64,000 nt of DNA. Origin: Pseudomonas oryzihabitans. Lineage in GTDB: Bacteria; Pseudomonadota; Gammaproteobacteria; Pseudomonadales; Pseudomonadaceae. The position numbers and the translations under genes are program-made. The stretch spans positions 4,802,001-4,866,000 of the forward strand of contig NZ_CP021645.1 of assembly GCF_006384975.1 (NCBI RefSeq), given 5' to 3'. Positions 1 to 64,000 of this stretch are shown here, in pieces; positions within the stretch are counted from its first letter, which is position 1; every line of letters begins with the position of its first letter. The notes beneath the pieces were generated by a model. It was given only the letters and a program-made list of their open reading frames with translations. It did no database searches and was not told where the DNA came from.

Positions 1-140
1 AGGGCTCTGACCCTCTTTTTTGGAGGCTACCGGCAGATCAATAAAATCAATGACTTAAGAAGGTGCCGAAAAAGAGGGTTGGGCCGGCGGAAATGCAGTG
101 AAAGCCTGTTGCACCAAGGACTTGGGCGGGAAATACTCTA
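1..140 (+). promoter_or_regulatory. CRISPR leader with IHF site
   Basis: A/T-richer segment directly before the first CRISPR repeat. At 45-57 it carries AATCAATGACTTA, a full match to the IHF consensus WATCAANNNNTTR; IHF bends the leader for spacer integration in type I-E and I-F systems. A 10-bp inverted repeat (CCCTCTTTTT at 11-20, AAAAAGAGGG at 69-78) brackets the IHF site. Orientation is supported by the degenerate last repeat lying at the opposite end of the array. The window starts here, so the leader may extend to the left. Confidence 0.75.
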
Positions 141-468
141 GTTCACTGCCGTGTAGGCAGCTTAGAAAATCATGAGGCGCTCCCAGTCATCGTCTGATGC
201 GTTCACTGCCGTGTAGGCAGCTTAGAAATCCTCGCAGCCAGCGAGCGCGGCGATCTGCGCGTTCACTGCCGTGTAGGCAGCTTGGAAAACGTAGGCTTGT
301 TGTTCGCGGCTCCCATGAGGGTTCACTGCCGTGTAGGCAGCTTAGAAATTCGCCATCTCCAGGCATTTTTTGATCTTTTCGTTCACTGCCGTGTAGGCAG
401 CTTAAAAAGCGCTCCGGCGCCCATCGGGACCTACGCCATAGTTCACTGCCGTACAGGCAGCTAGCCTT
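141..468 (+). CRISPR. Type I-F CRISPR array, 6 repeats, 5 spacers
   Basis: Six 28-bp units start at 141, 201, 261, 321, 381 and 441 at an exact 60-bp period, so all five spacers are 32 bp, the type I-F length. The repeat begins GTTCACTGCCGTGTAGGCAG and holds the Cas6f/Csy4 hairpin CTGCC-GTGTA-GGCAG. Units 1, 2 and 4 are identical. Unit 3 ends CTTGGAAA and unit 5 ends CTTAAAAA. Unit 6 has loop GTACA and a lost 3' end, marking the leader-distal end. The usual I-F repeat ends CTAAGAAA; here it is CTTAGAAA. No cas genes are in the window; they may lie to the left or at another locus. Confidence 0.97.
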
Positions 469-512
469 TCACCCCTTCTACGCTCGTGCTCTTCCACGCC
501 AAGCCCCGCTGA

Positions 513-1430
513 TCAAGGCTGCTGACCGCAGCTCGTCGGCACCGCCTGGCCTCGATCCGCATCGCGCTCCGCCGCATTCAGGCACAGCAACCCAGCTAGG
601 GCGAACAGCAGGCCGAGCAGCATGCCCGGCGCCAAGGGTTCGTCAAAGCAGGCCCAGGCCCACAGCAGGGCCACCGGTGGGCTCAGATAGAGGGCACCGC
701 TGACCGCCTGGGGGCTGCCTTGGCGTAGACACAGCCAGTAGAGGCCGTAGCCGAGCAGCGTCGGGATCAGCAGCCAGAGCACCGCCAGGGCGAAACCGGG
801 GGTCAAGGGCGGGCGCAACGGACCTTCCAGGCCGGCCGCCACCGTCATCACCAGGCTGCTGGCAGCAAGCTGGATGAACAACAGTGTTGGCAGCGCCAGG
901 TTGCTGGGCGGCAGGCGACTCTGCACCAGGGTTGCCAGGGCCAGTGCCAGGGCGCCGCCGAGGGGCAGGACATAGGCCCAGCCGGGCGCCACGCCCAGGC
1001 CCAGTCCTGCTCCGGTGGCGAGCAGCACCCCGGTCAGCCCCAGGCCCAGCCCGAGCCACTGGCGCCCGCTGGTGCGTTGTCCGGGCAAGAGGCAGCAACC
1101 CAGGGCCACCAGCAGCGGCGACAGATCCGAGAGCAGCGCGGCCAGCCCCGGCGAGACGCCCAGTTCGATGGCCTTGGCGGAGGGAGCGATGCAGCCGGCG
1201 AAGGCGAGGGCGCCGATGGCTGCCTGCTGCCCGATGATCCGCAGCGGCAGCCGCCGCAATTCAGTCCAGGCGAAGGGCAACAGCAGCAGGGCGGCCAGGG
1301 CGAAGCGCCAGAACGTGACCAACAGGGTGGGCGCCTGGTCCGCGGCGTAGCGATAGCCGACGAAGCCGGCACTCCAGCACAACACCAGGGCGAACTGACG
1401 CAACAAAGCGGAAGACAGGATGGCAGGCAT
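513..1430 (-). CDS. EamA/DMT-family exporter
   Basis: Predicted inner-membrane metabolite exporter of the drug/metabolite transporter superfamily, about 305 residues. It shows roughly ten hydrophobic segments in two homologous halves, with Gly/Ala/Leu-rich helices and the typical charged loop between helices. The start at 1430 (MPAILSS) is chosen because GGAG lies about 8 bases upstream; an in-frame ATG at 1487 would add a polar 19-residue leader and approach the divergent regulator. The LysR gene at 1527 faces away from it across the shared promoter region, so it is the likely regulator. Substrate unknown: members export amino acids, purines or other small metabolites. Confidence 0.85.
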   Translation of the reverse strand: MPAILSSALLRQFALVLCWSAGFVGYRYAADQAPTLLVTFWRFALAALLLLPFAWTELRRLPLRIIGQQAAIGALAFAGCIAPSAKAIELGVSPGLAALLSDLSPLLVALGCCLLPGQRTSGRQWLGLGLGLTGVLLATGAGLGLGVAPGWAYVLPLGGALALALATLVQSRLPPSNLALPTLLFIQLAASSLVMTVAAGLEGPLRPPLTPGFALAVLWLLIPTLLGYGLYWLCLRQGSPQAVSGALYLSPPVALLWAWACFDEPLAPGMLLGLLFALAGLLCLNAAERDADRGQAVPTSCGQQP

Positions 1431-1526
1431 GACCAGACTCCGGTGAGGGGATGCCTTGAGCCTGGCGTAGGGTGGTAATACACTCAAACGACATTATCTG
1501 TAGATATGGTTCGATAAAAACGCATC

Positions 1527-2387
1527 ATGCCCGCGCCCCTCGATATCGACGTCCTGCGCACCTTCCACACCATCGTCCGGCTGGGGCAGTTTCGTGCGGC
1601 CTCGTTGCAGCTCAACCGCAGTCCCTCGGCGGTGAGCAGCCAGATCCGTCGGCTGGAAGAGCAGACCGGTGGGCGGCTGTTCGAGCGTGACAACCAGGCG
1701 GTGACCCTGACCCCGCTCGGACGCCGGGTCTTGCTGGAAACCGCTGAGCTGTTGCAGGCCCATGACCGCATCCTCGCCGGACTCACCGGCCAGCCGGTAG
1801 TAGGCGAGGTGCGCCTGGGCGTGGCCGAGGACTACGCCGCCCGGCTGCTCAAGGAGGTGCTCCCACGACTGCAGGGCGAGCACCCCGGCATCGTCCTGGA
1901 AGTCCTCACCGGCAACAGCGGCCAGCTCCGGCGCTGGCTCGCCCAGGGCCTGCTGGACCTGGCGTTGCTGGTAGGGCCAACCGGCGCTGGCCAGGCGGAA
2001 GGCCAGGTGTTCGGTCATACGCAACCGGTCTGGGTCGCCGGCCCCGGCCTGGTGCTCACCCCGGACACCAGCGTGCCCCTGGCCTTACACGGCGAGGGCT
2101 GTAGCTATCGCGAATTGGGTATCGACCTGCTGACCCGGCAGAACCGTCGCTGGCAGGCGGTGATGACCAGCGCAGCCTCTTCGGCACTGGAGGCGGCCGT
2201 CGAACTGGGCCAGGCGGTGGCCATCATCGACCGGGCGCGCATGACTCCACCCATGCGCGAATTGCTGCCGGACGAGGGTTTTCCCGCCTTGCCGTTGCAC
2301 GAATTGCGGCTGGCTTCGCCGCCTGGCGAGCGCAGTCCGGCTTGTGAGAGGTTAGCGGGATTGATCGCCGAGGATTTCAGGTTGTAG
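1527..2387 (+). CDS. LysR-family transcriptional regulator
   Basis: DNA-binding regulator of 286 residues. The N-terminal winged helix (about residues 5-65) has the LysR pattern: FHTIVRLGQFRAAS, then a recognition helix region SPSAVSSQIRRLEEQ and a wing ending in TPLGRR. The remaining ~200 residues form the periplasmic-binding-like effector domain. It is divergent from the EamA exporter, the usual arrangement for a LysR protein controlling its neighbour and itself. Its 3' end overlaps the 3' end of the convergent second LysR gene by 11 bp. Effector unknown. Confidence 0.9.
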   Translation: MPAPLDIDVLRTFHTIVRLGQFRAASLQLNRSPSAVSSQIRRLEEQTGGRLFERDNQAVTLTPLGRRVLLETAELLQAHDRILAGLTGQPVVGEVRLGVAEDYAARLLKEVLPRLQGEHPGIVLEVLTGNSGQLRRWLAQGLLDLALLVGPTGAGQAEGQVFGHTQPVWVAGPGLVLTPDTSVPLALHGEGCSYRELGIDLLTRQNRRWQAVMTSAASSALEAAVELGQAVAIIDRARMTPPMRELLPDEGFPALPLHELRLASPPGERSPACERLAGLIAEDFRL

Positions 2388-3312
2388 CCAAGCGCCCGGA
2401 GCCTGGTTGATCAGTTGCCTCAGGGGCTCCCGGCAGCATCCGCGCGCAGAGGAAGTCCACCAGGGCGCGAATCTTGGGTGCCGGTTGCTTACTGACCGGC
2501 CAGAGCACATGGAACACCCCGGTGTGTATCTGCCGATCAGCCAACACCGTGCACAGACTGCCATCGGCCAGGGCCTCCGCCACGGCGAAATCCGGCAGGT
2601 AGGCGATACCCAGGCCGCGTAGGGCGAAGCACAGGCGGGTCTCGATGTTGTTGCAGATCATCGAGGTGGGTAACACTACCTCGGCTTCGCCAGGTAACTG
2701 CTGCAGCGCCCAGGTTTCCAGCTTGCCGCTGTTGGGAAAGCGATAGTGCAGGCAGGCGTGCTGCTGCAGGTCGGCCGGCGTCTTCGGCCTGCCGCGCCGG
2801 GCCAGATAATCTGGCGAGGCGACCAGATGCATCCTGAAGGTGCCCAGCCGCCGTGCGGCCAGCCGTGAATCCGAGGGTTCGCCGGTACGGACCACGGCGT
2901 CGAAACCCTCTTCGATGACATCGACCATGCGGTCGGTGAAATCCAGGTCCAGCTCGATCTGCGGATACTCGCGCATGAATTCACCGAGTACCGGCAGCAC
3001 CAGTGAACTCACCAGGGGCAGACTGACCCGCAGGCGTCCGCGTGGGGTGGCGGTGGCTTGTGACAACTCCAGTTCCGCCGCCTCGATCTCGGCAAGTATG
3101 CGGCGACTGCGCTCCAGGAAGAGGGCGCCCTCGGCCGTCAGGGTGATGCTGCGTGTACTGCGATGGAACAGGCGTACGCCGAGCTTATCTTCCAGGCGTG
3201 CCACGCTCTTGCCGATAGCCGATGCTGATACGCCCAGCAGGCGGCCTGCCGCGACGAAACTGCGCGTTTCGGCTACCTGCACGAACACCACGAAGCCGTT
3301 AAGACTGTCCAT
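2377..3312 (-). CDS. LysR-family transcriptional regulator
   Basis: About 311 residues. The N-terminal HTH reads MDSLNGFVVFVQVAETRSF followed by SASAIGKSVARLEDKLG and RSTRSITLTAEG, close to the AaeR/CrgA-like LysR branch. The effector domain includes DFTDRMVDVIEEGFDAVVR, typical of that branch. The start at 3312 (MDSLNG) is preferred over 3330, which adds MSGKSG before the conserved start. It is divergent from the serine hydrolase/MFS operon at 3432, which is its likely target. Confidence 0.9.
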   Translation of the reverse strand: MDSLNGFVVFVQVAETRSFVAAGRLLGVSASAIGKSVARLEDKLGVRLFHRSTRSITLTAEGALFLERSRRILAEIEAAELELSQATATPRGRLRVSLPLVSSLVLPVLGEFMREYPQIELDLDFTDRMVDVIEEGFDAVVRTGEPSDSRLAARRLGTFRMHLVASPDYLARRGRPKTPADLQQHACLHYRFPNSGKLETWALQQLPGEAEVVLPTSMICNNIETRLCFALRGLGIAYLPDFAVAEALADGSLCTVLADRQIHTGVFHVLWPVSKQPAPKIRALVDFLCARMLPGAPEATDQPGSGRLATT

Positions 3313-3431
3313 GCCGCTTTTCCCAGACATTGCGGATATTCAGTTCCGCACATCGAGGAACTGTAGCCGGCTTTTTCTTCAATCCAAGGCTTTTTATCGT
3401 CGTGGCACTACCTGCAAGCGAGGGCTGTGCC

Positions 3432-4622
3432 ATGACGAATCTCCAGCGTGTCCTGGATAAGGCTGTTTCCACCCGACTGTCTGCCCCGGTCCAGGCTGTC
3501 GTTCAACGTGCCCTGGATGAGCAGCGACTGGTCGGCGCCGTGGTTCTCGTCGTCCGGGATGGTGAGCTGATCCACCGACAGGCCGCCGGTTTCGCCGACC
3601 GGGAAAAGGCGCAGCCGATGACCTTGCATACCCTGTTCCGCCTGGCCTCGGTGACCAAGCCCATCGTCTCCACCGCAGCGCTGGTGCTGGTGGCGCGAGG
3701 TCTGCTCGAACTCGATGCGCCCGTTGCGCGCTGGCTGCCGGAGTTCTGCCCGAGCCTGGCCGATGGCCGTCCGGCAGCCATCACCACGCGGCAATTGCTC
3801 AGCCATACGGCTGGCTTGGGTTATCGTTTCCTGGAAACCACCGCGCAGGGGACCTATGCCCAGGCTGGCGTGTCGGACGGGATGGATGCCGCGAGTATTG
3901 GCCTCGCCGAGAACCTGCGCCGCCTCGCCAGCGTGCCGCTGTTGTACACGCCGGGTACCGCGTGGGGCTATTCGCTGGCCACCGATGTGCTGGGCGCGCT
4001 GATCGAGCGTATCCAGGGCATGCCATTGGACGAGGTGGTACGGCAACTGGTGACCGGCCCCCTGGGCATGGCCGATACCGGCTTCGTCGCCCGTGATCCC
4101 GGGCGGATGGCGACCGCCTATGTCAACGGCTTGCCACGCCCGCACCCTTTGGCCGAAGGCGAGACGGTTCCGGTGTTCGAGGACACCGTCGGTATCACCT
4201 ACAGCCCGGCGCGCATCTTCGACGCCCAGGCCTTCCCGTCAGGAGGGGCCGGGATGGCGGGTACTGCCGGGGATTTCCTGCAACTGCTGGAGACGTTGCG
4301 GCGGGGCGGCGGGACGCTGCTGCCTGCTGGACTGGTCGAGGAGCTGGGACGGGATCAAACCGGAGGCTTGGAATTGCCCGGCATGCCAGGCGTCGGTTTC
4401 GGCCTGGGCTGCTCGGTCTTGCGTGATCCCAGGCTTGCGGCGTCACCCGAATCCCCAGGCACCTGGCGCTGGGGTGGTGCCTACGGTCACTCCTGGTTCG
4501 TTGATCGGGCGCGGGGGCTGAGCGTGGTGGCCTTCACCAATACCCTGTACGAAGGCATGTCCGGTCGTTTCGTTACCGAGTTGCGCGATGCGGTCTACGA
4601 GATTGGGGAGTTCGGGCGATGA
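3432..4622 (+). CDS. Serine hydrolase, class C beta-lactamase/esterase fold
   Basis: Predicted 396-residue hydrolase of the beta-lactamase-related family (EstB-like esterases, penicillin-binding-protein-like). The catalytic SxxK motif is SVTK in FRLASVTKPIV, the Tyr motif is in WGYSLATDV, and the third motif is replaced by GHSW near the C-terminus, as is common in esterase members. No clear signal peptide follows the chosen start, so a cytoplasmic location is inferred. GAGGG lies about 8 bases before the ATG at 3432; the frame is open upstream to 3330 but that extension runs into the divergent LysR gene. It overlaps the downstream MFS gene (ATGA), so the two are translationally coupled. Substrate unknown; it should not be called a resistance beta-lactamase. 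Confidence 0.85.
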   Translation: MTNLQRVLDKAVSTRLSAPVQAVVQRALDEQRLVGAVVLVVRDGELIHRQAAGFADREKAQPMTLHTLFRLASVTKPIVSTAALVLVARGLLELDAPVARWLPEFCPSLADGRPAAITTRQLLSHTAGLGYRFLETTAQGTYAQAGVSDGMDAASIGLAENLRRLASVPLLYTPGTAWGYSLATDVLGALIERIQGMPLDEVVRQLVTGPLGMADTGFVARDPGRMATAYVNGLPRPHPLAEGETVPVFEDTVGITYSPARIFDAQAFPSGGAGMAGTAGDFLQLLETLRRGGGTLLPAGLVEELGRDQTGGLELPGMPGVGFGLGCSVLRDPRLAASPESPGTWRWGGAYGHSWFVDRARGLSVVAFTNTLYEGMSGRFVTELRDAVYEIGEFGR

Positions 4623-5827
4623 GCGGGGTAGGCCAAGATCGCTTGCCCTGGGCTGCATTGCTGGCACTGGCCATGGCGGCTTTCATCACCATTCTCACCG
4701 AAGCGCTACCGGCCGGACTGCTGTCGCAAATGGCGCAAGGCTTGGCGGTGTCCGAAGGGTGGATCGGCCAGACCGTGACCCTTTATGCCCTGGGTTCATT
4801 GATAGCAGCGATGCCGCTGACCGCCGCCACGCAAGGAGTACGCCGGCGCCCACTCTTGCTGATGGCCATTGGCGGATTCTTCGTCGCCAATACCCTCACC
4901 GCGCTTTCGACCAGCTACCTGCTGACGCTGGCGGCGCGTTTCCTGGCTGGCGTCGCGGCCGGGCTGCTGTGGGCACTGCTGGCGGGCTATGCGGCCCGTC
5001 TGGTGCCCGAACACCAGCGCGGTAGAGCGATCGCCGTCGCCATGGTGGGCACGCCCCTGGCGCTCTCTCTCGGCGTGCCCGTAGGCACTTGGCTTGGGAG
5101 TCTGCTGGGCTGGAGGCCGTGCTTCGGGCTCATGAGCTTACTGGCACTGGCGCTCATGCTCTGGGTCCGCATCAAGTTGCCGGACTTCGCCGGCCAGGCA
5201 GCGGAGCAGCGCCCGTCATTGGGACAGGTGTTCCGGTTGCCTGGGGTGCGCTCGGTACTCTTCGTGGTGCTGACCTTCGTGTTGGCGCATAACCTCCTCT
5301 ACACCTACATCACCCCCTTCCTGGCGGCTGTCGGCATGGCCGGGCGCGTGGATCTGGTCTTGCTGGTGTTCGGCGGAGCATCGCTGCTGGGTATCTGGAT
5401 CGTCGGTGTGCTGATCGACCGTCACCTGCGTGCCTTGACCCTGGCCAGCACCTGCCTGTTCGGTCTCGCCGCGCTGGCACTCGGCCTGGCGTCCGGGCGG
5501 CTTGCCGTGGTCTACCTGGCGATAGCCGCCTGGGGGCTGGCCTTCGGCGGGGCGGCCACGCTGTTCCAGACCGCTCTGGCCAGAACCGCGGGCGAGGCCG
5601 CGGATGTCGCCCAGTCCATGCTGGTCACCGTCTGGAATAGCGCGATTGCCGGTGGCGGACTGCTTGGCGGGTTGCTGCTGGAGCGGCTGGGCGTTGGGGC
5701 TTTCGCACCGGTGTTGCTGGGGCTGTTGGGGCTGACGCTGGTGGTGGTGTGGACGGCGCGGCGGCAGGGTTTTGCGGCCGATACCAACCCAACACCGCTC
5801 ACGTTATCGGGGGAGCCGCGATCATGA
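4619..5827 (+). CDS. MFS transporter, AraJ/sugar-efflux-like
   Basis: 402-residue inner-membrane transporter with 12 predicted helices. The N-terminal half has the motif-A-like loop after helix 2 (AATQGVRRRPLL) and the arabinose/chloramphenicol-efflux type helix 4-5 region (GMA-like VGTPLALSLGVPVGTWLG). It starts inside the stop codon of the serine hydrolase gene, suggesting the pair handles one compound: export plus hydrolysis. The substrate cannot be read from sequence. The operon probably answers to the divergent LysR regulator. Confidence 0.88.
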   Translation: MSGVGQDRLPWAALLALAMAAFITILTEALPAGLLSQMAQGLAVSEGWIGQTVTLYALGSLIAAMPLTAATQGVRRRPLLLMAIGGFFVANTLTALSTSYLLTLAARFLAGVAAGLLWALLAGYAARLVPEHQRGRAIAVAMVGTPLALSLGVPVGTWLGSLLGWRPCFGLMSLLALALMLWVRIKLPDFAGQAAEQRPSLGQVFRLPGVRSVLFVVLTFVLAHNLLYTYITPFLAAVGMAGRVDLVLLVFGGASLLGIWIVGVLIDRHLRALTLASTCLFGLAALALGLASGRLAVVYLAIAAWGLAFGGAATLFQTALARTAGEAADVAQSMLVTVWNSAIAGGGLLGGLLLERLGVGAFAPVLLGLLGLTLVVVWTARRQGFAADTNPTPLTLSGEPRS

Positions 5828-5858
5828 GGGCTTAGGTACTGTTCTTTAGCTGTTGCAC

Positions 5859-5879
5859 GGACTCAGCCTGGCTGAGTCC
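5859..5879. repeat. Perfect 21-bp palindrome after MFS gene
   Basis: GGACTCAGCC-T-GGCTGAGTCC is a perfect 10-bp dyad 31 bp after the MFS stop. It could end transcription of the upstream operon, but no T-run follows, so an operator or Rho-dependent end is also possible. Confidence 0.5.
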
Positions 5880-5987
5880 CCACCTGCGCTCATTTCGCCA
5901 CGCTGATCGCCGAAGATTTTCGACTCTGAACAGCTCTACAGCTGGGCTTTCCTTAAGGCTTGGCGCAAATCAGACGCTGTAGCCTTG

Positions 5988-6047
5988 CTGTCATCTTCCC
6001 CTGGCATGTTGCCTTCCGAACATGAGAGGCGCGTTTCCGCGCCTCTC
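5988..6047 (+). promoter_or_regulatory. ugp upstream region: Pho-box-like repeats and hairpin
   Basis: Upstream of ugpB, CTGTCAT (5988-5994) and CTGGCAT (6001-6007) resemble PhoB half-sites, but they are 6 bp apart rather than the usual 4, so this is only suggestive. A perfect 10-bp stem with a 4-base loop (6024-6033 / 6038-6047, GAGAGGCGCG arms) ends 29 bases before the ATG. It could be a 5' leader structure or the end of upstream transcription. Confidence 0.35.
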
Positions 6048-6076
6048 GCCATCGGACGATCAGCAAGGGTGCGGAC

Positions 6077-7393
6077 ATGCAGGCTTCGCTTCGCGGTATG
6101 ACGTTGGGATTGGTTCTCGGGCTGATGAGTGGCGGCCAGGCGCTGGCGGCGACGCCCATTCCCTTCTGGCATGCCATGGATGCTGAGCTTGGCAAGGAGG
6201 TCGACTCCCTGGCCCAGCGCTTCAACCAGGCGCACCCGGAGTTCCAGGTTCAGCCGGTGTACAAGGGCAACTACGATCAGACGCTGGCCGCGGGGATCGC
6301 CGCCTTCCGTACCGGCCAGCCGCCGGCCATCCTGCAGGTCTACGAAGTCGGCACTGCGACCATGATGGCCTCCAAGGCCATCGAGCCGGTCTACCAGGTG
6401 TTCAAGGATGCCGGCCTGAAACTGGACGAGGCGCGCTTCGTGCCCACCATCGCCAGCTACTACAGCGATGCCAAGACCGGCCAACTGCTGTCCATGCCGT
6501 TCAACAGCTCCACTCCGGTGCTCTACTACAACAAGGACGCCTTCAAGAAGGCCGGCCTGAATCCGGATGCGCCGCCCAAGACCTGGCAGGAACTGGCCGA
6601 GGACAGCGCCAAGTTGCGCGCAGCCGGCATGCAATGTGGCTATGCCAGCGGCTGGCAGAGCTGGATTCAGCTGGAGAACTTCAGTGCCTGGAACGGCCTG
6701 CCGTTCGCCAGCCTCGACAATGGCTTCGGCGGCACCGGTGCGGTGCTGGAATTCAACAAGGCGCCCCAGGTGAAGCACATCGCCCTGCTGCAGGCGATGG
6801 GCAAGAAGGGTGACTTCACCTACGTCGGGCGCAAGGACGAACCCACCGAGAAGTTCTACAACGGCGACTGCGGCCTGCTGACTACCTCGTCCGGCTCGCT
6901 GGCCAATATCAGCCACTACGCCAAGTTCGACTTCGGCGTGGGCATGATGCCCTATGACGCCGACCTCAAGGGCGCGCCGCAGAACGCCATCATCGGCGGC
7001 GCCAGCCTCTGGGTGTTCAAGGGCCAGGATCCGGCGGTGAAGCGCGGCGTGGCCGAATTCATGGCCTTCCTGGCGCAGCCGGAGATCGCCGCCGAATGGC
7101 ACCAGAAGACCGGTTACCTGCCGATCACCACGGCGGCCTACGACCTGACCCGCGAGCAGGGCTTCTATGCCAAGCATCCGGGGGCCGACGTGGCCATCCG
7201 CCAGATGCTCAACAAGCCGCCGCTGCCCTTCACCAAGGGCCTGCGCCTGGGCAACATGCCGCAGATCCGCACCGTGATCGATGAGGAACTGGAAAGCGTC
7301 TGGACCGGCAAGCAGAGCCCGCAGCAGGCATTGGATGCCGCTGTGCAGCGCGGTGATGTGCTGCTGCGACGCTTCGAGAAATCCACCCAGTAA
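6077..7393 (+). CDS. ugpB: sn-glycerol-3-phosphate ABC transporter substrate-binding protein
   Basis: Periplasmic receptor of the Ugp importer, 438 residues, family-typical length. A Sec signal peptide (positive MQASLRG, hydrophobic core, cleavage near ALA-ATP, about residue 24) precedes the mature domain, which starts with the UgpB-like PIPFWHAM. Other family segments are [20 protein letters not shown] and [15 protein letters not shown]. It binds glycerol-3-phosphate or glycerophosphodiesters and delivers them to UgpAE. First gene of ugpBAEC; glpQ at 39.3 kb can produce its ligand. Family membership is very clear; the ligand is inferred from homology. Confidence 0.94.
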
Positions 7394-7401
7394 GGCTGAA
7401 C

Positions 7402-7439
7402 CCCGGCGACGCCCATGTAAGCGCGTGGGCGTCGCCGGG
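7402..7439 (+). terminator. Intercistronic 14-bp hairpin between ugpB and ugpA
   Basis: Perfect 14-bp stem (7402-7415 / 7426-7439, arms CCCGGCGACGCCCA) with a 10-base loop, starting 9 bases after the ugpB stop. There is no T-run, so it is more likely an mRNA-stabilising or attenuating element that leaves more binding-protein message than permease message, as known for the malE-malF gap. Confidence 0.6.
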
Positions 7440-7472
7440 TCGGTCCCCTTCACTCCAGGCTCTCCTTCGCCC

Positions 7473-8360
7473 ATGTCCGCATCCCGTCAGGTGTTCCCCT
7501 CCGGTTGGCTGCCCTATGCGCTGCTGGCGCCGCAGCTGGCGATCACCGCCGTGTTCTTTCTCTGGCCGGCCGGCAAGACCCTCTGGTATTCGCTGCAAAG
7601 CCTCGATCCCTTCGGGCTGAACAGCCAGTTCGTCGGCCTGGACAATTTCAAGCAGCTATTCCACGACCCCCTGTACCTGGCCTCCTTCTGGACCACCCTG
7701 AAATTCAGCGCCCTGGTGGCCGGCTGCGGCCTGCTGGTGTCCCTGGTCTTCGCCGCCCTGGTCGACCTGGTGGCGCGCGGCAGCCGGATCTACCAGACCC
7801 TGCTGTTGCTGCCCTATGCGGTGGCCCCGGCCGTGGCCGCGGTGTTGTGGATGTTTCTGTTCAATCCCGGGCTCGGCTTGATCACCGTGGCCTTGGAGCA
7901 TTACGGCTATGCCTGGAACCAGGCCCAGAATCCCGGCCAGGCCATGTTCCTGGTGGTGCTCGCCTCGGTGTGGAAGCAGATCAGCTACAACTTCCTGTTC
8001 TTCTTCGCCGCGCTGCAGTCCATCCCCCGTTCGCTGATGGAGGCCGCCGCCATCGACGGCGCCGGGCCCGTGCGGCGCTTCCTGCAGCTGTCCCTGCCGC
8101 TGATCGCCCCGGTGAGCTTCTTCCTGCTGGTGGTCAACCTGATCTACGCCTTCTTCGACACCTTCCCGGTGATCGATGCGGCCACCGGCGGCGGGCCGGT
8201 GCAGGCCACCACCACCCTGATCTACAAGATCTACCGCGAGGGCTATACCGGCCTCGACCTGTCGGCCTCCGCCGCCCAATCGGTGGTGCTGATGCTGCTG
8301 GTCATCGTGCTCACGGTGGTGCAATTCCGCTATGTCGAACGCCGGGTGCGCTACCAATGA
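7473..8360 (+). CDS. ugpA: Glycerol-3-phosphate ABC transporter permease UgpA
   Basis: Inner-membrane permease of the MalF type, 295 residues with about six helices. The EAA loop that contacts the ATPase reads [14 protein letters not shown], followed by LPLIAP. The start at 7473 ([15 protein letters not shown]) follows the intercistronic hairpin; the same frame is open much further upstream inside ugpB, but that extension is not protein-like. Its stop overlaps the ugpE start (ATGA). It pairs with UgpE to form the channel energised by UgpC. Confidence 0.93.
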
Positions 8361-9202
8361 TCGAGAATCGCCGCGGGCTGACGCTGTTCTGCCACCTGAT
8401 GCTGATCCTGGGCATCGGCGTCATCCTCTTTCCGCTCTATGTGGCGGTCGTCGCCGCGACCCTCGACGACCAGGCGGTGTTCGCCGCGCCCATGACCCTG
8501 GTGCCGGGCCGCCACCTCTGGGACAACCTGAGCCTGACCTGGACCCAGGGCGTGGGCAACAACACCGCCCCCTTCTGGCGGCTACTGCTCAACAGCTTCC
8601 TGATGGCGCTGGGCATCACCCTGGGCAAGCTCTCGGTGTCCATCCTCTCGGCCTTCGCCATCGTCTGGTTTCGCTTTCCGCTGCGCACCCTGGCTTTCTG
8701 GCTGATCTTCATCACCCTGATGTTGCCGGTGGAGGTGCGCATCTTTCCCACCGTGGACACCATCGGCCAACTGGGGATGATGAACAGCTACGCCGGCCTG
8801 ACCCTGCCGCTGATGGCCTCGGCCACCGCCACCTTCCTGTTCCGCCAGTTCTTCCTGACCCTGCCCGATGAATTGCTGGAAGCCGCGCGCATCGACGGCG
8901 CCTCGCCGATGCGCTTCTTTCGCGACATCGTGCTGCCGCTGTCGCGGACCAATATCGCGGCGCTGTTCGTCATCACCTTCATCTACGGCTGGAACCAGTA
9001 TCTCTGGCCGCTCCTGATCGTCAGCAACCCCGACCTCGGCACAGCCGTGGCGGGCATCCGCGGCATGCTCTCGCTCGGTGAGCGGGCGCCGCAGTGGAAC
9101 CAGGTGATGGCGGCCATGCTGCTGACCCTGATCCCACCGGTGGCGGTGGTGCTGGTTATGCAACGCGCCTTCGTGCGCGGTCTGGTGGATAGCGAAAAGT
9201 AA
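8357..9202 (+). CDS. ugpE: Glycerol-3-phosphate ABC transporter permease UgpE
   Basis: Second permease of the importer, MalG type, 281 residues. It begins with a short cytoplasmic tail and a first helix ([21 protein letters not shown]). The EAA motif is [22 protein letters not shown]. It overlaps ugpA by 4 bp and is followed 2 bp later by ugpC, so the three are translationally coupled. Confidence 0.93.
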
Positions 9203-9204
9203 CC

Positions 9205-10290
<1,086 letters not shown>

Positions 10291-10382
10291 GCACGCCGGT
10301 CCGGTCGGTGGGCGGCATGGTTTCCCTCCTGCGCCCGGGGAGGGGATACTGCGCCTCTTTGCCGCTTCGACCCCCAAGGCCC

Positions 10383-11681
10383 ATGGAAAACCTCTCGCTC
10401 TTCGATCTGCCTCCCGCCGCCCCGACTGAAAAGCCCACCTCCAAGCGTGCCCGCAAGCCGGTCGCCCGCGCCGGCCTGCGGCTGCTGCACACCTCCGACT
10501 GGCATCTGGGGCAGCACTTCCTCGGCCGCACCCGCGAGGCCGAGCATCGTGCCTTTCTGGCCTGGCTGGTAGCCCAGGTGGAGGAACAGCAGGTGGATGT
10601 GGTGCTGGTGGCGGGGGACATCTTCGATACCGCGACCCCGCCGAGCTATGCCCGCGAGCTGTACAACGGCTTCATCGTCGCCCTGCGCGGTACCGGTGCC
10701 AGCCTGGTGGTGCTGGGGGGCAACCATGATTCCGCGGCGGTCCTGGCGGAATCCCGCGAGTTGCTGGCCTGCCTGGATACCCGGGTGATCCCCTGTGTCA
10801 GCGCGACGCCGGCGGATCAGCTGCTGGAACTGCGCCGGCGTGACGGCGAGATCGGCGCGCTGCTCTGCGGCATTCCTTTCGTCCGCCCGCGGGACGTGGT
10901 GCAGAGCCAGGCGGGGCAGAGCGCCGATGAGAAGCGCCAGGCGCTGCAACAGGCCATCCAGGGCCATTACGCCGAACTGCACGGCCTGGCCGAGGCGCGG
11001 CGTGCCGAGCTGGGCGGCGGCCTGCCGATCATCGCCACCGGGCACCTGACCACCGTGGGCGCCAGCGCCAGCGAGTCGGTGCGCGAGATCTATGTCGGCA
11101 GCCTCGATGCCTTTCCCACCAGCGCCTTCCCGCCGGCGGACTACATCGCCCTCGGCCATATTCACCGACCCCAGCGGGTTGGCGGCCTGGAGCACGTGCG
11201 CTACAGCGGCTCGCCGCTATGCCTGAGTTTCGACGAGGAGCGCGCCAAGGAGATCCTGCTGGTGGAGTTCGATAAGGGCCTGGAGCGGGTGACGCCTCTG
11301 GCGGTGCCCTGTTTCCAGCCGCTGGTGGTGGTACAGGGGACGCTGGACGAACTCGGGGCGGCGCTCACCCAGGCGGCCGCCGATGGCACCGTCGAGTGCC
11401 CGGTGTGGGCCGAGGTGGTGGTGGCCGGCGATGACTACCTGGCCGATCTGCAACCGCGCATCAGTGCGCTGGTCGCCGAACTGCCGCTGGAAGTACTGCG
11501 GGTACGCCGGGCGCGCAGCGCGGCGGCGCCTACCCTGCAAGGCACCCAGCGCGAGACGCTGGAAGAACTCAGCCCCCTGGACGTCTTCCAGCAGCGCCTG
11601 GCCGAAGAGCAGCTGGACGACGAGCTGCGCACCCGGCTGGAAGGGCTTTACCGCGAGGTTCTCGGCGAGATGCCCGCCTGA
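10383..11681 (+). CDS. sbcD: Exonuclease subunit SbcD
   Basis: Mre11-like nuclease subunit of SbcCD, which opens DNA hairpins and trims blocked ends. Metal-binding phosphoesterase motifs are visible: HTSDWHLGQ, AGDIFD, GGNHD, TGHL and GHIH. With the start at 10383 (MENLSLFDLPP) the protein has 432 residues and about 33 extra Pro/Lys-rich residues before the conserved LRLLHTSDW start, so a somewhat longer N-terminus than usual. In most pseudomonads sbcC follows directly; here sbcC lies 2.5 kb downstream behind two unrelated genes. Confidence 0.94.
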   Translation: MENLSLFDLPPAAPTEKPTSKRARKPVARAGLRLLHTSDWHLGQHFLGRTREAEHRAFLAWLVAQVEEQQVDVVLVAGDIFDTATPPSYARELYNGFIVALRGTGASLVVLGGNHDSAAVLAESRELLACLDTRVIPCVSATPADQLLELRRRDGEIGALLCGIPFVRPRDVVQSQAGQSADEKRQALQQAIQGHYAELHGLAEARRAELGGGLPIIATGHLTTVGASASESVREIYVGSLDAFPTSAFPPADYIALGHIHRPQRVGGLEHVRYSGSPLCLSFDEERAKEILLVEFDKGLERVTPLAVPCFQPLVVVQGTLDELGAALTQAAADGTVECPVWAEVVVAGDDYLADLQPRISALVAELPLEVLRVRRARSAAAPTLQGTQRETLEELSPLDVFQQRLAEEQLDDELRTRLEGLYREVLGEMPA

Positions 11682-11780
11682 TCGCAGCGAAACGCTTCCA
11701 TCGGACCGATTTTCTCGACAGGAACAACGCCCGTTTGCCCGGGGTCACCCTCCTAAGCACCCGCCACAGGAGGAGATCCC

Positions 11781-12620
11781 ATGCACGACCTACCCCAACC
11801 CCTCGCCGCGACGCGCCAGGCGCATTCGACACGACAGGTACCCAATGTCCAGGGCAGCGAGCGCGTCATCTCGCTGCTGGGCGGCGGCCTGCTCATCCTG
11901 GGTGGCTTGCGCCGCGGCGGCCTGACCGGCTGCGTGGAGATGGCCCTGGGCGCCATGGCGCTCAGCCGCGGAGTCCGCCAGCGCTGCGAACTCAAGGCCG
12001 CGCTGCAACCCTCGCCCTTCGAGCAAGCCCTGGCCGAGCGCTGGGGCTGGCGCAATCCCACCGCCATCCAGCGCAGCGTCACCATCGCCCGGCCGCGTGA
12101 AGAGGTGTTCGCCTACTGTACCGACCTGCAGCACCTGCGCGAGCTGCTGCCCTTCGTCGACCGCATCGAGGCGGGCGCCGATGGCGACAGCCACTGGCAT
12201 GCCACCGGCCCCCTGGGCCGCACCCTCAGCTGGACCCTGGAGCAGAGCGAGCGGCGCGACAACGAATTCCTGCTCTGGAGCACCGTGCCCGGCACGGTGA
12301 TGGCGCACAAGGCCAGCCTGACCTTCACCGACGCGCCCCAGGGCCGCGGCACCCTGGTACAGGCCGTCCTGGCCTGCGAAGCCCCTGCCGGCCTGCTCGG
12401 CCATGCCGTCACCGAAGGCATCAGCCGCTTCACCGGCAAGGCGGTCAACCTCGGCCTGCGCCGGCTCAAGCAGCAACTGGAGACCGGTGAGATCGCCACC
12501 CCCGAGATCACCCGCAGCGGTCGCCCGCTGGCGCCATCCCATCCGCCGGTCACCCGGCCGGCCGACGAACCCCGTGCCGATCTCGATGCCGGCCTGGGCA
12601 CTCCCGAGAGGACCGAATGA
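11781..12620 (+). CDS. SRPBCC (cyclase/dehydrase-like) protein with N-terminal membrane segment
   Basis: 279-residue protein. Residues ~28-60 (VISLLGGGLLILGGLRRGGL and following) form one or two hydrophobic Gly-rich segments like those of DUF2892 proteins. Residues ~95-230 form an SRPBCC/START-like ligand-binding fold (IQRSVTIARPREEVFAYCTD). The C-terminus is Pro-rich and polar. AGGAGGAG precedes the ATG. The stop overlaps the start of the following dehydrogenase (ATGATG), so they are coupled. Such pairs occur in stress-related gene sets of soil bacteria; the ligand and role are unknown. Confidence 0.8.
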   Translation: MHDLPQPLAATRQAHSTRQVPNVQGSERVISLLGGGLLILGGLRRGGLTGCVEMALGAMALSRGVRQRCELKAALQPSPFEQALAERWGWRNPTAIQRSVTIARPREEVFAYCTDLQHLRELLPFVDRIEAGADGDSHWHATGPLGRTLSWTLEQSERRDNEFLLWSTVPGTVMAHKASLTFTDAPQGRGTLVQAVLACEAPAGLLGHAVTEGISRFTGKAVNLGLRRLKQQLETGEIATPEITRSGRPLAPSHPPVTRPADEPRADLDAGLGTPERTE

Positions 12621-13795
12621 TGCGAGCTCTGACCTGGCAAGCCCCCAACCGTCTGCAGGTGGAAACCGTTCCAGACCCGGAAATCCTCAATCCGCGCGAT
12701 GCCATCGTGCGCGTCATCATGTCCTCGGTATGTGGCTCGGACCTGCACCTGCTGGGCGGCTACGTCCCGGCGATGAAGCCCGGCGACATCATCGGCCACG
12801 AATTCCTCGCCGAGGTCGTCGAGCTGGGCAGCGGCCTGCGCAATGGCGATCTGGCCATCGGCGACCGGGTGATCACCATCTCCATCATCGGTTGCGGTGA
12901 TTGCGAGCACTGCCAGCGCGAGGACTACAACTGCTGCGACAACAGCAATCCCAAGCCCGAATTGACCGACCTGGCCTATGGGCAGCCCTGCACCGGCATC
13001 TTCGGCTACAGCCACGCCTTCGGCGGCTACGCCGGCAGCCACGCCACCTATGTGCGGGTGCCCTACGCCGACGTCAATCTGTTCAAGGTGCCCGATGGGG
13101 TCAGCGACGCCCAGGCGGTGTTCGTCTCCGATGCGGTGCCCACCGGCTACTACGCGGCTGACCTGGCCGACATCCAGCCCGGTGACACCGTGGCGGTCTG
13201 GGGTTGCGGCGGGGTAGGGCAGATGGCCATTCGCAGCGCCTACCTGCTGGGCGCCGAACGGGTCATCGCCATCGACCGCTTCAGCGATCGCCTGCAGCTG
13301 GCGGCGCAGAAGGCCGGCGCCATCACCCTCGACTACGAGACCACCAACATCCACGAAGCCCTGCTGGAGCTGACCGGTGGCCGCGGCCCGGATCGCTGTC
13401 TGGATTGCGTCGGCATGGAGGCCCACGGCACCCAGCTGGACTACACCTACGACAAGACCAAGCAACTGCTGCGGTTGCATACCGAACGCGGCTCGGCCCT
13501 GCGCCAGGCCATCCGCGCCTGCCGCAAGGGCGGCACGGTCTCGGTGATCGGCGTCTACGGCGGGGTGATCGACAAATTCCCCATGGGCGCCATCGTCAAC
13601 AAGGCGCTGACGGTGAAGTCGGGCCAGCAACCGGGGCAGCGCTATGTGGAGCGACTGTTCGAGCACATCAAGAAAGGCGAGCTGGACCCTTCCTACCTGC
13701 TCACCCACCCGATGAGCCTGGAGGAATCGCCCTATGGCTACGAGCTGTTCAAGACCAAGGACAAGAACTGCATGAGGGCGGTGTTCATGCCTTGA
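12617..13795 (+). CDS. Zinc-dependent alcohol/formaldehyde dehydrogenase family protein
   Basis: 392-residue medium-chain dehydrogenase related to glutathione-independent formaldehyde dehydrogenases. Catalytic zinc ligands are in VCGSDLH and GHEF. The structural-zinc lobe is Cys-rich (CGDCEHCQREDYNCCDN). The Rossmann motif is WGCGGVGQMA, with an acidic residue after it (AIDRFSDR) indicating NAD(H). An ATG at 12617 and one at 12620 are both possible. It is coupled to the SRPBCC gene and ends at a strong terminator. Substrate not determined. Confidence 0.88.
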   Translation: MMRALTWQAPNRLQVETVPDPEILNPRDAIVRVIMSSVCGSDLHLLGGYVPAMKPGDIIGHEFLAEVVELGSGLRNGDLAIGDRVITISIIGCGDCEHCQREDYNCCDNSNPKPELTDLAYGQPCTGIFGYSHAFGGYAGSHATYVRVPYADVNLFKVPDGVSDAQAVFVSDAVPTGYYAADLADIQPGDTVAVWGCGGVGQMAIRSAYLLGAERVIAIDRFSDRLQLAAQKAGAITLDYETTNIHEALLELTGGRGPDRCLDCVGMEAHGTQLDYTYDKTKQLLRLHTERGSALRQAIRACRKGGTVSVIGVYGGVIDKFPMGAIVNKALTVKSGQQPGQRYVERLFEHIKKGELDPSYLLTHPMSLEESPYGYELFKTKDKNCMRAVFMP

Positions 13796-13800
13796 GGGGC

Positions 13801-13832
13801 AGCCCGGTGGTCCTGAGGTCACCGGGCTTTTT
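13801..13832 (+). terminator. Rho-independent terminator after dehydrogenase gene
   Basis: A 9-bp stem, AGCCCGGTG (13801-13809) with CACCGGGCT (13820-13828), is followed by a run of Ts. It ends the SRPBCC/dehydrogenase unit, so sbcC must use its own promoter. Confidence 0.88.
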
Positions 13833-13837
13833 ACTGT

Positions 13838-13975
13838 TCACACCCACCCGGTCGTCAACGGCTGCACCAGCGCAGCGACCTTGTGGCCGCCGCTGCAACT
13901 GACCAACGCCAGGGTGCCCAGGCCGATCAGGATGGGCATGCCGAGAAAATCGAAGGGGGAAAGAGGCGAGCGCAC
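13838..13975 (-). CDS. Putative 45-residue membrane or lipoprotein-like microprotein
   Basis: Short GTG-initiated frame on the minus strand with a good ribosome site (GGGAGGA, 8 bases before GTG). The product begins MRSPLSPFDFLGMP, then a hydrophobic stretch LILIGLG-type (residues ~13-25) ending in VSCSGG, and a polar tail. The hydrophobic segment with a Cys suggests a single membrane segment or small lipoprotein. It fills the gap between the dehydrogenase terminator and sbcC, and is divergent from sbcC. No function recognised; it may be non-coding. Confidence 0.45.
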   Translation of the reverse strand: MRSPLSPFDFLGMPILIGLGTLALVSCSGGHKVAALVQPLTTGWV

Positions 13976-14147
13976 GACGAATCCTCCCGGGATACGTAGT
14001 TGCAGAGCGATACCTTGCAGTTGAGAGTGGGGGAGAGGGCAAGTTCAGCGGTGGACACGACCATAGGTCGAATGGTCGGTTGGCATGGGCGAGCGCGTCC
14101 AACAATGCCAGAATCGGCGGTTCGCCGAGTCGTCCTGGAAAAGCCCG

Positions 14148-17100
14148 ATGAAGATCCTCACCCTGCGCCTGAAGAACCTCAATTCCCTCAAGGGTGAGTG
14201 GAAGATCGACTTCACCGCCGAGCCCTTCGCCAGCAGCGGCCTGTTCGCCATCACCGGACCCACCGGGGCGGGCAAGACCACCCTGCTGGACGCCATCTGC
14301 CTGGCGCTCTATCACCGCACGCCACGCATGAGCAAGGTGGGCGGGGAGAGCAACGAACTCATGACCCGGCACACCGGCGACTGCCTCGCCGAGGTGGAAT
14401 TCGCCGTGCGTGGCGAGCGCTACCGGGCGTTCTGGAGTCAGCGCCGGGCGCGGGACCAGGCCAACGGCGCCCTGCAACCGCCCAAGGTCGAATTGGCCAA
14501 GCTGGACGGCACCATCCTCGCCGAAAAGACCGGCGACAAGCTGCGCCTCACCGAAGAACTCACCGGCCTCGATTTCGAGCGCTTCACCCGTTCCATGCTG
14601 CTGGCCCAGGGCGGCTTTGCGGCTTTCCTGGAAGCCAGTGCCAGCCAGCGTGCCGAACTGCTGGAAGAGCTGACCGGTACGGCGGTGTACGGGCAGATCT
14701 CCCAGCGGGTGTTCGAGCGCGCGCGGGAGGCCAAGGTCGTGCTGGAGGGCCTGCGGCACCGCGTCGCCGGCGTCGAGGTGCTGGACGACGAACGTCGTCA
14801 GGCGCTGACCAATGAAGGCGCCAGCCTGGCGGCGCGCGAGGCGCTATTGGGCGAAGAACTCAAGACCTGGCAGGCACAGCGGCAATGGCTGACCGAATTG
14901 GAACGGGCGGCGACCGGCGAGCAGCAGGCGCAAGCCCGCCTGGCCGCGGCGCAACAGGCCTGGGACGTCGCCGAACCGCAACGCCAACGGCTGGCCCTGG
15001 CCGAACCCGCTGCGCGCCTGCTGCCCCTCGAACAGGCCTGGCGCGAGGCTCAGGAGCGCGAACAGCGCAGCCGTGCAGAACTGACCCAGCTCGACCAGCG
15101 TATCCAGGCCCTGGCCGGCCAGCGTGACGCCGCTCTGGCTCAGGCTTTGGGCGCCAGTCTCGAACAGCTGCACCAGGCCGAGACGGAGCAGGCCGATACC
15201 CTGGCGGAGCAACAGCGCCTGGACGCCAGCCTGGCCGAGCGCCCGACCCATGCCGAGCTGGGCGAGCGCCTGGGCGAATGGCGCAGCCAATTGGCCCTAC
15301 GCGATGAGCGTGGCGAAGCCCTGGCCCGACTCACGCGGCGCCAGCAAGAGCAGACCCGCCAGTTGCACCTGCTCGCCGAGGAGCGCGATGCCCTGGCGGT
15401 CGCGGTGGCCCGGGCACGCGACCAGGCGAGCGCCGCCCAGGCAGCGGAGCAGGCGCACCTTGAGCGTTGGCAGACCGCCCTGGATGGCCGCGACGAAAAG
15501 GCCTGGCGCACCCTCTGGCAGGCGGCGCTGGGGCGCGTCAACGAAGTGGACCAACTGGATCAGTTGGTCGAACGCCAGCGGCAGCTGCACACCCAGCTGG
15601 AGCGCCTGGCGCGTACCCAGGGCGAGCGCCAGCGCCAGCACGACGAGCACCAGGTGCGGCTGGACGCCCTACGTGGTCGCTATCGCGAGGTGGCCCAGCA
15701 GGTGCGCGAGCGCGACAAGTTGCTCGAACAGGAAAGGGTCATCCGCAGCCTCGAAGCCCAGCGCGCCGACTTGCAGCCCCATGAACCCTGTCCGCTCTGC
15801 GGTTCGCGCGAGCACCCGGCGGTGGCCGACTACGCCGCGCTGGACGTCTCGGCGACCCAGACGGCGCTGCAGGAAGCCAAGGCCGAACTGGAACGCCTGA
15901 CCCAGGAAGGCAAGGAGCTCAGCGAAGCCCTGGCCGCCCTCAAGGCGCAGCTGGAGCAGCTCGCCGAACAGCAGACCGAGGCCAACCTGCAACGGGAGCA
16001 ACTGGGCGAGCTCTGGCGCCAGCGCTGCACGGCCCTGGGCGCCGATCCCGCGGCACCCGGCGCGGTGGCCGAGCTGCGGCGCCGCCAGGATGCCGAGCTG
16101 GCCCGTATCCAGCAGGTGCTCGCCACCCTGGATGGCCTGCGCCAGCAGGGCGAGGAGAGCCGCACCGAGGCGCAGCGTGCTGCCCGTCAGCAGGCCGATG
16201 CCGAACAGCGCCTGGCGCTGGCCGAGGCGGCCTGGGAGCGGGCTCGCCAGAGTCTGGCCGAGGGCGCTGACGAGCAGCGGGCGGCCGAGGCGCAACAGGC
16301 CCAGGCGGAGCGCCAGCTGGCCGCGGAACTCGAGCGCTGGGGCTTTGAGGTGCCCAGCCGCGCGGCCGAGTGGCTGGCCGAGCGCGACCAGGAGTGGCGC
16401 GCCTGGCAGGCCGACAGCCAGCGTGCCTTGGCCTTGCGGCAGAGCCTGAAAGACCTTGAGCAACGCCTGGCCACCCTGGCGCCCTTGGTGGAGCAATGGC
16501 GCAGCCGGGCGGCGGCAACCGCACCGGCCGAGGTGGCGCCGGAGGCCGCGGCTGCCATCCTGGCCGAGGCCACCCAGGCCTGGGACGACTGCCGTGAGCA
16601 GGGCGCCGCCCTGCAGGGTACCCGGCAGTCGCTGCATGAGCGACTCGACAGCGAGGCGCTGGCGGCGACCGAGGCTGGCGAACGCTGGTCGGCGGCCTTG
16701 GCCACCAGTGCCTTCGCCGATGCCGACGCCTGGCGCGCCGCGCAGTTGGACGAAACCGAGCGCAGCGCCCTGAGCGCCGAGCTGGCCAATCTCGATACCG
16801 CGCTGACCGAAGCCCGTGCCCTCGCCAGTGCGGCGTGTGAGCGTCACGCCACCTTGCGCGCCGAACCCCGTACCGAGCGTAGCGCCGCGGAGCTGGATGC
16901 GGACCTCGCGGCTGGGGCCGCCGAGTTGCGCACCCTCGGTCAGCGCCAGGGCGAAGTCGGGGCCGCCCTGCGCGAAGACGAGCGTCGTCGCGCGGGCTTG
17001 CAGGCGCTGCTGGTCGAAATCGCCGCCCAGGAGCGCGACCACGACCTCTGGCAGCACCTCAATGGCCTGATCGGCTCGGCCGATGGCGCCAAGTTCCGCA

Positions 17101-17573
17101 AGTTCGCCCAGGGGCTGACCCTGGATCACCTGGTGCATCTGGCCAACGGCCAACTGCAGCGGCTGCATGGACGCTACCAACTGATTCGACGCCAGGCAGC
17201 GGAGCTGGAATTGCAGATCCTCGACACCTGGCAGGCCGATGCCCTGCGTGACATCCGTACCCTGTCGGGCGGCGAGAGCTTCCTGGTCAGCCTGGCGCTG
17301 GCCCTGGCGCTGTCGGACCTAGTCAGCCAGCGCACCGGCATCGATTCGCTGTTTCTCGACGAAGGTTTCGGCACCCTGGACGGCGAGACCCTGGAGGTCG
17401 CCCTCGATGCCCTGGACCAGCTCAACGCGGGTGGCAAGACCATCGGCATCATCAGTCACGTGGAAGCGCTCAAGGAGCGAATTCCCGTGCAACTCAAGGT
17501 GCGCAAGGGGGTTGGCCTGGGGCACAGCAGTCTGGAGCAGCGCTACATCGTGGAGCGCAACGCTATCGATTGA
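14148..17573 (+). CDS. sbcC: Exonuclease subunit SbcC
   Basis: Rad50-like SMC ATPase of SbcCD, 1141 residues. Walker A GPTGAGKTT (37-45), long coiled-coil arms rich in Gln/Glu/Ala/Arg, the zinc hook CPLC (Cys548, Cys551) at the mid-point, ABC signature region LSGGESFLVSLALALAL, and Walker B LFLDEGFGTLD with Asp1071/Glu1072. The start at 14148 (MKILTLRLKN) matches the family; a longer in-frame start at 14085 lacks support. It normally sits directly behind sbcD. Here a terminator and divergent microgene precede it, implying separate transcription of the two subunits. Confidence 0.95.
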   Translation: MKILTLRLKNLNSLKGEWKIDFTAEPFASSGLFAITGPTGAGKTTLLDAICLALYHRTPRMSKVGGESNELMTRHTGDCLAEVEFAVRGERYRAFWSQRRARDQANGALQPPKVELAKLDGTILAEKTGDKLRLTEELTGLDFERFTRSMLLAQGGFAAFLEASASQRAELLEELTGTAVYGQISQRVFERAREAKVVLEGLRHRVAGVEVLDDERRQALTNEGASLAAREALLGEELKTWQAQRQWLTELERAATGEQQAQARLAAAQQAWDVAEPQRQRLALAEPAARLLPLEQAWREAQEREQRSRAELTQLDQRIQALAGQRDAALAQALGASLEQLHQAETEQADTLAEQQRLDASLAERPTHAELGERLGEWRSQLALRDERGEALARLTRRQQEQTRQLHLLAEERDALAVAVARARDQASAAQAAEQAHLERWQTALDGRDEKAWRTLWQAALGRVNEVDQLDQLVERQRQLHTQLERLARTQGERQRQHDEHQVRLDALRGRYREVAQQVRERDKLLEQERVIRSLEAQRADLQPHEPCPLCGSREHPAVADYAALDVSATQTALQEAKAELERLTQEGKELSEALAALKAQLEQLAEQQTEANLQREQLGELWRQRCTALGADPAAPGAVAELRRRQDAELARIQQVLATLDGLRQQGEESRTEAQRAARQQADAEQRLALAEAAWERARQSLAEGADEQRAAEAQQAQAERQLAAELERWGFEVPSRAAEWLAERDQEWRAWQADSQRALALRQSLKDLEQRLATLAPLVEQWRSRAAATAPAEVAPEAAAAILAEATQAWDDCREQGAALQGTRQSLHERLDSEALAATEAGERWSAALATSAFADADAWRAAQLDETERSALSAELANLDTALTEARALASAACERHATLRAEPRTERSAAELDADLAAGAAELRTLGQRQGEVGAALREDERRRAGLQALLVEIAAQERDHDLWQHLNGLIGSADGAKFRKFAQGLTLDHLVHLANGQLQRLHGRYQLIRRQAAELELQILDTWQADALRDIRTLSGGESFLVSLALALALSDLVSQRTGIDSLFLDEGFGTLDGETLEVALDALDQLNAGGKTIGIISHVEALKERIPVQLKVRKGVGLGHSSLEQRYIVERNAID

Positions 17574-17696
17574 GCATTTTTCCGGTGTCGTGGTCGAAGG
17601 CCAGCACGAAGCGCAACGCTGAAACTGTTAACGTAGACAGCTTTGGCGCGTTCGTTGCTTTTTGGCGCTGTCCCCTTTTTCTATCGGCGATCTCCC

Positions 17697-19610
17697 ATGT
17701 CTCAGTTCCTTGCCATCGGACTGTTTGAATACGACCCCTGCAATGCCCTGTGGCGCGCAGACGCCGCCTGTGCGGCCATGCTGGATCGCGATGTCGATGA
17801 GCTCGCCCGTGGGATCCCCGAGGCTGAGCTGCTCGCTGAGCTGCACAGCGCCACTGCCGCGCCCCTGGGCTTATTGCCGAAAGCAGGTATGGCCTGGGAG
17901 GCATGGCGCCAAGGCGCGGATGGCCAGCGGCGCCACCTGCAATTCCAGCGTCGCGAGGACGGCGGAGTGCTGCTCGACGTCACCGCGCAGCGCCAGCACC
18001 AGGCCGAACTCTGGCAGGGCGAGGCCTTCAAGCGCAGCGTGATGGTCTGCAGCGTCGATTGCATCAAACTGATCGACTTGGAAGGTCGCCTGGAATACAT
18101 GAATCCAGGTGGTCTGATGGTCATGGAAATCGACGATTTCATTCCGTTCCAGGGCCGCTATTGGGCCGATCTCTGGCCCGAAGAACAGCGTCAGGAGGTA
18201 CAGGCTGCCATCGAGGCGGCGCGCCAGGGGGGCATCGGTCGTTTCACTGGCCTGGCCCCGACCGCCAAGGGCACGCTCCGTTGGTGGGACGTGGTGGTCA
18301 CGCCGATCCTCGGTGATGACGGCCGCCCCCAGCAGTTCCTGTCCATTTCCCGCGACGTCAGCGAGACGGTGAGGACACGCGAGGCGCTGGATGAACTCAA
18401 TCGCAACCTCGAAGAACGCATCGAGGCCCGCAGCCAGGAACTGGTAGCGCTGGAGGACGAGCTGCGCCAGGCGCAGAAGATGGAGGCCATCGGCCAACTC
18501 ACCGGTGGCATCGCCCACGACTTCAACAATCTCCTGACCGGCATCGTCGGCTCCCTCGACCTGATGCGTCGCCGGGTGCAGCAAGGCCGCATCCAGGAGC
18601 TGGAACGCTACCTGGACACCGCCACCCGTTCGGCCGAGAACGCTGCGGCCCTTACCCAGCGGCTGTTGGCCTTCGCTCGGCGCCAGGTGCTGGAGCCCCG
18701 TCCGGTGGATGCCGGCCAACTGGTGCAGGGCATGCACGAATTGCTGCGCCATAGCCTGGGCAAGAAGATTCGCAAGGATGTCCACCTGGCCGAGGATCTC
18801 TGGCTGTTGCACTGCGATCCGCACCAGCTGGAAAACGCCATCCTCAACCTCGCCATCAACGCGCGCGATGCCATGCCCGAGGGCGGTGGCCTGAGCATTC
18901 GGGTGGAGAACGTCAGCGGACCCTTGAGCGTTGGCTTGCCCGCGGAGACGCTGGAGGGAGATTTCGTCCGTATCCAGGTCTGCGACACCGGCACCGGGAT
19001 GGATGCCGATACCTTGAAGCGTGCCTGCGAGCCTTTCTTCACCACCAAGCCCTGCGGCCGCGGGACCGGGCTGGGGCTGTCGATGATCTATGGCTTCGTG
19101 CGGCAATCGGGCGGCCAGGTGGAAATCCACTCGGTACTGGGCGAGGGCACCTGTATCAGCCTCTATCTACCGCGGCTGCTCGCCCAGCCCGCCGAGGAAA
19201 CCACTGTCGACGACGCCGAAGGTCCAGTGCTGCCGGAGGTCTCCGGCGATTGCGCACTGATCGTCGAGGAAGAGCGCGAGGTCCGGGTGATCATCAGCGA
19301 TGCCTTGGCCGAGCTGGGCTACACCCCGCTGGCAGTTAGCGACAGCGCCACGGCCGTCGCCCTCATCGGTTCGGGCAGTCTGCGTATCGACCTCTTGGTG
19401 ACCAGCCTTGGCCTGGCCGGGCTGGACGGTCGGCAACTGGCCGAGCAGGCCCGGGCAACCACCCCCGGTTTGCCGGTGCTCTATCTGTCCGGCCAAGCCG
19501 ATCCGGCGTCCCTGCCGGAACTGGCGGAGGACGGCGTCGAACTCATCGGCAAACCCTTTGGCCTGGAAGAACTGGCGCGCTGCGTGGGGCGTCTGCGTCC
19601 AGGCGTCTGA
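17697..19610 (+). CDS. Hybrid sensor histidine kinase with degenerate receiver domain
   Basis: 637-residue soluble sensor kinase. An N-terminal sensor region (1-~100) is followed by a PAS-type domain with PAC end (~110-230, [10 protein letters not shown]), a coiled linker ([17 protein letters not shown]), the HisKA H-box GGIAHDFNN (His274) and the HATPase domain ([26 protein letters not shown]). The C-terminal receiver-like domain (~519-637) has Glu524-Glu526 in place of the acidic Asp pair, Ser570 where the phospho-acceptor Asp should be, but keeps Lys619. The receiver therefore probably cannot be phosphorylated in the usual way. No transmembrane segment is seen, so the signal is probably cytoplasmic. 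Confidence 0.88.
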
Positions 19611-19709
19611 CTCCGGCGCGGCGAACTGTCGCGGCGGTCGGGGGTCGATCCTTTCGTGTCGTGACGTCCGTTGCGGCTGCTGTCGTATCGACAAGAAAAG
19701 GAGCGCTTC

Positions 19710-21353
19710 ATGAAATGCCTGCCACCTGCGCCGCCCGCGCGGATGCTTGCCCTATCCCTGTCCATCGCCTTTCTCGCTGCCTGCGCCCATCACGGCGACA
19801 AGTCGGAAACCGCCACCTGGAGTTGGCGCGACGCCACCAGTGCGCGCGCCGTAACACCGGATCAGGCCTATCCCGAGCTGTTCGTCGCGGTACAGCAGGG
19901 CAAGCTGTTCAGCGACCAGAAGCATTTCGTCGATGCGCTGCCCAAGCGCGATCCGGCCGCCATTCGCCGCGACTACCTGGCGCAACGCAACCAGCCCGGC
20001 TTCGACCTCAAGGCCTTCGTTGCGGCCAACTTCGAGGAGTCCGGGCAGGTCGCGTCGCCACCGCCACGGGCCAATGTCGACCTGGCCACCCATATCAAGG
20101 AGCTCTGGCCGGTGCTCACCCGCAGTGCCGAGGAAGTCCCCGCCTACAGCAGCCTGCTGCCGCTGCCCAAACCCTACGTGGTGCCCGGTGGCCGCTTCCG
20201 CGAGGTCTACTACTGGGATTCCTACTTCACCATGCTCGGCCTGGCCAAGGACGGTGAACGCGGCCGGGTGCGCGACATGGTGGATAACTTCGCCTACGAG
20301 ATCGATACCTACGGGCACATCCCCAATGGCAATCGCAGCTACTACCTGAGTCGCTCGCAGCCGCCGTTCTTCGCCTACATGGTCGATCTGCAGGCCAGCC
20401 TGGAGGGTGATTCCGCCTATCGCCGCTACCTGCCGGAACTCCAGAAGGAGTACGCCTACTGGATGGCGGGTGCGCAGGATCTGCAAGCGGGCCAGGCCAA
20501 GGCGCACGTGATCAAGCTGGCCGATGGCACCCTGCTCAATCGCTACTGGGATGCCAACGACACTCCACGCCAGGAATCCTACATGGAAGACCTGGCCACT
20601 GCGGCCCAGGCCAAGGGCCGTCCTGCCGGCGAGGTCTATCGCGACCTGCGCGCCGGCGCCGAGAGCGGCTGGGACTTCTCCTCGCGCTGGCTCGCCGATG
20701 GCAAGACCCTGGCGACCATCCGCACCACCGCCCTCGCCCCGGTGGACCTGAACAGCCTGCTCTATCACCTGGAGCGGACCATCGCCAAGGCCTGCGAGAA
20801 GACCGGCGACGCCACTTGCGTCCAGGCCTACAGCCAGAAGGCCAAGACTCGCCAGCAGGCCATCGACCGCTACCTATGGAATCCGGCCGGTTACTACACC
20901 GACTTCGACTGGCAGGCCAAGCGCCGTACCGACACCGTCACCGCCGCTACCCTGTTCCCCCTGTTCGTCGGTCTCGCCAGCCAGAGCAGTGCCGACCAGA
21001 CGGCAGCGACCGTGGCCAATCAGCTGCTACGTCCCGGCGGCCTCGCCACCACCACGGTCAAGACCGGCCAGCAATGGGACGAACCCAACGGCTGGGCGCC
21101 GCTTCAATGGGTCGCCGTGGACGGACTGCGCCGCTATCAGCAGAACAAGCTGGCGGCGGACATCGGCACGCGCTTCCTCACCCAGGTGCAGAACCTCTAC
21201 AACCGTGAGCAGAAGCTGGTGGAGAAATACGATCTCACCGGCGGCCAGGGCGGCGGTGGTGGTGAGTACCAGCTGCAGGACGGCTTCGGCTGGACCAACG
21301 GCGTGACCCTCAAGCTGCTGGAACTCTACAAACCACAGTCCAACGCGCAATAG
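19710..21353 (+). CDS. treA: Periplasmic trehalase, predicted lipoprotein
   Basis: GH37 alpha,alpha-trehalase, 547 residues, splitting trehalose into two glucose units in the periplasm. Signature 1 is PGGRFREVYYWDSYF and signature 2 is QWDEPNGWAPLQ; a Gly-rich GGQGGGGGEY segment follows near the end. The start at 19710 has AAAGGAG upstream. The signal region ends in FLAAC (Cys25), a lipobox, so the enzyme is probably lipid-anchored, whereas the E. coli enzyme is a soluble periplasmic protein. The stop is followed by a terminator-like hairpin. Confidence 0.93.
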   Translation: MKCLPPAPPARMLALSLSIAFLAACAHHGDKSETATWSWRDATSARAVTPDQAYPELFVAVQQGKLFSDQKHFVDALPKRDPAAIRRDYLAQRNQPGFDLKAFVAANFEESGQVASPPPRANVDLATHIKELWPVLTRSAEEVPAYSSLLPLPKPYVVPGGRFREVYYWDSYFTMLGLAKDGERGRVRDMVDNFAYEIDTYGHIPNGNRSYYLSRSQPPFFAYMVDLQASLEGDSAYRRYLPELQKEYAYWMAGAQDLQAGQAKAHVIKLADGTLLNRYWDANDTPRQESYMEDLATAAQAKGRPAGEVYRDLRAGAESGWDFSSRWLADGKTLATIRTTALAPVDLNSLLYHLERTIAKACEKTGDATCVQAYSQKAKTRQQAIDRYLWNPAGYYTDFDWQAKRRTDTVTAATLFPLFVGLASQSSADQTAATVANQLLRPGGLATTTVKTGQQWDEPNGWAPLQWVAVDGLRRYQQNKLAADIGTRFLTQVQNLYNREQKLVEKYDLTGGQGGGGGEYQLQDGFGWTNGVTLKLLELYKPQSNAQ

Positions 21354-21359
21354 GCCCAG

Positions 21360-21389
21360 AGCCCAAGCCCGCCATAGCGGGCCTGGGCT
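21360..21389 (+). terminator. Terminator-like hairpin after treA
   Basis: A 13-bp stem with one mismatch (AGCCCAAGCCCGC / GCGGGCCTGGGCT, loop CATA) begins 7 bases after the treA stop. The T-run is weak, so termination may be partial. Confidence 0.6.
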
Positions 21390-21427
21390 TGATGGGTTGA
21401 GTTGGATACCGGGTGTTTCGTTACCCT

Positions 21428-21520
21428 GTAGGTTGGGCTGAGACGGCTCCATCGTCGAAGCCCAACAAGCTAAGGTTGACCCAGACACCGTTGGGCTTCG
21501 CTGCGCTCAACCCAACCTAC
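21428..21520. repeat. Composite palindromic repeat, family A copy 1
   Basis: The 93-bp unit begins GTAGGTTGGG and ends CCCAACCTAC. Inside it, two GTTGGGCTTCG-type arms face each other. A full copy lies at 50790-50882 and a decayed one at 21636-21725. It is intergenic, between treA and the micro-genes, and behaves like a REP/BIME-type dispersed element. Confidence 0.8.
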
Positions 21521-21588
21521 TACTGACGAGGCCTGGGTCTTCGCGGCCGCCCCGTACGTCCGCGGACACCCACTAACGCAGAATCAGC

Positions 21589-21622
21589 TCCCTCTCCTTC
21601 TGGGAGAGGGTTGGGGTGAGGG
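21589..21622. repeat. Palindromic repeat, family B copy 1
   Basis: CCTCTCC arm and GGAGAGGG arm followed by TTGGGGTGAGGG. Related copies lie at 52211-52243 and 58077-58109. It is a dispersed intergenic palindrome with a CCTCTCC...GGAGAGG core. Confidence 0.75.
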
Positions 21623-21635
21623 TAACAACCCTATG

Positions 21636-21725
21636 AGGTGAGCCGAGGTGGCCTCAACGTCGAAGTCCAAGGTTGTGGGCGTGACAATGGCACCGTTGGG
21701 CTTCGCTTCGCTCAACCCAACCTAC
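21636..21725. repeat. Family A repeat, decayed copy
   Basis: The right half (GTTGGGCTTCGCTTCGCTCAACCCAACCTAC region, 21695-21725) is well preserved, while the left half matches the 21428 unit only in part (ACGTCGAAGTCCAA). With the family B unit between them, 21354-21730 is essentially a repeat cluster with no gene. Confidence 0.65.
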
Positions 21726-21741
21726 TACCAACCTCTACGAT

Positions 21742-21846
21742 TCAAAGCGGATCCACCGGCGGTGCATCGTCCTCGTCGGCGGGTAGCTCGGCGGGATGCA
21801 GGCCTTCCGGATCTTCGTCCTCGGGCAGTGGCAGGATGGCGTTCAT
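21742..21846 (-). CDS. 34-residue acidic microprotein
   Basis: Second of two overlapping micro-genes. Its ATG shares a base with the stop of the upstream gene (TGATG), a translational-coupling arrangement. The product starts MNAILPLPEDEDPEGLH and is strongly acidic and Pro-rich, with no membrane segment. Downstream lies the repeat cluster. The function is unknown; coupling to a second acidic micro-gene argues that it is translated. Confidence 0.5.
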   Translation of the reverse strand: MNAILPLPEDEDPEGLHPAELPADEDDAPPVDPL

Positions 21847-21998
21847 CAGCTGTACTCCGGATTGCGGGGGTTCTTCTGCGGTAACCGTTCCTCGACCGGC
21901 TTTTCTTCCGGATCTTCGCCGATCGGCTCGTCGGGGTCGGGCGCGATGTCCGGATCGATGTCCAGGTCGTCGGGGTTTTCCTTGATCTGATCGTTCAT
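21846..21998 (-). CDS. 50-residue acidic microprotein
   Basis: Begins MNDQIKENPDDLDIDPD and is almost entirely Asp/Glu/Pro, ending KNPRNPEYS. GGAGG sits 4-8 bases before the ATG, a strong ribosome site. Low complexity and charge indicate a disordered protein. It follows the ABC exporter gene on the same strand (67 bp gap), so the three may be cotranscribed. I do not recognise the family. Confidence 0.6.
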   Translation of the reverse strand: MNDQIKENPDDLDIDPDIAPDPDEPIGEDPEEKPVEERLPQKNPRNPEYS

Positions 21999-22065
21999 GC
22001 GGCCTCCGCGAGTGGGGTGGTAAAGGTTTGGGCAGAGCCCTTGCCGCGAAGTTCGCCACCGGCGA

Positions 22066-23877
22066 TCAGCGATAACCCCGCGCCTGCAGATCGAACAGCT
22101 GCGCATAGCGGCCACCGTTGGCCAGCAACTGGGCATGGTCGCCCCGCTCGCGAATTTCACCTCGTTCCAGCACAAGGATCTGATCGGCGTTGCGCACGCT
22201 GGAGAAACGGTGCGAGATGAGCAGCGTCATGCGCTGCTGTGCCTGGGCGCGGAAGCGTTCGAAGATCACCGCTTCGGCAGCGGCGTCCAGGGCGGCGGTG
22301 GGTTCATCCAGCACCAGGATGTCGGCGTCTTCGCGCATATAGGCCCGCGACAGGGCGATCTTCTGCCATTGGCCGCCGGACAGCTCCTGGCCCCCCATGA
22401 ACCAGCGCCCGAGTTGCGTCTCGTACCCTTGGCGCAACCCGGCGATGACCTCGTCGGCCAGGCCCTGCTCGGCGGCCTTGCGCCAGCGTGTCTCGTCGTT
22501 GAAGGCCTGGGTATCGCCGACGCCGAGATTCTCGCCGGCGCTGAGCTGGTAGCGGATGAAGTCCTGGAAGATGACGCCGATGCGCCGGTGCAGTGCCGCC
22601 GGCTGCCAATCCTGCAGATCGCTGCCATCGAGCAGGATGCGCCCCCGGGTGGGCGCGTGCAGCCGGGTCAGCAGCTTGATCAGGGTGGTCTTGCCCGAAC
22701 CGTTGGCGCCCACCAGCGCCAGGCTCTGACCCAGTGCCAGGTGGAAGCTGATGTCCTGCAGGGTCGGCGCCGTCGCGCCTGGATAGGTGAAGCCCACGCC
22801 TTCGAATCTCAGACCATCGCCCGGCTGGTTGCCGGCGGTCAGGCTGCCGCCCTCGGCGCTGGTCGGCTGGCCAAGATAGTCGTAGAGATTGCTCAGGTAG
22901 AGGCTGTCTTCGTAGAGCCCGCCCACGGCGGTTAGACTGGCGCTGACCGAGGCCTGGCCCTGGCGGAACAGGGTCAGGTAAAGGGTCATCTGGCCCAGGC
23001 TCAGGCGGCCGCGCACCGTGTCGAGCACCACCCAGGCGTAGGCGGCGTAGAAGGCGAGGGTGCCCAACAGGCCGAAGACGAAGCCCCAGCCGTCGCGTCT
23101 CAGGGTCAGGCGGCGATCCTCGGCATAGAGCTTGGCGAAGGTGGTGCGATAGCGCTCCAGCAGCAGCGGCGCGAGGCCGAACAGCTTGACCTCCTTGATG
23201 TAAGCCTCGTGGGACAGCAGTGTCTCCAGATAGGTCTGGCGGCGCGTCTCGGGCGCGCGGCGGCTGAACAGGCGGAAGGCATCGCCCGAGAAGCGTGCCT
23301 CGGCCAGGAACACCGGCAGGGCGCCCACCACCAGCAACACCAATGCCCAGGGCGAGAAGTGCACCAGCAGCACGGCGAAGCTGACCAGCGAAATGAGGTT
23401 CTGCAGCAGGGTCAGGGACTTGGTCACCAGCGCCAGCGGCCGCACCGAGGCCTCGCGCCGCGCCCGTACCAGCTTGTCGTAGAAGTCGGCATCCTCGAAT
23501 TGCGCCAGTGACAGGGTCTGGGCCTTTTCCAGAATCAGCAGGTTGACCGTCTGCCCCAGGCGCACCCGCAACAGCGACTGCTGTACCGACAGTAGCCGCT
23601 GGGCGGCGGCGAGGGCCGCCAGCACCCCGGCTTCGGCGAGCACGAACTTCAGCACCGGCCACAGCGGTGCCGCACCTTGCTCGGCATGCAGCCGCATGGC
23701 CGCCACCACGGCGTCGACGATACGCTGCCCCAACCAGGCGGCCAGCGCCGGCAAAAGACCCGCCACCAGGGTAGCCAGAATCAGCCCGATCATTAGAGCC
23801 GGCGAAGTACTCCACACCAGGCCGGCGGCGCGGCGCATCTGCAATTGGACGATAGCGAAGGAGCTGGAGAGGGCCAT
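22066..23877 (-). CDS. ABC exporter, fused membrane and ATPase domains
   Basis: 603-residue half-transporter. The N-terminal ~320 residues hold six predicted helices. The ATPase domain has Walker A VGANGSGKTT (about residues 395-404), Q-loop IFQDFIRYQ, signature ELSGGQWQKIALSRAY, Walker B ILVLDEPTAALD and switch His in ISHRF. The SGGQWQ signature and FQDF Q-loop resemble exporters of peptides or lipid-linked molecules, but the substrate is not clear. It is likely a homodimer. It is divergent from the sRNA genes at 24 kb. Confidence 0.88.
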   Translation of the reverse strand: MALSSSFAIVQLQMRRAAGLVWSTSPALMIGLILATLVAGLLPALAAWLGQRIVDAVVAAMRLHAEQGAAPLWPVLKFVLAEAGVLAALAAAQRLLSVQQSLLRVRLGQTVNLLILEKAQTLSLAQFEDADFYDKLVRARREASVRPLALVTKSLTLLQNLISLVSFAVLLVHFSPWALVLLVVGALPVFLAEARFSGDAFRLFSRRAPETRRQTYLETLLSHEAYIKEVKLFGLAPLLLERYRTTFAKLYAEDRRLTLRRDGWGFVFGLLGTLAFYAAYAWVVLDTVRGRLSLGQMTLYLTLFRQGQASVSASLTAVGGLYEDSLYLSNLYDYLGQPTSAEGGSLTAGNQPGDGLRFEGVGFTYPGATAPTLQDISFHLALGQSLALVGANGSGKTTLIKLLTRLHAPTRGRILLDGSDLQDWQPAALHRRIGVIFQDFIRYQLSAGENLGVGDTQAFNDETRWRKAAEQGLADEVIAGLRQGYETQLGRWFMGGQELSGGQWQKIALSRAYMREDADILVLDEPTAALDAAAEAVIFERFRAQAQQRMTLLISHRFSSVRNADQILVLERGEIRERGDHAQLLANGGRYAQLFDLQARGYR

Positions 23878-23948
23878 GGTGGATCTTCGACTGGGGTCAG
23901 CATTAGGTGGAACGGCGGACTAGGTGTTCCCGGGGTTATGGCAAAAGG

Positions 23949-24004
23949 CTTACAAGGGCTGGTGTCACCTGGCCATGTCGGCGCCCCGGCGGGCTGCGTA
24001 ATCT
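23949..24004 (+). promoter_or_regulatory. GacA-type upstream half-site and -10 of sRNA gene 1
   Basis: GGCTTACA ends at 23954 and matches the right half of the GacA activation site TGTAAG-N6-CTTACA; the left half is poorly conserved. TAATCT at 23999-24004 is the likely -10. The site-to-start distance (about 56 bases to ~24010) is as expected for Rsm sRNA promoters and is identical in the second copy. Confidence 0.65.
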
Positions 24005-24009
24005 ACACC

Positions 24010-24124
24010 CATCGGCCGCGCAGGATGTGCAGCTCTGAGGTCAAGGATGATGACCAGGCCAGGATGGCACCTGACAGGACGTTGGGATGGTCGCAACAAA
24101 GAACCCGCTTCGGCGGGTTTTTTG
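24010..24124 (+). ncRNA. RsmX/RsmY-type RsmA-sequestering sRNA, copy 1
   Basis: About 115 nt ending in a strong terminator (AACCCGC-TTCG-GCGGGTT then Ts, 24102-24123). Five GGA motifs (24023, 24045, 24062, 24077, 24085) sit mostly in hairpin loops: GCGC-AGGAT-GTGC, GGTCA-AGGATGA-TGACC, GCC-AGGAT-GGC. These are canonical RsmA/CsrA binding sites. Such sRNAs are induced by GacA and titrate RsmA/RsmE away from mRNAs. The match to the RsmX architecture is strong; assignment to X rather than Y or Z is tentative. Confidence 0.82.
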
Positions 24125-24174
24125 TTGGGCGGAATTCAGCCATGACCCGGTGCTACCAGGGGTATGGCAAAAGG

Positions 24175-24230
24175 CTTACACGCAGTGCTGTCAGTCGGCC
24201 ATGTTCGTCCAGGGCGGCGCTGCGTAATCT
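24175..24230 (+). promoter_or_regulatory. GacA-type upstream half-site and -10 of sRNA gene 2
   Basis: The duplicated promoter: GGCTTACA ends at 24180, TAATCT lies at 24225-24230. Spacing equals the first copy to the base, although the DNA between has diverged. Conservation of only these two elements is evidence that both are functional. Confidence 0.65.
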
Positions 24231-24235
24231 ACCCC

Positions 24236-24349
24236 CATCAGCCGCGCAGGATGCGCAGCTCAGAGGTCAAGGATGATGACCAGGCCAGGATGGCACCTGA
24301 CAGGACGTTGGGATGGTCAAACAAAGAACCCGCTTCGGCGGGTTTTTTG
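24236..24349 (+). ncRNA. RsmX/RsmY-type RsmA-sequestering sRNA, copy 2
   Basis: About 114 nt, a tandem duplicate of the sRNA starting near 24010 (226-bp period). It has the same five GGA motifs (24249, 24271, 24288, 24303, 24311) and the same terminator (24327-24348). The first hairpin has GCGC/GCGC where copy 1 has GCGC/GTGC, which still pairs through a G-U. TGAC/GTCA closes a loop holding two GGA motifs. Duplication of Rsm sRNA genes is known in other pseudomonads such as P. syringae. Confidence 0.82.
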
Positions 24350-24352
24350 TTG

Positions 24353-24396
24353 TCTGCCTTCAGGCATCCTTCATTTGGAGGATGCCTGAAGGCAGA
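24353..24396. repeat. Perfect 18-bp inverted repeat after sRNA gene 2
   Basis: TCTGCCTTCAGGCATCCT at 24353-24370 is repeated inverted at 24379-24396 with an 8-base spacer. It starts 4 bases after the sRNA terminator and ends 42 bases before a lipoprotein gene. No T-run follows on the plus strand. It may be a second terminator, a processed leader or a remnant of a mobile repeat. Confidence 0.7.
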
Positions 24397-24438
24397 CCAT
24401 GCAGCAGAGTGAGGACTCTTCCTTACCGGATCCTCGCC

Positions 24439-24831
24439 ATGCACCCGCTATCGACCTTATCGCTCGCCTTCGTCCTGATGTTGACGGCTGCCTGCGCCAG
24501 TGGCCCGCGACCAGGCCACGAACCACCCCCGCCGAATGCGGTGACGCTGGACGATGCCGGCATCCGTGCCGCCCTTGTCGGAAAGACCCTGCAGACCCGC
24601 AGTCAGCGGGGAGAGGCCGTCACCCAGACCTTCAATGCCGATGGCACCAATGTCTTCACCATGGGGGCGGAGCGGCTCGTCGAGCATTGGCGGGTCGCTG
24701 ATGGGCAGATCTGCATCGACTCGCCGGGGTATCCCCGGGAGTGCGACGTGGTCAAGCAGGCACCTGAGGGGCTGTGGTTTCTGGATGGCAAGACCGGAGC
24801 GTTGCAGAACCACTACCAAGTGGTGCCGTGA
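24439..24831 (+). CDS. Small lipoprotein of unknown function
   Basis: 130-residue predicted lipoprotein. The signal region MHPLSTLSLAFVLMLTAACAS ends in LTAAC (Cys19). The mature part begins Pro-rich (PPPPNAV) and then has GKTLQTRS, TFNADGT and HWRVADGQICID, a small beta-rich fold with two Cys (in CID and ECD) that may form a disulfide. The start at 24439 is chosen because the frame upstream is only open through the sRNA repeat. Not recognised as a characterised family. It is convergent with the diguanylate cyclase gene, with only 3 bp between them. Confidence 0.75.
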   Translation: MHPLSTLSLAFVLMLTAACASGPRPGHEPPPPNAVTLDDAGIRAALVGKTLQTRSQRGEAVTQTFNADGTNVFTMGAERLVEHWRVADGQICIDSPGYPRECDVVKQAPEGLWFLDGKTGALQNHYQVVP

Positions 24832-24834
24832 AGA

Positions 24835-26217
24835 TCAGCCAGCCACCCGATTGCGCCCTGCGGCCTTGGCGGCATAGAGCGCCTGGTCGGCCCTTTCGGT
24901 GAGGACATAGGCATTCATGCCGGGCGCATGGGTAGCCACGCCAATGCTCAAGGTGATGGCCCGCCGGGTCCAGGTATGGTTGGCGACGGCGGCGCGGCAG
25001 CGCTCTGCCACCCGTTGGGCTGCGCACACGGTGGCGCCTGGCAGCAGGATGGCGAATTCTTCGCCGCCGTAGCGGAAGCTGGCATCGACATCGCGACAGC
25101 TCTGCTGCAACAGGCGACTGATGTCCTGCAGGGCGATGTCGCCGGCTTGATGACCATAGGCATCGTTGTAGGCCTTGAAATGGTCGACGTCGATCAACAG
25201 CAGCGACAGGGGCGTGCCCTTTTCCTCGGCACGCGCCAGGTGTTCCGCGAGGCGCAGATCGAAGGCGCGGCGATTGTAGAGACCGGTCAGGGCATCCGTG
25301 ACGCTACGCTGCTCGGCCGCTTGCATCATGTCCAGCAGCTGCCGCTGGGACGCCTCCAGCATGTGCTGCTGCTCGATGTGCTCGGTGATGTCCACCGAGA
25401 GACCGGCCAGGGCGATACCGTGGCGGGTGACCAGGGGAAACTTGTAGGACTGCCAGAAGATCCGCCGGCCATCCAGGGCGGTCATGCGCTCGATGAGTCG
25501 ACTCGGCTTGAGTTCGCGCAGCACCTGTTCATCGATCTGGCGGAAGCGCGGCGCCGATTCTGGCCAGAAGGCGTAGTCATCCTTGCCGATGACTTCGTCG
25601 CGGGTCAGGCCCAGTTGATGCAGAAAGGGTTCGTTGACATAGGAGAAGCACCAGTCACGGTCCTTGATGTAGGCGATGAAGGGGCCATTGTTCATGAAGG
25701 CGGAAAAGTTGATGTCCAGCTCTTCCAGCTTGTGCAAGGTCTCGCGTTGCTGCAGCAACCGGGTGATCTGCCGCGCCAGACGCTGCAGGCTGTCGATCTG
25801 ACCGGCCTCGAAGTGGCGCACCTGATCGTCCAGCACGCAGAGCGTGCCGAGGGCGACGCCGTGCGGGTCGAGCAGGGGAACCCCCAGATAGGAGCGCATC
25901 CGCTCCAGGCCCGGCGCTATCTTGAGGTGGGCGACCCGAGGATCGTTCTGCAGGTCTTCGACGATGAAGGGTTGCCGCGGCGTGAGGATCGCCAGGTGAC
26001 ACAAGGAAGACTCGACGGGCAGCTCGTCTACCACCATTCCCTGGCAAGCCTTGAACCACAGCCGGTTGCGGTCGGCCAGGGTGATGAAGGCGACCGGCGC
26101 GCGGGTGAGCTGGCACGCCAGGGCCACGAGATCCTCGTAGGCCGCTTCGGTCCCACTGTCGAGAATCTGTAGCTCACTCAAGGCGTGGAGACGCTGGGCG
26201 TCATCGGGTGAATTCAT
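24835..26217 (-). CDS. GAF-PAS-GGDEF diguanylate cyclase
   Basis: 460-residue soluble c-di-GMP synthase. An N-terminal GAF domain (~15-160, with RMRSYLGVPLLDPHG and LGTLCVLD) is followed by a PAS domain (~185-295, FIAYIKDRDWCFSYVNEPFL; PAC end VDITEHIEQQ) and a GGDEF domain (~315-460). The active site is GGEEF (384-388) and the inhibitory site RDVD (375-378) lies exactly five residues before it, so product inhibition is expected. No EAL domain and no membrane segments. The start at 26217 (MNSPDD) is preferred over 26250. Confidence 0.92.
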   Translation of the reverse strand: MNSPDDAQRLHALSELQILDSGTEAAYEDLVALACQLTRAPVAFITLADRNRLWFKACQGMVVDELPVESSLCHLAILTPRQPFIVEDLQNDPRVAHLKIAPGLERMRSYLGVPLLDPHGVALGTLCVLDDQVRHFEAGQIDSLQRLARQITRLLQQRETLHKLEELDINFSAFMNNGPFIAYIKDRDWCFSYVNEPFLHQLGLTRDEVIGKDDYAFWPESAPRFRQIDEQVLRELKPSRLIERMTALDGRRIFWQSYKFPLVTRHGIALAGLSVDITEHIEQQHMLEASQRQLLDMMQAAEQRSVTDALTGLYNRRAFDLRLAEHLARAEEKGTPLSLLLIDVDHFKAYNDAYGHQAGDIALQDISRLLQQSCRDVDASFRYGGEEFAILLPGATVCAAQRVAERCRAAVANHTWTRRAITLSIGVATHAPGMNAYVLTERADQALYAAKAAGRNRVAG

Positions 26218-26294
26218 GCGAGCTCGCGAACGGGGGGCTTGCCCAAGCATAGTACCCGGGCGGCAGGAGGAAAACTCTGGCTGTAAGCAAGCAG

Positions 26295-26325
26295 CCGAGA
26301 TGCCGGCAGGTTTCCGGCATCTCGG
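26295..26325. terminator. Hairpin between glucosidase and cyclase genes
   Basis: Perfect 12-bp stem (CCGAGATGCCGG / CCGGCATCTCGG, 7-base loop) five bases after the glucosidase stop, read on the minus strand. No long T-run. It probably ends or attenuates transcription before the cyclase gene. Confidence 0.55.
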
Positions 26326-26330
26326 TACGT

Positions 26331-28970
26331 TCAGCGTCTGGGCTGCAGCAGCAACGCCACCAGGGCGCTCCAGCCGGTTTGGTGCGATGCCCCGAGACCA
26401 CGGCCGTTATCGCCATGGAAGTACTCGTGGAACAGCACCAGATCGCGGCTGCGTGGATCGTTCTGCAGCTGCGGATAGTCGACCATGCTCGGCCGCTTGC
26501 CGTCGGCATCCTTGAGGAACAGCCGGGTCAGGCGGTGGCTGAGACCATCGGCCACCTCTTCCAGGTTGGCCAGGTAACCGGAGCCGCTGGGGTATTCGAC
26601 CGAGAATTTGTCGGCGTAATAGCGGTGGAACTCATACAGCGACTCGATGAGCATGTAGTTGATCGGCATCCACAACGGCCCGCGCCAATTGGAGTTGCCG
26701 CCGTAGAGATACGAGTCCGATTCCGCCGGCTGGTAGCGGGCGCTGAGCAGGTTGCCATCGGCCTGGCGCATCTCGAAGGGCTTTTCCGCATGGGCCTTGG
26801 ACAGGGAGCGGATGCCGTAGTCGGAAAGGAATTCCTCGCCGTCGAGCATGCGCTTGAGCAGCAGCTTGGTGCGATGGCCACGCAGCAGGGAAAGCAGGAA
26901 TCTATTGCCCTGGCCTGGCTCGGTCCAACGCGAGACCAGGCGGGCGAGGTCCGGTCGCTGCCGCAGGAAGCTGCGCAACCGGCCGCCGAGGCCCTGCAGG
27001 CCTTCGTGCTCGCGCTGTTCCAGTACCTGGACGGCGAACAGCGGGATGAGCCCGACGATGGACCTCAGGCGTAGCGGCTCGGCACTGCCGTCCGCCTTGC
27101 GCAGGACATCGTAGAAAAATTCGTCCTGCTCGTCCCAGAGGCCGTCTTCACGGTTGTCGCTGTGGTTGATGGCGTTGGCGATGTGCAGGAAGTGCTCGAA
27201 GAACTTGATTCCCAGGTCGACATAGACCGGGTTTTCCTTGGCCAGCTCCAGGGCGATGCGCATCAGGTCCAGGGCATAGGCGGCCATCCAGGCGGTGCCG
27301 TCGGCCTGGTCCAGGTGATAGCCAGGGGGCAGCGGCGCCGAGCGATCGAAGAGGGCGATGTTGTCCAGGCCGAGGAAGCCCCCCTGGAAGATGTTGCGAC
27401 CTTCCGCGTCCTTGCGGTTGATCCACCAGGAGAAGTTCAGCAGCAGCTTGTGGAAGACGCGCTCGAGGAAGGCCCGGTCGCCGACGCCGGTCAGGGACTT
27501 TTCCTGCAGGTAGACGTGCCAGGTGGCCCAGGCGTGTACCGGTGGGTTGGCATCCTCGAAATTCCACTCGTAGGCCGGCAGTTGGCCATTGGGGTGCATG
27601 AATCTGTCCTTCACCAGCAACAGCAGTTGCTGCTTGGCGAAGCCGGGATCGATGAGGGCGTAGGCCACCGCCTGGAAGGCCAGGTCCCAGGAGGCGTACC
27701 AGGGGTACTCCCACTTGTCGGGCATGGAGACGATGTCGAAATTGACCAGGTGCCGCCAGTGGGCATTGCGGATCTTGGCGCGCTGCAGCGGCGGGGTCGG
27801 CTGGGCCGGGTCGCCGTTGAGCCAGCGATTGACCTCGAAATAATAGAGCTGCTTGGACCAGAGCAGGCCGGCCAGGGCCTGGCGTTGCACCAGGCGGGCA
27901 TCAGGGTCGCTGATCTTTTCCTGCAGGGCGGCATAGAAGGCGTTGGCCTCGGCGATCCGCTCCTCGAATACCGCATCCGCGTCTATCGCCAGGGCATTGG
28001 TGGGCGCCAGGCGCAGATAGACCACCGTCTTGGCCCCCCCGTCCAGTTCCACGGCGAAGTGGGCCGCGGCCTTGCTGCCGAAATCGCGGCGGATCGCTTC
28101 CCGGGCGCCCTTCACCACGTAGTCGTTGATGCCGTCCTTGAAGGGACCTTCGACAGCCTCGCCGGTGAGGCGGGGCAGGTTGGTTTCGTTGTTACAGAAC
28201 AGCCACTCGACTTCTTGGGGGCCCCAGGCATTGACGACCAGGTCGGAGCGGTCGAAGTAGCTGGCGCGCAGTTGCTCGCCTTCCAGGCTGAGCATGGCGC
28301 GCGGCGGGGTGCCGGTCCAGGCCCAGGTGTTGCGCGACCAGACCTGTGGCAGCACCCGCAGCTTGGCGCGTTCGGCGCCGCGGTTCTCCACCGTCACCCG
28401 CATCAGGATGTCGTCGGGGGTGTGCTTGGCGTATTCGATGGTGACGTCGAAATAGCGATCCTGGTCGAAGACGCCGGTGTCGAGGATCTCGAACTCGCGA
28501 TCCTCGAGACCGCGGCGGGCGTTCTCCTCGGTGAGCTGGGCGTAGGGGAAGGCGGCGTGGGGATACTTGTAGAGCATCTTCTGGTAGGCGTGACTCGGGA
28601 CACCGTCCAGATAGAAGTACAGCTCCTTGACGTCTTCGCCATGGTTGCCCTCGGCGTTGGTCAAGCCGAACAGGCGCTCCTTGAGGAAGGGATCGCGTTC
28701 GTTCCACAGGGCGAGGCCCAGGCACCATTGTTGGGCTTTGTCGGAAAAGCCGGCGAGACCATCCTCGCCCCAGCGATAGGCACGACTGCGCGCATGATCA
28801 TGGGGAAAGTAGCGCCAGGCATCGCCATCGGCACTGTAGTCTTCACGGACCGTGGCCCACTGGCGCTCGCTCAGATAGGGCCCCCACTGCCGCCAGGCGG
28901 CGGCGTCGCTATCAGCCAGGCGCTGGCCTTCTCGGGTATGCAGGATGCCCGGGGCGGGATGTGCGGTCAT
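26331..28970 (-). CDS. Large glucosidase, GH63/MGH-like (alpha/alpha)6 barrel
   Basis: 879-residue cytoplasmic protein without a signal peptide. The C-terminal part has features of GH63-type (alpha/alpha)6 barrels: KWEYPWYASWDLAFQ, NGQLPAYEWNFEDANPP, LGLDNIALFDRS and SNWRGPLWMPINYM. The N-terminal ~300 residues form a beta-rich domain. Bacterial relatives act on short alpha-glucosides or on mannosyl/glucosylglycerate. GGAGA precedes the ATG at 28970. Neighbouring trehalase suggests compatible-solute or glucoside metabolism, but the substrate is inferred only by family. Confidence 0.82.
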   Translation of the reverse strand: MTAHPAPGILHTREGQRLADSDAAAWRQWGPYLSERQWATVREDYSADGDAWRYFPHDHARSRAYRWGEDGLAGFSDKAQQWCLGLALWNERDPFLKERLFGLTNAEGNHGEDVKELYFYLDGVPSHAYQKMLYKYPHAAFPYAQLTEENARRGLEDREFEILDTGVFDQDRYFDVTIEYAKHTPDDILMRVTVENRGAERAKLRVLPQVWSRNTWAWTGTPPRAMLSLEGEQLRASYFDRSDLVVNAWGPQEVEWLFCNNETNLPRLTGEAVEGPFKDGINDYVVKGAREAIRRDFGSKAAAHFAVELDGGAKTVVYLRLAPTNALAIDADAVFEERIAEANAFYAALQEKISDPDARLVQRQALAGLLWSKQLYYFEVNRWLNGDPAQPTPPLQRAKIRNAHWRHLVNFDIVSMPDKWEYPWYASWDLAFQAVAYALIDPGFAKQQLLLLVKDRFMHPNGQLPAYEWNFEDANPPVHAWATWHVYLQEKSLTGVGDRAFLERVFHKLLLNFSWWINRKDAEGRNIFQGGFLGLDNIALFDRSAPLPPGYHLDQADGTAWMAAYALDLMRIALELAKENPVYVDLGIKFFEHFLHIANAINHSDNREDGLWDEQDEFFYDVLRKADGSAEPLRLRSIVGLIPLFAVQVLEQREHEGLQGLGGRLRSFLRQRPDLARLVSRWTEPGQGNRFLLSLLRGHRTKLLLKRMLDGEEFLSDYGIRSLSKAHAEKPFEMRQADGNLLSARYQPAESDSYLYGGNSNWRGPLWMPINYMLIESLYEFHRYYADKFSVEYPSGSGYLANLEEVADGLSHRLTRLFLKDADGKRPSMVDYPQLQNDPRSRDLVLFHEYFHGDNGRGLGASHQTGWSALVALLLQPRR

Positions 28971-29141
28971 CGTGTCTCCAGATTCAGGTAACGGTTAGGG
29001 CTCGAGGATAGAGCATCAGTGTTGCGTGCCAAGACTTGCCTTGGCCTCTTCTGCAGTTTTAGTGCCTGACTACCCGAGAAAAATTCACGTTCTTAAGGTT
29101 TCCTTCAAGGACGACCGCACCCCACGGCCGTGTCGCGGACG

Positions 29142-29177
29142 AAAAAAAGCCCCACGCCCGCAAGGGGGTGGGGCTTT
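29142..29177 (-). terminator. Rho-independent terminator of mqo
   Basis: Read on the minus strand, AAGCCCCAC pairs with GTGGGGCTT and is followed by a run of seven Ts. It begins about 47 bases after the mqo stop. A second GC-rich hairpin (GCGGCCCGCTG arms, ~29195-29220) lies just before it. Confidence 0.88.
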
Positions 29178-29223
29178 CTGCGCCAGGCAGCGGCCCGCTG
29201 CACGACAGCGGGCCGCAGGGCGA

Positions 29224-30861
29224 TCAGAGCGCCATGTCGTTGGCGGCCTTGTCGGCGCGCGGGGCGGCGACCGTGGGCTTGGCGGGCTGGCTGCCGGTGG
29301 CGACCGGCGGGGTGGCCAGTTGCAGCACCTCGGCGGTGTAGTTCCACTCCTGCTGCACGCGGGCGGGGTCGCTGTTCAGCTTGGTGCCGTAGCTGGGCAC
29401 GATCTGGTGCAGCTTGGCCTGCCACTCCGGCGTGGCTACCTTGTCCTTGAACACCTTCTCCAGCACGCTCAGCATGATCGGCGCGGCGGTAGAGGCACCC
29501 GGAGAGGCACCCAGCAGGCCGGCGATGCTGCCGTCCTTGGCGGCGACGATCTCGGTGCCGAGCTTGAGCACGCCACCCTTGTCGGCGTCACGCTTGATGA
29601 TCTGCACGCGCTGACCGGCTTGCCACAGGCGCCAGTCTTCCTTCTTGGCGTTGGGGAAATACTCGCGCAGGGCGGCCAGGCGGTCGTCATCCGACAGCAT
29701 CAGCTGACCGGCGAGGTATTCCACCAGCGGGTATTCGGCCACGCCCACGCGCACCATCGGCCAGGCGTTGTGGGTGTTGGTGCTGGTCAGCAGGTCCAGG
29801 TAGGAACCCTGCTTGAGGAACTTGGTGGAGAAGGTGGCGAAGGGCCCGAACAGGATCACGCGCTTGCCATCGAGCATGCGGGTATCCAGGTGCGGAACCG
29901 ACATCGGCGGCGCGCCGACCGACGCCTTGCCATAGGCCTTGGCCAGGTGCTGCTGGGCGATCGCGGGATTGTCGGTGACCAGGAAGGAGCCACCCACCGG
30001 GAAGCCGGCGTAGTCGTTGGCTTCGGGAATGCCCGACTTCTGCAGCAGGTGCAGGGCGCCGCCGCCGGCACCGATGAAGACGAACTTGGCGTCGGTCTCG
30101 GTCTTCTTGCCGTCCTGGAGGTTCTTGTACTCCACGCGCCAGCTGCCGTCGGCATTGCGGGTGATGTTCTCGACTTCGCTGGACAGGTTCAGCTTGAAGT
30201 TCGGCTTGGACTGCAGGTTGGCGACGAACTGGCGGGTGATCTCGCCGAAGTTGACGTCGGTACCCAGCGGGCTCCAGGTGGCGGCGACCTTCTGCTGGGG
30301 ATCGCGACCTTCCATCATCAGCGGAACCCACTGCTTGATCTGCGCCGGATCTTCGGAGTACTGCATGCCGGAGAACAGCGGGCTGGCCTTCAGCGCTTCG
30401 TAGCGCTTCTTGAGGAAGGCGATGTTGTCGTCACCCCAGACGAAGCTCATGTGCGGGGTGCTGTTGATGAAGCTCTTCGGGTCCTTGAGGACGCCGTTCT
30501 TGACCTGCCAGGACCAGAATTGACGGGAGATCTGGAAGGCTTCGTTGATCTCGATGGCCTTGGAGATGCTGACCTTGCCGTCCTTGTCTTCGGGGGTGTA
30601 GTTCAGCTCGGCCAGGGCGGAGTGGCCGGTACCGGCATTGTTCCAGCCGTTGGAGCTTTCGTCGGCGACCTTGTCCAGGCGCTCGACCATTTCCAGGGTC
30701 CAGTTCGGCTCCAGCTCGTTCAGCCAGATGCCCAGGGTGGAACTCATGATGCCGCCGCCGATCAGCAGGACGTCGACCTTCTTGACGTCGTCGGCGTGCG
30801 CGGTGCCCAGGGCGGAGGCGATAGCCACGCCGAGCAGCGCGCCAGTCATTTTCTTCAACAT
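29224..30861 (-). CDS. mqo: Malate:quinone oxidoreductase with signal peptide
   Basis: FAD-dependent membrane-associated enzyme oxidising malate to oxaloacetate and passing electrons to quinone, 545 residues. The FAD motif is [13 protein letters not shown]. Family segments include [21 protein letters not shown] and [15 protein letters not shown]. It opens with a clear Sec signal (MLKKM, hydrophobic [11 protein letters not shown], cleavage near AHA-DDV). Some Pseudomonas Mqo paralogues share this; classical Mqo lacks it. The C-terminus carries a Pro/Ala-rich tail after the catalytic domain. A longer frame upstream of 30861 has no ribosome site. Confidence 0.9.
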
Positions 30862-31344
30862 GTGGTCTCTCAATCGATAGAAGCTGGGTCTGCTTATCGA
30901 GTTTCGGTGCGGTGCGGCACCATGGCACATGGGTGGATGTGCAGTGGGCAAGGCAGAATGCAGCCGGAAACACGCAAGGGCAGGTTCTTGTCCCTCCGCC
31001 GCCCTTCTCTCGTGAACCACCGGAAGGGTCGGACCAAAAACGCAAGGCGCGCTCAGGCGGCGGCTGACCGCAGACCAAGGTCTCGGGAGCGGCTGCATGC
31101 GCGTGCGTTTTTGTTGCCGGGCATTTTAATGAGAAGGGGTAGGGATTCCTAGCCCGTAATTCATTGGCTTTGGCTATTAGCCTTTAGTCTAATCCTGCGT
31201 CGCCCTGCCTGAGCAGCGACTTTGAGCGCGGAAACACGAGGCGACAGCGGATACCAGCCACCAGACGAAACCTGGTGTTCTGCCGCTGGAAGGTCGTGCG
31301 GCGGCAAGCCGATCGCCTTGCGGCGATCGACTGCAGGGGGCCTT
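30862..31344 (-). other. Region between mqo and desulfurase genes
   Basis: 483 bp with no convincing gene. It should hold the mqo promoter and 5' leader (read leftward); TAAAAT on the minus strand near 31125 is a possible -10 but no good -35 was found. Just after the desulfurase stop, an 8-bp stem CGATCGCC / GGCGATCG (31310-31317 / 31322-31329) may end the encapsulin operon; no T-run follows. Confidence 0.4.
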
Positions 31345-33348
31345 TTAGCTGCTGCGCCTCTGGCTGGCCAGGGTTTTCACCACCGCCACCAGGCGATCTA
31401 TTTCGTCGTAGGTGTTATAGAAAGCTAATGAAGGCCGCACCGTGGCCTCCACACCGAAGCGACGCAGAATGGGCTGGGCACAGTGGTGGCCGGTGCGCAC
31501 GGCAATGCCTTCTTCATTGAGGGCCTGGCCTACTTCCTCGGTAGAGAAACCGGCCAGCACAAAGGACATCACGCTGGTCTTCTCCGCCGCCGTGCCGATC
31601 AGGCGGACGCCGGGAATGCTCGCCAGTTGGTGCATGCCGTACTCCAGTAGGTCGTGCTCGTAGCGGGCGATGTTCTCCAGACCCAGGCGGTTGACATAGT
31701 CGAGCGCCGCGCCCAGGCCGACCGCATCGGCGATGTTGCCAGTGCCTGCTTCGAACTTGTTGGGTATGGGCTGGAACACCGTCTTCTCGAAGGTGACATC
31801 GGCGATCATGTTGCCACCGCCCTGCCAGGGCGGCATGTCTTCCAACACCGCGCGTTTCCCCCAGAGCACGCCGATCCCGGTCGGACCGAAGATCTTGTGG
31901 CCGGAGAAGACGAAGAAGTCGGCATCCAGCGCCTGCACGTCGACGCGCAAATGGGACACCGACTGGGCACCATCCACCAGCGCTTTGGCGCCCGCGCGGT
32001 GCGCCAGTTCGATGATTTCCTTGACCGGCACTACAGTGCCCAGCGCATTGGAGACCTGGGTGACCGCGACGATTCGCGTGCGGTCGTTCAGCAGTTTGCG
32101 ATATTCGTCGAGCAGCACCTGGCCGGAGTCGTCTACGGGGATGACGCGCAGCCGAGCGCCCTTGGCCGCGGCTAGTTGCTGCCAGGGCACGATATTGGCG
32201 TGGTGCTCCAGGTGGGAGACGACGATCTCGTCGCCTTCGCCAACGTGTTGGGCGCCCCAGCTCTTGGCGACCAGATTGATCGCTTCGGTGGTGCCCCGCA
32301 CGAAGATGACCTCATGCACCTCGGGCGCGTTGATGAAGGCCCGCACCCTTTCCCGCGCGCCTTCGTAGGCATCCGTGGCCCGTGCGGCCAACTCGTGGGC
32401 GGCACGATGGATGTTGGAGTTCTCGTGGGCGTAGAAATGGGCGAGCCGGTCGATGACCGCTTGCGGCTTGTGGGTGGTCGCGGCGTTATCGAACCAGACC
32501 AGCGGGCGGCCATTCACCCGCTCCTGCAGGATGGGGAAGTCCCGGCGAATGGCGTGGACATCGAAGGGCGGATGACGATCGGCGACCACCGCCGGGGAAG
32601 GGGCGCGTGGGGCAGACTGGCTGGCCGTCGCTGCGCCAGTGGCCTGCGGCCCGTGCTCGGTGAAATAGTAGTGGGTCGCGGGTACCGCCGTGGACTGCCG
32701 TTCGCGCTGGCCAGGTAGGTCGAGCTCTATCGCGGAACCTTCCGAGAAGGGCTGCCGTGCCAGTCGATCCAGCAGGCTGTCTGGCGCCGATGTCGGAGCG
32801 GACGCGGTCGGTTGCTGCCAATAGAAGCTCGGTACGTCTGGCTGCGGCGCCCCCGTGTGTGGCGTGGTCACTGGCACGGGCGATACGCCCTGCAGCTGAC
32901 TACCCAGGCGGGGCTCGTAGGCGGGCAGGGTGCTGAAGGGCGTATCCGGTACGCCGTTGCCCGCCTGGGCGTGGGGTAGCAAGGCCGGGGCACGATGCGC
33001 CAGGCTGGGCAAGGGGGCCGGTGACGCCGGCAGCAGGTTACTGCCCGGCACAGTGCCCTGGGGAATAGGCGTACCCGGTACCCCGGGCCCCAGGCCTGCC
33101 GGGCTCGCCAGGGGAGAACCCGGTGGCGCGACGTTCACTGGCGCCTGGACGCCCGGCGGCGCAACGGGGCTGGTAGTGGGCAGCGTAGCGGGGGGTGTGC
33201 CAGGCGCCTGTTGCCGGGCGAAGCCGCTTGGCCCGACCACTTCGGTGGGCAAGGCGGCGAACAGGGCATTGGCCATGCGCGCCAATAGCGCCGGGTCGAT
33301 CGGCGCTTCAGGCTGCTGTGGCAAGGGGAGCGAAGGGGAGGTCGGCAT
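31345..33348 (-). CDS. Encapsulin cargo cysteine desulfurase (family 2A)
   Basis: 667-residue PLP enzyme, about 260 residues longer than free SufS. It converts cysteine to alanine and enzyme-bound persulfide. Residues 1-~260 are Pro/Ala/Gly-rich and largely disordered, with short conserved-looking islands (LLARMANALFAALP at 21-34, VPSFYWQQP at 172-180, THYYFTEHG at 225-233): this matches the encapsulation-targeting domain of family 2A cargo. The catalytic domain (264-667) starts FDVHAIRRDFPIL; PLP lysine is Lys485 in SGHK and the active-site Cys is Cys623 in TGHHCAQP. It lies 18 bp after the encapsulin gene. Its sulfur product can be stored inside the shell. Confidence 0.94.
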   Translation of the reverse strand: MPTSPSLPLPQQPEAPIDPALLARMANALFAALPTEVVGPSGFARQQAPGTPPATLPTTSPVAPPGVQAPVNVAPPGSPLASPAGLGPGVPGTPIPQGTVPGSNLLPASPAPLPSLAHRAPALLPHAQAGNGVPDTPFSTLPAYEPRLGSQLQGVSPVPVTTPHTGAPQPDVPSFYWQQPTASAPTSAPDSLLDRLARQPFSEGSAIELDLPGQRERQSTAVPATHYYFTEHGPQATGAATASQSAPRAPSPAVVADRHPPFDVHAIRRDFPILQERVNGRPLVWFDNAATTHKPQAVIDRLAHFYAHENSNIHRAAHELAARATDAYEGARERVRAFINAPEVHEVIFVRGTTEAINLVAKSWGAQHVGEGDEIVVSHLEHHANIVPWQQLAAAKGARLRVIPVDDSGQVLLDEYRKLLNDRTRIVAVTQVSNALGTVVPVKEIIELAHRAGAKALVDGAQSVSHLRVDVQALDADFFVFSGHKIFGPTGIGVLWGKRAVLEDMPPWQGGGNMIADVTFEKTVFQPIPNKFEAGTGNIADAVGLGAALDYVNRLGLENIARYEHDLLEYGMHQLASIPGVRLIGTAAEKTSVMSFVLAGFSTEEVGQALNEEGIAVRTGHHCAQPILRRFGVEATVRPSLAFYNTYDEIDRLVAVVKTLASQRRSS

Positions 33349-33366
33349 GCTCGTGGAGCCTCCGGC

Positions 33367-34299
33367 TTAGCGGTAGGTGTCGGGATAGTCGTGGTACTTG
33401 CCGATCTCGACATCGTCGAGCACCGCGAGGGCATCCTCGGTCAGCACAGCCAGCGAGCAGTAGAGAGAGATCAGATAGGACGAAATCGCATGGTTGTTGA
33501 TGCCCATGAAGCGTACCGACAGCCCCGGACTCTGCTCGCCGGCCAGGCCCGGCTGATAGAGGCCCACGACGCCCTGGCGTTTATCACCGACCCTCAGCAG
33601 CAGGATCTTGCTCTTGCCGTCCGCCACCGGGACCTTGTCCGACGGGATGAGGGGAATCCCCCGCCAGGTGATGAATTGCGAACCGAACAAGCTGATGGTG
33701 GGCGGTGGCGTGCCGCGGCGGGTCGCCTCGCGGCCAAAGGCGGCGATCGCCAGCGGATGGGCCAGGAAGAAAGCCGGTTCTTTCCAGACCTTGGTCAGCA
33801 GTTCATCGAGATCGTCGGGGGTGGGCGCGCCGGTGAGAGGGAAGATTCGCTGTTCTTCGGTGACCTGGGAGAGCAGGCCGTAATCGGGATTGTTGATCAG
33901 CTCGCTTTCCTGGTTTTCCTTGATGGTCTCGATGGTCAGGCGCAGCTGTTCTTTGATCTGGTCGTGTGGACTGCTGTAGAGGTCGGAAATGCGCGTGTGG
34001 ACATCCAGTACGGTGCTCACGGCATTGAGGAAGTACTCGCGCGGCTGCTCTTCGTAATCGACGAAGGTACGCGGCAACTGATTCTCTTCTTCGCGCGCGG
34101 TGCAGGTCACGCGAATGGATTCTGGATTCTTGACCTTGTTGAGCCGATAGATGCCCGCTTCGACCGGAACCCACTGCAGCAGGTGGGTCAGCCAGCGTGG
34201 ACTTATCGTCGAAAGTTGCGGAACGGTCTTGGTCGCATTGGCCAATTGGCGAGCGGCATTATCGCCGAGAGCGGTAGTGCCCCCTACGGTTGCGGTCAT
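33367..34299 (-). CDS. srpI: Family 2A encapsulin shell protein (SrpI-like)
   Basis: 310-residue HK97-fold nanocompartment shell protein; family 2A length, with no cyclic-nucleotide domain (which would indicate 2B). Recognisable features are an extended N-terminal arm rich in Thr/Ala, then WLTHLLQWVPVEAGIYRLNKVK, VDYEEQPREYFLNAVSTVLDVH, and the C-terminal YLISLYCSLAVLTEDALAVLDDVEIGKYHDYPDTYR region. Sixty copies are expected to form a T=1 shell around the desulfurase. SrpI of Synechococcus is induced by sulfate starvation. Here an A/T-rich 190-bp gap upstream could hold a promoter for shell and cargo. Confidence 0.95.
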   Translation of the reverse strand: MTATVGGTTALGDNAARQLANATKTVPQLSTISPRWLTHLLQWVPVEAGIYRLNKVKNPESIRVTCTAREEENQLPRTFVDYEEQPREYFLNAVSTVLDVHTRISDLYSSPHDQIKEQLRLTIETIKENQESELINNPDYGLLSQVTEEQRIFPLTGAPTPDDLDELLTKVWKEPAFFLAHPLAIAAFGREATRRGTPPPTISLFGSQFITWRGIPLIPSDKVPVADGKSKILLLRVGDKRQGVVGLYQPGLAGEQSPGLSVRFMGINNHAISSYLISLYCSLAVLTEDALAVLDDVEIGKYHDYPDTYR

Positions 34300-34490
34300 G
34301 GCAAAGTCCTCAGTTATATGATGTTGGCGTGTTGGTTCGATTGTGGAAAAGCAAAACTCAGACTGACGCGGACTAATGACATTCTTATTAGCTAAGATGT
34401 CACAGGTTCTTCATGCTGAAAAGTTGTCGAAGGAATAACGCTATATCGCTTTGGTAAAGCTTTTAGTTGTGGGTTGAGTGATATGTGAGG
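34300..34490 (-). promoter_or_regulatory. Candidate promoter/operator before encapsulin gene
   Basis: A 191-bp A/T-rich gap in a G/C-rich genome, between the serine acetyltransferase and encapsulin genes. It holds the dyad CTAAT-N9-ATTAG (34373-34391), about 75 bp before the encapsulin ATG, of a size and symmetry consistent with a LysR-type site. A sulfur regulator such as CysB is a natural candidate but this is inference. No clear -35/-10 was identified. Confidence 0.4.
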
Positions 34491-35387
34491 TCAGCTGTTT
34501 TTTGAGTCGGCTTGGGAGACAAGGGTCCCGGCAGGTACATCCTGGGTAATCCAGACATTGCCACCAATCACGGCCCCAGCGCCCAAGGTAACGCGACCGA
34601 GAATGGTGGCACCGGCGTAGATGACCACGTCGTTTTCGACCTTGGGATGGCGTGGCAGACCCTTCTGCAAGTGGCCCAGCTCATCGGTGGGAAAACGCTT
34701 GGCCCCCAGGGTCACGGCTTGGTAGATACGCACGCGCTCGCCAATTTCGGCGGTTTCGCCGATGACTACGCCGGTGCCATGGTCGATGAAGCAACCCGCG
34801 CCGATGCGTGCGCCGGGATGGATGTCGATTCCGGTCTGGCTGTGGGCGATCTCAGCGAGAATGCGGGCGAGCAGCGGTAGTTCCAGATGATAGAGCCTGT
34901 GTGCCAGTCGATGATGGATCATCGCCAGTACTCCGGGATAACACAGCAATACCTCATCGACACTACGGGCTGCCGGATCGCCCTGATAGGCAGCGATGAC
35001 GTCACTGTCCAGCAGGCGTCGAATGTGGGGAAGCGAGGCCGCGAAGGCTCTGATGGCTGTTTCCGCCCGTTCGGCAGGATCTTGTGGCGAAATGGCATGT
35101 TCCCGGTAGGAACTACGGATTTCCAACTCCGCCTGATCGACCAGGGTTTGCAACGCAGAATCCAGTGTATGGCCTACGTAGAAATCTTCGCTTTCATAAA
35201 AGAGGCCCGGAGGACCCAGGCGCATGGGAAAGAGTACGCCCTTTAATTGCTCCACTACTTGGCTGAGTGCTTCTCGGGAAGGAAACTCCCGACTGCGTAT
35301 TTCTCGCGATCTATTTTGCGCGTCCCGCCATTCCTCACGGGTATCACGCAACTCTTTGACGATTTCAGCGACTGCGAAAACGGCCAC
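34491..35387 (-). CDS. Serine O-acetyltransferase, EpsC/SrpH type
   Basis: 298-residue cytoplasmic enzyme making O-acetylserine, the cysteine precursor, from serine and acetyl-CoA. The N-terminal helical domain (~50-180) precedes a left-handed beta-helix of hexapeptide repeats (~185-290). Catalytic His190 lies in DIHPGARIG and His203 in DHGTGVVIGE. This is the EpsC-type CysE with longer N-terminus, the same kind as SrpH found beside SrpI in Synechococcus. Position upstream of encapsulin and desulfurase indicates a dedicated cysteine supply for the compartment. Confidence 0.92.
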   Translation of the reverse strand: MAVFAVAEIVKELRDTREEWRDAQNRSREIRSREFPSREALSQVVEQLKGVLFPMRLGPPGLFYESEDFYVGHTLDSALQTLVDQAELEIRSSYREHAISPQDPAERAETAIRAFAASLPHIRRLLDSDVIAAYQGDPAARSVDEVLLCYPGVLAMIHHRLAHRLYHLELPLLARILAEIAHSQTGIDIHPGARIGAGCFIDHGTGVVIGETAEIGERVRIYQAVTLGAKRFPTDELGHLQKGLPRHPKVENDVVIYAGATILGRVTLGAGAVIGGNVWITQDVPAGTLVSQADSKNS

Positions 35388-35522
35388 GGTAGGTCCCTCT
35401 GGGTCCGATGTTTCGGTCTGAGCTCAATTGGGGAGATGGGCGAAATTGGCGCTATCGATCGACGTCGGCCAGCCACGCCGGCGCGCCGGCTGCGACCACC
35501 CGGCGGCCGCTGCGTGCAGCGC

Positions 35523-36002
35523 CTATTGCTGGGTCCAGGGCAGGCCGTGGAAGCGCCAGCCATCATCGTGGCCGCGTTGCTGATTGGGATCGAGCTCGCC
35601 CTCGAAACCTTCGAGGATGTTGAAGACGTGGCTGAAGCCGGCCTTGGTCGCCGCTTCCGCCGCTGCCGCCGAACGTTTGCCACTGCGGCAGAGCAACAGC
35701 AGCACGGCGTCCTTGCCGCCCCAGGGCGCTACCTTGGCCTCGAGTTCGCGAACGAAGCGCGGATTGCGGGTCAGGTTGGTACCCGTTGCCCAGGTCACGT
35801 GCAGACTGCCGGGGACCTGCCCGACGAAGGTGCGCTCCTCAGGTGAACGCACGTCCACCAATACCGCTTCACCCGCTTCGAACAGCTTCCACGCCTGAAT
35901 CGGCGTAACGCTGCCAGCAAAGGAGAGATCCTGTGCCAGGGCCCTGGCCTGGGCCCGTTCGAGGATTTCCGGAAGCGCGGTTTCTAGAACTGCCAATGCC
36001 AT
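35523..36002 (-). CDS. Rhodanese-domain sulfurtransferase
   Basis: 159 residues, a single rhodanese domain with a ~30-residue helical N-terminus. The active-site loop is CRSGKR with catalytic Cys105; the upstream CH2-like motif is VLVDVRSPEER. It transfers sulfane sulfur between persulfides and acceptors. GGAG precedes the ATG. It is first in the set rhodanese, serine acetyltransferase, encapsulin, desulfurase; 135 bp separate it from the second gene. Rhodaneses recur next to family 2A encapsulins, so a role in sulfur loading or release is likely but inferred. Confidence 0.9.
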   Translation of the reverse strand: MALAVLETALPEILERAQARALAQDLSFAGSVTPIQAWKLFEAGEAVLVDVRSPEERTFVGQVPGSLHVTWATGTNLTRNPRFVRELEAKVAPWGGKDAVLLLLCRSGKRSAAAAEAATKAGFSHVFNILEGFEGELDPNQQRGHDDGWRFHGLPWTQQ

Positions 36003-36182
36003 GGTGAGGCTCCTGGTCGATGAAGGTTTTCAGGAGACCAATCTAGGAGCAAAACCCCTTGCTATAGAAATAATAAAAATGGAAAAAATAAGATCTAGAA
36101 GTTATAAGTCCGCCGCGACAGAGGCTCTGGGAAGGGTATTTCAGCCGAACGAGGCTAGCTTGCCCCTTGGGCGACAAGCGGC
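36003..36182 (-). promoter_or_regulatory. A/T-rich promoter region of encapsulin locus
   Basis: 180 bp upstream of the rhodanese gene, with a strongly A/T-rich core at 36055-36110, unlike the flanks. On the minus strand TATAGC near 36065 could be a -10. The core contains TTCTAGATCTTATT-like overlapping dyads that might bind a regulator. No gene is seen here. Confidence 0.4.
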
Positions 36183-37109
36183 CTAGGCGAAGCGCCAGGC
36201 GAGGAAGCGGCTCTGCTTCTGGCCTTGGGCCATGGCTACCACCCGCGTTTCGCTGGCCTGTTCACGCCGCAGCGCCGCCTGCAGCACGGGCAGGTTGCTG
36301 GCCTTGGAGACCAGGCAGGTGAACCAGCCGACCTGAGGCGCAAAGCGGCGACTCTCACCAATCATCCGCTCGATGAAGGCCGCTTCACCGCCCGGACACC
36401 AGAGTTCGGCCGCCTGGCCGCCGAAATTGAGCAGGGGCACCTGCTTGCCGGTGGTCTTGCCCAGATTCTTCCATTTGCGCTGGCTGCCACGCACGGCGTC
36501 GGTGGGGCTGGCATGGAAGGGCGGATTGCACAGGGTGGCGGCGTAATGCTCACCGGGCTGCAGGATGCCGGCGAAGATCGCCTGGGGATCGGGTTGGCGG
36601 CGCAATTCGATGGCCGCGGCGCAATCCGGGTTGGCGGCGAGGGTGCGGCCAAAGGCCTCCAGCGCCGCTGGGGCGATATCGCTGCCGACGAAGTGCCAGC
36701 CGTATTCCTTGAAGCCGATCAGCGGATAGACGCCATTGGCGCCGGTGCCCACGTCCAGTAGGCGAACCCCTTCACCACGCGGCAGCTTGCCGCCATTGCC
36801 CTCGGCCAGCAGGTCGGCCAGGTGATGCAGATAGTCGGCCCGGCCCGGAATCGGTGGGCAGAGGAAGTCGGCGGGGATATCCCAGTTGCGCACGCCATGG
36901 TGCAAGGCCAGCAGCGCTCGATTGAGGGCGCGGACCGCCTGGGGATCGGTGAAGTCGATGGACAGGTTGCCCCGTGGCGTCGGTGCCACGAAGGGTTTGA
37001 GCGCGGGGCTGACACGCATCAGGGCCGGAAAGTCGTAGCTGCCCTGGTGGCGATTGCGCGGATGCAGGGGAGCGGGGCGGCCAGGGAGAGGGCGACGGGG
37101 CGAGGTCAT
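36183..37109 (-). CDS. rlmF: 23S rRNA (adenine-N6)-methyltransferase RlmF
   Basis: 308-residue SAM-dependent enzyme that methylates A1618 of 23S rRNA. The SAM-binding motif is [14 protein letters not shown] and the N6-adenine catalytic motif is CNPPFHAS. N-terminal [15 protein letters not shown] and ALNRALL are family features. The start at 37109 ([10 protein letters not shown]) is preferred; a longer start at 37169 is possible. It precedes the encapsulin locus on the same strand but is functionally unrelated. Confidence 0.93.
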
Positions 37110-37178
37110 GGCGGCGGGTAGGGTGGAAAACGGGGCGGCGAGCCTAGCACAGCCGCCCCTTGGACTCACATGGGGGGC

Positions 37179-38150
37179 TCACGCCGGGGTCGGGGCGTCT
37201 TCGGGCAGTACGCCGATCTCGCGCAGGTTGCGCCAGAAGGCGGCCGGGATGGATGCGCGCAATAGCTCGGCGTTTTGTCGGGCCCGCTCCGGCTTGCTGC
37301 TGCCGGGAATGGTGGCGGCCACGGTGGGATGGGCGAGGCAGAATTGCAGGGCCGCGGCACGGATGTCCACCCCGTGATCCTGGCAGACGCCCTCAATCAG
37401 CTCGACCTTGCGGTGCAGCGCCGGCTCGGCCTCGGCATAGTTGTAGTGCTTGCCGCCGGCGAGCAATCCGGAGTTGAAGGGTCCGCCCACCACGATGCCC
37501 ACGCCGCGGCGTTGGCACTCGGGGAAGAGGGTATCCAGGGCTTCGCGATGATCCAGCAGCGAATAGCGCCCGGCCAGCAGGAAGGCGTCGGGATCGCTCT
37601 GTTCCAGGGCCAGGCGGCAGGGCTCCACCAGGTTGACGCCCAGGCCCCAACCCATGATCAGGCCTTCTTCGCGCATCTCGGTGAGGGCCTTGGCGGCGCC
37701 CTGCATGGCTTGGGCGAAGTAGTCGCGCCAGGCCGGACCGTGTTGGTCTTCGGAAAGGTCATGGATCCAGACCAGGTCGAGGCGATCGGTCTTGAGCCGC
37801 TCCAGGCTGTCTTCGATGGAGCGGCGGGCCCCATCGGCGGAATAGTCGAGCACTCGCTTGAAGGGCAATTCGTTGACGAACGGCGGGGCGTTCTCCGGCT
37901 GGTCGGCGGGTTCGAGCAGCCGACCGACCTTGCTGCAGAGCACGAAGTCGTCGCGTGGCTTGTCGGCCAGCACTTCGGCGAAGCGTCGTTCGGAAAGGCC
38001 GGCGCCATAGTGTGGCGAGGTGTCATAAAGGCGGATGCCGGCGTCCCAGGCGGCTTCGAGAGTCGCCCGGGCGTCGGCGTCGCTCACCTCGCGGAACATG
38101 TTGCCCAGGGGAGCGCCGCCGAAACCGAGGGAGGGGATGTCGATACGCAT
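37179..38150 (-). CDS. Aldo/keto reductase, aldose/fucose dehydrogenase type
   Basis: 323-residue (beta/alpha)8 NAD(P)-dependent oxidoreductase. It opens IPSLGFGGAPLGNMF. The catalytic residues fall in YDTSPHYGAG (Asp, Tyr) and the Lys in CSKVGRLL; His is in DLVWIHDLSE. The C-terminal cofactor region is TIPGSSKPERARQN. It belongs to the branch with D-threo-aldose 1-dehydrogenase and pyridoxal 4-dehydrogenase. GGAGACTTCCC precedes the ATG at 38150. The physiological substrate is uncertain. Confidence 0.87.
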   Translation of the reverse strand: MRIDIPSLGFGGAPLGNMFREVSDADARATLEAAWDAGIRLYDTSPHYGAGLSERRFAEVLADKPRDDFVLCSKVGRLLEPADQPENAPPFVNELPFKRVLDYSADGARRSIEDSLERLKTDRLDLVWIHDLSEDQHGPAWRDYFAQAMQGAAKALTEMREEGLIMGWGLGVNLVEPCRLALEQSDPDAFLLAGRYSLLDHREALDTLFPECQRRGVGIVVGGPFNSGLLAGGKHYNYAEAEPALHRKVELIEGVCQDHGVDIRAAALQFCLAHPTVAATIPGSSKPERARQNAELLRASIPAAFWRNLREIGVLPEDAPTPA

Positions 38151-38210
38151 GGGAAGTCTCCGGGTGGTGCGTGTCTGCATCCCGACCGATGTTCCCGAGG
38201 TCCTGTTCCC

Positions 38211-38915
38211 CTAATCCGCCGGACGTAGTAACGCCACCTCGTCTGCCGTCAGGGCGCGATAGCTGCCCTCGGCCAGCGCCGGGTCCAGGGCCAGGCCGCC
38301 GATACGGTCGCGGTGCAGGGCGACGACCTCGATACCGAAGCGCCCGAACATGCGCTTGACCTGGTGATAGCGCCCTTCGACCAGGGTCAGGTAGGCGCTG
38401 CGCTCGCTCAGCAGCTCCAGCTGCGCCGGCTGGGTGGTGAGGTCTTCGTAGGCGAAGTAGAGCCCCTCGGCGAAGGCCGCCACCAACTGCGGCGGAATGA
38501 TCTCGGCGGTGCTGACCAGGTAGCGCTTGGTCTGCTTGTGGCGCGGATGACTCAGGCCGCGCGACCACTGGCCATCGTTGGTGAGCAGCAACAAGCCGGT
38601 AGTGTTGAAATCCAGCCGACCGGCCAGGTGCAGGTCGGCGCGCTCTTCTGCGGCGAGGCAGTCCAGTACCGTGGGATGGCGGGCATCGACGGTGGCGCTC
38701 ACGCAGCCGCGCGGCTTGTGCAGCATCAGGTAGCGCCCACCGGGGCCGTCCTGCAGCAGGCGGTCGTCGGCCTCGATGCGGTCGAAGGCGAAGACCTCGC
38801 GTTCGGCCTGCAGGGTTGGCAGGCCATTCACCCGCACGCGGCCCTCGGCGAGCAGGCGCCGGGCCAACTGGCGACCCAGCTCGGATCTATTGCCTAGCCA
38901 GCGGTCCAGGCGCAT
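38211..38915 (-). CDS. rsuA: 16S rRNA pseudouridine synthase RsuA
   Basis: 234-residue enzyme forming pseudouridine 516 in 16S rRNA. It begins with an S4 RNA-binding domain (MRLDRWLGNRSELGRQ...RVRVNG) followed by the RsuA catalytic domain: LHKPRGCVSAT and the motif GRLDFNTTGLLLLTNDG with the catalytic Asp. EGRYHQVKRMFG is the RsuA C-terminal motif. Its ATG overlaps the stop of the upstream Cys-rich gene by one base (TGATG). Confidence 0.92.
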   Translation of the reverse strand: MRLDRWLGNRSELGRQLARRLLAEGRVRVNGLPTLQAEREVFAFDRIEADDRLLQDGPGGRYLMLHKPRGCVSATVDARHPTVLDCLAAEERADLHLAGRLDFNTTGLLLLTNDGQWSRGLSHPRHKQTKRYLVSTAEIIPPQLVAAFAEGLYFAYEDLTTQPAQLELLSERSAYLTLVEGRYHQVKRMFGRFGIEVVALHRDRIGGLALDPALAEGSYRALTADEVALLRPAD

Positions 38916-39130
38916 CAGGCGTTCTCGACCTTGCTTCCGGTTGCACAGGCCGGGCACAGGCAGCGCTGATTGCGCTCTTCTTCCGGCAAGCGCTCCAGGG
39001 CGGCCGGATTCACGGGTGTCTGCAGGCACCAGCAATCGTCGATGTCGCCACCGTTGGCCAGGACGCAGCTATTGGCCTTGCCGCACAGCGGGCAGCGCGT
39101 GGGATCGAAGGGGGTGGGCGATACGGCCAT
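38915..39130 (-). CDS. Cysteine-rich CWC-family protein
   Basis: 71-residue small protein with paired Cys: CPLCGKANSC near the N-terminus, CWC in the middle and CLCPAC near the end, a likely zinc-binding knuckle. The start at 39130 (MAVSPTPF) is chosen over 39232 because the earlier part is not conserved-looking. Coupled to rsuA by a TGATG overlap. No role is established; zinc-dependent RNA or protein binding would be speculation. Confidence 0.8.
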   Translation of the reverse strand: MAVSPTPFDPTRCPLCGKANSCVLANGGDIDDCWCLQTPVNPAALERLPEEERNQRCLCPACATGSKVENA

Positions 39131-39272
39131 GGTGATCTCGTCGGGCGGAGCGGGCGGCAGAGTACCGGAAATTGCGACCTGGATAACGTTCGTTACAGCA
39201 AGGGTCTGCGTACTGTCGCCTCCGGGGTGCAAGCTGCATCCTAGCTCCGATCATCGGACCACCGAGGAACCC

Positions 39273-40394
39273 ATGACAATAACCGCTCTGCGCACCCTGA
39301 TCCGTACCCTCATTCCCGGAACCCTGCTGGTCAGCCAGCTGGCCCTGGCCACCGAAGCCGAGGTCGGCCAGACCTTGGCGCGCCAGGCCGGCATTCCCTG
39401 GCCAGCGGTGATCGCTCATCGCGGCGCCTCCTTCGATGCGCCCGAATCCACCGCGCCGGCCTATCTGGTGGCGCGGGAGCTGGGCGCCGACTACCTCGAA
39501 CTCGATCTGCAGCGCACCAAGGACGGCCAACTCATCGCCCTGCACGACGACACCCTCGAACGTACCACCGATGTCGCCAAGCGCTTTCCGGATCGCGCCA
39601 AGGCGCCGGTCAGCCAGTTCACCCTGGCCGAACTCAAATCGCTGGATGCCGGCAGTTGGTTCAACCAGGCCCATCCCGAGCGCGCCCGGCCCAAGTTCGC
39701 CGGACTCAAGATCCTGACCCTCGACGAGGTCATCGACATCGCCGAAGGCGGCCGCAACAAGCCGGGGCTGTACATCGAGACCAAGCAGCCCAAGCTGTTC
39801 CCCGGCATCGAGCGCGATCTCAAGGCCAAGCTGACCCAGCGCGGCTGGCTGGGCCAACCCAAGACCGGCGCCACTGGCGTCGCGGCCATGCCTGGGCGGG
39901 TTGTCCTGCAGACCTTCGAGAAAGGCAGCCTGGAGCTGCTGCAAAAAGAGATGCCCAACACGCCGAAGATCCTGCTGCTGTGGCTGGACGATGGCTACAT
40001 CCCGGAAAAGGCCGGCCCGAGCTACGCCGAGTCGGGCGAGTCCAGCAAGGCGGCCTACTATGCCAAGCAACAGGTGCGTTCCGAGGGTGACTTCACCGCC
40101 TGGATCGAATGGGCCAAGGCCCATGGCGCCATCGGCATCGGGCCGTCGGCGGCGTTGGAGGAGGGCGGCGACCAGAGCTATGCCGACCTGGTAAAGCCCT
40201 GGATGAACGACGTCGCCCACGAGCGGGGTCTGCTGGTGCATGCTTATACCGTGGACTCGCCGGTGGACTTCGCTCGGCTGGCGCCCCGCGGTGTCGATGG
40301 TTTCTTCACCAACCGCAGCGCCGAGCTGTTGAAGTTCTACGAGCGTCCCGCCAAGCAAACGCCGGGTGTCTTGCTGAAGCAACTCGGCTATTGA
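39273..40394 (+). CDS. glpQ: Periplasmic glycerophosphodiester phosphodiesterase
   Basis: 373-residue enzyme that hydrolyses deacylated phospholipids to glycerol-3-phosphate and an alcohol. Sec signal to about residue 27 (ALA-TEA). Catalytic motifs are AHRGASFDAPEST, LELDLQRTKDGQLIALHDDTLERTTD (His/Glu/Asp metal and acid-base set) and, near the end, HAYTVDSPVDF. GAGGA precedes the ATG. The product feeds UgpBAEC encoded at 6.1 kb. It is transcribed divergently from the CWC/rsuA pair. Confidence 0.92.
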   Translation: MTITALRTLIRTLIPGTLLVSQLALATEAEVGQTLARQAGIPWPAVIAHRGASFDAPESTAPAYLVARELGADYLELDLQRTKDGQLIALHDDTLERTTDVAKRFPDRAKAPVSQFTLAELKSLDAGSWFNQAHPERARPKFAGLKILTLDEVIDIAEGGRNKPGLYIETKQPKLFPGIERDLKAKLTQRGWLGQPKTGATGVAAMPGRVVLQTFEKGSLELLQKEMPNTPKILLLWLDDGYIPEKAGPSYAESGESSKAAYYAKQQVRSEGDFTAWIEWAKAHGAIGIGPSAALEEGGDQSYADLVKPWMNDVAHERGLLVHAYTVDSPVDFARLAPRGVDGFFTNRSAELLKFYERPAKQTPGVLLKQLGY

Positions 40395-40400
40395 GCCCGT

Positions 40401-40426
40401 ACGGGGAGGCTCCCTGGTCTCCCCGT
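40401..40426 (+). terminator. Terminator after glpQ
   Basis: 8-bp stem ACGGGGAG / CTCCCCGT with a 10-base loop, followed by TTTCCC; starts 7 bases after the glpQ stop. Confidence 0.65.
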
Positions 40427-40446
40427 TTCCCTAGAGGAGCTTCTTT

Positions 40447-40887
40447 GTGTCCCGTGAAGCCTTCAACGGCGCCAAGTTGGCGCTGCTCTGCGAGGACCAG
40501 ATCCTGGTCTATCAGCGCGACGACAAGTCCAGCATTCCCTGGCCTGGCCTTTGGGACCTGCCCGGTGGCGGTCGCGAAGACGACGAGACGCCCGAGCGCT
40601 GCGCCCTGCGCGAGCTGGAGGAAGAGTTCAGCCTGGTGCTGGATGCCTCGCGGCTGACCTGGGGACGCTGCTATCCGCCGCGCCAGCCAGGCTATCTGCC
40701 TAGTTGGCTATTCGCCGGCCAATTGAGTCGCGCCGAGATCGCCACCATCCGCTTCGGCGACGAAGGCCAGCACTGGCAGTTGATGGCCATTACCGACTTT
40801 CTCGCCCATCCCCAGGGCGTGCCCCATTTGCAGCAGCGGCTGCGGGACTACCTGGAAGAGCTGGCTGCGGCGACCGGCGTCTCTTAA
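40447..40887 (+). CDS. NUDIX hydrolase
   Basis: 146-residue hydrolase of nucleoside diphosphates linked to another moiety. The Nudix box reads GGREDDETPERCALRELEEEFSL, matching GX5EX7REUXEE, with Ser in place of the last Gly. It starts at GTG (40447) with GGAG 10 bases upstream. The segment WPGLWDLPGGG before the box is typical of MutT-like relatives. The substrate is unknown. It lies 52 bp after glpQ across a terminator. Confidence 0.88.
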   Translation: MSREAFNGAKLALLCEDQILVYQRDDKSSIPWPGLWDLPGGGREDDETPERCALRELEEEFSLVLDASRLTWGRCYPPRQPGYLPSWLFAGQLSRAEIATIRFGDEGQHWQLMAITDFLAHPQGVPHLQQRLRDYLEELAAATGVS

Positions 40888-40981
40888 TCCCGGCTGAATG
40901 AAAGCGCGATAAGCGAGCGTAAGTCGCGGGCTCGCCTTAAGCTTTCTCCGGGCCCATCCGGGCCGTTCTGGAGATATTCCC

Positions 40982-41278
40982 ATGCGCCATTTCTTCTTGG
41001 CGTCGCTCTGTGCCCTGACCCTTGGCGGTTGCACCGTCTACGACACCTATCCACGTTACTACAGCCGCCCGGCGCCGCCCCCAGCGGTCTTCTACGGCAC
41101 GCCTGCCTATCCGCCGCCCACGGTCATCGTCCGTCCCTATGGCTACGGCTACTATTACCGACCGGGGCCTCCGCCTCCGCCGCACTGGGGGCCGGGACCA
41201 GGTTGGGGACCGCGTCCAGGGTTCGGGCCACCCGGTTGGGGGCCGCGCCCGGGGCCGCCGGGGTGGGGCCCTCACTAG
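40982..41278 (+). CDS. Pro/Gly/Tyr-rich small lipoprotein
   Basis: 98 residues. The signal MRHFFLASLCALTLGGC ends in a lipobox (LGGC, Cys17). The mature part is low-complexity, with Tyr/Pro clusters (YPRYYSRP, YGYGYYYRP) and Gly-Pro-Trp repeats (GPGPGWGPRPGFGPPGWG). Such proteins are probably outer-membrane anchored and disordered or polyproline-like. No enzymatic motif. Function unknown. Confidence 0.75.
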   Translation: MRHFFLASLCALTLGGCTVYDTYPRYYSRPAPPPAVFYGTPAYPPPTVIVRPYGYGYYYRPGPPPPPHWGPGPGWGPRPGFGPPGWGPRPGPPGWGPH

Positions 41279-41346
41279 CCTGAGGTTTGACAGGGGCGGT
41301 GCGCTTTTCTAGGGTGCTGTCCTTGTCTTGACCAGGAAACCGACGC

Positions 41347-42039
41347 GTGGACGACGATCGCATCAAGCTCGACCCCCAATGGAAAGCCGCGCTACGCGCC
41401 GAGTTCGAACAGCCCTACATGCGCCAGTTGGGCGACTTCCTGCGGCGCGAGAAGGCCGCCGGCAAGGTCATCTATCCGCCTGGTCCCCTGATCTTCAATG
41501 CGCTCAACACCACGCCGCTGGATCAGGTGAAGGTGGTCATCCTCGGCCAGGACCCTTACCACGGGCCGGGGCAGGCCCATGGCCTGTGCTTCTCGGTGCA
41601 GCCCGGCGTCCCGGCGCCGCCCTCGCTGCAGAACATCTTCAAGGAACTCAAGCGCGACCTGAATCTGCCCATTCCCAACCATGGCTACCTGCAGCACTGG
41701 GCGGAGCAGGGCGTGCTGCTGCTCAACACCTCGCTGACGGTTGAGCAGGCCAATGCCGGTTCCCACGCCAAGGCCGGTTGGCAAAGATTCACCGACCGCA
41801 TCATCGAGGTGGTCAGCGTCGAGCGCGAGAACCTGGTGTTCCTGCTCTGGGGCAGCCACGCCCAGAGCAAGCAGAGTCTCATCGACCCCCAGAAACACCT
41901 GATCCTCAAGTCCGCCCACCCTTCGCCGCTGTCGGCCCATCGAGGTTTTCTCGGCAACGGTCACTTCGGCCGAACCAACGAATTCCTGCGCAACGCCGGC
42001 CTGGCGCCCATCGACTGGGCGCTGCCGCCGCTGGCCTGA
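41347..42039 (+). CDS. ung: Uracil-DNA glycosylase
   Basis: 230-residue family 1 enzyme that removes uracil from DNA. The catalytic water-activating loop is GQDPYHG (Asp69) and the minor-groove loop is [11 protein letters not shown] (His191). Length is normal. It starts at GTG. A CDS on the opposite strand converges on it. Confidence 0.94.
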
Positions 42040-42079
42040 CCCTGCACTTAGCTGCTGTCGGCGTCCTCGCTTCGACCGG

Positions 42080-43030
42080 CTAGCAGGCCGCCCCGGTTGC
42101 GGCGGCGGTCGCGGTCGGGCGCCGGTGGCAGAGCAGGCACCAGCCCACTCCCAGTATCAGCAGCACGATGGCCAGAACCTCCAGCAGGGTCGGCAGCCGC
42201 CCATTCCAGAGAAAGCCATAGAGCAGCGACGACAGCGTCTCGATGACGATGGCCTGGCCACTCAGGGTCAGCGGCAGCCGGCGACTGGCCTGGTTCCAGC
42301 AGGCGCCGCCGATGATGGAAGCCAGCAGCGCCACGCCCGCAGCTACCAGCAGCGGCTGCAACCAATCGGCGGGCGCTCGTAGCGCCAACTCCGGGCCCAG
42401 CAGCAGGGCCGCGGCCAGCAGCGCCTGGAGGCCGGTCGCGCTGCCGAGCAATAGGCCCCAGTCGTGGGCACCGATGGGCGTCCTGGTCAGGTAGCGGGTG
42501 TTGACCACCGCGAACCAGCTCCAGGCCAGCAGGGCACCACAGGCGCACAGCAGGCCCAGCAGGGGGTGCTCACCGACGGCGGTGGTGGTCAGCGTCTCGT
42601 AGCTGATCAGGGCTACGCCGAGCAAGGCGCAGGCAAGCGATGGCCAGAGGCGGCTGAAACCCACGGCGCCGGCATCGCGCTGCCCGGCCAGGGCGACCAG
42701 CAGCGGAATCAGGCCGACGATCAGGGTGGTTGCCGCGATGCCGGCCTGTTGTACCCCCGAACCGACCAGGGCGTAGTAGCCGAGGTTGCCGATCAGGCTG
42801 AGCCAGAACAGGCGCACCCCATCGGTACGGGTGAGCTGCGCTCGCAATGCGCGCCAGCGGGGCAGGAGCAGTGCCAGCGCGACCAGGCCGTAGCAGAGAA
42901 AGCGCAACACGGCGAATTGGGCACCGCTCAGGTCGGGGACCAGGGCTGGGGCGAGAAAGATCACGCCCCAGCACAGGCCTGCCGCCAGCCCGTAGCCGAT
43001 TCCCGCTGCCGATAATTCCCGTTCGTGCAT
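42080..43030 (-). CDS. EamA/DMT-family transporter
   Basis: 316-residue inner-membrane protein with ten hydrophobic segments, opening GYGLAAGLCWGVIFLAPALVP and containing the internal repeat (WNQASRRLPLTLSGQAIVIETLSSLLYGFLWNGRLP region). It lies 90 bp downstream of the AraC-type regulator on the same strand, so it is a likely target or operon partner. Substrate unknown. Confidence 0.85.
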   Translation of the reverse strand: MHERELSAAGIGYGLAAGLCWGVIFLAPALVPDLSGAQFAVLRFLCYGLVALALLLPRWRALRAQLTRTDGVRLFWLSLIGNLGYYALVGSGVQQAGIAATTLIVGLIPLLVALAGQRDAGAVGFSRLWPSLACALLGVALISYETLTTTAVGEHPLLGLLCACGALLAWSWFAVVNTRYLTRTPIGAHDWGLLLGSATGLQALLAAALLLGPELALRAPADWLQPLLVAAGVALLASIIGGACWNQASRRLPLTLSGQAIVIETLSSLLYGFLWNGRLPTLLEVLAIVLLILGVGWCLLCHRRPTATAAATGAAC

Positions 43031-43120
43031 GACGCCATCTCCACCGATTCGTCATCAGTGTGGCGACGCAGGCGGGAACCCGTCTTGCGCGAAACTGCGG
43101 CGTTCTTTACCCGGAGTGCG

Positions 43121-43846
43121 TTATCTGGGCGCGTGCTGACTACGCCGCCAGGCGGCTGGGCTGATGCCCTGGCGGCGGGTCATGGCACGGGTCAGGGCGG
43201 CCTGATCGGCAAAGCCGACGCGCAGGGCGATCTCGGCGATGGGCAGGCGACTGTCGCCCAGCCAGCGCTGGGCCTGGCGTAGCCGCAGGTCGGTCAGCCA
43301 GGCCTGGGGTGTCTGAGCGAAGCGCTCATGGAAGAGCAGGTGCAGACGGCTCAGGCCGACGCCCGCCAGGCGTGCCATGACCGGGTTGCTCCAGTCGCCG
43401 GCGGGCTGGGCTTCCACCCGTGCCAGCAGGCGGTCGAAGGCCGAGACGGCGGTGGGGAGGGTCAGCGAGGCCAGTAGCAGGCGGGTGAGTTCGCTGGCGT
43501 GCTGGTCCAGGGCCGCTGCCGGGGTCAGTTCGGCGAAGGCGAGCAGTTGCCGCGTCGCTGGCGAGATCGGCAGGCACGGCTGCTGGCGTGCGCTATCCAG
43601 GGTGCGCTCAGGCAACCAGTCGCTGGCGCAGTCGATCACCAGGAAACGACTGTCTGGGGCCGACTGCTGGGCGTGATCGCACTCGGGTGCGACCAGGGCA
43701 GCGAGCCCGGTATGCAGGCGTGCCCCGGTGCGCCCCGCCACCTCCAGCTCCATGCCGCCCTGGAGGGGTAGCACCAACTGGGCAAAGTCATGGGCGTGGG
43801 GGTGGTGTTCGCCCTGATAGCGCTTGATGGCGAGGCGTGGAGTCAA
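43121..43846 (-). CDS. AraC-family transcriptional regulator
   Basis: 241 residues. An N-terminal cupin-like sensor domain (HPHAHDFAQLVLPLQGGMELEV) is followed by a two-HTH AraC domain (~150-240): LAGVGLSRLHLLFHERFAQTPQAWL and IAEIALRVGFADQAALTRAMTRRQGISPAAWR. The frame starts at TTG (43846) with GAGGTG just upstream. It probably controls the EamA gene that follows. Confidence 0.87.
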   Translation of the reverse strand: MTPRLAIKRYQGEHHPHAHDFAQLVLPLQGGMELEVAGRTGARLHTGLAALVAPECDHAQQSAPDSRFLVIDCASDWLPERTLDSARQQPCLPISPATRQLLAFAELTPAAALDQHASELTRLLLASLTLPTAVSAFDRLLARVEAQPAGDWSNPVMARLAGVGLSRLHLLFHERFAQTPQAWLTDLRLRQAQRWLGDSRLPIAEIALRVGFADQAALTRAMTRRQGISPAAWRRSQHAPR

Positions 43847-43913
43847 GGCGCACCTCGGCGAAGGGACTCAGAAGATCGATACCTTCGATCCTAACACGCT
43901 CGCTGAGTCGGCT

Positions 43914-44390
43914 TCAGCGCACCGGCTGCAGCGGCAACTCCACCTCGCCACCACTGCCCAGGTCCACCGCGATCGGATCCTGGGTCAGGAACAAGGGGCG
44001 ACCGCCCAGCAGGATACGACCGCTGAGCAGGTAGCGCTCACCGCTCTTGACCCGCGAGGGGGCGTAGTCGAGGCGGAAGGGCACCTGGCCCTGCTGCTTG
44101 ACGAACAGGGTGCGCTGGGCCAGGCGACCGCTCGGGGTGTCACCGGCACTGGCACTGTATAGGCTGACGGTCAGCTTGGCGGTGGGCGGTACCGGCTCGC
44201 TGGCGGTGAAGGTGGCCTGGCCGCTGAGGCTGGTCATGCTCGGCTGGGCCGGCGTGCCAGGGGTGGTCTGCGGTCGCTCGGTCGGCGGCAGCGGTTGACC
44301 GGCCGGGGGCGGCGGCGTGGGGCCAGGGCGCAGCCCGCTACAGGCGCTGAGCAGCAGCGAGGTGGCGAGCAGGGTGGCGATTCTTTTCAT
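43914..44390 (-). CDS. YbaY-like lipoprotein
   Basis: 158 residues. Lipoprotein signal MKRIATLLATSLLLSAC (Cys17), a Pro-rich spacer (~20-50), then a beta-sandwich domain: LSGQATFTASEPVPPTAKLTVSLYS and YAPSRVKSGERYLLSGRI, similar to YbaY/META-like putative envelope lipoproteins. Sits 48 bp after plsB on the same strand. Role unknown; inferred envelope protein. Confidence 0.75.
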   Translation of the reverse strand: MKRIATLLATSLLLSACSGLRPGPTPPPPAGQPLPPTERPQTTPGTPAQPSMTSLSGQATFTASEPVPPTAKLTVSLYSASAGDTPSGRLAQRTLFVKQQGQVPFRLDYAPSRVKSGERYLLSGRILLGGRPLFLTQDPIAVDLGSGGEVELPLQPVR

Positions 44391-44438
44391 GGGTGGATCC
44401 TAGGTTGAAATCGACTGCTGTGACCCATGGGCGCCTGC

Positions 44439-46949
44439 TTAGTTGCTACCTGTGGGCGACAATTCGGGCTCTGGCGAATCTGGCGCGTCGGGTCGGTCCA
44501 GGGCCACCTGGCGGATCGACAGGCGAATCTCCGCGGGCAGCACCCGCTTGCCCGCACCTTCGGCCAGTTCGCCGAGCAGTTCGTGGTGCCCCAGGGTGCC
44601 GTCGTCGGCCTTGCGCAGTACCCCTTCGGCCAGCAGTGTCTGGATGAAGTGACGGAACAGCGACTTGTCGAAGAATTCCGGGGCATTGAGGCCATGCAGT
44701 ACCGACAGCCGCTGGGCCATCACGGTGCAAAGCTCTTCCAGCTGGGCGGCGGTCAGGCTGTTCTGGCCGTGGTTGAGGATCAGCGCGGTGGTCATGTAGT
44801 AGCGCTGTAGGGTCTGCAGGATGGCCCGCGCCAGCAGGGTGAGGCGGACGAACTGCCGCGAGCTGGGCGCAGCCCGCACGAAGACGTCATCCTCCAGGCG
44901 CAGCAGGCCGCGTTCCACCATGGCTTCCAGCCAGCCGTCCAGCACCAGGGGCAGCTCTTCACGCTCCCAGTGGATGAACAGCTCGGCCTGTAGATAGGGA
45001 TAGAGCGCCAGGGCGAATCTATGGATCAATTCGCGGGTCATCCGCCCGGTGTTCTGGAAGAAGCTGGCGATCAGCGCCGGGATGGCGAAGAGGTGCAGGA
45101 CGTTGTTGCGGTAATAGGTCATCAAGACCGCGTTCTGCTCGTCCAGATAGAGGATGCGCCCCAGGGCGTCTTGCTGCTCGGCGAGAAAGCCCAGTTCGCG
45201 CACCTCCTCGATGATGCTCTGGCCATCGCCTTCGGGCAGGGTGACGCTGGTGGAATAGGGCACCCGCCGCAGGAGATCCAGGTAGAGGTCGATGGCGCGC
45301 ACCAGGGCGCCTTCGTCGAGCGCCTGGCGATTGGTCGACAGCAACGCCAGAGCTACCAGGTTGACCGGGGTGACCGCGGCGGCGGCATTGATCCGCCGGA
45401 CCACCCGCTCGCCCAGTTCGTGGGTGACCGGGGTGAACCAGCTCGGCTTGAAGTCTTCGTCGAGGGGTTCGTCGCGCCAGCCCGGCCGATGGGCGTCGAG
45501 GAAACCCTGCAGTGGAATGGGTTCGCCGAAGTTGACCCAGACCCGGCCGAAGCGCTGGCGCAGGGCGCCGAACACCTTGACCAGGTCGAAGAGGGATTCC
45601 TTCTTCTTGGCGGCGCCACGCAACTCGCCCAGGTAGGTGCGCCCCTCGAAGACCTTCTCGTAGCCGATGTAGACCGGCACGAAGACGATGGGCCGGCGGG
45701 AATCACGTAGGAAACTGCGCAGGGTCATGGCCAGCATGCCGGTGCGCGGTTGCAGGGTGCGCCCGGTTCGCGAGCGCCCGCCCTCGACGAAGTATTCGGT
45801 GGAGAAGCCGCGGCTGAACAGGCTGTGCAGGTATTCGTTGAACACGGCGGCATAGAGGGCATTGCCCTTGAAGCTGCGTCTCATGAAGAAGGCGCCGCCG
45901 CGTCTGAGAATGTTGCCCACCACCGGCATATCGAGGTTGATGCCGGCGGCGATGTGCGGTGGGGTCAGGCCGTTCTGGAACAGCAGATAGGACAGCAGCA
46001 GGTAGTCGATATGACTGCGATGGCAGGGCACATAGACCACGGTATGCCCCGGCGCCATCTCCTGGATGCGCTCGATGTGGCTGACCGTGACGCCGTCATA
46101 GATGCTGTTCCAGAACCAGCGCAAGCCGACATCCAGGCAGCGCACCACGGGATAGGAGAAATCCGAGGCGATCTCCCGCGCATAGTGCGCGGCCTCGTCT
46201 TCGATGCGTCCGGGGGTGGCTTTGCGCTGGGCGATCTCGCGGGCGATGGTCGCCTTGACCTGGGGCGCCCGCAGGAGGCCGCGCAGCAGGGTGCGCCGGT
46301 GCGACAGGTCCGGGCCGATCACCGCCTGGCGCACGTTGCGGAAGTGGATGCGCAACTGGCGCATCACCAGGCGCTCCAGGCGTTGCGGGTCCGGACGTTG
46401 AGTGGCCAGGGCGCCCAGCGACAGCGGTTTGGAGAATTGCACCCGGGTGAGTCGGCCCAGTACCAGGATGCGCGCCGCCTTGCGCAGCCGCCCGGTCACC
46501 ACCCAGTTGTCCGCCCAGAGCAGCTTCCAGGGACTGGTCTCGCGATCCGGTGACTGGCCCCAGAAGACGCTGACCGGTACCAACTGGACATCCTCCACCT
46601 GGTGTTCGGTGAGCGCCAGCACCACCCGCCGCAAGGTGGGTGGGACCGAGCGGCGCGCCGGGCGTCCGCGCCAGTCCGGTTTGCCCACGGCGTTGAAGTA
46701 GGCGAGCGATTCGGTCCTGGCGCCCAGCACCAACGGCCGTAGCGGGCGGGGAAGGCCGGCCTTGCGACATTCCCGGTCGAGCACCGCCAGGTCGCTCAGC
46801 GAGGCTTCGGGCAGCACATAGAGCACCGGCTTGGTGGGATCGATGCGACTCAGCAGGCTGGCCGCCTGGGTGGTCTCGGAGCGAACCCAGAGATAGAGCA
46901 GGCGCTTGAGCAGCGAGAAGGCCAGAAGGCGCAGCGGCGAACGAGTCAT
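44439..46949 (-). CDS. plsB: Glycerol-3-phosphate acyltransferase PlsB
   Basis: 836-residue membrane-bound enzyme performing the first acylation of sn-glycerol-3-phosphate in phospholipid synthesis. The catalytic HX4D is [10 protein letters not shown] (His310, Asp315). Downstream family blocks are [16 protein letters not shown] and [21 protein letters not shown], and [14 protein letters not shown]. Length agrees with the E. coli enzyme. It consumes glycerol-3-phosphate that Ugp/GlpQ could provide. Confidence 0.95.
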
Positions 46950-47316
46950 GAAGGGCTACCGGATGGACGAGGCGGCAGTGTGCCGGATGGCCTGGCGGGC
47001 GTAAAACCACCCGCACCCTGGAGCTTTCGACCTACCCGGCGGCTCCTTGTCACCGTTGTCGACAAAAAGCCGCTTCAATCACGGAAAACCCGTCATTCGT
47101 GCGGCTTTGGCGATGATGGCACCTTGCGTAAAAAACGTTGCTTTTGCCGGTAAAGCGATGCTTCATAAGAAATCGGCAGGTCCTTGCCGACCGTTGGAGC
47201 GCGCTCTCCCAGGGTGGCGCTTCCGGGGCGCGATCTGTACCGATACGACAAGGCAACCCGGTTGCCGCACTTCGGCGGCCGGGGATAGGAAATCCAGAAA
47301 GCTTCGGAGAGATGTG
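46950..47316. promoter_or_regulatory. Divergent plsB/cold-shock gene upstream region
   Basis: 367 bp shared by the divergent plsB and cold-shock genes; no supported gene. A terminator-like element on the minus strand pairs AAAGCCGC with GCGGCTTT (47066-47073 / 47101-47108) and ends in Ts, which could attenuate plsB transcription; its 27-base loop contains a smaller ACGG/CCGT stem. The plus-strand part to 47316 would be a long 5' leader of the cold-shock gene, as is common for such genes. Confidence 0.4.
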
Positions 47317-47529
47317 ATGGGTGAGCAACGCGAAACCGGTACCGTCAAGTGGTTCAATGACGCCAAGGGATATGGATTCATTCAACGCGAGGGCGGTGCC
47401 GATGTGTTCGTTCACTACCGCGCCATCCGCGGTGAAGGCCACCGCTCCCTGGTCGAAGGCCAGCAGGTGGAGTTTTCGGTGATCGAGGGCCAGAAGGGCC
47501 TGCAAGCCGAAGACGTCGCCCGGCTGTGA
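47317..47529 (+). CDS. Cold-shock-domain protein
   Basis: 70-residue OB-fold single-strand nucleic-acid binder. RNP1-like KGYGFIQ and RNP2-like VFVHY are present after GTVKWFNDA, as in CspA. It starts at 47317 with GGAGA upstream; the frame is open further upstream but that part is not protein-like. Slightly shortened or altered at the RNP2 (FVHYRAI instead of FVHFSAI). Probably an RNA chaperone. Confidence 0.92.
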
Positions 47530-47537
47530 GCCGCTCC

Positions 47538-47562
47538 CGCGAGGAGCCAAGGGCTCCTCGCG
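47538..47562. terminator. Bidirectional hairpin between convergent genes
   Basis: Perfect 11-bp stem CGCGAGGAGCC / GGCTCCTCGCG with a 3-base loop, between the cold-shock gene (+) and the next minus-strand gene, so it can serve both. No long T-run. Confidence 0.65.
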
Positions 47563-47571
47563 TACCTCGGG

Positions 47572-47955
47572 TCATTCGGTCCGCCAGACGATTTCCTCGA
47601 CTCCCGCGTCCGTGACCTTCAGCCAGCGATCAGCGGCTTCTTCGTCCTCTTCCTCGCTCCAGCCACTCGGGGCGCAGCGCACCTGCACCTGCAGGGCTGC
47701 CTGAGCGTCGCGGGCGCAGGCCAGGTCGTCCACCCAGGGCGATACATCGCTTTCCAGCAGCAGGCTGTGCCACTTGCCCACCGCCTTCGGCAGCCAGGTG
47801 ACCGGAATGGTTTCGCCGCCATAGCGCAGGGTGCACTTGAAGGTCTGCCCGCGGGCCTGCCAGGCGCAGGGCATGCCGAACACCTGCTCGAGCCAGGTCG
47901 AGACGGCCTCCTGGTCGACGTCCTTGAAGTAGATTTCGATATCGGGCTGGCGCAT
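47572..47955 (-). CDS. Conserved-looking hypothetical protein, 127 residues
   Basis: Soluble 127-residue protein with mixed alpha/beta character: MRQPDIEIYFKDVDQEAVSTWLE at the start, RGQTFKCTLRYGG and DVSPWVDDLACARDAQ in the middle, and an acidic SEEEDEEAADRW segment. It is 5 bp downstream of rlmA on the same strand and probably cotranscribed with dapE-rlmA. I do not recognise the family. The start at 47955 is preferred because the longer frame upstream is antisense-like. Confidence 0.7.
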   Translation of the reverse strand: MRQPDIEIYFKDVDQEAVSTWLEQVFGMPCAWQARGQTFKCTLRYGGETIPVTWLPKAVGKWHSLLLESDVSPWVDDLACARDAQAALQVQVRCAPSGWSEEEDEEAADRWLKVTDAGVEEIVWRTE

Positions 47956-47960
47956 GGGGC

Positions 47961-48773
47961 TTAGGCTCCGGATTTGACGATCCAATCGTAACGTACTGCC
48001 ACCCGCACCTCGAAGGGGTCGGCCAACACCCGCTCGCGGCGCTCGGCGTTGACCCGCCAGCCGTGGGGTGTCATGGCCAGCAGGTCTTCGCGGGTCTGGC
48101 GCTCGGCCAGCGGCAGCACGAATTCGAGCCCTTCGCTGTGGGCCAGTTCCAGTCCCGGCGGCAGATCCTGCAGGTGCTTGTCTTCGGCGTAGTCGCGCAC
48201 CTCGTCGTAGAGGCGCTGACGCAACTCCAGCAGGTGGGCGGTGGCCGGACCCAGACGCAGGATGCCGCCACCGGGGGCCAGCACGCGCTGGGCTTCGGTC
48301 CAGTCGATGGGGCTGAAGACGCTGGCCAGCAGCTGGCAACTGGCGTCCGGCAGCGGAATGCGCGCCATGCTCGCCACCAGCCAGGTCAGTGCCGGGGTGC
48401 GCCGGCAGGCGCGGCGCACCGCCTCGCGGGAGATGTCCAGGGCGTAGCCATCGGCCGTGGGCAGGGCCTGGGCCAGGCGCTCGGTGTAGAAGCCTTCGCC
48501 GCAGCCGACGTCGATCCAGCGCTGGGGCGCTCGTTCGGCGGCCAACTGCGCCAGGCGTTCGGCCAGCGGCGCATAGTGACCGGCATCAAGGAAGCGCCGG
48601 CGGGCCTCGACCATGGCGGCGTTGTCGCCCGGGTCCAGGCTCTTCTTGTGCTGCACCGGCAAGAGATTCAGATAGCCCTGGCGGGCACGGTCGAACCTAT
48701 GACCGGCGGGACAGCCGACGCCGCCGTCGAGATCGGCCAAGGGGGCCTGGCAAAGCGGACAGATCAATTTCAT
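47961..48773 (-). CDS. rlmA: 23S rRNA (guanine-N1)-methyltransferase RlmA
   Basis: 270-residue enzyme methylating G745 of 23S rRNA. An N-terminal zinc-binding segment (CPLCQAPL, then [10 protein letters not shown]) precedes the SAM-binding domain with [13 protein letters not shown]. The segment [13 protein letters not shown] is a family feature. Start overlaps the dapE stop by four bases (ATGA), so it is translationally coupled to dapE. Confidence 0.92.
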
Positions 48774-49912
48774 GCCAGCAACCGTACCAGGGTGCCGTAG
48801 TAGACCTCGGTCAAGAGATCCAGGTCGCTGGCCAGCACGTGCTCGTCCACCTGGTGGATGGTGGCATTGATCGGACCCAGTTCCACCACCTGGGCACCCA
48901 GGGTGGCGATGAAGCGACCATCTGAGGTGCCGCCGCTGGTGGACGCCTCGGGTCGATAGCCGGTGACCGCCTCCACGCTGGCCGAGACGGCATCGAGCAG
49001 GTCGCCCGGCTCGGTGAGAAAGGGCAGGCCGGACAGCGACCAGTCGATGTGCCAGTCCAGGCCGTGGCGATCAAGGATGGCTTCGACGCGGGCCTGCAGG
49101 CCTTCTACGGTGGATTCGGTGGAGAAGCGGAAATTGAACAGCGCCTGCAACTCGCCCGGCACCACGTTGCCGGCGCCGGTACCGGAATTGAGGTTGGAGA
49201 TCTGGAAGCTGGTGGGCGGGAAGAAGGCGTTGCCCTCGTCCCACTGCTCGGCGGCCAGATCGGCCAGCGCCTGGGCGGCCAGGTGAATGGGGTTGCGCGC
49301 CAGGTGCGGATAGGCCACATGGCCCTGCTTGCCGCGCACGGTCAGGCGACCGTTGAGCGAGCCGCGACGCCCGTTCTTGACCACGTCGCCCAGCAGCCGG
49401 GTGCTGGAAGGTTCGCCGACGATGCACCAGTCCAGCCGCTCGCCGCGTTCGCGCAGGCGCTCCACCACGGCGCGGGTGCCATGCAGCGCCGGACCTTCTT
49501 CGTCGCTGGTAATAAGGAAGGCGATAGCGCCGCGATGGTCGGGATGGTCGGCGACGAAGCGCTCCACGGCGATGATCATGCTCGCCAGGCTGCCCTTCAT
49601 GTCGGCAGCGCCACGGCCGCGCAGCATGCCGTCGGCATCCACGTGGGCATTGAAGGGCGCCTGCTGCCAGGCTTCCAGCGGACCGGTGGGCACCACGTCG
49701 GTGTGGCCGGCGAAGCACAGCACCGGACCCTCGCCGCCACGGCGCGCCCAGAAGTTGTCCACCTCCTCGATGCGCAGCGGCTCGAGGGCGAAGCCCAGGC
49801 GTTCCAGGCGCTGCATCATCAGGGCCTGGCAGCCTTCGTCCAGCGGCGTGACCGAGGCCCGGCCGATCAGGTCGCAGGCGAGTTCCAGGGTGGGGGTGAG
49901 GGCGGTGGTCAT
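48770..49912 (-). CDS. dapE: Succinyl-diaminopimelate desuccinylase
   Basis: 380-residue M20 metallo-enzyme of lysine/diaminopimelate synthesis. Motifs: [12 protein letters not shown] (metal His and catalytic Asp), [25 protein letters not shown] (catalytic Glu pair), [12 protein letters not shown] and the terminal [11 protein letters not shown]. The start at 49912 is chosen because [16 protein letters not shown] is the family start; the same frame runs on upstream as an artefact antisense to tcdA. First gene of dapE-rlmA-unknown. Confidence 0.94.
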
Positions 49913-49996
49913 GGTAGGTCCCGGGGAGGCGGCTAGGTTCAGGGGGAGCGGTATGGTAAAGGAAAACCTATACTGTGGCTTTTGTGGAAAGCCTTC

Positions 49997-50782
49997 ATGA
50001 CGTTCGATGAACAACGCTTCGGCGGGATCGCCCGGCTTTATGGGCAGGAGGCGGTGGAGCGCTTGGCCGCCAGTCACGTCGCCGTCGTCGGCATCGGCGG
50101 GGTGGGCTCCTGGGCCGCCGAGGCCCTGGCCCGCAGCGGGGTCGGCCGCATCAGCCTGTTCGATCTGGACGACATCTGCGTCAGCAACACCAATCGTCAG
50201 GTGCATGCCCTGGACGGCCAGGTGGGCCGGCCCAAGGTCACGGTGATGGCCGAACGCATCCAGGCCATCAACCCGGCCTGCGCGGTCAAGGCGGTGGCGG
50301 ATTTCGTCACCCGCGAAACCATGGCCGACTACATCACCGAAGACCTCGACCTGGTGCTGGACTGCATCGACAGCGTGGCTTCCAAGGCGGCGCTGATCGC
50401 CTGGTGCAAGAGACGCAAGATCGCCATTGTCACCACCGGTGGCGCCGGCGGCCAGATCGATCCCACCCAGATCCAGGTGGTGGACCTCAATCGCACCTAC
50501 AACGACCCCCTGGCCTCGCGGGTACGCTCCCTGTTGCGCCGCGACTACGGCTTTTCGCGTAATCCCAGCCGGCATTACAGCGTGCCCTGCGTCTTCTCCA
50601 CCGAACAGCTGCGCTATCCCAAGCCGGACGGCAGCGTCTGCCAGCAGAAGAGTTTCGTCGGCGAAGGCGTGCGCCTGGACTGCGCCGGCGGCTTCGGCGC
50701 GGTGATGATGGTTACCGCCACCTTCGGCATGGTAGCCGCCGCGCGGGCGGTGGATAAGTTGATCCAGAAGCCGAAGGGCTAG
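49997..50782 (+). CDS. tcdA: tRNA threonylcarbamoyladenosine dehydratase
   Basis: 261-residue E1-like ATP-dependent enzyme (formerly CsdL/YgdL) that cyclises t6A37 in tRNA. The adenylation motif is [34 protein letters not shown] and [22 protein letters not shown] are typical. The conserved [23 protein letters not shown] block matches the family. The start at 49997 (MTFDEQRF) is preferred over 49982. Divergent from dapE. A repeat element follows. Confidence 0.92.
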
Positions 50783-50789
50783 CGCTTTC

Positions 50790-50882
50790 GTAGGTTGGGT
50801 TGAGCGCAGCGAAGCCCAACGGTGCCCCGATCGAGCCTTCCATGTTGGGCTTCGGCGATGAAGCCGTCTCAACCCAACCTAC
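50790..50882. repeat. Composite palindromic repeat, family A copy 2
   Basis: Complete 93-bp unit, GTAGGTTGGG ... CCCAACCTAC, with inner arms GTTGAGCGCAGCGAAGCCCAAC and ATGTTGGGCTTCGGCGATGAAG. It begins 8 bp after tcdA and ends 15 bp before the probable edge of the IS110 element. Other copies: 21428-21520 (full) and 21636-21725 (decayed). Confidence 0.85.
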
Positions 50883-50914
50883 GTCCTGACGCGCGTAGAT
50901 ACCGTCTTTGTTCC

Positions 50915-51886
50915 TCAGTGTGCAATCGCTAAAGCAGGGTCGAAAGGCTTGCCCGATTTGAGCACGCCATAGGCGATGGTCAGCAGCTTACGCATGGCGG
51001 CGCAGACGGTTTGTTTACCTCTTTTGCCCCTGGCTTTCAGACGCTCGGCTTGCGCCTTGATAGCCGGGTTGTAGGTCAGCGCCACGACAGCGGGTAGGTA
51101 TAGCGCACTTCGTAAGCGGACTGATCCCATGCGCGAGAGGCAGGCATGGCCGCGCGCGAGACCGGATTCCTGTAGGCGTGGGTTCAAGCCAGCAAAGGCG
51201 GTAACGGCGCGGGCATTGGCGAAGCGGTCGATATCGCCGAGCTCCGCCAGGATCAAAGCGGCGGTCTTGTCGGCGATGCCGTCGATACTCACCAGCAGGT
51301 CGCGCTTACCACGTAAGTCTGGATCGTCGTCGATATGGCGTTTGATCTGTTCAAGCGTCCAGGCGATCTGCTCATCGAGCCGCTGCAAGACTGCCCGGAT
51401 GGAGTCCTGGACTTTTTCCGGGCTGACCTCGAGCCGATTGAACTCCATCTGTCGTAGCGATTGGAGGTCCTCCAGGCGCCGGGTCAGCGCGCGAAGCGTG
51501 CGGATGGACACAGATTCCGGGTGCCAGTCTCGCAGACTATCCTCATGCCGCTGGCCATAGGTGGCGATCAGCTTGGCGTCGAGTTTGTCCGTCTTGCTGC
51601 GTTGCAACTGGCTTTGCGCATAGCGGGCGATCTGTGCTGGATTGAGCACTGCGATTCGGTAGCCCAGAGCATGGAAGTGCTCGGCGAGCGCTTCGTGGTA
51701 GATGCCCGTGGCCTCCATCACGATCCAAGCGCCTGGCTCGGCATGCTGTTGCAGCCAGTCTGCAAAGACCGCGAAGCCTGACGGGTCGTTGCTCAGCTTG
51801 CCCTTGGTCCGGTACTTGCCGTTGGACTGCAGGACCGCCAGATCGAAGCTGCGCTTGGCGATATCAACGCCCACCACTACGGCCAT
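50915..51886 (-). CDS. IS110-family DEDD transposase
   Basis: 323 residues. The N-terminal RuvC-like domain (~1-150) shows the acidic tetrad pattern: VVGVDIAKRSFD (Asp8), VMEATG (Glu59) and SKTDKLDAKLIA with the two late Asp residues. A coiled central region (RRLEDLQSLRQMEFNRLE) follows, then the Transposase_20 domain (SIDGIADKTAALILAELGDI...FAGLNPR) with the conserved serine expected near the C-terminal half (SGLARGHACLSRMGS). The ribosome site is GGAGGAG before the ATG. It appears full length and intact, and should be guided by an RNA encoded upstream. Confidence 0.93.
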   Translation of the reverse strand: MAVVVGVDIAKRSFDLAVLQSNGKYRTKGKLSNDPSGFAVFADWLQQHAEPGAWIVMEATGIYHEALAEHFHALGYRIAVLNPAQIARYAQSQLQRSKTDKLDAKLIATYGQRHEDSLRDWHPESVSIRTLRALTRRLEDLQSLRQMEFNRLEVSPEKVQDSIRAVLQRLDEQIAWTLEQIKRHIDDDPDLRGKRDLLVSIDGIADKTAALILAELGDIDRFANARAVTAFAGLNPRLQESGLARGHACLSRMGSVRLRSALYLPAVVALTYNPAIKAQAERLKARGKRGKQTVCAAMRKLLTIAYGVLKSGKPFDPALAIAH

Positions 51887-51914
51887 GATGTCTCCTCCTT
51901 CAGATGAGTCACGA

Positions 51915-52103
51915 TCACGTCATCCCGTCCAACCTTGTGCAATACGAGCTCTAGAGGCTCTAGATACCGTTCGAACTTGGGGATGAGTGTGGCGGAGGCA
52001 GCCTATCTACGTTGCAAGCTCAAAGGCCTAAGGGTGGACACGGCTTGCCATCCTCCCCCGATGATCAGTCGGGGACTATGACCTCCTGAGGAGGCTGTAG
52101 TCG
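51915..52103 (-). ncRNA. Candidate bridge RNA of the IS110 element
   Basis: The non-coding 5' end, read on the minus strand, folds in the order known for bridge RNAs. A 5' stem-loop (GACTA/TAGTC at 52074-52078/52098-52102 with inner CCTCC-TGA-GGAGG). A loop closed by GCAAGC/GCTTGC (52014-52019/52043-52048). A second loop closed by TCATCCC/GGGATGA (51920-51926/51980-51986). The second loop contains ACGGTATCTA (51961-51970), identical to the 3' end of the element next to the CT core, as expected for a donor guide. The first contains TGTCCACCCTT, found at the 5' flank. Transcription is not shown. Confidence 0.6.
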
Positions 52104-52105
52104 AG

Positions 52106-52243
52106 ATACAAGGGTGGACAACGGCGCAGCCTTGTCCACGCGGGTGAACGCCGGGTGCCAGTGGAAAACGCTGGCGCGGTTTTCCACTGTACGAGGGTTC
52201 GAGCGAGGCGGCCCTCACCCCAGCCCTCTCCCCGAGGGAGAGG
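52106..52243. repeat. Cluster of three palindromic repeats flanking the IS
   Basis: Three dyads lie next to each other beside the IS: GTGGACAA / TTGTCCAC (52114-52121/52132-52139), CAGTGGAAAAC / GTTTTCCACTG (52159-52169/52179-52189, perfect 11 bp), and a family B unit (52211-52243, CCCTCTCC / GGGAGAGG). The first resembles 52028-52049 inside the element (AAGGGTGGACA-CGGC). The 40 bp from here to mltF hold no gene. Confidence 0.75.
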
Positions 52244-52285
52244 AGGCGGTACTGGCGCATCGGACTAACGACGGCACGCCTCTCT

Positions 52286-54084
<1,799 letters not shown>

Positions 54085-57000
54085 ATGCTGATCCTGCGCG
54101 GCGCTCCCGCTCTTTCTTCGTTCCGTCACGGCAAACTTCTCGACCAGCTGACTCGCCTGGTTCCCGGTGTCTCCGGGCTCTATGCCGAGTTCGTCCATTT
54201 CGCCGAAGTCGCCGGCACCCTGAGCGCGGAGGAAGAGGGCATCCTCGGCCGACTGCTGCAATACGGCCCCAGCGTCCCCCAGCAAGAACCTAAAGGCGCG
54301 CTGTTCCTGATCGTGCCCCGCTTGGGCACCATCTCGCCCTGGTCGAGCAAGGCCACCGACATCGCCCACAACTGTGGCCTCGCGCAGATCGAGCGCCTGG
54401 AGCGCGGCGTGGCCTACTACGTCGCCGGCGAGCTGGACGCCGCTGCCCACGAACAGCTAGCCGCGGCCCTGCATGACCGCATGACCCAGCGCGTGCTGCC
54501 GACCCTGGACGCCGCCGCCGACATCTTCAGCCATGCCACGCCCAAGCCGCTCACCGCGGTAGACGTGCTTGGCGGCGGTCGCATCGCCCTGGAGCGCGCC
54601 AACCTGGAGCTAGGCCTGGCCCTGGCCGAGGACGAGATCGACTACCTGGTGAAGAGTTTCACCGCCCTGGGGCGCAATCCCCATGACGTCGAACTCATGA
54701 TGTTCGCCCAGGCCAACTCCGAGCACTGCCGGCACAAGATCTTCAACGCCAGCTGGGACATCGACGGCGAGAGCCAGGAGAAGTCCCTGTTCGGCATGAT
54801 CAAGAACACCTACGAGATGAACCGTACCGGCGTGCTGTCCGCCTACAAGGACAACGCCGCGGTCATGGAAGGCTTCACCGCCGGACGCTTCTATCCCGAC
54901 GCCGAGTCCCGCGAATACGGCGCGCACAGCCAGCCCGTGCACATCCTGATGAAGGTGGAGACCCACAACCACCCGACCGCCATCGCTCCCTTCCCCGGCG
55001 CCTCCACCGGCTCCGGCGGCGAGATCCGCGACGAAGGCGCCACCGGTCGTGGCTCCAAGCCCAAGGCCGGCCTGACCGGCTTCACCGTCTCCAACCTGAA
55101 CATCCCTGGTTTCGAACAGCCTTGGGAGAAGCCTTACGGCAAGCCCGAGCGCATCGTCACCCCGCTGGACATCATGATCGAGGGCCCGCTGGGCGGCGCC
55201 GCCTTCAACAACGAATTCGGCCGTCCCGCCCTGGCCGGCTACTTCCGCACCTTCGAGCAGCAGGTCGAGACCCCCCGCGGTCCCGAGGTGCGTGGCTACC
55301 ACAAGCCGATCATGCTCGCCGGCGGCCTGGGCAACATCCGCGCCGACCACGTGCAGAAGGGCGACATCTCGGTGGGCGGCAAGCTCATCGTGCTGGGCGG
55401 CCCGGCCATGCTGATCGGCCTGGGCGGTGGCGCGGCCTCGTCCATGTCCACCGGCGCCAGCTCCGCCGATCTGGATTTCGCCTCGGTGCAGCGCGAGAAC
55501 CCGGAAATGGAGCGCCGCTGCCAGGAGGTCATCGACCGCTGCTGGCAGCTGGGTGAAAACAACCCCATCACCTTCATCCACGACGTCGGTGCGGGCGGCC
55601 TGTCCAACGCCTTCCCCGAGCTGGTCAACGACGCCGGGCGCGGCGGCCGTTTCGAACTGCGCAACGTGCCCAACGACGAGCCGGGCATGAGCCCGCTGGA
55701 AATCTGGTGCAACGAGTCCCAGGAGCGCTACGTGCTCTCCGTGGATGCTGAGAATTTCGAGACCTTCAAGGCCATCTGCGAGCGCGAGCGCTGCCCCTTC
55801 GCCGTGGTCGGCGAGGCCACCGAGGAGCGCCAGCTGACCGTGGCCGACAGCCACTTCGGCAACAATGCCGTGGACATGCCGCTGGAAGTGCTGCTGGGCA
55901 AGCCGCCGCGCATGCACCGCAGCGTGACCCGTGAAGCCGAACTGGGCGACGCCTTCGACGGCGCCGGCCTGGACCTGAGCGAGTCGGTAGAGCGCGTCCT
56001 GCGTCACCCGGCCGTGGCCAGCAAGAGCTTCCTGATCACCATCGGCGACCGCACCATCACCGGCCTGGTGGCCCGCGACCAGATGGTCGGCCCCTGGCAG
56101 GTGCCGGTGGCCGACTGCGCCGTCACCGCCACCAGCTTCGACGTCTATACCGGCGAAGCCATGGCCATGGGCGAGCGTACCCCGCTGGCCCTGCTCGACG
56201 CCCCTGCCTCGGGCCGCATGGCCATCGGCGAGACGGTCACCAACCTGGCCGCTGCGCGCATCGAGAAGCTCGGTGACATCAAGCTCTCCGCCAACTGGAT
56301 GGCCGCCGCCGGCCACCCGGGCGAAGACGCGCGTCTCTATGAGACCGTCAAGGCGGTCGGCATGGAGCTGTGCCCGCAGCTCGGCATCACCATCCCGGTC
56401 GGCAAGGACTCCATGTCCATGAAGACCCGCTGGCAGGACGGGGGCGAAGACAAGAGCGTCACCGCGCCGCTGTCGCTGGTGATCACCGGCTTCGCCCCGG
56501 TGCAGGACATCCGCCGCACCCTGACCCCCCAGCTGCGCCTGGACAAGGGTCAGACCGACCTGATCCTCATCGACCTGGGTCGCGGCCAGAATCGCCTGGG
56601 CGGCTCCATCCTCGCCCAGACCCACGGCAAGCTTGGCCAGGCGGCCCCCGACGTTGACCAGGCCGAAGATCTCAAGGCTTTCTTTGCCGTGATCCAGGGC
56701 CTCAACCAGGACGGTCTGCTGCTGGCCTATCACGACCGTTCCGACGGCGGCCTCATCACCACCCTGGTGGAAATGGCCTTCGCCGGTCACTGCGGCCTGG
56801 CCCTGCGCCTGGACGCCTTGGCCGCCGACCGTGACGAGTTGACCCGCGCGCTGTTCGCCGAGGAGCTGGGCGCCGTCATCCAGGTGCCCCAGGACTTCAC
56901 CCACGAGGTGCTGGCCCAGTTCAGCGCTGCTGGTCTGGAAGACTGCGTGGCGGTGATCGGCGAGCCGGTCAACGGCTACGAGATCAACATCCACTTCAAC

Positions 57001-57984
57001 GACGAGCACCTCTATCGCGCCGAGCGCCGGATGCTGCAGCGCCTGTGGAGCGAGACCAGCTTCCAGATCCAGCGCCTGCGCGACAACGCCGAGTGCGCCC
57101 AGCAGGAATTCGACGCCCTGCTGGAAGAGGATCATCCGGGCCTGTCGGCCAAGCTGTCCTACGATCCCAACGAGAACATCAGCGCCCCTTACATCAAGAA
57201 GGGCGTGCGGCCGCAGGTGGCCATCCTCCGTGAGCAGGGCGTCAATGGTCAGGTGGAGATGGGCGCGGCCTTCGATCGCGCCGGCTTCTCGGCCATCGAC
57301 GTGCACATGAGCGACATCCTCTCCGGGCGTATCGACCTGGCGGACTTCAAGGGCGTGGTGGCCTGTGGCGGCTTCTCCTATGGCGACGTCCTCGGCGCCG
57401 GCGGTGGCTGGGCCAAGTCCATCCTGTTCAACGCCCGTGCCCGTGACGGCTTCCAGCAGTTCTTCGAGCGCACCGACACCTTCACCCTGGGCGTGTGCAA
57501 CGGCTGCCAGATGGTCGCCAACCTGCGCGAACTGGTGCCCGGCAGCGAATTCTGGCCGCGCTTCGTGCGCAACCGCTCCGAGCAGTTCGAGGCGCGGGTG
57601 GCCATGGTTCAGGTTCAGGATTCGCCCTCGCTGTTCCTCGCCGGCATGGCCGGGTCGCGACTGCCCATCGCCATCGCCCACGGCGAAGGTTTCGCCGAGT
57701 ACCCGAACCAGGAAGCGCTGGTCGCGGCTGACGTGTCCGGCACCGTGGCGCTGCGCTACGTCGACGGCCACAGCAAGGTCACCGAGACCTACCCGGCCAA
57801 CCCCAACGGCTCGCCGCTGGGCATCACTGGTCTATCCAGCCAGGACGGTCGCGTGCTGCTGATGATGCCGCACCCCGAGCGCTGCTTCCGCGCCGTGCAG
57901 AACTCCTGGATCCCGGCCGACTGGCAGGGCGAGGACGGCGGCTGGATGCGCCTGTTCCGCAATGCGCGGGTGTGGGTGGACTAA
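54085..57984 (+). CDS. purL: Phosphoribosylformylglycinamidine synthase
   Basis: 1299-residue single-chain PurL that converts FGAR, glutamine and ATP to FGAM in purine synthesis. The N-terminal domain and linker (~1-220) are followed by two AIRS-like halves, e.g. [27 protein letters not shown] and [20 protein letters not shown], and a class I glutaminase domain (from ~1040) with GVCNGCQM (Cys nucleophile) and PHPER (His). The start at 54085 ([11 protein letters not shown]) is family-typical; an in-frame start at 54064 is possible. Confidence 0.96.
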
Positions 57985-57999
57985 GGGTTCGGCGTCTAG

Positions 58000-58109
58000 C
58001 CAACTCTCCTTGCCTGTAGGTGGAGAGAGTTGGCTCGTGGCGGGCCACCCGGCATCCGCCGCAGCGCTCTTAACCGCCTCTCCCTCCGGGAGAGGGCTGG
58101 GGTGAGGGC
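58000..58109. repeat. Hairpin and family B repeat after purL
   Basis: CCAACTCTCC pairs imperfectly with GGAGAGAGTTGG (58000-58033), a likely purL terminator without T-run. A family B unit follows at 58077-58109 (CCTCTCC-CTCC-GGGAGAGG then GCTGGGGTGAGGG), nearly the mirror of the copy at 52211. Confidence 0.7.
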
Positions 58110-58131
58110 CGCCCAGCCAGAGAACCCCACC

Positions 58132-58446
58132 ATGCTCAAACTCTGCTTCTACGTCCCCGACTCCCACCTCGAAGCTGTCAAGCAGGCGATCTTCGCCGCA
58201 GGCGGCGGCCGCATCGGTCTTTACGACAGCTGCTGCTGGCAGGTCCAGGGCCTCGGTCAGTTCCGCCCGCTGCCTGGCAGCCAGCCGCACCTGGGCGAGC
58301 AGGGCAGCCTTGAACAGGTCGTTGAGTGGCGGGTGGAGCTGGTGCTGGCCGACGAACAGATCGCCCGCCAGGCCGTCGCGGCGTTAAAGGAGGCGCATCC
58401 CTACGAAACGCCCGCCTATGACGTGGTGCAGGTGCTGGATCTCTAG
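58132..58446 (+). CDS. YqfO/NIF3-insert-domain-like small protein
   Basis: 104 residues, a stand-alone version of the PII-like/CutA-like insert domain of NIF3 (YqfO) proteins. It begins MLKLCFYVPDSHLEAVKQAIFAAGGG, contains CCWQVQGLGQFRPLPG and ends with EAHPYETPAYDVVQV, the highly conserved HPYExPAYD motif. These are widespread in gammaproteobacteria; function unknown. The start at 58132 follows the family; upstream the frame runs through the repeat. Confidence 0.82.
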   Translation: MLKLCFYVPDSHLEAVKQAIFAAGGGRIGLYDSCCWQVQGLGQFRPLPGSQPHLGEQGSLEQVVEWRVELVLADEQIARQAVAALKEAHPYETPAYDVVQVLDL

Positions 58447-58449
58447 CAT

Positions 58450-58746
58450 TCAGGGATAGCCGAGCACCGTCTTGATCCGCGGCAGCTCGCGCTCGACCCA
58501 GCGTGGGTCCACCGCACCCCAGTCACGGATCTCGTAGCCACCGGCATTGTTGCGGGCACCTTCGCCCTGCACGAACTGGCAGTCGATATCCAGATCCGCC
58601 AGCGCCAGCAGGGTGTCCTGGGCGGTACGCCGCGGCATGCCGGTAGCGGCCATCAGGGCCGGCACGCTGGTGGCGGTGCCGCTGGCCACCAGCCAGGCCA
58701 CATAGAGGCGGCGGTAGAAGCTGGTCTTGGTCTTGCTCACGTCCAT
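58450..58746 (-). CDS. Winged-helix DNA-binding-like protein
   Basis: 98-residue small protein. Residues ~10-60 fit a winged HTH (FYRRLYVAWLVASG...VPALMAATGMPRRTAQDTLLALADL) followed by GARNNAGGYEIRDWG. This group sits near purL-type genes in several pseudomonads. It is 42 bp downstream of hepT on the same strand. A regulatory role is inferred only from the fold. Confidence 0.75.
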   Translation of the reverse strand: MDVSKTKTSFYRRLYVAWLVASGTATSVPALMAATGMPRRTAQDTLLALADLDIDCQFVQGEGARNNAGGYEIRDWGAVDPRWVERELPRIKTVLGYP

Positions 58747-58788
58747 GTCATGGATCTCGAAGGTCAGTCGCCGTTAGGTCCGGGTCTT

Positions 58789-59133
58789 TCAAAGGGCTGC
58801 TCTCAGGGCGTCGAGCTGCTCCAGAAGCTTTGGCAGATCGTCCTGGATGATGCTCCAGAGGATGTCGTCATCGATACCCAGGTAGCCATGGATCAGCCGA
58901 TTGCGCGTCGCTATGACCTGGCGCCAGGGAATGTCTGGGTAGCCCTCACGCACTAGCGCTGGAATACGTGTCGCCGCTTCGCCGATGAGCTCGAGATTGC
59001 GCAGCGTTGCATCATAGACCAGGGTATTGGTAGCGAAGGCAGCTTTATCCAAGCCCTGGCAATAGGCGATGGCTTTCCCGGCAAAGTCGATCATGTCCTC
59101 TATATAAAACGTCCAGAGGCGTTCGTCAGACAT
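58789..59133 (-). CDS. hepT: HepT-family RNase toxin
   Basis: 114-residue HEPN-fold protein (DUF86). The RNase motif RX4HXY is RNRLIHGY (Arg77, His82, Tyr84). It opens RLWTFYIEDMIDFAGKAI and contains DATLRNLELIGEAA, typical of HepT. It cleaves RNA unless AMPylated by its partner. Overlaps mntA by 8 bp, so the antitoxin is translated first. Confidence 0.9.
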   Translation of the reverse strand: MSDERLWTFYIEDMIDFAGKAIAYCQGLDKAAFATNTLVYDATLRNLELIGEAATRIPALVREGYPDIPWRQVIATRNRLIHGYLGIDDDILWSIIQDDLPKLLEQLDALRAAL

Positions 59134-59416
59134 GAATGGCGTCTCTCTCCACCAGGGGGCGTAACTCGCTACGCAAGGCTTTTTCGGTCACCAGATCAAC
59201 GGGATGGCCGAGCTGGTCTTCGAGGTGGAATTGCACGCCGAAGTACCGCTCCGAAGTAGCGGGTCCGTCGAAGTCGACCAGGATGTCGATGTCGCTATCA
59301 GCGCTTGCCGTCCCGCGGGAGACCGAACCGAACAGCGCCAGCGAGACCAGCCCGTAGCGCTCGGCAAGATAGGGTTTGCTGAGGCGCAGTTTGGTCAGAA
59401 TGACGTCGCGTTCCAA
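59126..59416 (-). CDS. mntA: MntA-family nucleotidyltransferase antitoxin
   Basis: 96-residue minimal nucleotidyltransferase. The motif GSX10DXD is GSVSRGTASADSDID (Gly30, Ser31, Asp42, Asp44) and a third Asp is in HPVDLVT. In HepT/MntA pairs (type VII toxin-antitoxin) MntA AMPylates HepT near its active-site Tyr. It precedes and overlaps hepT. Such pairs are often acquired horizontally; the 3' side carries the wHTH gene. Confidence 0.9.
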   Translation of the reverse strand: MERDVILTKLRLSKPYLAERYGLVSLALFGSVSRGTASADSDIDILVDFDGPATSERYFGVQFHLEDQLGHPVDLVTEKALRSELRPLVERDAIHV

Positions 59417-59526
59417 TGTCCTGTCCTCGAAAGAGGGGTTCGGTTCAGTCTGTCACGGATCAGGATCGCCTTCCAGCTCGCTCCCATGGCGGCTCTAGCA
59501 GCAGATATTGCAACCCCACGAACGAA

Positions 59527-59556
59527 AACGCCGCAGTCGTCTCCGACTGCGGCGTT
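59527..59556 (-). terminator. Terminator of valS
   Basis: Perfect 13-bp stem AACGCCGCAGTCG / CGACTGCGGCGTT with a 4-base loop, followed on the minus strand by TTTT, 5 bases after the valS stop. The segment 59417-59526 holds no gene. Confidence 0.82.
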
Positions 59557-59560
59557 CGCC

Positions 59561-62392
59561 TTACAGCGTCGCGATGCGCTGCTGCTGGTCCACCAGCTTG
59601 GCCAGGGCCTGTTCGGCTTCGGCCAGTTTGGCGCGCTCCTTCTCCAGCACCTCGGCCGGGGCCTTGGCGACGAAGCCTTCGTTGCCCAGCTTGCCGCCGA
59701 CGCGCTTGACCTCGCCCTCCAGGCGGCCGATCTCCTTGTCCAGGCGCGCCAGTTCCGCGTCCTTGTCGATCAGGCCGGCCATGGGCACCAGCACTTCCAT
59801 CTCGCCGACCAGGGTGGTGGCGGACATCGGCGCTTCTTCACCGGCGGCCAGCACACGGACCGATTCCAGCTTGGCCAGCTTGTTCAGCAGCGGCTCGAAG
59901 TCGGCCAGGCGGCGCTGGTCCTCGGCACTAGCGTTGGCGACGATGATGTCGATGCGCTTGGCCATGGAGATCTTCATCTCGCCACGGATCTGCCGCACGC
60001 CCAGCATCAGCGCCTTGACCCACTCGATGTCGCCTTCAGCAGCGGCGTCGATACGCGCCTCGTTGGCCACCGGCCAGGGTTGCAGCATCAGGGTCTCGCC
60101 CTGGACGCCGGCCGGCGCCTTGAGGCGCTGCCAGATTTCCTCGGTGATGAAGGGCATGAAGGGGTGCGCCAGGCGCAGCACCACTTCCAGCACCCGCGCC
60201 AGGGTGCGGCGGGTGCCGCGCTGGCGTTCGAGGGAGGCGTTCTCGTCCCACAGCACCGGCTTGACCAGCTCCAGGTACCAGGCACAGTACTCGTCCCAGA
60301 CGAATTCGTAGAGTGCCTGGGTGGCCAGGTCGAAGCGGAAGGCGTCGAGCTGACGGGTCACCTCGGCCTCGGTGCGCTGCAGCTGGGAGATGATCCAGCG
60401 ATCCACCGAGGACAGCTCCACGGGTTCGTCGTTGACGCCGGTGTCCTGGCCCTCGACGTTCTCCATGACGAAGTTCGCCGCGTTCCACAGCTTGTTGCAG
60501 AAGTTGCGATAGCCCTCGACGCGCCCCATGTCGAATTTGATGTCGCGGCCGGTGGTGGCCAGGGAGCAGAAGGTGAATCTCAGGGCGTCGGTGCCGTAGC
60601 TGGCGATGCCGTCCGGGAATTCGGCGCGGGTCTGCTTGGCGATCTTTTCCGCCAACTTGGGCTGCATCAGGCCACTGGTGCGCTTCTGCAGCAGGGTGTC
60701 CAGGTCGATGCCATCGACGATGTCCAGCGGGTCGAGCACGTTGCCCTTGGACTTGGACATCTTCTGGCCCTGGCCATCCCGCACCAGGCCGTGGACATAG
60801 ACGGTCTTGAAGGGGATCTGCCCGGTCAGGTGGGTGGACAGCATGATCATCCGGGCGACCCAGAAGAAGATGATGTCGAAGCCGGTGACCAGCACGTCGG
60901 TGGGATGGAAGGTCTTGAGCGCCTCGGTCTGCTCGGGCCAGCCGAGGGTGGAGAAGGTCCACAGACCGGAGCTGAACCAGGTGTCCAGCACGTCGTCGTC
61001 CTGGCGCAGGACGATGTCACCCAGGTTGTGCTTGGCGCGCACCTCGGCCTCGTCGCGACCGACGTAGACATTGCCGGCCTGGTCGTACCAGGCAGGAATA
61101 CGGTGACCCCACCAGAGCTGGCGGCTGATGCACCAGTCCTGGATGTCGCGCATCCAGCTGAAGTACATGTTCTCGTACTGCTTGGGTACGAACTGGATCT
61201 CACCGCTTTCCACCACGGCGATGGCTTTATCGGCCAGGGGCTTGGTGGAGACGTACCACTGGTCGGTCAGCCAGGGCTCGATCACGGTGCCGGAACGGTC
61301 GCCCTTGGGCACCTTGAGGGCGTGATCCTCGATCTTCTCCAGGCGCCCGGCGGCGTCCAGGTCGGCGACGATGCGCTTGCGCGCCTCGAAGCGATCCAGG
61401 CCGGCATAGGCGGCGGGGAGGGTGGCATCGAACATGCCATTGACGCTGCCGTCCAGGTTGAACACCTGGGCCCCGGGCAGGATGGCCGCATCGGCGTCGA
61501 AGACGTTGATCAGCGGCAGGTTGTGTCGCTTGCCGACTTCATAGTCGTTGAAGTCGTGAGCCGGGGTGATCTTGACGCAGCCGGTGCCGAATTCGGGGTC
61601 GCAGTAGTCGTCGGCGACGATGGGGATGCGGCGGCCCACCAGCGGCAGCTCGACATACTGGCCGATCAGGTCCTTGTAGCGCGGGTCTTCCGGGTGCACC
61701 GCCACGGCGGCGTCGCCCAGCAGGGTCTCGGGACGGGTGGTGGCGACCACCAGGTGATCGACGCCCTCGGCGGTACGGGCGCCGTCTGCCAGCGGATAGC
61801 GAAGGTGCCAGAGGTGGCCCTTCTCGTCATGGCTTTCCACTTCCAGGTCGGAAATGGCGGTGTGCAGCTTGGTGTCCCAGTTGACCAGGCGCTTGCCGCG
61901 GTAGATCAGACCGTGCTCGTGCAGGCGCACGAAGGCTTCCTTGACCGCCTCGGAGAGACCGTCGTCCATGGTGAAGCGCTCGCGCGACCAGTCCACCGAG
62001 GAACCCAGGCGGCGGATCTGCCGGCTGATGTTGCCACCGGATTCGTTCTTCCATTCCCATACCTTTTCCAGGAATTTCTCCCGGCCCAGGTCGTGGCGCG
62101 ACAGGCCCTCGGCGCCGATGCGGCGCTCCACCAGCATCTGGGTGGCGATGCCGGCATGGTCGGTGCCCGGCTGCCAGAGGGTGTTGCGGCCCTGCATGCG
62201 GCGGAAGCGGATCAGGGCGTCCATGATGGCGTTGTTGAAGCCATGGCCCATGTGCAGGCTGCCGGTCACGTTCGGCGGCGGGATCATGATGGTGTAGGGC
62301 TCGCCCGACCCCTGGGGCGCGAAGTAGCCCTGGCGTTCCCAGGTTTGGTACCAGGAGGTTTCGATGGCGTGCGGCTGGTAGGTCTTGTCCAT
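59561..62392 (-). CDS. valS: Valyl-tRNA synthetase
   Basis: 943-residue class I aminoacyl-tRNA synthetase. It has the HIGH-type [15 protein letters not shown] (~43-57), CP1 editing domain (~190-330; [19 protein letters not shown]), KMSKS in [14 protein letters not shown], anticodon-binding domain, and a C-terminal coiled coil ([23 protein letters not shown]). Full length. It is last of pepA-holC-unknown-valS, an order conserved in Pseudomonas. Confidence 0.96.
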
Positions 62393-62478
62393 GGAGGGGG
62401 CTTTTGTCGCTGGAAGAGGAAAGCCTTCGAGTATAACGACTCCAGCCCGCCGACGGCAGGGCGCCTTGGCGTCCCGGG

Positions 62479-62847
62479 TCAGGGACGCTGCAGCAGTTCG
62501 TCCAGGCGCTGTTGCAGGCGGCGCTGTAGTTCCGCCTCCAGGCGCGGCAGCTCTTCATCCAGCAATTCCTGGAGGATGGCCGGTGCTTCCTGGCGCAGGC
62601 GGACGCGGGCCAGGTCGTCCCGCGGTTGCTGGGGGATCACGTCTTCGATGGCGTCCGGCACGATCTGGTCGAGCAGCGGCGGGATGGCCTTGAGGCGTTC
62701 GGCGCTGGGGGCGATGACGTCGGAGAGGATGGGAATGCCATCGCTGCTGCTCGGCTGGACAGCATTACGGCTCTTGTCGAGTACCTGCCGAATGGCTTCG
62801 AGGTCTTGCAGGACGTGGGCGGGAGGCTTGGCGCTGGTCATGGGCAT
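62479..62847 (-). CDS. Conserved hypothetical between holC and valS
   Basis: 122-residue acidic/helical protein: [26 protein letters not shown] at the start and a Leu/Glu/Arg-rich C-terminal coiled-coil segment ([22 protein letters not shown]). Its first ATG overlaps the holC stop (TGATG). P. aeruginosa has an uncharacterised gene in the same place. Function unknown; position alone suggests a loose link to DNA polymerase III. Confidence 0.8.
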
Positions 62848-63275
62848 CACACACGTGACAACTGATGATCCTGTAGAGCATAGCCAAGCTTGCGGTAGAA
62901 ACGAAAACTCTCGCGCATTGCCTGGCGTACTTCCGGGGCCTCGACGACCACTTCGGCGACCCGGGCGAAACCCGCATGGCAGGGCGGCGGGGCGAGGGTG
63001 AGGTTGATCAGCAGCTCGCCGCGCTGGTCGGCGGGCGTGGTCAACCCCAGCACGACCGGGCTGTCGGTGGTGGCTTCCGCCAGATCGTGGGGAATGAAGC
63101 TGTCGGGGCGGAAAGCCCACAGCTGCTCGTCCAGGAGTTGGCGCTGCTCGGCATCGGCGCAGTGCACATAGACCGGCATGCCCTGCTTCCAGGCCTTGTC
63201 CACCAGCCGACAGGCGAACGCCAGCCGTGCCGCGGGATCGGTGGAGGGCAGGACATAGAAATCGACACGGGTCAT
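62847..63275 (-). CDS. holC: DNA polymerase III chi subunit
   Basis: 142 residues. It starts MTRVDFYVLPSTDPAARLAF and has KAWKQGMPVYVHCADAEQRQLLDEQLW and DSFIPHDLAEA, the HolC core. Chi links the clamp loader to single-strand-binding protein. The start at 63275 is family-typical; the longer frame upstream crosses the pepA terminator. Confidence 0.93.
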   Translation of the reverse strand: MTRVDFYVLPSTDPAARLAFACRLVDKAWKQGMPVYVHCADAEQRQLLDEQLWAFRPDSFIPHDLAEATTDSPVVLGLTTPADQRGELLINLTLAPPPCHAGFARVAEVVVEAPEVRQAMRESFRFYRKLGYALQDHQLSRV

Positions 63276-63304
63276 GGGGTTCACGGAGCAAGAGAGGGAA
63301 ACAG

Positions 63305-63336
63305 CAAGGCCGCGATGCCAAGGCATCGCGGCCTTG
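63305..63336 (-). terminator. Terminator-like hairpin between pepA and holC
   Basis: Perfect 15-bp stem CAAGGCCGCGATGCC / GGCATCGCGGCCTTG with a 2-base loop, 9 bases after the pepA stop. It is followed by GCTGTTT rather than a clean T-run, so read-through to holC is possible. Confidence 0.75.
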
Positions 63337-63345
63337 AGCAGGCGC

Positions 63346-64000
<655 letters not shown>

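Follow-up and report, generated by a model that had tools for sequence, protein, structure and literature searches.

Pseudomonas oryzihabitans carries a cysteine-desulfurase encapsulin operon of family 2A which is complete and, according to the comparison of related sequences, was probably gained horizontally as one block of at most about 5.0 kb; the donor would be distant and betaproteobacterial, a member or neighbour of the Burkholderiales. Four intact minus-strand genes fill positions 31345-36002 of the window, i.e. of the whole stretch of 64,000 nucleotides that was analysed; they encode a rhodanese, an EpsC-type serine acetyltransferase, a family 2A encapsulin shell and a cysteine desulfurase (Table 1). 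The block is located between rlmF and mqo. Judged by its sequence, the locus is a real and complete representative of a well-known operon type, which is described and widespread; with the system itself being known, the novelty is confined to how this copy was acquired. A literature search confined to family terms found no published account of this copy or of its transfer. The likely gain by transfer rests above all on the empty sites of related genomes and on a gap in sequence identity.

Table 1. Features of the encapsulin locus; positions refer to the window.
Feature	Positions	Strand	Evidence
Rhodanese, 159 aa, Cys105 in CRSGKRS	35523..36002	-	PF00581, 51.7 bits (cut-off 22.2); nearest solved chain 8w14_A, 191 bits
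EpsC-type serine O-acetyltransferase, 298 aa, GTG start	34491..35387	-	NF041874, 165.3 bits (cut-off 150); nearest solved chain 3f1x_A
Family 2A encapsulin shell (SrpI-like), 310 aa	33367..34299	-	PF19307, 341.5 bits; NF041162, 531 bits; nearest solved chain 8t6r_A
Cargo cysteine desulfurase, 667 aa	31345..33348	-	NF041166, 940.7 bits (cut-off 800); nearest solved chain 8kg1_A
AT-rich leader (49% G+C) 5' of the rhodanese gene, a probable promoter region where the inserted block begins	36003..36182	-	Composition
Gap of 191 bp (41% G+C) where a small HTH gene sits in most related loci	34300..34490	-	Composition, locus comparison
Stretch of 4,988 bp without homology to nine empty-site relatives (reference L124)	31195..36182	.	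Comparison with relatives

Gene content and protein families

The original prediction, made from the sequence of the stretch, described a complete set of four sulfur genes on one strand, and this description holds: the reading frames are intact, lie where it had placed them and follow each other in the claimed order, with the desulfurase gene 18 bp from the shell gene. The residues it named for the active sites are found as well, i.e. Cys105 of the rhodanese (LLLLCRSGKRS), His190 and His203 of the acetyltransferase (GIDIHPG...IDHGTGV), and Lys485 (SGHKIFGP) and Cys623 (RTGHHCAQP) of the desulfurase; alignments to solved proteins place them within conserved blocks. One correction concerns the acetyltransferase. 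Both histidines are there, but the catalytic pair is probably a different one: in CysE of Escherichia coli the pair is Asp143/His158, 15 residues apart, and by analogy that of the window protein should be Asp188/His203. This protein scores below the cut-off of the cysE model TIGR01172 (174.6 bits; cut-off 210.65), and above that of the EpsC model NF041874.

Shell and cargo belong to the families to which they had been assigned, both scoring above the cut-offs of the curated models NF041162 and NF041166. For the shell, the family 2A model NF041162 (cut-off 380) is matched over positions 1-295 of 295 with an E-value of 5.7e-160, and PF19307 (cut-off 22.8) is the sole Pfam domain in the 310 residues. 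A family 2B shell was considered and rejected. The 2B model also passes its cut-off (417 bits; cut-off 400), but this match is confined to model positions 216-449, the shell part, and the Pfam search found no cNMP domain in the shell; a cNMP-binding domain separates family 2B from family 2A. The original prediction had been made dependent on a shell within family 2A, and this is where the protein is placed, with the higher and full-length score for the 2A model (531 versus 417 bits). In the nearest solved structure, PDB 8t6r, the shell (‘Major membrane protein I’) likewise consists of 310 residues, and residues 9-310 of the window shell align with it (564 bits); we take this structure to be the sulfur-storage shell of Acinetobacter baumannii.

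A phage capsid, in turn, finds no support: a family 2A query, for which SrpI from Synechococcus elongatus was used instead of the window shell, matched only 2 of 50,697 phage records. Both deposits of ‘Acinetobacter phage MD-2021a’ (CAKLQH020000001.1 and CAKLQF020000001.1; 329 and 379 kb) encode a shell of family 2A together with a desulfurase, and possibly represent bacterial DNA deposited under a phage name.

The desulfurase is matched by NF041166 over residues 12-660 (E-value 5.6e-283) and consists of a Pro/Ala-rich N-terminus (about residues 1-255) and a SufS-like domain (about residues 262-660); residues 1-262 comprise 21% Pro and 15% Ala. Published loading motifs of the N-terminus are LARLANEFFS and AASPYYFLDG (PMC8049743, in excerpt). 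The window protein contains LLARMANALF, which is located near the N-terminus and resembles the first of them, and PATHYYFTEHG. The search patterns derived for the two motifs were too strict; they matched 44 (first motif) and 57 (second motif) of 91 desulfurases and missed both motifs in S. elongatus, and thus carry little weight.

Proposed function and published relatives

The four proteins may act together. The acetyltransferase would supply O-acetylserine and thereby favour cysteine synthesis, while the desulfurase would be kept within the shell through its long N-terminus; cysteine that gets into the shell would be converted to alanine, the freed sulfur would accumulate there as a store, and the rhodanese would hand it on at need. 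For this bacterium, the assembly of shells, the loading of cargo, the storage of sulfur, a regulation by the sulfur supply and the part played by the rhodanese are inferred by analogy with published systems.

As far as the available excerpt of PMC8049743 goes, the homologous desulfurase of S. elongatus is loaded via its N-terminus and is about sevenfold more active when encapsulated, the system is induced under sulfate starvation, and there is no growth defect, whether replete or sulfur-starved, presumably in the knock-out; the last point counts against our preferred reading. The window shell is 73% identical to SrpI, which is encoded on plasmid pANL together with the desulfurase CyD, and the desulfurase domain is 75% identical. 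As in the window, epsC and a rhodanese gene adjoin the shell and desulfurase genes on pANL; unlike the window, the pANL cluster includes a cysteine synthase gene and has the rhodanese gene at the opposite end. One of the best 80 related loci, and only one, likewise carries a cysteine synthase gene (L070:1098-2060; 79% identical to that of pANL), located between the rhodanese and acetyltransferase genes. A survey, of which parts were available, counts 1281 family 2A operons with desulfurases; the accessory genes most enriched in such operons are those of serine acetyltransferases and rhodaneses (PMC8346489).

The same operon could alternatively serve channelling or redox protection rather than storage, with a shell that speeds up and isolates the desulfurase and releases sulfur only to the matching rhodanese. 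We regard this as unlikely, but as the most serious of the other readings. The available part of the same survey proposes channelling for family 2A operons, with a shell that admits only the matching rhodanese to take the sulfur (PMC8346489); the rhodanese gene is found in 78 of the best 80 of at least 591 loci, with the other two cut at a contig end, and the about sevenfold gain of activity in S. elongatus (PMC8049743, in excerpt) points in the same direction. Later papers, however, term these encapsulins sulfur stores in the parts at hand (PMC12407261, PMC10960027), and one of them cites work whose title reports stored elemental sulfur (PMC10960027). A sulfur store remains our preferred reading of the operon's task.

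The cassette supplements sulfur genes that the host already has, because further desulfurases and acetyltransferases are encoded in the host genome. The former are one more similar desulfurase (44% identical over residues 244-656) with three weaker relatives. Of the latter, a second EpsC-like acetyltransferase is 64% identical to that of the cassette, two others show 42% identity, and one further match is weak. Beside the gene of the second EpsC-like acetyltransferase (L155:7546-8490) lie sulfurtransferase-, AhpC- and AhpF-like genes, as recognized by eye from the first 70 residues of each. The host genome also includes, besides three full copies of the 16S rRNA gene, a partial match at G000:C1:4736848-4737484 (model positions 9-641, in two pieces).

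Related loci and the missing HTH gene

The gene order of the window recurs in nearly all of the best 80 of at least 591 confirmed relatives from a genome scan, a selection which is not a fair sample. These 80 loci comprise 78 rhodanese, 78 acetyltransferase, 74 HTH, 80 shell and 78 desulfurase genes. Cuts at contig ends explain the missing rhodanese in L032 and L035, the missing desulfurase in L014 and L054, and the missing acetyltransferase in L035; L062 is genuinely without an acetyltransferase. The Burkholderiales operons (such as those of Duganella, Herbaspirillum and Variovorax; L002-L081) share the order of the window and possess shells 88-96% identical to its own, but 74 of the 80 loci have a small gene between acetyltransferase and shell, encoding an HTH_3 domain, which the window lacks. 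A remnant of this gene in the gap of the window was rejected (best E-value 0.28; stops in all three frames). Searched with one Variovorax protein as single query, by which diverged copies may be missed, L008, L045, L066, L068, L070, L071, the 11 host-family stretches and the window gave no HTH match. Both Achromobacter loci are among the six loci of the best 80 without a match, and one of them, Achromobacter deleyi LMG 3458 (L066), is the sister of the window in the tree of all four proteins. The absence of the gene from the window and from its sister fits a shared history; yet the gene is missing in more than one lineage. Its presence in most donor-side loci and absence from some suggest a regulator that the operon can do without.

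Plasmid records match part of the stretch in 143 out of 72,556 cases, and none of them covers more than 80%; for the copy on a Variovorax plasmid, the annotation shows all four genes and an HTH gene.

Base composition sets parts of the block apart from its surroundings, in keeping with a gain by transfer. At third codon positions, G+C amounts to 61% in the acetyltransferase gene, 74% in the rhodanese gene, 77% in the shell gene and 80% in the desulfurase gene, compared with 80.5-87.0% in five neighbouring genes. The twelve 200-bp stretches with the lowest G+C of the whole window fall at 34201-34580 and 35941-36180, i.e. at the two leaders of the cassette.

It is improbable, in our judgement, that the block was gained but lies silent and unused after arriving without its regulator. 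The window indeed lacks the HTH gene that most donor-side loci have, and a scan of 31100-36300 for a sigma-70-type consensus found none, with a mean of 1.0 in shuffled sequences; such a scan is, however, weak evidence, an HTH match is equally absent from six of the best 80 loci and from all 11 family stretches, and the four frames are open with their active-site blocks conserved.

Empty site and origin of the copy

The shell is present in one out of 13 genomes of the host genus, namely the host's own, and in none of the 12 others. Nine of these 12 relatives have rlmF and mqo side by side, and their empty site consists of a spacer of 144-270 bp versus about 5.0 kb in the window; for G002, G004 and G005, the best rlmF and mqo matches are on separate contigs and hence uninformative on the site. 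The homology of the window to the nine relatives ends at 31193-31207 and returns at 36182-36185. Next to mqo, the window and the relatives have, by eye, a block in common that is similar to ACGACC...GGTTTCGTC; over the nine relatives, between 1 and 119 of 200 shuffled sequences did as well in local alignment, so that a retention of the ancestral spacer on this side is no more than suggested. No integrase, transposase or junction repeat that would mark the mode of entry was found at the locus. Repeats of at least 7 bases are absent between the 80-bp zones 36123-36202 and 31301-31380, the latter of which misses the mqo-side break if this is nearer to 31195.

Set beside its empty-site sister species, the host offers a natural comparison, with and without the operon, of what a sulfur store would be worth. 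As the mechanism has already been described, the locus adds little in that respect; its value is that of a test bed for growth under changing sulfur supply, given the mapped empty site of close relatives.

The second line of evidence is the identity gap. Among the matches listed, shells of Herbaspirillum and Duganella reach up to 96% identity with that of the window, and the shells of 10 of the 11 host-family stretches 81-84%; in the remaining stretch, L138, an overlap rule hides the shell. The 11 stretches represent 10 genomes, out of the 13 in the family that, apart from the host's own, possess a shell. Over the whole host family, the shell exceeds the cut-off in 14 of 398 sampled genomes, the host's own included. 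One further match is weak and broken (L096 in G225; positions 52-149, 19.8 bits, two internal stops), and looks like a decayed shell gene.

All trees were computed by a quick method. In the shell tree (97 rows), 14 family shells constitute one side of a branch (support 100), and the window is placed outside of it, among the Burkholderiales; the Paraburkholderia shells are located outside the window's group of 72 rows (support 95). The rhodanese tree puts the window on the family side with a support of 28. For single genes, a clade of the window and its own family is not rejected, because the tests, based on 42 hand-chosen loci of the best 80 of the scan, yield p-values of 0.43 (shell), 0.46 (desulfurase) and 0.13 (acetyltransferase). 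With all four proteins, the same clade obtains a p-value of 0.027, and the tree places the window among the Burkholderiales with Achromobacter deleyi as its sister (support 95); this set of 52 rows consists of 40 of the same 42 hand-chosen loci, 10 family stretches, the window and L144. The A. deleyi shell is 94% identical to that of the window. Its locus is nevertheless not the direct donor, because rhodanese (72%), acetyltransferase (68%) and desulfurase (72%) are less similar.

An operon ancestral to the genus and lost in the relatives, as the scattered family shells (14 of 398 genomes) and the permissive single-gene tests might allow, is very improbable in view of the 12 other genus genomes without a shell, the short spacer that nine of them have in common at the site, the lower identity to family shells (81-84%) than to those of Oxalobacteraceae (up to 96% among the matches listed) and the four-protein test.

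Horizontal gain of the whole block remains the favoured history of this copy. More generally, we lean towards the view that family 2A sulfur encapsulins pass from one proteobacterial class to another as a compact cassette of four genes, in which the small HTH regulator is dispensable, and which would provide single species of a genus with a ready-made sulfur store. Within the host family, one genome (G064) contains a duplicated stretch of 3,172 bp with shell and desulfurase (L133 and L134; 99.3% identity), and the L133 copy is without rhodanese and acetyltransferase.
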